Source: a virus
Strand: one strand, 5' to 3'
DNA length: 24,006 nucleotides
IMG/VR virus record: IMGVR_UViG_3300045945_000192
Location: 1 to 24,006 of that record
The notes beneath the pieces were generated by a model. It made no database searches. It was given only the letters and a program-made list of their open reading frames with translations, and had not been told where the DNA came from. A program made the translations under genes and the position numbers. This document shows positions 1 through 24,006 of the stretch, one piece after another (the stretch's first letter is position 1; each line of letters opens with the position of its first letter).

Positions 1-57
1 GTGCGCACGCCGTGCGCACAACCGGAGTCGGAGATCCGTGCGCACACCGTGCGCACC
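1..57. repeat. Four-copy GTGCGCAC palindrome array (iteron- or operator-like)
   Basis: The 8-bp palindrome GTGCGCAC occurs at 1-8, 12-19, 39-46 and 50-57. Within each pair the copies are 11 bp apart, about one helical turn. The two 19-bp pairs differ at one base. The array may continue upstream of the window. Such phased palindromes are typical of protein-binding arrays (replication iterons or operators), but here they fall inside an open frame, so function is not established. Confidence 0.5.
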
Positions 58-633
58 GCCGTTGCCGTTGCCTCGGCCTCTGCCAACGAAACAGACCCAC
101 CCCCTAAACCCCCTCCCGCCGCGGCGGGAGGGGGGCCGCCAGCGGAGCCATCGAACGGCGACAACGGCGCTGCGACCGGCCCGCCGGCGACCGAGCGGGA
201 CCTGCGCGCCGCGGTCGCGCGCCTGGTGGCGCTCCGGGCCCGGATCGGGTTCACGACGTCGCGCGAGGAGCGGCGCAAGCTGCGCGACCGCCTGGCGGGC
301 GGCGAGCCCGAGGAGTTCATCGGGCGCGGCTGGCGCGCGACGCTCGAGGAGCTCGGCACGGAGCCGGAGGACCCGCCCCCGGATACAACGGCAGACGCGG
401 AGGCGTGGATCGCCACGCACGGCGGCGCCGGCGTCGTCGGCCAGGCGATCGCCGAATGGCTCGTGCGCAACCGCGAGCCGGGCGAGGAGCTCGAGGCCGC
501 ATGCGAGCGGTGGGCCCGCGGCGGCGAGATCCCGGCGCCCGAGCTCGTCGCCGTCCTTGTGGGCCCGCACGTCCACAGCTGGCTCGCGCTCGGCCGCGGG
601 CACGGCCCGCCGACCGAAAGGGGTGCTGCCTGA
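1..633 (+). CDS. Unknown protein, probably 5'-truncated; C-terminal part of a replication-type protein?
   Basis: The frame is open from the first base, so the gene probably begins upstream of the window. The first ~65 residues are low complexity and rich in Pro, Ala and Gly (a PPPKPPP tract), like a linker. The rest is a charged, helical-looking, Arg/Glu-rich region without a motif I recognise. It overlaps the RusA-like gene by 4 nt and lies first in a short operon closed by the terminator at 1294. By position, next to a RusA-type resolvase, it could be the tail end of a phage replication-initiator (lambda O-like) protein; this is inference only. The first 135 bases hold four GTGCGCAC palindromes and a perfect 26-bp palindrome, so an alternative is that translation starts after about base 140 and the 5' part is regulatory. 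Confidence 0.5.
   Translation: MRTPCAQPESEIRAHTVRTAVAVASASANETDPPPKPPPAAAGGGPPAEPSNGDNGAATGPPATERDLRAAVARLVALRARIGFTTSREERRKLRDRLAGGEPEEFIGRGWRATLEELGTEPEDPPPDTTADAEAWIATHGGAGVVGQAIAEWLVRNREPGEELEAACERWARGGEIPAPELVAVLVGPHVHSWLALGRGHGPPTERGAA
109..134. repeat. Perfect 26-bp palindrome (hairpin-forming)
   Basis: Bases 109-134 are perfectly self-complementary around a central CCGCGG, with C-rich and G-rich arms. No T-tract follows, so it is not a canonical intrinsic terminator. It lies in the Pro/Ala/Gly-encoding part of the first open frame. Confidence 0.5.
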
Positions 634-1019
634 CGATCAAGATCTCGCTGCCACTGCGGCTCGAGAGCGCCAACAACCTGCACGAGGGCCATTGGGCGCA
701 GCGGCACGAACGCGTCGCGCGAGAGCGCGACCTCGCGAAGAAGGTCACGCAGGCTCGGCTCCCGGACCGCTGGGCGGAGCGGACGGGGGCGATCGCCGTC
801 ACGCTCAGGCGCATCGCGCCGCGGAGGCTCGACGAGGGCGACAACCTCACGGGAGCGTTCAAGGCCATCCGCGACGGCGTCGCCGATGCGCTCGGCCGGA
901 GCGACGACCAGGCCTCCGGCGTCAGCTGGAGCTACGACCAGCAGCGGCGCAAGCGCCGCGAGTACGGCGTCGAGATCCTGATCGAGCTCATCCCGGAGCC
1001 GAAGGGCAACACCGCGTGA
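630..1019 (+). CDS. RusA-like Holliday junction resolvase
   Basis: A protein of 129 residues, close to the ~120 usual for RusA endonucleases, which resolve Holliday junctions or branched DNA in phage replication and recombination. The diagnostic stretch is GDNLTGAFKAIRDGVADALG followed by SDD: D71-N72, D82 and D92/D93 match the RusA pattern of an Asp-Asn-Leu motif and a second acidic residue about 20 residues on. The start is inferred. No ATG, GTG or TTG exists in frame near the conserved N-terminus, but a CTG at 630 overlaps the upstream TGA by 4 nt (CTGA) and has AAAGGGG 6 nt upstream. Upstream sequence in this frame is an Arg-rich shadow. The next gene overlaps by 4 nt (GTGA), so the three genes are translationally coupled. 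Confidence 0.75.
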   Translation: MTIKISLPLRLESANNLHEGHWAQRHERVARERDLAKKVTQARLPDRWAERTGAIAVTLRRIAPRRLDEGDNLTGAFKAIRDGVADALGRSDDQASGVSWSYDQQRRKRREYGVEILIELIPEPKGNTA

Positions 1020-1276
1020 CCGTGGACGCCCGGCGGGCCGATCGTTTAACCGACGAAGACATCGCCACCGAGAACGAGCGGACACTCGCCTGGCTCGCGG
1101 CGAAGACCCGGAAGCTGTCGCAGGCCGCCCGGAAGCTGCGTCGCCGGCGCGAGGCTCACGTCGTGGTGACCGTGAACCAGCGTGGGCTCATCAGCGTGAG
1201 CTTCAGGCCCGAGGAGCGGCCCGACACGGAGCTTGACGCCGAGGACGGCGGGGAAGTATCTTTGCTGCAGGGCTAA
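1016..1276 (+). CDS. Small hypothetical protein, end of early operon
   Basis: An 86-residue protein starting at a GTG that overlaps the resolvase stop by 4 nt. It is charged, with an Arg/Lys-rich helix in the middle (around RKLSQAARKLRRRREA) followed by a short beta-type segment (HVVVTVNQRGLISVSF). I recognise no family. The basic segment suggests nucleic-acid contact, but this is inference. It is the last gene before the hairpin terminator. Confidence 0.6.
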   Translation: MTVDARRADRLTDEDIATENERTLAWLAAKTRKLSQAARKLRRRREAHVVVTVNQRGLISVSFRPEERPDTELDAEDGGEVSLLQG

Positions 1277-1293
1277 GTTCCGCCGATCTAAGA

Positions 1294-1327
1294 GGGCCGC
1301 CAGCGCATCGGCGGCCCGACGTCTTTC
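1294..1327 (+). terminator. Intrinsic terminator of the first operon (probably bidirectional)
   Basis: An 8-bp GC stem, GGGCCGCC (1294-1301) with GGCGGCCC (1310-1317), has an 8-nt loop and is followed shortly by TCTTTCT. It begins 18 nt after the last stop of the rightward operon. On the minus strand the same stem is followed by TCTT and could also stop the leftward tRNA transcript. Confidence 0.7.
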
Positions 1328-1352
1328 TAGCCCTCCCCGCGGCCGTCAGGAA

Positions 1353-1422
1353 GCGGCTGCCGGGAATCGAACCCGGTTGGCAGGGGGCTAAGTCCCGCCC
1401 GATCTACCAAGATCTCAGCCGC
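1353..1422 (-). tRNA. Atypical tRNA or tRNA-like element, possible anticodon UAG
   Basis: On the minus strand the 70-nt element has a perfect 7-bp acceptor stem (GCGGCTG with CAGCCGC) and a perfect 5-bp T-stem with the invariant loop (CCGGG TTCGATT CCCGG). The D-arm is shortened: GATC-TTGGTA-GATC, keeping GG in the loop. The anticodon arm is poor. The fold with U33 gives loop CTTAGCC and anticodon UAG, with one G-U and one A-C pair in the stem. UAG would read Leu CUA codons, but there is no long variable arm as in normal tRNA-Leu, and position 37 is C rather than a purine. No CCA is encoded. It could be a divergent phage tRNA, a decayed tRNA or a tRNA-like structure; anticodon identity is uncertain. 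Confidence 0.6.
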
Positions 1423-1448
1423 GTTGTCCTTGCTGCCCATCTCACAGG

Positions 1449-1473
1449 TATAAACGAGCATGCTCGTTAGTTC
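1449..1473. promoter_or_regulatory. Operator-like repeat, copy A, with 16-bp palindrome
   Basis: The core ACGAGCATGCTCGTTAGTTC (1454-1473) matches copies at 1701-1720 and 1743-1762. In this copy 1453-1468 is a perfect 16-bp palindrome, AACGAGCATGCTCGTT. It lies between the stop of the leftward zinc-ribbon gene and the tRNA. On the minus strand it is followed by TTTATA, so it could also act as a weak terminator or carry a -10-like TATA for the tRNA. A repressor-binding site is the simplest reading of the three-copy pattern. Confidence 0.55.
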
Positions 1474-1487
1474 GTTCCGTTCCTGAT

Positions 1488-1688
1488 CTACTTTTTCGCG
1501 GCCGCTTTGTCCGAGGGCGGGCGGCCGACCGGGCGCTTGATCCACCAATCCGGATTCCGGCAGCCGGCGCAGTAGTCCGGAGGCTCGTCCCCGTCCGACT
1601 GCCACTCGTGGCCACACTTCACGCACGAGCAGCGCCAGGCCACAACCCGTAGGGCCCTGCCTGCCTTGATAGCCGGGTGCTTGTCCAT
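1488..1688 (-). CDS. Small zinc-ribbon protein with an AT-hook-like tail
   Basis: A 66-residue protein on the minus strand, with its ATG at 1688. Two Cys pairs, CVKC and CAGC, separated by a short acidic loop (GHEWQSDGDEPPDY), form a zinc ribbon of the type common in small phage proteins. The C-terminus has KRPVGRPPSDK, resembling an AT-hook (GRP core), then Lys/Ala residues. This suggests a DNA-binding or adaptor protein; the partner is unknown. No strong Shine-Dalgarno precedes the ATG. It is transcribed leftward, divergent from the SprT-like gene and flanked on both sides by the operator-like repeats, which suggests a regulatory role or regulated expression. Confidence 0.75.
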   Translation of the reverse strand: MDKHPAIKAGRALRVVAWRCSCVKCGHEWQSDGDEPPDYCAGCRNPDWWIKRPVGRPPSDKAAAKK

Positions 1689-1700
1689 GGGTCAGAAGGT

Positions 1701-1762
1701 ACGGCCATATTCGTTAATTTACAAGCCCCGGAGGAACTATCTACGAGCATATACGTTAGTTC
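1701..1762. promoter_or_regulatory. Operator-like repeats, copies B and C, in the divergent promoter region
   Basis: Two further copies of the element are ACGGCCATATTCGTTAATTT (1701-1720) and ACGAGCATATACGTTAGTTC (1743-1762). Their starts are 42 bp apart, four helical turns. The consensus with copy A is ACGRSCATRYNCGTTARTTY. They sit in a short AT-richer island between the divergent zinc-ribbon and SprT-like genes, where promoters for both must lie. I cannot assign -35/-10 boxes with confidence; TATACG at 1750 and TTTACA at 1718 are candidates. Confidence 0.6.
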
Positions 1763-1779
1763 AGGCAGGAGACAGGGAC

Positions 1780-2511
1780 ATGAGCGCGATGCTGGTGGCG
1801 GTGGCGGACGGGCAGGCGGTGGGGAAGGCGGCCCGGATCCTCCGGGAGGAGAAGCCGGCCGAGGTGACCCACGAGCAGTTCGTCCACGCGGTCCGCGCCG
1901 CGGTCGTCCCGCGCGTGGTCGACGGCGAGACCCGCAAGCGCCTCCTGGCGGCCAAGCTGGTCTACGGCGGCGGGACGTCGGGGATCCGCGGCCTCTGCTA
2001 CTTCGGCGCCTGGGACAACGGCAGCCAGCACGACTTCCTCGAGATCTCGGCGATCGGCGAGGAGAGCTTCGTGCAGCTGGCGGGGACCACCATCCACGAG
2101 CTCGCGCACTCGCTCGCGGGTCACGAGCACGGCCACGGCCCGGCGTGGAAGGCGGCGGCCGCGGTCCTCGGCCTGCAGACGGCGCAGGCTGCCGGGCAGG
2201 CCTACGCGCCCGAGCACTTCGACGCGAACGTGTGGGGCGTGATCGAGTCGCTCCCGCACCCGTCCGACGGCAAGCCGGCGTTCGCGCAGGGCTCGGTGAC
2301 TCTCCGCCGCGCGCCCAAGCCGTGCCCGCTCGGCGTCGGCACCCGCGGCGGCCGCTCGCGCGGCGTGGGCTCGGGATCGCGCCTTCGCCTCTGGCTCTGC
2401 GGCTGCCCGGAGGGGACAGTCGGCCGGAAGGTCCGCGTGGCCTCCGACGACTGGGACGCGACCTGCAACCGCTGCGGGACCCGCTACGGCAAGGCCGAGA
2501 CCCGGGCGTAG
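1780..2511 (+). CDS. SprT-like zinc metalloprotease with C-terminal zinc ribbon
   Basis: A 243-residue protein. HELAH at 106-110, inside TTIHELAHSLAGHEHGHGPAW, is the HExxH zinc-protease motif with the downstream HG.xW typical of SprT-like proteases. Cellular SprT/Spartan proteases act on DNA-bound proteins; the phage role is unknown. A C-terminal segment with C207-x-C209 and C229-x-x-C232 forms a second zinc-binding unit. The ATG at 1780 is chosen over an earlier in-frame ATG at 1666 because AGGAGA lies 7 nt upstream and because the longer form would run through the operator repeats and the divergent gene's start. It stands alone between the operator region and the hairpin leader at 2519. 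The protease call is sure; the biological role is inference. Confidence 0.85.
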   Translation: MSAMLVAVADGQAVGKAARILREEKPAEVTHEQFVHAVRAAVVPRVVDGETRKRLLAAKLVYGGGTSGIRGLCYFGAWDNGSQHDFLEISAIGEESFVQLAGTTIHELAHSLAGHEHGHGPAWKAAAAVLGLQTAQAAGQAYAPEHFDANVWGVIESLPHPSDGKPAFAQGSVTLRRAPKPCPLGVGTRGGRSRGVGSGSRLRLWLCGCPEGTVGRKVRVASDDWDATCNRCGTRYGKAETRA

Positions 2512-2518
2512 CGGGCCG

Positions 2519-2546
2519 GCGCCGACGGGGCGCTTGACGTCGGCGC
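2519..2546. promoter_or_regulatory. 9-bp inverted repeat overlapping a TTGACG -35-like box
   Basis: GCGCCGACG (2519-2527) and CGTCGGCGC (2538-2546) are perfect inverted repeats with a 10-nt loop. TTGACG (2534-2539) lies partly in the right arm, and TACACT follows at 2547, too close (7 nt) to be its partner -10 box at normal spacing. The hairpin begins 8 nt after the SprT-like stop, so it may end that transcript, bind a regulator, or both. Promoter function is possible but not established. Confidence 0.4.
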
Positions 2547-2564
2547 TACACTCTTCACTCAGTA

Positions 2565-2599
2565 AGCCCCCACCCGGGTAGGACGACCGGGCCGGGGCT
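2565..2599 (+). promoter_or_regulatory. Two-tier hairpin in the leader of the 2648 gene
   Basis: An outer 6-bp stem, AGCCCC (2565-2570) with GGGGCT (2594-2599), encloses an inner 5-bp stem, CCCGG (2573-2577) with CCGGG (2587-2591), separated by a symmetric 2x2 internal loop and capped by a 9-nt loop. Together with the terminator downstream it makes a structured RNA of about 100 nt without coding content. It could be an attenuator-type leader or a small RNA; no known riboswitch class is recognised. Confidence 0.45.
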
Positions 2600-2618
2600 G
2601 CGGGTGACCGAACGAAGG

Positions 2619-2649
2619 CCCCGCGCATCCGAAAGGAGCGCGGGGTTTT
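2619..2649 (+). terminator. Intrinsic terminator whose loop contains the next gene's RBS
   Basis: CCCCGCGC (2619-2626) pairs perfectly with GCGCGGGG (2638-2645). Inside it TCC/GGA closes a GAAA tetraloop, and TTTT plus a T-rich tail follow. AAAGGAG (2632-2638), the only Shine-Dalgarno for the TTG start at 2648, lies in the loop and stem. When folded, the RNA would both terminate and hide the ribosome-binding site. Confidence 0.75.
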
Positions 2650-2908
2650 GTCGTTTCAGGCGCCCAGGAACCTCATCGAGCTCGCCGACGTCGACGTCGG
2701 CGCGAGGTTCATGGTCCCCGGGAGCGGGCGCTTCGGCCGCCGCGTCGCGCAGCGCGCAGCCAACACCACCGGCGACCAGCACTTCCTCCGCTGCGAACTG
2801 AGCGCGGTCACGGGACCCGGCACGGAGTCCGTTCTCCTGCGGCGGGGCCTGCTCGTACAGCTCGCGCCTGAGCCACCCGCGGATCCGCCAGAGGGTCGCG
2901 CAGCGTGA
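2648..2908 (+). CDS. Small hypothetical phage protein
   Basis: An 86-residue protein from a TTG start with AAAGGAG 9 nt upstream; the next in-frame ATG (2711) would cut off the conserved-looking N-terminus. It looks like a small beta-rich phage protein (DVDVGARFMVPGSGRFGRRV, then LLRRGLLVQLAPEP) of a kind often found as an uncharacterised ORF in early or lysis regions. It overlaps the DUF5675-like gene by 4 nt (GTGA). The ribosome-binding site is inside the terminator hairpin just upstream, so expression may depend on read-through. Function unknown. Confidence 0.65.
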   Translation: MSFQAPRNLIELADVDVGARFMVPGSGRFGRRVAQRAANTTGDQHFLRCELSAVTGPGTESVLLRRGLLVQLAPEPPADPPEGRAA

Positions 2909-3408
2909 ACGCTCCGCTGTTCACGCTGATTCGGCTGGCCGTCCGAGCCGAAGGCGCCTTCGGCGTGTTGATCCGGCACGCCGACCCCTCCGACGTCATC
3001 GGCGTGCCGTTCGCCGTCACGCTCGAGCGCACCTACGACAAGGCGGCCGACGCCGGCGTGAGCCAGGCGTACGGCGATGCCCTGGGGGCGCTGCAGTTCG
3101 TCAAGATCGTCGAGGGCCGTCACCGCTGCGTGCGGCGGTTCTTCGAGCGCGGCGGCTACTGGACCTACGACATCCAGACGCCCGAGCACACGGCGACGCT
3201 GCTGCACAAGGGCGTCCTCGAGCAGCACAGCGAGGGCTGCGTGCTCGTGGGCGAGTCCTACTCGATCCTCGCGGCCGCACCGGGGATCGCTGACAGCGGC
3301 CCGGGCCTCGCGGAGTTCCTCTCGTACGCGGGCAGCCGAGCCGAGTTCGACATGGACGTCGTCTCGGTTGGCGGCCCACTGCGGTTGTCCTTCGGCAAGG
3401 AGGCGTGA
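2905..3408 (+). CDS. DUF5675-like phage protein
   Basis: A 167-residue protein. The pattern GAFGVL near the N-terminus, VTLE at about 38, a central region of beta character, then LLHKG and HSEGCVLVGE matches my memory of the phage DUF5675 family, which has a conserved His and a Ser/Glu-Gly-Cys segment. The H...GC arrangement recalls YkuD-type L,D-transpeptidases, but the match is too loose to claim an enzyme. The start GTG overlaps the previous stop by 4 nt, with GAGGG about 9 nt upstream. It is followed directly by a lipoprotein and two membrane proteins, so a role at the cell envelope or in lysis is an inference from context. Confidence 0.65.
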   Translation: MNAPLFTLIRLAVRAEGAFGVLIRHADPSDVIGVPFAVTLERTYDKAADAGVSQAYGDALGALQFVKIVEGRHRCVRRFFERGGYWTYDIQTPEHTATLLHKGVLEQHSEGCVLVGESYSILAAAPGIADSGPGLAEFLSYAGSRAEFDMDVVSVGGPLRLSFGKEA

Positions 3409-4688
3409 TGCGCCGGCTGTTTGATCTCGTACTTGCTCGGGCCGCGCCGGTCTTGCCGCTGCTGGGGATGGCCCTGATCTTGTCGTGCGGCGGTCAGCTG
3501 CCGCCCGTCAGCATCTGCGCGACGGGCGAGGTCCTGACGCAGCAGGGATGCGTGTGCAAGCCGGGGCATGTGCGCGACACGGACGGCCGCGGGTGCCACG
3601 TCGAGGGTTCGTCGTCGACCACGACCAGCACGACGACGACCACGTCGTCGACGTCAACCACCACGACCACGACGCTTCCGCCCGTACCCACGCCGCCAAC
3701 GCCGACTCCGCCGACGCCCCGCCCAACGCCCGAGCCGACGCCGTCCCCGTGCGTCGCGGTCCCCATGCCCGCGGAGCCCGTGAGCGTGCGCGGCGCCGGC
3801 GCCGCGGGCTGGCACCGCTTCGACGGCCTCGCGTTCGCCCCCAGCGCGTGCGGCACGCCGGGCGAGAACCTCCGGTGCTTCCGTGACCGCGCGGCCGGTT
3901 CAGGCAGCGGCAGCGGCGCGGAGATCCTCTGGCCCCAGGACGAAACGGCCTGCTGGGCTCTCGGCCCGCACACGGAGCGAGAGCTGCGCAACGGCGCCCG
4001 ACACCCCGTCACGCGCTACGGCAAGACGATGGTCTGCCCCGTCCCGAACTACCCGGACGCCGGGGTGGGCTCGTTGCCGCACTGCTGGGACGCCTGGGGC
4101 CGGCGCGTGGACGACGCCGGCGGCGCGTGGATCCTCGACTCGTACCCCGAGGACCGCTTCACCGGCTGGTACCACGGCCTGTGTCCGCCCGCCACCATGC
4201 CGGCGTGCCCGCAGCCAAGCCCCACGCCCCGCCCGACGCCGGGCCCGCCGCTGAAGGCCTGCAGCCTGCCGGCGATGCCGGAGTCGGGAGCCAACGGCCG
4301 CGACTGCGACGGCCGACCGATCGACTCGCGCGAAACGGGGATCTACGGCTGCTGCCGGATGGTCGAGGACCACGGCGCATGGGCGGGGCCGAGCCAGTTC
4401 GCGGACGCGCTCGAGGCGGTGCTGGACGAAATGGTCAAGGACCGCGGAGACGTCGTGTATCCGCCGAATCAGCCGGGAGAAGTGAACGAGCGCCTGGAGG
4501 ACGCGTTCATGGCGGACCTCGTGGGCCGTCTTCGCGCCCGCGGCCTATGCGCCACGCGAGGCGGGCCAAGCGACGAGGTGGGGATCAAGGGCGAGAACGG
4601 ACGCAGCGAGCAATTCGACGTCGTGCTGTCCGAGGGCAAGGTCCGTCGCCGCGGGTACGTGGCCGTCTGCAGGCCCGCGAGGTTCTAG
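3408..4688 (+). CDS. Thr/Pro-rich lipoprotein with Cys-rich modules
   Basis: A 426-residue protein. The N-terminus is a signal peptide with a lipobox (LILSC, lipidated Cys27), so it should be exported and anchored in the membrane. Residues 37-63 hold four Cys in an EGF-like arrangement. Residues 68-90 are almost pure Ser/Thr and 91-114 a Pro-Thr repeat, a mucin-like stalk. A Trp/Cys-rich domain (125-268), a second Pro-Thr linker (269-281) and a C-terminal domain (285-426) follow; the last ends SEQFDVVLSEGKVRRRGYVAVCRPARF-like, split here as SEQFDVVLSEG and RRGYVAVCRPARF, a tail I associate with uncharacterised phage proteins. ATG 3408 is preferred to GTG 3405 because AAGGAGG ends 4 nt before it. 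Function unknown; surface exclusion or envelope remodelling are possibilities. Confidence 0.75.
   Translation: MRRLFDLVLARAAPVLPLLGMALILSCGGQLPPVSICATGEVLTQQGCVCKPGHVRDTDGRGCHVEGSSSTTTSTTTTTSSTSTTTTTTLPPVPTPPTPTPPTPRPTPEPTPSPCVAVPMPAEPVSVRGAGAAGWHRFDGLAFAPSACGTPGENLRCFRDRAAGSGSGSGAEILWPQDETACWALGPHTERELRNGARHPVTRYGKTMVCPVPNYPDAGVGSLPHCWDAWGRRVDDAGGAWILDSYPEDRFTGWYHGLCPPATMPACPQPSPTPRPTPGPPLKACSLPAMPESGANGRDCDGRPIDSRETGIYGCCRMVEDHGAWAGPSQFADALEAVLDEMVKDRGDVVYPPNQPGEVNERLEDAFMADLVGRLRARGLCATRGGPSDEVGIKGENGRSEQFDVVLSEGKVRRRGYVAVCRPARF
3616..3757 (+). repeat. Simple-sequence Thr/Ser and Pro/Thr codon tract
   Basis: ACG/ACC/TCG-type trinucleotide runs (about 3616-3680), then CCG-ACG/CCC-ACG type repeats to about 3757, encode the stalk of the lipoprotein. 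Such tracts can change length by slippage. A shorter Pro-Thr tract recurs at about 4212-4250. Confidence 0.6.
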
Positions 4689-4702
4689 CCAGGGAGGGAT
4701 TG

Positions 4703-5197
4703 GTGGGGAAGCTGCTGACGAATCTCGTGCTGCAGGTCTTCGCGGGTCGGTTCTTCCGCGACGTCGAGGCCGGGAGGCACGGGAGCGCCGCCTCTCGAGC
4801 GTACGCGTGGACCAAGGGCAGGAAGACGTGGATCGCGTTCCTCGTTGGCCTCGCTGCGGCCGCGGCGACGCAGTTCTTGCCCGAGGCGGCGCCGGCGCTC
4901 ACGGTCGTGACGGTCGTCCTCGGCCACGCGGGCCTCGTCGACAAGGGCTCGCGCGCCGCGGCGCCCCTCGTGCCCGACGGCGCGCGCGACTCCCTGCAGT
5001 GGATCCTCGCGACGGCCGCCTCGGCGTCCTACCTGGTGTTCGGCCTGCAGGAGCTGCTCGGGGGGATCCCAGGCTGCCCGCAGTGCTCGACCTGGTCGGA
5101 TCGGATCGGCCTGGCGACCGCGGCGCTCGGCGTCGCGACGTCGTGGCTCGCTGCGTACGTGGACCCCGGCAAGCGCGTTGTCACCTATCAGCGGTAG
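4703..5197 (+). CDS. Multi-pass membrane protein, holin candidate
   Basis: A 164-residue protein with four likely membrane segments at about 43-60, 64-80, 97-120 and 134-153, and a short basic C-terminus. The GTG start has GAGG 5 nt upstream. Size, number of segments and position between a DUF5675-like/lipoprotein pair and a single-pass coiled-coil membrane protein fit a phage holin, which makes inner-membrane pores at the end of infection. No sequence signature proves this; any small phage membrane protein would look similar. Confidence 0.5.
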   Translation: MGKLLTNLVLQVFAGRFFRDVEAGRHGSAASRAYAWTKGRKTWIAFLVGLAAAAATQFLPEAAPALTVVTVVLGHAGLVDKGSRAAAPLVPDGARDSLQWILATAASASYLVFGLQELLGGIPGCPQCSTWSDRIGLATAALGVATSWLAAYVDPGKRVVTYQR

Positions 5198-5206
5198 CGC
5201 GACGCC

Positions 5207-5818
5207 TTGCACACGCCCCCTGAGCCTGGCTGGTGGGATCGGCTGCTCGGGTTCGCGGACAAGAACCCCACGGGGTTCTTCGTGGCCGCGCTCGGCGTGG
5301 CCCTCGTCCTCTACTTCCTGCCCGCCGTCCTGCGCGCCTGGCGGAAGAACGGGAACGGTCACCGCGGCGGAGCCTCGGGCGAGACGGGCGACATCCCACG
5401 ACCGCGTGAAGAGCGCCGGCCCCAGCACGCCGGCGAGACCGACCGCATGCTGATCGAGCTGCGCGCGCACATGGACGCCCAGCACGAGGCCTTCTGCGAT
5501 CGGCTCGCTGCCCTCGAGGGCGCGATCAACGGCCCTGACGGCCTGCAGGTGCAGGTCTCGCGCGCCGGCGACGACGCCCGGGAGACCAAGGAGCTCGTCG
5601 TGGCGCTGCGGCGGCAGCTCGCGACGCTGATCGCTGGTGTCGCCGGCGAGGTCAAGGGCGCGCGCGAGGCCCTGTCCAAGCAACTGTTCGACTCCACGCG
5701 GGACGTCGCGAACGAGGGCGACAAGCTGCTCCAAGCCGCGACCGGCGTCGACGTCGAGAAGCTGCGGAGAGAGCTGCAGCTCCGCCGGAAACCCATCGGC
5801 GAAGCGAAAGCGACGTAG
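5207..5818 (+). CDS. Single-pass membrane protein with coiled coil (spanin-like or virion-associated?)
   Basis: A 203-residue protein from a TTG start 9 nt after the previous stop, with no strong Shine-Dalgarno. One membrane segment at about 19-40 (GFFVAALGVALVLYFLPAVL) is followed by basic residues, a flexible Gly/Arg-rich stretch, and a long helical region (about 75-195) with heptad-like Leu/Ala spacing. This topology resembles an inner-membrane spanin (Rz-type) or a holin-associated protein, and the neighbour upstream is a holin candidate. Function is inferred from topology and place only. Confidence 0.5.
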   Translation: MHTPPEPGWWDRLLGFADKNPTGFFVAALGVALVLYFLPAVLRAWRKNGNGHRGGASGETGDIPRPREERRPQHAGETDRMLIELRAHMDAQHEAFCDRLAALEGAINGPDGLQVQVSRAGDDARETKELVVALRRQLATLIAGVAGEVKGAREALSKQLFDSTRDVANEGDKLLQAATGVDVEKLRRELQLRRKPIGEAKAT

Positions 5819-5827
5819 GGGGCGGAG

Positions 5828-6319
5828 GTGGCCGTTGTCGAGAGTCACATCAAAGGGCCGAAGGACAGCACCGATGTCGATCACCACAAGATCGAGACGG
5901 TCACCGTCACGACGAGCCAGGGCGACGTCAAGCGCGAGGTGTCCGTCCTCGGCGACCCGGAGACGCCTGGCGCTCGGCAAGCCGTCCTCGCCGCGGCCCC
6001 GGGCAGCTCGGCCTTCGGCGGTGTCGTCAGGCCGATCGAGCGCCACCCCACCGCATCGGCGATCAGCCGCAAGGCCACCACGACGTCGAGCGCCGAGCTG
6101 CTGGCCGCGAACGCTGCTCGAGCTCGCGCGATCATCGTCAACGAGGCGACCGCGTTCCTGTACGTCAAGTACGGGACGGGCGCCTCGGCGACGGACTACA
6201 CCCACCGCGTGGCCCCCGGGGGCGAGCTCGTGCTCCCTGTGCCGGCCTATCTCGGTGCCTTGCACGGCGCGCTCGGCTCCGGGTCGAGCAGTGCTCAGGT
6301 GACGGAGGAGACCTGGTGA
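5828..6319 (+). CDS. Small virion-associated/appendage protein
   Basis: A 163-residue protein. GTG start with AGGGGG 5 nt upstream. The first ~50 residues are hydrophilic with TVTVTTSQGDVKREV, a segment I associate with phage surface proteins. The C-terminal half (ELLAANAARARAIIVNEAT...LYVKYGTGASATDYTHRV...PGGELVLPVPAYLGALHGALGSGS) matches a beta-rich phage domain often seen in structural or appendage proteins, usually labelled hypothetical. It overlaps the next appendage gene by 4 nt. No signal peptide here, unlike its two downstream neighbours. Confidence 0.6.
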   Translation: MAVVESHIKGPKDSTDVDHHKIETVTVTTSQGDVKREVSVLGDPETPGARQAVLAAAPGSSAFGGVVRPIERHPTASAISRKATTTSSAELLAANAARARAIIVNEATAFLYVKYGTGASATDYTHRVAPGGELVLPVPAYLGALHGALGSGSSSAQVTEETW

Positions 6320-7992
6320 AGAGCCTCACTCTAGTCCTGGTTGCCGTCGCGGTGGCCGCGGCGCCGGCGGCCGCGCAGCAGCCGACACCGGTTCGCGGCT
6401 GGGACGGCGCGCAGGCCTTCGACGTGGGCGATCTCTCGACCCTCTCGCTGCGCGTCGTGCTGGTGGGGAACCTGGCGGCCACGACGGTCACCGCCAACCA
6501 GGGCACGCCGAACAGCCTCGCCAACGCGTGGTCCGTCAAGGTCACCGACGGCACCGACTTGGTCAACGTGACGGCCGCCGGCGCTGTCCAGGTCGATGGG
6601 TCCGGCGTCACGCAGCCGATCTCCGCCGCGTCGTTGCCGTTGCCGAGCGGCGCGTCGACGCTCGGTGAGCAGCAGACGCAGACGACCGCGTTGCAGCTGA
6701 TCGACAACCTGCCCGTCACGCAGGGCTCGACGACGTCGGGGCAGTCGGGAGTGTTGGTGCAGGGGGCCGTGAGCACGGGCGCGCCCTCGTACACGAACGG
6801 CCAGACGTCGCCTCTCTCGATCCAGACCGACGGGTCTCAGCGCGTCGCGGTGACGAACACGCACACGGTCACTGCGAACGCCGGATCCGGCACGTTCACG
6901 GTCTCGGGCACGGTGACCGCGAACGCGGGCACGAACCTCAACACCTCGGCGCTCGCTCTCGATGCGACGCTCACGAACCGCCTGCCGTCGGGCTCGACGC
7001 CGGCGGACAACGAGTCGAACGCGATCACGACGTCTCGGCTCGGGGCGTTCAACTACGTCTTCGACGGATCGACATGGGACCGCTGGACGGGGACCGTCAC
7101 CTCGAACGCGGGCACGGGAACGTTCACCGTGGGCGGCACGGTGACCTCGAACGCGGGCACCGGGAACTTCAACGTGATCGGACCCGCGGCGGACGGCGCG
7201 GCGGTGAGCGGAAACCCCGTCAGGATCGCCGGGAAGGACGGGAGCGGCAACACGCAGGACGTCGCGACCGACACCTCGGGCGAGCTGCAGGTCGACGTGC
7301 TGACGCTGCCGAGCGTCACGGTCGGAACGTTCCCCGACAACGAGCCGTTCAACCTCAACCAGCTCGCCGGGAACACAGTGAGCAGCGGCAACGGTGCGGC
7401 GGGCACGGGGACGCTACGGGTGAGCGTCGCTTCGGACAGCACCGGCAACATCGCCACCATCGGGACGAGCGTGACGCCCGGCACCGGCGCCGCCAACTTG
7501 GGAAAGGCCGAGGACGCGTCGGTGGGCTCGGGGGACACCGGAGTGGCGGTCCTGGTCCAGCGCGAGGACACGCCGACGTCGACGGCCAGCGCCAACAACG
7601 AGTACATCTCGCCCAAGGCGAACAGCTTTGGCCACATCTTCGTGGCTGACATCTGCGAGGACCCGACGCTGACGACCAGCGTCGCCATCTCTCAGACGGC
7701 GCTTAACGGCAACGCCGAGCTCGTGGCGCTGACGGCCTCCCAGACGATCTACGTCTGCTCGTTCTCGATGGTCGTTAGCGCGGCCGCCAGCGTGCGCCTC
7801 GTCTACGGGACAGGCACGGCCTGCGCCACCGGAGAGACGGGCCTCACCGGCGCATACCCGTTCGCGGCGAACGGCGGCATCGCCCTCGGTGGCGGAGCCA
7901 TTCTGATGAAGACGGCCGTCAGCAACGCGCTGTGCATCGAGACGTCGGCGGCCGTGAATGTTCACGGCCACGTCACGTACGCGAAGTTCTGA
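6316..7992 (+). CDS. Beta-repeat appendage/tail-surface protein with N-terminal signal peptide
   Basis: A 558-residue protein rich in Thr, Gly, Ser, Val and Asn, as in beta-helical phage fibres and spikes. A 15-residue repeat (TVTxNAGxGxFxVxG) occurs at 184-198, partly at 199-206, and in tandem at 260-289. The C-terminal ~110 residues (from about 445) look like a compact beta domain of the kind that ends phage tail appendages, with several Cys. The N-terminus is a textbook Sec signal, MKSLTLVLVAVAVAAAPAAAQQ, with a likely AxA cleavage near residue 20. That is odd for a virion protein, which assembles in the cytoplasm. The GTG start overlaps the upstream stop by 4 nt. Host receptor binding is a reasonable but untested guess. 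Confidence 0.65.
   Translation: MKSLTLVLVAVAVAAAPAAAQQPTPVRGWDGAQAFDVGDLSTLSLRVVLVGNLAATTVTANQGTPNSLANAWSVKVTDGTDLVNVTAAGAVQVDGSGVTQPISAASLPLPSGASTLGEQQTQTTALQLIDNLPVTQGSTTSGQSGVLVQGAVSTGAPSYTNGQTSPLSIQTDGSQRVAVTNTHTVTANAGSGTFTVSGTVTANAGTNLNTSALALDATLTNRLPSGSTPADNESNAITTSRLGAFNYVFDGSTWDRWTGTVTSNAGTGTFTVGGTVTSNAGTGNFNVIGPAADGAAVSGNPVRIAGKDGSGNTQDVATDTSGELQVDVLTLPSVTVGTFPDNEPFNLNQLAGNTVSSGNGAAGTGTLRVSVASDSTGNIATIGTSVTPGTGAANLGKAEDASVGSGDTGVAVLVQREDTPTSTASANNEYISPKANSFGHIFVADICEDPTLTTSVAISQTALNGNAELVALTASQTIYVCSFSMVVSAAASVRLVYGTGTACATGETGLTGAYPFAANGGIALGGGAILMKTAVSNALCIETSAAVNVHGHVTYAKF
6865..7182 (+). repeat. 45-bp imperfect coding repeats in the appendage gene
   Basis: The unit coding TVTxNAGxGxFxVxG is found at 6865-6909, partly at 6910-6933, and twice in tandem at 7093-7182. 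Shared DNA cores such as GCGAACGCGGGCAC and TCGAACGCGGGCAC show recent duplication. Confidence 0.65.
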
Positions 7993-8786
7993 TGCGGCGG
8001 CTTCTCCTCGCCTGCGCGTTCCTGCTGCTGGCGGAGCCTGCGGCCGCGACGTTCGCGCGCGTCGGCTCGCTGGGGACAGGCACGTCGACCACTGCGGGAA
8101 CCTCGCTGACAGTCACGACCAGCGCCACCCTCGAGGCCGGCAATGTCGGGGTGTGCGCGATCGGCAAGGACGAGACGGGTACGGGGACGACCGACGGCGA
8201 CCTCGGCCAGGTCACGAACGTCACGGACGGCTCGAGCAACCGATGGGTCAAGGCAATCGAGTTCTGCAACGCGCAGACATCGACGGCCGCGGACGGCGCG
8301 TGTATCGACATCTGGTGGACCAAGGCGACCACGCAGTTGACGTCGGGCGGCACCATCACGATCACGCTGTCAGCCTCCACGACGTCGAAGGCCGCGACGT
8401 GCGACGAGTTCACGATGGACACGAACCTTTCGCCGTACATGGCAGCGGGGCAGAACGGACTCGCGAACGACGCGGCCGATCCGGGCAGCATGACGGCCGC
8501 GACGACTGTGAGCAGGCCGCACCTGTTCGTCCGTGCGAGCGCTTGCGAGTCCAATACCACGACTTATACGGCCGACACGGACTACACGGGCGGAGGAAAC
8601 GCGACCGCCGGCACCGGAACGGCGGCTACCTCCATGGGAGCGCGCATCGAGACGCGCGTGGCGACCGAGGCCACCTCGGCCGCGAGCGACCCCACGTACG
8701 CGACGGCCGACTGCGCCTCTGCGATGGCGGCGCTGAACGAGGATCCCGGCTGCTTCCTGCAGCTGCTCGGGGTCGGGTGTAGATAG
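7992..8786 (+). CDS. Secreted-type or virion-surface protein, Ig/lectin-like beta domain
   Basis: A 264-residue protein whose ATG overlaps the previous stop (TGATG). A clear signal peptide (RRLLLACAFLLLAEPAAA, cleavage near residue 20) leads a Thr/Ala/Gly-rich domain. Its pattern is AGTSLTVTTSATLEAGNVGVCAIGKDE, then VTDGSSNRWVKA, DIWWTKATTQLTSGGTITITLSAST, as in beta-sandwich domains common in environmental phage structural proteins. Eight or more Cys residues would suit disulphides in an exported protein. It lies in the same overlapping operon as the beta-repeat protein. Family not firmly identified; an exported adhesin-like moron protein is the alternative to a virion protein. Confidence 0.6.
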   Translation: MRRLLLACAFLLLAEPAAATFARVGSLGTGTSTTAGTSLTVTTSATLEAGNVGVCAIGKDETGTGTTDGDLGQVTNVTDGSSNRWVKAIEFCNAQTSTAADGACIDIWWTKATTQLTSGGTITITLSASTTSKAATCDEFTMDTNLSPYMAAGQNGLANDAADPGSMTAATTVSRPHLFVRASACESNTTTYTADTDYTGGGNATAGTGTAATSMGARIETRVATEATSAASDPTYATADCASAMAALNEDPGCFLQLLGVGCR

Positions 8787-8787
8787 C

Positions 8788-9030
8788 GTGCGGCTCAGCC
8801 TCAAGTTCTGGTGGACGTCACCGGTGGAAGCCGGTGGGGGACCGGGCCCGGTACCCATGGGCGACGTGCTGCCTACGTTCAGCAGGAAGCTCACGGCGGA
8901 TCGGGCGACCAGGCTCCTGTTCGCAAGGCGCTCGAGCTCGAGCCTCACGCACAGCCGCGGCGTGGCCAACCTCACGCCAGTCCGAGCGGTCAGGAATATG
9001 ACGGCCCTGCGCACTACGGTGATTCTGTGA
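8788..9030 (+). CDS. Small hypothetical protein in appendage operon
   Basis: An 80-residue basic protein with a GTG start 1 nt after the previous stop, and a 4-nt GTGA overlap with the next gene, which supports it being real. The N-terminus is LSLKFWWTSPVEAGGG and the C-terminus NLTPVRAVRNMTALRTTVIL. I do not recognise a family. Confidence 0.5.
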   Translation: MRLSLKFWWTSPVEAGGGPGPVPMGDVLPTFSRKLTADRATRLLFARRSSSSLTHSRGVANLTPVRAVRNMTALRTTVIL

Positions 9031-9362
9031 GCGTCGTCGTCGACGTGGTGGAGGGGCAGACCTCCGCTATCGACATGCAGCTCGAGGGCACGGACCCTTT
9101 CACCAAGGCGAAGACCAACCCCAACCTCGGCGGCGCCACGGTGGTGCTGCAGCTGCACCGCCCGGACGGCACGCCCGTGGCCACGCAGGGAGTGGTCTCG
9201 ATCCCATCCCCCGCCGAGGGCAAGGTGCGCTTCACGCCGCATGCGAACGACTTCGTCGGCGTCGCTCCGAGCCAGTTGGCTGGGCGATGGAAGGTCACGA
9301 TCGCGAGCGAGGTCACCTACTTTCCTTCGGGTACACCAGACACGTGGCGGGTATGGAAGTGA
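9027..9362 (+). CDS. BppU-N-like baseplate/appendage domain protein
   Basis: A 111-residue protein. The pattern LGGATVVLQLHRPDGTPV, then GVVSIPSPAEGKVRFTP, GRWKVTIASEVTYFPS and W.VWK at the end corresponds to the small beta-sandwich domain seen at the N-terminus of BppU-like baseplate upper proteins and related phage attachment proteins. Here it stands as a separate gene. The GTG start overlaps the upstream stop by 4 nt. It is the last gene of the appendage block; a dyad-rich region with a terminator follows. Confidence 0.6.
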   Translation: MSVVVDVVEGQTSAIDMQLEGTDPFTKAKTNPNLGGATVVLQLHRPDGTPVATQGVVSIPSPAEGKVRFTPHANDFVGVAPSQLAGRWKVTIASEVTYFPSGTPDTWRVWK

Positions 9363-10363
9363 GGGTCGAGCGTTGTGCAGACGTCTGCAACACCCCCAGG
9401 CCTGGGGTGTGCGCCTTGGGTCCTTCCCCGAGCTCGTCGTCCGCGGGGTCCCCCCCTCGCGGTTTTGAGCCAGAGATCAATGCCGAAGTTGGGTTCCCGG
9501 TTCCCGCTGATCCCCGCGTTTCGCTGCGAGCGTTCGCGCGCGAGCTGGGCGTGTCCCTGCGCGCCGTGCAGAAGGCGATCCGCCGTGGTCGACTCACGGC
9601 CGCGACCGTTGCTAGCGGACGGGCTGGCGGCCGGGGCCGCCCCATCTTCGTCAATCCGACGTTGGCACGTGAGGAATGGGCCGCGAGGCGCGGAGCCCTG
9701 GGCAACCGGCCCTGTCTCGCTTGCGGGAATGAGTTCAATCGCCGCGGACCAGCCCATCGCTATTGCTCAGCGTTGTGTCGTCCCTCCTCCACCATGCGGC
9801 CCACGCGGCCTCCCAAGAACTGCGGGGCTTGTGGCGACGCCCTCGTGCCGGCCGCACATGGCAGGAGACAGTCACAGTACTGCTCGCGCCGCTGCAAGAA
9901 CCGCGCGTTCTGGTCGGGCGACGGCGGAAAGCGCCGGCGAGAGAGCGTGCGCGCCGCATACCGAGCAGCCCACGCCGTGGAGGCGCGGGTCTGCGTTGGC
10001 TGTGCGGCCGCGTTTGTGCCGAATCGCTCGAACGCGCGCTGGTGCTCGAAGCGCTGCAAAAACCGCGTCTGGGCCCGCTGTCGAGAGCTGTGTCGCCGGC
10101 GGGCGCGGCCTCGAGGTGTTGGATCGCCCAGACTATCGATCGTCTACGAACGCGACGGCGGGAGATGCGGTCTTTGCAGCGGAGACGTCGACGCGGCGCT
10201 GCGCTGGCCCGATCTCCATTGTGCGTCCGTCGACCATGTCATCCCGCTGTCTCGTGGCGGCCAGGACGACTTGTCGAACGCGCAGCTCGCGCACCTCGCT
10301 TGCAACCTACGCAAAGGCAGGAAGCTGCTCGGGGAAGCAACACGCGCCCGGGGCGCCGCGTGA
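9353..10363 (+). CDS. HNH endonuclease with TerS-like N-terminal HTH and three zinc fingers
   Basis: Numbered from ATG 9353. Residues 54-110 (RVSLRAFARELGVSLRAVQKAIRRGRL ... NPTLAREEWAA, long stretch split) form a helix-turn-helix nearly identical in pattern to the N-terminus of the next gene, the terminase small subunit. Three CxxC...CxxxC zinc fingers follow at 121-142, 157-181 and 214-235. The HNH nuclease is at 260-325: C272xxC275, D294-H295, N309, H314 and C317-N318. HNH proteins beside terminase assist cos cleavage in HK97-like phages, or act as homing nucleases. The start is doubtful. ATG 9353 or GTG 9359 would translate through the palindromes and terminator; no usual start exists in this frame between 9466 and the HTH. 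ATG 9480 lies in another frame and would join after one more 7-bp repeat copy. Confidence 0.8.
   Translation: MEVRVERCADVCNTPRPGVCALGPSPSSSSAGSPPRGFEPEINAEVGFPVPADPRVSLRAFARELGVSLRAVQKAIRRGRLTAATVASGRAGGRGRPIFVNPTLAREEWAARRGALGNRPCLACGNEFNRRGPAHRYCSALCRPSSTMRPTRPPKNCGACGDALVPAAHGRRQSQYCSRRCKNRAFWSGDGGKRRRESVRAAYRAAHAVEARVCVGCAAAFVPNRSNARWCSKRCKNRVWARCRELCRRRARPRGVGSPRLSIVYERDGGRCGLCSGDVDAALRWPDLHCASVDHVIPLSRGGQDDLSNAQLAHLACNLRKGRKLLGEATRARGAA
9376..9410. promoter_or_regulatory. 14-bp palindrome plus adjacent hairpin
   Basis: TGCAGACGTCTGCA (9376-9389) is a perfect palindrome, a good candidate operator. It is followed without gap by a 10-bp hairpin (9390-9410: ACACC/GGTGT and CCAGG/CCTGG with one bulged C). 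Both lie between the appendage operon and the packaging genes. Confidence 0.45.
9441..9466 (+). terminator. Intrinsic terminator after the appendage operon
   Basis: CCGCG (9441-9445) pairs with CGCGG (9458-9462), and GGG (9446-9448) can pair with CCC (9454-9456) past a bulged T; TTTT (9463-9466) follows directly. It lies ~80 nt after the BppU-like stop, inside the open frame that precedes the HNH domain, which argues that this stretch is not translated. Confidence 0.6.
9492..9505 (+). repeat. Tandem GGTTCCC duplication at the HNH frame break
   Basis: GGTTCCC occurs twice in tandem (9492-9498, 9499-9505). A third copy would bring the ATG at 9480 into frame with the HNH protein and give an N-terminus of MPKLGSRFPVPADPRVSLR, comparable in length to that of TerS (MPPSKEPRATPARVSLR). 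Confidence 0.5.
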
Positions 10364-10873
10364 ATGCCTCCATCCAAGGAACCTCGCGCCACGCCGGCGC
10401 GGGTTTCCCTACGAGCCTTTGCGAAGACGCTAGGCGTTACACATCAGGCCGTGCGCAAGGCCATCAAGTCCGGGCGGCTCAAGGAGAGCGTCGGCCGTGA
10501 CGGGCGGGGTCCGTTCGTCGTCAACACCGCCCTCGCGCAGCGCGAGTGGGCTGCGGGCGCTGCGAAACCGCAGAACAACGGGAAGAACGGGGACGGCACG
10601 CTCGTCGAGGCGCAGCGTCGGGTGGCTCTTGAGCGCGCTGCTGCTCTCGAGCTCGGCAACCGCCGCAAGCGCGGCGAGCTGCTGGACGCCGACACCGTCC
10701 TGCGCGAACAGTTCGAGGCCGCGCGCGTGCTGCGCGACGCCATCCTCAACATCCCCGACCGTCTCTCTGCTGAGCTCGCCAGCGAGAACAGCCCCCAGCG
10801 CGTTCACGCCCAGCTCAGCAAGGAGCTGCGGCGCGCCCTCGACTCGGTCGCGGAGCGGCTCGAGCGTGGCTAG
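10364..10873 (+). CDS. Terminase small subunit (Nu1-type)
   Basis: A 169-residue protein whose ATG directly follows the HNH stop (TGAATG). The N-terminal 60 residues are a winged helix-turn-helix (VSLRAFAKTLGVTHQAVRKA, then IKSGRLKESVGR) of the sort used by lambda Nu1 to bind cos DNA. The C-terminal half is helical (LELGNRRKRGELLDADTVLR, then EQFEAARVLRDAILNIPDRL), a pattern typical of small terminases paired with GpA-type large subunits. It overlaps TerL by 8 nt. Role: recognise the packaging site and load the large subunit. The HTH is shared with the HNH protein upstream. Confidence 0.85.
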   Translation: MPPSKEPRATPARVSLRAFAKTLGVTHQAVRKAIKSGRLKESVGRDGRGPFVVNTALAQREWAAGAAKPQNNGKNGDGTLVEAQRRVALERAAALELGNRRKRGELLDADTVLREQFEAARVLRDAILNIPDRLSAELASENSPQRVHAQLSKELRRALDSVAERLERG

Positions 10874-12752
10874 CGGCGGCCGCGTCAAGCGCGCGTGGGG
10901 TCTCGGGCTTCGTCCGGAGCCGGACGTCCTCGTGAGCGACTGGGCGGACAAGTACCGCGTTCTCCCTCAGAAGTCGAGCGCGGAACCCGGGCCTTGGCGG
11001 ACGTCGCGGACGCCCTATCTGCGCGAGATCATGGACGCGCTGTCGGCAACGAGCGACGTCGAGGAAGTCGTGTTCATGAAGGCCGCGCAGGTCGCCGGCA
11101 GCGAGGCCCTGCTCAACCTCCTCGGCTACATCATCGACCACGCGCCCGGGCCCACGATGCTGGTGCAGCCCACCGTCGAGCTCGCGAAGCGGTTCTCACG
11201 GCAGCGGATCGAGCCTCTGCTGACGTCGACGCCGCGGCTCCAGGTCAAGGTCGGACCCCAGCGGAGCCGCGACAGGCGGGCGTCGATGCTGTCGAAGGAG
11301 TTCTTGGGCGGCGTGCTCGTCGTGACGGGCGCCAACAGCGCGGTCGGCCTGCGCTCGATGCCGGCGCGCTGGTTGCTGCTCGACGAGATCGACGGCTACC
11401 CCCTCGACGTCGACGGAGAGGGCGCGCCGATCGACCTGGCCGAGGCGCGGCAGCGGACCTTCGCGCGCCGGAAGACCGTCAAGGTCAGCACGCCCACCAT
11501 CGCCGGCGTTTCGGCGATCGAGCGGGCCTACCTCGCCACCGACCAGCGGCGGTACTACGTGCCGTGTCCGCACTGCGGGGCGATGCAGCCGCTCGAGTGG
11601 GACCGCCTGACCTGGTCGAGGTTGAGGCTCCCGCCGGCCAAGGCCGTCTACGTCTGTCGCGCATGCGAGGAGCGGATCGCCGATCACCAGAAGGCGCGGA
11701 TGCTCGAGCGCGGGGAGTGGAGGGCGGAGAACCCCAAGGCGGATCCGCGCGTGCGCGGCTACCACCTGAGCGCGTTGTATTCGCCCGTCGGCTGGCTCAG
11801 CTGGGGCGCGATCGCGGAGAAGCACGTCGCCGCCAAGAAGAACCCCGAGAAGTTGCGGGTCTTCGTGAACACGGTCCTCGGGGAGACGTGGACCGAGCGC
11901 GGCGAGGCGCCGGAGTGGGAGCGCCTCTGGGATCGGCGGGAGCCGTACCAGCTCGGGACCGTTCCGCAGGGAGGCCTGTTCCTCACGGCGGGCGTCGACG
12001 TCCAGAAGGACCGGCTCGTCGTGGAGATCGTCGCATGGGGCCGCGGCAAGGTCTCCTGGTCGATCGACTACGGCGTGATCCCGGGCGACACAGCCGACCT
12101 GGTCAACGGGCCGTGGCCCCAGCTGGACGCGCTCCTGGCGCGCACCTTCGCTCACGACGCCGGCGTCGAGCTGGCGGTCAAGATGCTGGCCGTGGACTCG
12201 GGCTACAACACGCAACACGTCTACACCTGGGCGCGAAAGTACCCGCTCAACCGCGTCATCGCGGTGAAGGGGCAGCCGTCCGGGGGGATGCTCATCGGCA
12301 CGCCTTCCACCGTGGACATCACCCTCCGCGGCCGGCGGCCGATCTACGGCTACAAGGTGTGGCCGGTGACCGGGTCCGTCGCCAAGAGCGAGCTCTACGG
12401 CTGTCTCCGCCTCGAGCGGCCGGCCGACGGGGCGCCGTTTCCTCCGGGCTGGTGCCACTTCCCCCAGTACGACGAGGACTTCTTCCGCCAGCTGACCGCC
12501 GAGCAGCTCGTCACGCACAAGTCGAGGACCGGGTTCGTGCGCCTCGAGTGGGAGCTCATCGCGGGCCGGGAGAACCACACCCTCGACGCCCGCGTTTACG
12601 CGCGGGCCGCGGCCGCGCTCGTGGGCCTCGATCGGTTCCAGGAGCCCGACTGGGCCGCGCTCGAGCGCTCCGTGTCCGCGGATCCGGCGCCCCCCGCGCC
12701 GGCGGCGCCGACGCGCGAGCCCTGGCTGAACCGGCACCGGAGGCGCGGGTGA
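10866..12752 (+). CDS. Terminase large subunit, lambda GpA family
   Basis: A 628-residue protein, close to the usual GpA length. It is the ATP-driven motor and nuclease that cuts and packages DNA into the prohead. Typical N-terminus at 26-50: WADKYRVLPQKSSAEPGPWR followed by TSRTPY. The deviant Walker A of GpA enzymes is at 71-80 (MKAAQVAGSE) and Walker B at 168-175 (RWLLLDEID). A zinc ribbon uses C234xxC237 and C264xxC267. The RNase-H-like nuclease carries D378 (GVDVQKDRLVVEIVAWG) and D444 (AVDSGYNT). GTG 10866 is chosen: it follows GGAG by 10 nt and overlaps TerS, and the conserved region starts ~25 residues later. Longer forms upstream are frame shadows of TerS. Confidence 0.96.
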   Translation: MASGGRVKRAWGLGLRPEPDVLVSDWADKYRVLPQKSSAEPGPWRTSRTPYLREIMDALSATSDVEEVVFMKAAQVAGSEALLNLLGYIIDHAPGPTMLVQPTVELAKRFSRQRIEPLLTSTPRLQVKVGPQRSRDRRASMLSKEFLGGVLVVTGANSAVGLRSMPARWLLLDEIDGYPLDVDGEGAPIDLAEARQRTFARRKTVKVSTPTIAGVSAIERAYLATDQRRYYVPCPHCGAMQPLEWDRLTWSRLRLPPAKAVYVCRACEERIADHQKARMLERGEWRAENPKADPRVRGYHLSALYSPVGWLSWGAIAEKHVAAKKNPEKLRVFVNTVLGETWTERGEAPEWERLWDRREPYQLGTVPQGGLFLTAGVDVQKDRLVVEIVAWGRGKVSWSIDYGVIPGDTADLVNGPWPQLDALLARTFAHDAGVELAVKMLAVDSGYNTQHVYTWARKYPLNRVIAVKGQPSGGMLIGTPSTVDITLRGRRPIYGYKVWPVTGSVAKSELYGCLRLERPADGAPFPPGWCHFPQYDEDFFRQLTAEQLVTHKSRTGFVRLEWELIAGRENHTLDARVYARAAAALVGLDRFQEPDWAALERSVSADPAPPAPAAPTREPWLNRHRRRG

Positions 12753-12934
12753 AGGCCCTCGACGTCGCCGGCACTGGCGTGCGGAAGCCGTTGAGCGCCG
12801 CGAAGGTCGTCGTCACGCCACCGGCGCCGCGGCGGGCTACGAACGATCCGTTCTACTCGGATCGCGAGTTCCGCGCGCTGCTCGAGGGCCGGCAGCGGTG
12901 GCTCGGCCACCGTCGGAGGGGTTGGCTGCGATGA
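12749..12934 (+). CDS. Small basic hypothetical protein
   Basis: A 61-residue protein with a GTG start overlapping the TerL stop by 4 nt. Basic and Pro/Arg-rich; the middle NDPFYSDREFRALLEGRQRWL looks like a helix. No family recognised. The overlap chain supports it as a real gene. Confidence 0.5.
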   Translation: MKALDVAGTGVRKPLSAAKVVVTPPAPRRATNDPFYSDREFRALLEGRQRWLGHRRRGWLR

Positions 12935-12945
12935 GGAGGGAGTCG

Positions 12946-13104
12946 ATGACCGAGAAGAAGCCGAAGCAGGAGAAGGACCAGGACAAGGACAGCGAGGCCG
13001 AGAAGGCGCGCCCGGCCGCGCCGGCGATCGACGGCGAGATCGACGGCGTGCAAACGCCGAACCCGATCTCCGATCCGAGTCAGAAGGCCCCGAAGGAGGA
13101 CTGA
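12946..13104 (+). CDS. Small highly charged hypothetical protein
   Basis: A 52-residue protein (MTEKKPKQEKDQDKDSEAEK at the start), almost all Lys/Glu/Asp/Ala/Pro, probably disordered. ATG 12946 has AGGAGGG 5 nt upstream and is preferred to ATG 12931, which lies before that site. Directly abuts the next gene. No family recognised. Confidence 0.6.
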   Translation: MTEKKPKQEKDQDKDSEAEKARPAAPAIDGEIDGVQTPNPISDPSQKAPKED

Positions 13105-13338
13105 GTGGAGGAGCACATCCTGCAGTTCTTCGCGTACGTACACCTGCCGCCGCACCTGCAGCTGGTGTCGAAGCCTTTCTGCGAGCTGGCGCACGCGATC
13201 GCGCTGGGCGACAACACGCCCGAGAGCGGGACCGTGACCATCGGCGCCGCCCTGCCGAGGAACCCTGAGCGCACCGTCGCCCTTCGCAAGCTGCTCGAGG
13301 CGAAGGACGCGGCCGTGCGCGCACTCCTGGCACGCTGA
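13105..13338 (+). CDS. Acb2/Tad1-hairpin-like protein, putative anti-CBASS sponge
   Basis: A 77-residue protein. GTG start abuts the previous stop, with AAGGAGGA 4 nt upstream. The pattern FFAYVHLPPHLQLVSKPFCELAHAI followed by LPRNPERTVALRKLLEAKDAAVRALLA (both split: HLPPHLQLVSKPF, NPERTVALRKLLEAKDAAVR) is that of small phage proteins assigned to the Acb2/Tad1 hairpin domain: two helices joined by a loop, the second with Pro-x-x-Pro/Arg-x-x-Ala-Leu/Ile-Arg-Lys-Leu-x-Glu-Ala. Acb2 proteins (T4 Vs.4 relatives) bind cyclic di/trinucleotides and block CBASS immunity. Here a 15-residue insertion (about 35-49, GDNTPESGTVTIGAA) sits between the helices. Family membership is fairly likely; anti-CBASS activity is inferred. 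It lies in the packaging/head operon, not an early operon. Confidence 0.7.
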   Translation: MEEHILQFFAYVHLPPHLQLVSKPFCELAHAIALGDNTPESGTVTIGAALPRNPERTVALRKLLEAKDAAVRALLAR

Positions 13339-13538
13339 TGGCCATCACGCAGGCCGACATCGACAAGCTCGACGCGGCGATCGCCGGGACCGGCGCCGTC
13401 GAGGAGATGGAAGTCGCCGGTCAACGGTACCGGTTCCGGTCGATCGACGAGATGCTCAAGCTGCGCGCGGTGCTGCAGCAGCAGCTGAACGCCGGGAGCG
13501 GCACCTACCGGCTGGCCGCGACCAGCAAAGGGGTGTGA
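13338..13538 (+). CDS. gpW-like head-tail joining protein
   Basis: A 66-residue protein, matching lambda gpW (68 residues) in size and in its fixed place between terminase and portal. The pattern is an N-terminal helix (ITQADIDKLDAAIA), a two-strand hairpin (EMEVAGQRYRFRS) and a second helix (DEMLKLRAVLQQQLNA). gpW attaches after DNA packaging to fix DNA in the head and prepare tail joining. Its ATG overlaps the previous stop by 1 nt. Confidence 0.8.
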   Translation: MAITQADIDKLDAAIAGTGAVEEMEVAGQRYRFRSIDEMLKLRAVLQQQLNAGSGTYRLAATSKGV

Positions 13539-15085
13539 TGGCGTCCCACGCGCCGGCAAGAGGCAGCTGGCTCGATCGCGCGATCGGTTTCCTGGCACCG
13601 CAGGCCGCCCTGCGCCGGGTGCGTGCGCGCGTCGCGGCCGAGCTGTTGGTCCGGCACTACGAAGCGGCCGCGACCGGCCGCCGCACCCAGGGCTGGCGCC
13701 GCAGCGGGGGAGACGCGAACGCCGTCGTCGGCCCGGCGCTGACGCGTTTGCGCGAGGTCGCGCGCGACATGGTGCGCAACAACCCGAACGCGAAGGGCGC
13801 GCTGCGCACGATCACCAACCACGTCGTGGGCTGGGGCATCGTCGCGAAGCCCCAGCCCAAGAACAAGCGCGCCCTGGACACGTGGAAGGCGTGGGCCGAG
13901 ACGACGGCCTGCGACTCCGACGGGCGACTGAACTTCTACGGCCTGCAGCGGATGGTGATGCGCACCGTGGTCGAGTCGGGCGAGGTCCTCGTGCGCCGGC
14001 GATTCCGCCGGCCGGACGACGGCTTGCCGATCCCGATGCAGCTGCAGGTCCTCGACCCCGACCACCTGGACACGCTCAAGCACAACGTCCGGACGATCAC
14101 CGGCAATCGGGTCGTCCACGGGGTCGAGCTCGACCTCCTCGGTCGTCGCGTGGCGTACTGGTTGTTCCCCGAGCACCCCGGTTCGGACCTGTTCAACGCG
14201 TCGAGGCAGTCGGTGCGCGTGCCGGCGGAGGCGATCCTCCACATCTACTACCACGAGAGACCCGGCCAGATGCGCGGGCCCTCTTGGTTCGCGCCGGTGT
14301 TGCTGCGCTTCAAGGATCACGACGAGTTCGAGGACGCCACGCTGATGAAGCAGAAGATCGCGGCATGCCTCGCCGTGCTCACGAGCGACATCGACGGCAG
14401 CGCTCCTGCCCTCGGCGCGACCGACACGGCCGATCCGCTCGTCGACAGCCTCGAGCCCGGCATGATCCTCAACGTGCCGCCGGGCCGCCAGGTCTCGGTC
14501 GTGCAGCCCCCGACCGTCCGCGAGTACGCCGACTACACGCGGACGACACTGCGCTCGATCGCGACCGGCCTGGGAGTGAGCTACGAGGAGCTGACCGGCG
14601 ACTACTCGGGCGTCAACTTCAGCTCCGCACGCATGGCGCGGCTCGCGCACTGGGACAACGTCGAGGACTGGCGCTGGCAGATGCTCGTCCCGCAGTTCTG
14701 CGGCCCCGTCTGGGGCTGGGCGATGCAGGCGGCCAGCGTCATGGGCATGGCGAAGGTGCCCGGGGTCAGCTGGAGCGCCCCGCCGATGCCGATGATCGAG
14801 CCGGACAAGGAAGGCCTGGCGCACCAGCGCAACATCCGAACGGGCATCACCACGCTGCCGGAGGTCCTGCGCGAGCGCGGATACGACCCCGACGAGGTCC
14901 TGGTGGAGCTCGCGGCCCACAACAAGCAGCTCGACAAGCTCGGGATCGTCCTCGACAGCGATCCGCGCAAGACGACGCAGGCGGGGAACCCCGTTCAGGC
15001 TGCGCAGCAGGGCGCGGCCGCCGCGCCAGCGGACGAAACGAAGCCCGCAGACGACAAGACGCCGCCGCCGGCGGCCGAGGAGTGA
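13538..15085 (+). CDS. Portal protein, lambda gpB family
   Basis: A 515-residue protein. The dodecameric portal sits at one head vertex and is the channel for DNA. Family signs in order: RREVARDMVRNNPNAKGALR-type helix (here LREVARDMVRNNPNAKGALR at about 70-90) followed by NHVVGWGI, SGEVLVRRRF (about 150), QVLDPDHLDT, HIYYHERPGQMRGPSWFAPV, LEPGMILNVPPG, then SYEELTGDYSGVNFSSARM (about 350). The C-terminal tail is Ala/Pro-rich and disordered. ATG 13538 follows AAAGGGG by 4 nt and overlaps the gpW stop. The usual separate gpC-type protease gene is replaced downstream by a protease-capsid fusion. Confidence 0.95.
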   Translation: MASHAPARGSWLDRAIGFLAPQAALRRVRARVAAELLVRHYEAAATGRRTQGWRRSGGDANAVVGPALTRLREVARDMVRNNPNAKGALRTITNHVVGWGIVAKPQPKNKRALDTWKAWAETTACDSDGRLNFYGLQRMVMRTVVESGEVLVRRRFRRPDDGLPIPMQLQVLDPDHLDTLKHNVRTITGNRVVHGVELDLLGRRVAYWLFPEHPGSDLFNASRQSVRVPAEAILHIYYHERPGQMRGPSWFAPVLLRFKDHDEFEDATLMKQKIAACLAVLTSDIDGSAPALGATDTADPLVDSLEPGMILNVPPGRQVSVVQPPTVREYADYTRTTLRSIATGLGVSYEELTGDYSGVNFSSARMARLAHWDNVEDWRWQMLVPQFCGPVWGWAMQAASVMGMAKVPGVSWSAPPMPMIEPDKEGLAHQRNIRTGITTLPEVLRERGYDPDEVLVELAAHNKQLDKLGIVLDSDPRKTTQAGNPVQAAQQGAAAAPADETKPADDKTPPPAAEE

Positions 15086-15090
15086 GTGCG

Positions 15091-15432
15091 ATGGCCGTGA
15101 AACCGCAGAGCCTGGAGAACCCCGAGCGCGGGCTGAATCTCGACGCGCGCGAGCCAGCCCCGAAGGAGGAGCGCAAGCGGGACGCCGCGGCCGATTCTGC
15201 GCGTCGGCGCCTGCAGGAGCTGCTCGACCAGGCGCGTGAGCTCAGGCCGGTCGCTCGGCATTGGTTCGATTGTTGGTGTCAGGGTCGGGACGCGGCGCTC
15301 GCCGCAGTCGAGCGTGCCGCAGGCGACGTGACGGAGGCCAGGGCGATCGCGGCGCCGGCCGTCATCGGCTGCGGCGACTGTTTCCGAAAGGGCCGCGACG
15401 CGGTGGTGCGCCTCTTCGAGGGCGCTTGCTGA
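15091..15432 (+). CDS. Hypothetical protein with duplicated Cys/GRDA motif
   Basis: A 113-residue protein, ATG 5 nt after the portal stop region. The first 55 residues are charged and helical (ERKRDAAADSARRRLQELLD). The second half has two similar segments, CWCQGRDAALAAVE and CGDCFRKGRDAVVRLFE, each a Cys pair followed by GRDA and a helix, perhaps an internal duplication binding a metal. No known family. It overlaps the following small HTH gene. Confidence 0.5.
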   Translation: MAVKPQSLENPERGLNLDAREPAPKEERKRDAAADSARRRLQELLDQARELRPVARHWFDCWCQGRDAALAAVERAAGDVTEARAIAAPAVIGCGDCFRKGRDAVVRLFEGAC

Positions 15433-15656
15433 AGAAGGGCCAGGTCAAGCCGCTCGCGGCCCGCCAGCGTGACGTCTTCCAGTTGCTCGCGCGAATCACC
15501 GAGGCCCTCAAGGAGCCGCCGACCGTCGAATACTTGGCCCGCCAGCTCAAGGTCCACCGCAAAACCGTGCAGCAGCATCTCGATGCCCTGTTCGCGAAGG
15601 GTTGGCTGAGCTCGCCGACCCCCGCGGGCCTGCGCTGCACTCACCGGCCGGGCTAA
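15426..15656 (+). CDS. Orphan LexA-like winged-helix protein
   Basis: A 76-residue protein from a TTG (or CTG at 15429) start that overlaps the previous stop; GAGGG lies 3-6 nt upstream. LAARQRDVFQLLARITEALK, EPPTVEYLARQLKVHRKTVQ and QHLDALFAKGWL give the three helices and wing of the LexA DNA-binding domain (typical LT.RQ..V...I, PPT..EIA..L, A...L..L..KG). The C-terminal self-cleaving peptidase of LexA is absent, so it cannot respond to RecA in that way. It sits between portal and protease-capsid genes. It may be a small transcription regulator of late genes or bind the hairpin region just downstream; both are inference. Confidence 0.7.
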   Translation: MLKKGQVKPLAARQRDVFQLLARITEALKEPPTVEYLARQLKVHRKTVQQHLDALFAKGWLSSPTPAGLRCTHRPG

Positions 15657-15681
15657 GTTCGCGTCGCTCAGAGACCTCCAT

Positions 15682-15700
15682 ACCCGCGAAAAACGCGGGT
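15682..15700 (+). promoter_or_regulatory. Hairpin in the gap before the protease-capsid gene
   Basis: ACCCGCG (15682-15688) and CGCGGGT (15694-15700) form a 7-bp stem with an AAAAA loop. No T-tract follows, so full termination is unlikely. It lies in the 82-nt gap 15657-15738, the largest gap in the head operon, and may be a partial terminator, an RNA processing site or a regulator site. I see no convincing Shine-Dalgarno just before the next ATG. Confidence 0.4.
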
Positions 15701-15738
15701 TACGCCGCCCGGGCCCGTCCTGGCACGCTTCGGCCCGT

Positions 15739-17784
15739 ATGGCGAAGCGCCCCGGCACCGCTGGCCAGCCCCGCACGGTCGACATGCTGCCGCTTTCTCT
15801 GCAGGCTCGCGTGCTGCCCGATAGCGTCAACGAGGAGAAGCGCACCGTCGACGTCGTCCTGAGCACCGGCGCTCCGGTCGAGCGCGTGGATTGGTGGACC
15901 GGGAAGCGCTACATCGAGACGCTCTCGCTCGAAGCCGATCACGTCCGCCTCGAGCGCCTGAACGACGGCGGCCCGCTCCTCGACTCGCACAGCTCCTGGT
16001 CGGTCTCGGACCAGCTCGGATCCGTCGTTCCGGGCAGCGTCACGCTCACGAAGAAAGAGCTGCGCGCGCGCGTCAGCTTCTCGCGGCGCGAGGCGGTTCA
16101 GGACGTGTGGCAGGACGTGAAGGACGGCCACATCCGCAGCTTGTCGATCGGGTACCGCATCTACAGGTTCGAGGAGACCCAGGGCAACGACAACAAGCTG
16201 CCCGTCCGCAAGGCCGTCGACTGGGAGCCCTACGAGGCCTCGATGGTCTCGATGCCGGCCGACGCCGGCGCCAAGGTCCGCGAAGGCCGTTCGGCCGCCG
16301 CGAACCAATGCCAGATCGTGACGCGCGCCTCAGTCGCGCAGGAGAGAACGACGATGCCCGAAAACGACGACACCCGCTCGGAGAACGTTGTGGAGAGCGA
16401 TCCTCTGCAGACGCTGCCGGCGACGCCGCCCGAGCCGATCGAGCCCAACGAGCGGGATGCCGGCGCCGACCAGGAGCGCGTGCGGATTCAGGGCATCCTC
16501 TTGGCCTGCCGCGCGGGGCGGATGACGCAGTCCTTCGCCGAGAAGCTGATCGCCGACAAGGTCACGCTGGTCGATGCCCAGACGCGAGTCCTGAAGGAGC
16601 TGGAGAAGCGTGACGGCAACGTGCCGCGGGCCGGATCGCGCGGGCCCCAGGTCGAGGTCGTCGGCGACGACCCGCTGGTCCACGTGCGCGCCGCCATCGA
16701 GAACGCACTCCTGCACCGCATGCACCCCTACGTGGCGAAGACGAAGAACACGCCCGAACAGGGGTTCCAGCTGTCCGAGGAGGGTCGCCAGTATCGCGGC
16801 ATGAGCCTGCTCGACGTCGCGCGTACGTTCCTCAGCGCTCGGGGCGTCCGCGTCACGGCCATGTCGAAGATGGAGCTGGCCGGCCTGGCGCTCGGCCTGC
16901 GCGGCGGGATGCACACGACCTCCGACTTCGCGAACCTCCTGGCTGACCTGCCGAACAAGATCCTGCGCCAGGCCTACCTCGAGGCGCCGCAGACGTTCAG
17001 CCCCATCACCCGGAACATGACGCTGGCCGACTTCAAGAAGGCGCGGCTGCTGCAGCTCGGCGAGGCGCCCGCCCTCCTCGAGGTCGGCGAGCACGGCGAG
17101 TACACCGAAGGCACGATGGGGGAGAGCAAGGAAGAGGTCCAGCTCAAGACCTACGGCCGGAAGTTCTCGATCACCCGGCAGGCCCTGGTGAACGACGACA
17201 CGGACGCGTTCTCACGCGTGCCGATGGCCTTCGGTCGCCAGGCCCGCAACAAGGAGAGCGACCTGGTCTGGGCCGAGATCACGGCCAACGCGAACATGGG
17301 GGACGGCGTCGCCCTCTTCCACGCCACGCACGCCAACCTCTCGGGCACGTCCGACGCGATCTCCGTGGCCGCGATCGGCGCCGCTCGAGCCGCGATGCGG
17401 AAGCAGACCGGCATCGACGCTGTCACCCTGATGAACCTCGAGCCGAAGGTGCTGATCGTGCCCGTGGCGAAGGAGACGATCGGCGACCAGTTCGTCAGCC
17501 AGAACCTGCTGGCGAGCTCGTCGTCCAGCATCAACCCGTTCGCCGGGAAGCTGACGGTGATCGCGGAGCCGCGGCTCGACGTCAACAGCGGCGTCTCCTG
17601 GTACCTGGCGGCCTCGCCGGACCAGATCGACATCATCGTCCTCGTCTTCCTCGAGGGCGAGGCGGGCCCGCGCGTCGACACCCGCATCGGGTTCGACGTC
17701 GACGGCGTGGAGATCAAGATCTCGCACGACGTCGCGGCCAAGGTCGTCGACTTCCGCGGCCTGTACAAGAACCCCGGCGCGTAA
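15739..17784 (+). CDS. Prohead protease / major capsid protein fusion
   Basis: A 681-residue protein that joins a head-maturation protease to the capsid subunit. Residues ~20-185 are an HK97-type (S78) protease: LLDSHSSWSVSDQLGSVV (H84 as catalytic His), IRSLSIGYRI (Ser134 or 136) and WEPYEASMVSMPADAG (about 162-176), the usual end of that domain. Residues ~235-295 are helical and charged, like a scaffold or delta domain. The rest (~330-681) is a capsid fold with TYGRKFSITRQALVNDD, VWAEITANANMGDGVALFH and VLIVPVAKE, as in Mu-gpT-like and fused capsid proteins. The protease should cut itself off during head maturation. No separate scaffold or protease gene exists nearby, and no frameshift or stop lies between the domains. 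Confidence 0.9.
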   Translation: MAKRPGTAGQPRTVDMLPLSLQARVLPDSVNEEKRTVDVVLSTGAPVERVDWWTGKRYIETLSLEADHVRLERLNDGGPLLDSHSSWSVSDQLGSVVPGSVTLTKKELRARVSFSRREAVQDVWQDVKDGHIRSLSIGYRIYRFEETQGNDNKLPVRKAVDWEPYEASMVSMPADAGAKVREGRSAAANQCQIVTRASVAQERTTMPENDDTRSENVVESDPLQTLPATPPEPIEPNERDAGADQERVRIQGILLACRAGRMTQSFAEKLIADKVTLVDAQTRVLKELEKRDGNVPRAGSRGPQVEVVGDDPLVHVRAAIENALLHRMHPYVAKTKNTPEQGFQLSEEGRQYRGMSLLDVARTFLSARGVRVTAMSKMELAGLALGLRGGMHTTSDFANLLADLPNKILRQAYLEAPQTFSPITRNMTLADFKKARLLQLGEAPALLEVGEHGEYTEGTMGESKEEVQLKTYGRKFSITRQALVNDDTDAFSRVPMAFGRQARNKESDLVWAEITANANMGDGVALFHATHANLSGTSDAISVAAIGAARAAMRKQTGIDAVTLMNLEPKVLIVPVAKETIGDQFVSQNLLASSSSSINPFAGKLTVIAEPRLDVNSGVSWYLAASPDQIDIIVLVFLEGEAGPRVDTRIGFDVDGVEIKISHDVAAKVVDFRGLYKNPGA

Positions 17785-17811
17785 CCCGGCAACGCTCAAG
17801 GAGACGATGCC

Positions 17812-18159
17812 ATGAAGAACTTCGTACAGCCCGCCGACGTGCTGGAGTTCACGGCTCCCGCGAACGTGACGGCGGGTGTGGGCGTGAAGATCGGCGACCT
17901 GCTCGTGATCTCGCTCGAGACCAAGCTCTCCGGCGAGAAGTTCCGCGGCGTCCGCACGGGCGTGGTCGACCACGCGAAGCTGTCGGCGCAGGCGTGGACC
18001 GAGGGCGCGCAGGTCAACTGGGACGACACCAACAAGCGGTTCACCACGGTGACGACCGGCAACTACCGCGCCGGCGTCGCGGCGGCCGCGGCCGCCAACC
18101 CGACCGCCACCGGCAAGGTGGTGCTCGCCGGCGTGAATCTCGGCGCCGCGCTCGCCTGA
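17812..18159 (+). CDS. Capsid cement/decoration protein, DUF2190 family
   Basis: A 115-residue protein. The start MKNFVQPADVLEFTAP, then GVKIGDLLVISLE, a middle TGVVDHAKLSAQAW with VNWDDTNKRFTTV, and the end YRAGVAAAAAANPTATGKV are the DUF2190 pattern: a small beta-barrel protein that stabilises the capsid surface. It directly follows the capsid gene, as usual. AAGGAGA lies ~6 nt before ATG. Confidence 0.85.
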   Translation: MKNFVQPADVLEFTAPANVTAGVGVKIGDLLVISLETKLSGEKFRGVRTGVVDHAKLSAQAWTEGAQVNWDDTNKRFTTVTTGNYRAGVAAAAAANPTATGKVVLAGVNLGAALA

Positions 18160-18174
18160 TCGGGCTGCTGTTGC

Positions 18175-18540
18175 ATGGCGAGCGCTGCGTGGCTGGGATC
18201 GGCCCTCGCGGCCGCTGACGCGGCCGGGCAGGCGCTCGGACTCGAGGAGACGGTTCAGCGCTCGGCCTTCATCCAAGACGACGGCTTCGGCGAGGCGACA
18301 CGCGCGCCGGCGGTGCCGCTCCTGGCGTTCGTCGAGCGGCGCCAGGGCCAGCGTGCCCGGCCTGGGGGCCAGGAGGTCAGCTTCCGTGCCACGGTGGCGT
18401 TCCCGCGCCCGGTCACGGTCGACCCGCGCGATGAGATCCGGCTCGCCGACGGTTTCACGGGGCCGATCGTGGACATCGAGCGCGCCCCGATCGACGCGGA
18501 GACCGGCGCGCCCTTCGCCGTGACGGTGTTCCTCGGATGA
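18175..18540 (+). CDS. Putative head-tail connector/stopper
   Basis: A 121-residue protein in the place of lambda FII-like head completion proteins. After a helical N-terminus (ALAAADAAGQALGLEETVQR) it is mostly beta: VSFRATVAFPRPVTVDPRDE, IRLADGFTGPIVDIERAP, FAVTVFLG. The phrase 'DEIRLADG..G.I.DIE' is typical of head-tail joining proteins that carry a beta barrel. It overlaps the next gene by 4 nt (ATGA). Family not fixed; call from position and shape. Confidence 0.55.
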   Translation: MASAAWLGSALAAADAAGQALGLEETVQRSAFIQDDGFGEATRAPAVPLLAFVERRQGQRARPGGQEVSFRATVAFPRPVTVDPRDEIRLADGFTGPIVDIERAPIDAETGAPFAVTVFLG

Positions 18541-18938
18541 GGACCGCGATCCGGGTGACGTTCGGCGGCGTGCCGCAGATGAAGCAGCAGCTGCAGGCCG
18601 TGGCCCGCGAGTTCCCGCTCGCGGCGAGGCGCGGCACGAGGGAGTGGGCGGGCGAGAAGCTCGAGATCGCGCGAGAGCGCGCGCCGGAGAAGACCGGCCG
18701 GCTGAAGCGCAGCGGGCGCCTGCGGGTGTCGATCCGCAAGAAGGAGGGGCGGGAGAACATCGCGGCGTTCCTGGTCTTCGGGGGCGGGCCCGAGCAGGTG
18801 CGCCACGCCCTGATCGTCCACGAGAACCACAAGACCCACAGCAAGTACCTCGAGCGGACCATCCTCGAAGCCGTCAACACCGCCGGCGCCGGAATCGCCG
18901 AGAAGATCCACCTGAAGAAGCTGGCGGTGGGCAAGTGA
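18537..18938 (+). CDS. HK97 gp10-like neck/tail completion protein
   Basis: A 133-residue protein. The pattern is an N-terminal strand and helix (IRVTFGGVPQMKQQLQAVAR), RAPEKTGRLKRSGRL (the 'AP..TG.L..S' signature of HK97 gp10-like proteins), then strands with ALIVHENHKTHSKYLERTI at about 95-113. These proteins join the head-proximal end of the tail. ATG overlaps upstream by 4 nt and the stop overlaps the next GTG by 4 nt. Confidence 0.85.
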   Translation: MRTAIRVTFGGVPQMKQQLQAVAREFPLAARRGTREWAGEKLEIARERAPEKTGRLKRSGRLRVSIRKKEGRENIAAFLVFGGGPEQVRHALIVHENHKTHSKYLERTILEAVNTAGAGIAEKIHLKKLAVGK

Positions 18939-19360
18939 CGCAATACCTGTCCATCACGGCCCTGCAGGAGCCGTTCGACCTCGGCATGGACGAGGCCGGC
19001 CGCGCGCAGTGCGCGTTCAACGTGCTCTGCATGAAGCGGCCCTCGGACACGTTCCTCGAGGAGCTGGTCGTCGTCCTGGAGGCAGCCGGGGTGGGTCAGC
19101 GCGGCGTGACGATCTACGCGTCGTCGATGGCCGTGATCCCCGAGCCCGACGGCGGGCCCGGCAGCAGCGCGCCCATGCTATCGATCAAGGCGACTGGGGG
19201 CGCGCCGCCGCTGGGGACGCACAACGCCGGCGCCGGCGCGTACCGGCGGCCATCGGCGCAGGTGATCGCGCGCGCGGGGACGTGGCGAGACGCTGAGACG
19301 CTGGCTCACGCCGCCTACACCGCGCTCACCGGCGTCCTGAACAGGGCCGTGGTGGCGTGA
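18935..19360 (+). CDS. Tail terminator / minor capsid-type protein
   Basis: A 141-residue protein, GTG start overlapping the previous stop. The segment GAPPLGTHNAGAGAYRRPSA, then VIARAGTWRDAETLAHAAYT and ALTGVLN, matches small phage proteins called minor capsid or tail completion proteins (lambda U / DUF3168-type role). The order HK97 gp10-like, then this, then tail tube is the usual one. It should cap the tail tube during assembly. Confidence 0.7.
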   Translation: MTQYLSITALQEPFDLGMDEAGRAQCAFNVLCMKRPSDTFLEELVVVLEAAGVGQRGVTIYASSMAVIPEPDGGPGSSAPMLSIKATGGAPPLGTHNAGAGAYRRPSAQVIARAGTWRDAETLAHAAYTALTGVLNRAVVA

Positions 19361-19361
19361 C

Positions 19362-19559
19362 GTGGAACGCGAGCCGGCCTTCCACTGGAACGGGCGGCCA
19401 GTCTACCGGTGCGCCGTCTGCGGAGACCGCTACGAGCGGGTCGGCAATCTGGCCGCCGTGCTCGAGCACGAGGCGAAGGAACACGCGCCGCGCGCGCCCA
19501 TTCTGCGCGCATCCCGGATCTTGGGTGCGGACGGCGAGCCGTTGATGGTGACGGACTAG
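19362..19559 (+). CDS. Small C2H2 zinc-finger-like protein
   Basis: A 65-residue protein. CAVC at residues 17-20 with downstream H (LEHEAKEH) gives a C-x2-C-x(n)-H-x4-H zinc finger: YRCAVCGDRYERVGNLAAVL then EHEAKEHA. GTG 19362 starts 1 nt after the previous stop; a competing GTG frame at 19357 gives a Ser/Thr/Arg-rich shadow. Small zinc proteins at this place between neck and tube genes are seen in other environmental phages, but their role is unknown. Confidence 0.65.
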   Translation: MEREPAFHWNGRPVYRCAVCGDRYERVGNLAAVLEHEAKEHAPRAPILRASRILGADGEPLMVTD

Positions 19560-19571
19560 GAGGCCACGGAA

Positions 19572-20009
19572 ATGAGCGACGCGATCATCGGGACCGGCAT
19601 CCTGCTGAAGGCGGGAGACGGCGGAGCCCCGGAGGTGTTCGTGGCGGTCGCGGAGATCGTCACTCTCAAGCCGCCGCAGCTCTCGCGCAATGAGGTGGAG
19701 GTCTCCAATCACAACGAGGGCCAGGAGGCCAAGATCCTCGGGATGCTCCGCAAGGGCCAGGTCACCGGCACGCTCAACTGGCTGCCGAACGATCCGACTC
19801 ACAGCGACGTCGGCGCCGGCATCCTCGCCGACATGCTCGCAAACACGAAGCGGAACTGGCGGATCACGTTCCCGCCGAACGGGCTGCCGCACTGGACGAT
19901 GGCCGCGCGCGTCCAGCTCTTCGACCCCCAGGAGGTCGGCGTCGACGCGGCGATGCAGGTCGCCTTCGCGCTGACCATCGCGGGGCCGATCACGATGGTG
20001 AACTCGTAA
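19572..20009 (+). CDS. Major tail tube protein
   Basis: A 145-residue protein with AGGAGG about 8 nt upstream. IIGTGILLKAGDGGAPEVFVA, split by the limit as IIGTGILLKAGDG and GGAPEVFVAVAEIV, then LSRNEVEVSNHNEG, TGTLNWLPNDPTH and the end VAFALTIAGPITMVNS are the pattern of siphovirus tail tube proteins: 'G.T.E.T.N.d' followed by a last strand pair. It polymerises into the tail tube around the tape measure. Confidence 0.85.
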   Translation: MSDAIIGTGILLKAGDGGAPEVFVAVAEIVTLKPPQLSRNEVEVSNHNEGQEAKILGMLRKGQVTGTLNWLPNDPTHSDVGAGILADMLANTKRNWRITFPPNGLPHWTMAARVQLFDPQEVGVDAAMQVAFALTIAGPITMVNS

Positions 20010-20020
20010 GGGAGAGAACG

Positions 20021-20632
20021 ATGAAGACCTTGAAGTCCTGCCCGCGGCGGTCGCTGACGGCCCTGGCCCTGCTCTGCCTGCTCGCCGTCGGACTGGGGAG
20101 CCTGACTCAGACCGGCGACGTCGCGGCCGCGTCGCTGACGTCCCGCATCGAGATCCAAGTCACCGCGAAGCTCAGCTCGCAGCTCGACCTCGTCGCGGCT
20201 GAAGCGCCCCTCGCCAAGCAGTCGTTGCTGGACCTGACGAACGGCACGGGCACCAACCAGGCCAACACGGTGTGGAGCGACCAGCGGACGATCGCGGCTT
20301 CCACGACCGAGGACCTCGACCTGGCGGGCGGCGGTCTCACGGACGCCTTCGGCGTCGCCTTCGCCCCAGTCAAGCTCAAGGCCCTCATCGTCTGCGCCTC
20401 GAGCGGGAACACGAACAACGTCGTGCTGGGCGGGGATGCCAACGCCGTGCCGATCCTGAGCGCGGCCGCGACGACGGTAACGATCCAGCCGAAGGGATGC
20501 TTCGTGCTGACCGCGCCGGCGACCGCGGGGATCGCCGTGACGGCGGGCACCGGCGACATCCTCCAGGTCGCCAACAGCGGCGCCGGCACTTCCGTCACCT
20601 ACGACATCATCGTCATCGGCACCACCAGCTGA
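20021..20632 (+). CDS. Virion-type protein carrying an N-terminal signal peptide
   Basis: A 203-residue protein between the tail tube and the chaperone genes. Its body (LLDLTNGTGTNQANTVWSDQ, RTIAASTTEDLDLAGGGLTD, VKLKALIVCASSGNTNNVVL, ITAGTGDILQVANSG-like end) matches a beta-rich family I know from many phages and metagenomic contigs, of unknown exact virion role; homologues as I recall start at the SLTSRIEI-type segment. Here an extra ~38-residue leader comes first: basic MKTLKSCPRRS, a hydrophobic LTALALLCLLAVGLG core, and a VAAAS cleavage-like site. GGGAGAG precedes the ATG. Either the leader is real and the protein is exported, or it is a hydrophobic N-arm. Confidence 0.65.
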   Translation: MKTLKSCPRRSLTALALLCLLAVGLGSLTQTGDVAAASLTSRIEIQVTAKLSSQLDLVAAEAPLAKQSLLDLTNGTGTNQANTVWSDQRTIAASTTEDLDLAGGGLTDAFGVAFAPVKLKALIVCASSGNTNNVVLGGDANAVPILSAAATTVTIQPKGCFVLTAPATAGIAVTAGTGDILQVANSGAGTSVTYDIIVIGTTS

Positions 20633-20640
20633 GGCCCCTC

Positions 20641-21048
20641 GTGACCGACGGAAACGGAAACGCGCAGCCCGCCGGCGTCGACCTGACCGCGGCGCAGATC
20701 CTGTCGGCGATGGATCGCCGACTGACCAGGGTCAACGTGCCGGAGTGGGGAGGCGCCGTCTACCTCCGCACCCTCTCCGCGGCGGAGTCGCTCGGCATCC
20801 AGGAGGCCATCGAGCAGCTCCCCAAGGAGAAGTACGTGGAGCGATTGTGCGTGACCCTCGGGGCCTGCCTGGCGAACAGCAAGGGCGAGCCGCTCTTCGC
20901 GACCGAGGAGGACCGGAAGCAGCTCGCGACCAGGGACCAGGAGGTGTTGGTCCGGCTCCAGAAGCTCGCGAACGAGCACCTCGGATTGGAGGCGACCGAA
21001 AAAAACGCCTCCGGCGAAGCGGCGGCCGCCGCTTCGCCTACCGCCTAG
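20641..21048 (+). CDS. Tail assembly chaperone, short form (gpG-like)
   Basis: A 135-residue protein with a GTG start and GAGG 6 nt upstream. The N-terminal half has AAQILSAMDRRLTRVNVPEW and GGAVYLRTLSAAESLGIQEA; it ends in a charged/Ala-rich tail after the slippery site at 21000-21006. Short chaperones of this type coat the tape measure before tube assembly. Its last 13 codons are read only when no frameshift happens. Confidence 0.8.
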   Translation: MTDGNGNAQPAGVDLTAAQILSAMDRRLTRVNVPEWGGAVYLRTLSAAESLGIQEAIEQLPKEKYVERLCVTLGACLANSKGEPLFATEEDRKQLATRDQEVLVRLQKLANEHLGLEATEKNASGEAAAAASPTA

Positions 21049-21398
21049 CGCTGCAACTCGGTCTGCCGGACGTCGACGGCATGCTGCGAGGAATGACGTC
21101 GAGACAGTTCCAGGCCTGGCGCGCCTACGCCGACCTCGAGCCGTTCGATGAGGTGCGGGCGGACATGAGGACGGCCGACATCGTCCGCACGCTGCTGAAC
21201 GTCAACAGGAAAAAGGGCACGCCCCCCATCTCGCTCGACAAGTGCGTCCTCCGTTTCGGGGCCAGGCCGGCCGAGCCCGCACCAAGGACTGCTGAGCAGG
21301 CCCGCTCGCAGGTGCGGCAAACGATGGACATCCTCATGCGGATCTACAACACGCCGGAGCCCGAAGCGCCGAAGCGGGCGCGCCGCCTGAAGCAATGA
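20641..21398 (+). CDS. Tail assembly chaperone, frameshifted long form (gpGT-like)
   Basis: Made by a -1 shift, join 20641-21006 and 21006-21398, giving about 252 residues. The T part has RRFAYRLALQLGLPDVDGML, GMTSRQFQAWRAYADLEPFD and a tail DILMRIYNTPEPEAPK, the gpT/DUF4035 pattern that recruits tail tube protein. The T frame has no good start of its own: its first ATG (21080) lies inside the conserved domain and lacks a Shine-Dalgarno. As in lambda, G and GT must be made in a set ratio and precede the tape measure gene. Confidence 0.88.
21000..21038 (+). promoter_or_regulatory. Programmed -1 ribosomal frameshift signal
   Basis: A run of seven A's gives the heptamer A AAA AAC (21000-21006) in the G frame. 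A 6-nt spacer follows, then a perfect 26-nt palindrome (21013-21038): an 11-bp stem, GGCGAAGCGGC with GCCGCTTCGCC, closed by GGCC. Slippage by one base leads from the G frame exactly into the open T frame. Confidence 0.9.
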
Positions 21399-23671
21399 GC
21401 GAAATCAGCATCGGCGAACTCGTCGGATCCGTTAGCCTCAACGACCAGTTCTCGGGGCCCGTCAACAACGTCGCCGAAGGCCTCGGCGTGAAGCTCGGCA
21501 AGTCCCTGGAGGCCGTGACGGCCTTCGCCGGCCTGGCATCCGGGGCCATCACGGCGACGGCCGCGGCGGTCGCGACGCTGGGCACCCGCGGCTCCGAGAT
21601 CGCCGACGTGCAAGGCGCGTTCGGTGACCTCGCCGCGCGCGCCGGCGAGAGCGCCGACGTGATGCTCGGGGCCCTCCAGCAAGGGACGCTCGGCACCATC
21701 TCCAACTTCGACCTAATGAAGGAGGCCAACAAGGCCCTCGGCTCGGGCCTGGTGACGTCGGCGCGCGACATGGGGACCCTCGCCGCCGGTGCCAAGCTCC
21801 TCGCGGACCGCACCGGCGGCGATACCGCGCAGGCCTTCGACAAGCTCACCGACGCGATGGCCTCGGGCAAGACCGCGGCCCTCAAGCAGCTCGGGCTCTT
21901 CGTCGACACGCAGGCGGCCGCGGAGAGCTACGCCCGGTCGATCGGCAAGACCTCAAGCGACCTGACCCAGCACGAGAAGGCCACCGCCGTCAGCCAGGCG
22001 GCGATCGCGTCGCTGCGGGGCGAGCTCGAGGCCGCGGGCCCGGCCCAGGCCGACTTCGCCGACCGCATCGCGCAGGGCAAGACCGCCGTCACGAACCTGG
22101 TCGACAGCTTCAGCGTGGCGATCGCCACGTCGCCAGTTCTCGCCGAGGGTATGGACGCCCTGACGAAGGCGATCCAGGACGCCTTCGGCAGCAACCAGCA
22201 GCAGATCGTGCAAACGCTGATCGGCTACGTGAACCAGTTCGGGATCTTCCTCGTCGACGTCGTGTCCGCCGGCGTGAGCGGCGCGCAGTTCCTCGCGAAC
22301 GCGTGGAGCGGGCTGAAGGTGATCTTCAACGAGTTCATGGCCCTGTTCGTCGGCCAGGCCGGGCTCGTGATCCAGGGCGTGCAGGCGATCGTGAACGCGC
22401 TGCAGCCGGTGCAGGACCTGGCCAAGTCGATGGGGCTCGCCCGCGACGGGATGGACGATGCCTTCGACGGCATCAAGCGCGCCGTCGGCGACGCCGGCCA
22501 GACCGTCGAGGCGATGCGCCAGTCGTTCAAGGACCAGAGCGCGGAGGCCCTCGACAACGCGGCTGCGCAGAACGCGGCGTTCGAGACCGTGAAGACGACG
22601 CTCGCGGTCCTCGAGGGCAAGATGCGCGACGTCGCTTCCGCCGGCACGGAGGCGCAGGCTGGCGCCTCCGCGGCGGCCGCTGGGGTCAAGCAGCTGGGGG
22701 AGGCCTCGGGCCTCACGGAGAAGGAGCTGCAGCGCCTCAACGAGGAGCAGCGGAAGGCCGGCGAGGAGTGGGCCGCCGTCAACGCGGCGATCGCCGACAA
22801 GTTCCAGGAGTTCCAGGACCGCCTCACGCTCGCCAACACGACCGGCGTCGAGCGGCGCGTGGCCGAGATGCTCATCGCGCAGCAGAAGGAGCTCGAGAGC
22901 CTCGCGACGGTGCAGGCCGTGAACGAGGAGCACTACCGGCGGCTCGTCGAGCTCTCGACCGCGTACTGGCAGACGCAGATCGACCAGGCGACTGGCGTCA
23001 ACAAGACGGTCGCGGAGCGAGCCGAGGAGGCTGGGTTCCGGAGCCGCGCGGCCCTGCAGCAGACGGCCGACAACGCCGCGAAGCTCTATGAGGACATGAA
23101 GAACAGCGGGCTCTTCACGACCGAGGAGCTCAAGAAAGCCTGGGAGGCGGCCGAGCAGAAGAAGCGGGAGGCGTCCGAGGAGACGCGGAAGTTCACCGTC
23201 GAGCGGTTCGGGATGATCGCGTCCTCGGTGTCGGGGATCTTGCGGTCGATCTTCGGCAAGAACAAGGCCGCGGCGATCGCCGCGGCGGTCATCGACACCG
23301 CCGCGGCGATCGTGAAGACACTCGCATCGATGCCGTTCCCGTGGAGCCTCATTCCAGCAGCCGCGGTCGCGGCGGCCGGCTACGCGCAGATCCAGCAGAT
23401 CCGGAACACCGAGCCCGAGGGCTTCGCCACGGGCACGCCGGACATGGCGTTCATGGACTTCGGCCGAGCCACCGCGGTCCCGCTTCACGGTGACGAGGCT
23501 GTCGTCAACCGCGCCCAGGGCGCCACGCTCGCGGACCTGGTCGTCGACGCTGTGCACCTGCGGGAGGACCGCGTCGTGCGCCAGCTCGAGCGGATGGAGG
23601 AGGCGCAGCGCGAACGCGATCGCGCGCTGCCGTTGCTCTGGCGCGACATGGCCGCGTTCGCACGGGCTTGA
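21395..23671 (+). CDS. Tail tape measure protein
   Basis: A 758-residue protein, the longest gene of the window, overlapping the T stop by 4 nt. Long helical regions of Ala, Gln, Lys and Glu with coiled-coil parts (around 360-610), hydrophobic stretches near 40-62, 270-330 and 630-675, and the typical ending GFATGTPDMAFMDFGRATAV then PLHGDEAVVNRAQ. It sets tail length and exits through the tube at infection. With ~1.5 angstrom per residue a tail of roughly 110 nm would be expected; this is a family rule, not seen in the sequence. No peptidase or lysozyme domain is visible in it. Confidence 0.92.
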   Translation: MSEISIGELVGSVSLNDQFSGPVNNVAEGLGVKLGKSLEAVTAFAGLASGAITATAAAVATLGTRGSEIADVQGAFGDLAARAGESADVMLGALQQGTLGTISNFDLMKEANKALGSGLVTSARDMGTLAAGAKLLADRTGGDTAQAFDKLTDAMASGKTAALKQLGLFVDTQAAAESYARSIGKTSSDLTQHEKATAVSQAAIASLRGELEAAGPAQADFADRIAQGKTAVTNLVDSFSVAIATSPVLAEGMDALTKAIQDAFGSNQQQIVQTLIGYVNQFGIFLVDVVSAGVSGAQFLANAWSGLKVIFNEFMALFVGQAGLVIQGVQAIVNALQPVQDLAKSMGLARDGMDDAFDGIKRAVGDAGQTVEAMRQSFKDQSAEALDNAAAQNAAFETVKTTLAVLEGKMRDVASAGTEAQAGASAAAAGVKQLGEASGLTEKELQRLNEEQRKAGEEWAAVNAAIADKFQEFQDRLTLANTTGVERRVAEMLIAQQKELESLATVQAVNEEHYRRLVELSTAYWQTQIDQATGVNKTVAERAEEAGFRSRAALQQTADNAAKLYEDMKNSGLFTTEELKKAWEAAEQKKREASEETRKFTVERFGMIASSVSGILRSIFGKNKAAAIAAAVIDTAAAIVKTLASMPFPWSLIPAAAVAAAGYAQIQQIRNTEPEGFATGTPDMAFMDFGRATAVPLHGDEAVVNRAQGATLADLVVDAVHLREDRVVRQLERMEEAQRERDRALPLLWRDMAAFARA

Positions 23672-23685
23672 GAGGAAGCAAAGCA

Positions 23686-24006
23686 ATGAAGACCGTCAAG
23701 GCGCGAGTGTTGGCGATGCTGATCGCCCTTCTCGCTATCACGCTCCTGACGCAGGCCACAGATAGCTTCGTCCGGGTCCCGCCCGACAGCACCGGCAAGA
23801 AGGTCGACCACGAGCAGTACACCGTCAACTCGGACACGGTCCAGCGGCAGCGCGTTCAAGCGGACTACGTCGTCGTCGTCAATGCCACCGTCACGCGGCC
23901 CAGCGACACCACTGCCTACGCCGCCGGCGACGCCGTGACCAACAGCACGTCGGGCCCGGTCATGATCGACTTCTCAGGGGTCACGAGAGATGGCGCGAAG
24001 GCCGGG
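23686..24006 (+). CDS. Virion-type protein with signal-like N-terminus, cut by window end
   Basis: 107 codons are visible; the gene runs past the window. AGAGG lies ~10 nt before the ATG. The N-terminus MKTVKARVLAMLIALLAITL plus LTQATDSFVRV is basic then hydrophobic, like a signal or membrane anchor, and resembles the leader at 20021 (MKTLK...). The following VPPDSTGKKVDHEQYTVNSD and RPSDTTAYAAGDAVTNST with FSGVTRDG are segments I associate with small structural proteins near tape measure or capsid genes of phages. Role unknown, but position after the tape measure suggests the distal tail. Confidence 0.65.
   Translation, partial: MKTVKARVLAMLIALLAITLLTQATDSFVRVPPDSTGKKVDHEQYTVNSDTVQRQRVQADYVVVVNATVTRPSDTTAYAAGDAVTNSTSGPVMIDFSGVTRDGAKAG

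Follow-up and report, generated by a model that had tools for sequence, protein, structure and literature searches.

Virion parts of tailed phages assemble in the cytoplasm, and the question that this locus raises is why two neighbouring genes of a tailed phage, both coding for fibre-like proteins, should begin with what look like Sec signal peptides. The window, a virus record of 24,006 bases, is identified as tailed-phage DNA by a recognisable portal (phrog_21), capsid-protease fusion, head decoration protein, major tail protein and tape measure, and the two genes have small membrane-protein genes on one side and the terminase genes on the other (Table 1). Neither product matched a PHROG or Pfam family, and no defence-system match was found.

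Table 1. Positions of the two leader-bearing genes, their parts and other relevant genes in the window
Feature	Position	Strand	Remarks
Cys-rich protein	3408..4688	+	19 Cys; hydrophobic N-terminus, lipobox-like ILSC, S/T/P linker; counterpart of L041 1352
Leaderless partner gene just ahead of 6316	5828..6319	+	homologous to L041 3867
Shine-Dalgarno-like GGAGGAG before GTG 6316	6304..6310	+	
Leader-bearing fibre-like protein	6316..7992	+	558 aa; leader MKSLTLVLVAVAVAAAPAAA, then Q; C-terminal jelly roll (modelled), 4 conserved Cys
Predicted Sec leader of fibre-like protein	6316..6375	+	
C-terminal jelly-roll domain of 6316 product	7618..7989	+	four cysteines, C1-C4
Leader-bearing beta-sandwich protein (gene 2)	7992..8786	+	264 aa; 8 mature Cys; C-terminal motif LLGVGCR
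Predicted Sec leader of gene 2	7992..8048	+	MRRLLLACAFLLLAEPAAA
Third leader-bearing gene, phrog_22694 domain behind Sec leader	20021..20632	+	tail module, after major tail protein, before tail-assembly genes

Leaders, start sites and folds in the window

The initial annotation described two adjacent genes with signal-peptide starts, and both were recovered as described, with coupled starts: the GTG of the 6316 gene overlaps the stop of the 5828 gene (GTGA), and the ATG of the 7992 gene overlaps the stop preceding it (TGATG). Leaders were scored with a home-made, rule-based scorer that looks at n-, h- and c-regions, that is, for a basic n-region, a hydrophobic h-region and small residues at −3 and −1. 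Calibrated on E. coli K-12, it found 22 of 23 Sec substrates and flagged 2 of 94 cytoplasmic proteins; N-terminal membrane anchors are not told apart from leaders, 14 of 35 such anchors having been flagged in the same organism. Three of the 35 called genes of the window (6316, 7992 and 20021) were flagged as having leaders of the Sec/signal-peptidase-I type, against none of 106 non-coding ORFs in the window and 45 of 4416 (1.0%) over all loci, and the leader genes of the window are therefore more than chance would give. This rate among spurious ORFs also disposes of chance hydrophobic N-termini of GC-rich ORFs as a source of the leaders. The signal-peptide prediction that the initial annotation had proposed thus turned out positive for both of its genes; its count was one short, the gene at 20021–20632 having escaped it, as had the lipoprotein-like, Cys-rich gene at 3408–4688.

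A start site downstream of the leader, which had been named as an observation that would speak against export, was looked for in the sequence, and no good start codon lies there. Start codons between the leaders and the folded parts are only weak and lack a Shine-Dalgarno (SD) sequence. Since the next in-frame start past the leader is codon 37, without SD, in the 6316 gene, and codon 54, within the well-modelled beta-sandwich, in the 7992 gene, a late start is unlikely for the former and untenable for the latter.

The C-terminal domain of the fibre protein was modelled as a jelly roll, nearest to which are Ena1B pili (Z 8.2) and phage cement proteins (Z about 8), both near background. The likeness to the Ena1B endospore appendages and to the cement protein of H. 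pylori phage KHP40 is perhaps one of common fold only, because identity is 10–15% and Z near background. Gene 2 was modelled as a beta-sandwich, with mycobacteriophage minor tail proteins among its nearest viral models; its comparison with the PDB gave nothing above Z 5.7, with which a known family is still compatible.

Residues 38–202 of the 20021 product match positions 4–169 of the 170 of the phrog_22694 profile (E 3.3e-43), the likeness thus covering the whole domain. Leaderless homologues starting at the domain occur in Streptomyces phage Keanu (gp9), Microcystis phage Mae-JY28, Bradyrhizobium ppBeUSDA76-1 and pMLP1, and in the first three, which are cultured and annotated phages, the gene follows soon after the (probable) major capsid gene, whereas in the window it belongs to the tail module and begins with a leader. 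Within this family, the leader is common to L042 and L043 and missing from L044, and L043 lacks both of the cysteines found in the mature window protein.

Homologues, paired cysteines and tandem clusters

A survey of homologues with and without leaders, likewise proposed earlier, brought up both kinds. Scanning with the 6316 protein gave a first set of 39 viral loci, and scanning with its C-terminal domain a second set of 57. In the first set, 23 fibre homologues have a leader by the automatic rule and 4 more by eye, the leaders varying in sequence and keeping their design in most complete loci; a minority (L021, L028, L029 and L037–L040) start directly at mature-type sequence. The automatic rule finds a leader in 35 distinct loci of the second set, the rest being cut by the contig end (6), leader-bearing by eye (L064, L091, L097 and L100) or frameshifted (L084). 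One of the two patterns used for the second scan contains a cysteine, so that cysteine content in that set is biased and leader presence is not. In all, leader-bearing fibre homologues occur in about 60 phage contigs, too many for a one-off oddity of one phage, and their starts are coupled and mostly SD-preceded. The leaderless controls are few (6–9 loci). A search of genome contigs added two MAG loci, while plasmids and 299 genomes of one phylum gave no match, the latter result being uninformative as to host. In one locus of the survey, L013, the adjacent genes 4515–4916 and 4924–6753 have an identical 19-residue leader (MRVGWIGLGLWLCAVTAWA) ahead of different mature sequences, the leader having apparently been duplicated as a cassette.

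Four cysteines are nearly fixed among 66 distinct C-terminal domains. C1 and C2 are both present in 59 and both absent in 3 of the complete cases, with one exception (L036), and C3 and C4 occur together in 64 and alone in none; the leaderless L057 and L058 have none of the four. The 7992 family likewise has a cysteine pair that the window and L015 keep and L041 and L003 lack. Pairs kept or lost together are what one would expect of disulfides, which as a rule are stable only in exported proteins.

Leader genes also cluster, with as many as five in a row. Two leader genes stand next to each other in 80 instances, where within-locus shuffling leads one to expect 35 (maximum 48 in 500 permutations). 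The scorer flagged the gene that follows the fibre in 42 of 60 leader loci and 0 of 6 leaderless loci, compared with 38 of 509 other genes; because the loci are partly related, these counts are not independent. Other members of the module are ConA/LamG lectins, GH28/pectate-lyase beta-helices and proteins of tail-spike or virion families. A C-terminal LLxGVG was found in 19 downstream members where 1.6 were expected, and perhaps serves as a docking peptide. In the form [LM][LM]xGVG it closes the gene that follows the fibre, leader or not (window 8754–8783; L002, L003, L015, L051, L058 and others). A leader-specific role of the motif is ruled out, since ctMEh928, a podovirus with a leaderless module, also ends in LGVG.

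L041 has the gene order of the window: a putatively exported Cys-rich gene comes first, then membrane genes, the leaderless base gene, the fibre with its leader, gene 2 with its leader and the terminase genes. Its portal and terminase family differ from those of the window. The 5828 product matches that of L041 3867 (E 2e-20), which in turn matches the N-terminus of the leaderless L037 fibre (E 7e-14), and is probably a fibre base. From these matches we infer a split fibre in phages of the window/L041 type, of which the base would be kept cytoplasmic and the distal part exported. The Cys-rich genes, 3408–4688 in the window and 1352–2410 in L041, occupy the same place in both phages and share hydrophobic N-termini and S/T/P-rich or P/T-rich linkers, the homology of their products being weak (E 8e-6); the ILSC of the 3408 product was read by eye, and its L at −2 is unusual compared with the canonical lipobox.

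Leader modules and leaderless relatives

The complete podovirus ctLwi270 carries its module between the portal and capsid genes, with four consecutive leader genes, for a repeat fibre, a 195-aa protein, a ConA lectin and a GH28/tail-spike protein. Its tail-collar fibre (PF07484, E 3e-26) starts with MIVLVLLFLLLSISSADA followed by GTITRP, behind AGGAGG, a clear SD; this leader, in which no basic residue occurs, escaped the rule and was recognised by eye. The collar fibre matches 334 phage records, which among the matches listed are mostly annotated as minor tail protein or tail fibre. One of these, a cyanophage tail fibre, has the leaderless start MADARISQLPAATTVASADIIPF, and by eye a sequence resembling it (ANSRITELTELTTPATGDMLEIVD) directly follows the leader in some leader genes, for instance L012 8179. 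At 12031–13095, ctLwi270 encodes a leaderless protein with a weak tail-fibre match (E 1e-5). The GH28/tail-spike gene of L122 (MW202554.1; 24079–25677, minus strand) has an annotated start that lies too late: an in-frame start at 25677 adds a leader and overlaps the preceding stop.

Homologues also lie inside virion gene modules, in ctMEh928, L119 and L021. The leaderless modules (the ctMEh928 fibre with its LLGVG gene, L021, and the gene-2 homologues of L119 and L120) are of the same kind, repeat fibre and beta-sandwich protein in tandem, and that of ctMEh928 shares the C-terminal LGVG motif; they differ from leader modules in having no leader and few cysteines. No gene of ctMEh928 was flagged by the scorer. 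In L119 and L120 the gene-2 homologues start exactly at the domain, have a single Cys and are placed between the portal and capsid genes; in both (L119 4824–6785, L120 2296–4767) repeats of about 20 residues, ending FYAATV, form a long array behind the domain. From sequence comparison, the fibre, lectin and spike genes are best read as a mobile module that is widespread among unrelated tailed phages and not peculiar to one.

Export and the possible fate of the exported proteins

Secretion signals combined with conserved paired cysteines make it almost certain, as far as sequence can tell, that the module proteins are exported from the cytoplasm, and strong support comes from the independent occurrence of leaders in many phages, from the tandem arrangement of the genes that have them, and from cysteine pairs confined to leader forms. 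What the proteins would do once exported is a matter on which we hold a tentative preference, namely that they are a Sec-exported module, oxidised outside the cytoplasm, that docks late onto virions as receptor-binding apparatus. Proteins of fibre, lectin and tail-spike type would be made as late genes with cleavable Sec leaders and would acquire disulfides as they fold beyond the cytoplasm, which in a Gram-negative host means the periplasm; with their genes embedded among late genes, they should therefore accumulate there while virions assemble inside. Lysis would free them together with progeny virions, on which they would dock, onto a leaderless base such as the 5828 product, as receptor- or glycan-binding appendages. 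Cleavage, oxidative folding, release at lysis and virion docking are all steps that we infer. We know of no precedent for docking after lysis in tailed phages, and no report of such a module was found in the literature searched, which included few subscription journals and preprints.

Docking would explain the export of classical fibre, spike and collar domains beside a base that has no leader; a soluble role as decoy or depolymerase, which we rank somewhat behind it as a serious possibility, explains the lectin and glycanase content equally well. The proteins would then never be on virions and would act as soluble adhesins, lectins or glycan hydrolases that the infected cell secretes or lysis sets free, either masking receptors (to block superinfection or protect progeny from debris) or stripping capsule or biofilm. 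Their lectin-, pectinase- and fibre-like domains and the lack of a visible membrane anchor after the leader fit this, and phage-encoded exported surface proteins are known: lambda Lom is an outer membrane protein with a signal peptide whose gene lies among tail genes (PMC12309495), although it is a beta-barrel and not fibre-like. Against soluble use stand the leader that ctLwi270 has even on a tail-collar fibre, the leaderless base gene kept beside the exported fibre, and the leaderless relatives in virion modules; the last, being virion-type genes, give real weight to addition to virions outside the cytoplasm.

Lysis-cassette accessory proteins acting on the envelope, after the manner of XepA of PBSX, are a decidedly unlikely reading. 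XepA and YomS (B. subtilis prophages PBSX/SPbeta) are likewise phage beta-sandwich proteins, and XepA is exported while the phage develops and does not occur in mature particles (PMC6834076), which makes it a precedent for exported phage proteins that stay off the particle; YomS is among the jelly-roll matches (6i5o, Z 7.2), and in both the window and L041 the module comes after genes for small membrane proteins. However, the XepA fold match is weak (6i56, Z 3.5), phmmer of both window proteins against PDB sequences gave no XepA or YomS match, and the position of the module varies, being different in ctLwi270; XepA lies in a lytic cassette, and the part of its description consulted mentions for it no leader, repeats, conserved cysteines or tandem cluster. 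Lysogenic conversion, with prophage-made proteins changing the host surface, is very unlikely: an integrase is present in 8 of 23 IMG/VR contigs tested, but many carriers are without one (contigs may be partial), and the genes are coupled to their neighbours by overlapping stops and starts and form no separate unit. Least likely of all is that the leaders stay unprocessed, as hydrophobic N-termini of cytoplasmic virion proteins, or reflect start-site errors. The inability of the scorer to tell leaders from anchors leaves some room for this, but signal-peptidase motifs end the hydrophobic stretch in gene after gene, and the start codons and the cysteine pairs described above argue against it.

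For annotation, the consequence is that current gene calls truncate some leaders, as in the GH28 gene of ctLwi270, and label the proteins ordinary fibres. Beyond the window, we regard it as possible, with reserve, that in some tailed phages assembly of the receptor-binding apparatus takes place outside the cytoplasm, by way of Sec, periplasmic disulfides and attachment to virions during or after lysis. Widespread leader fibres with disulfide-like cysteine signatures would mean either an extracytoplasmic assembly step or secreted copies of receptor-binding domains made for another purpose; if docking holds true, Caudoviricetes would have a second, extracytoplasmic route of assembly.
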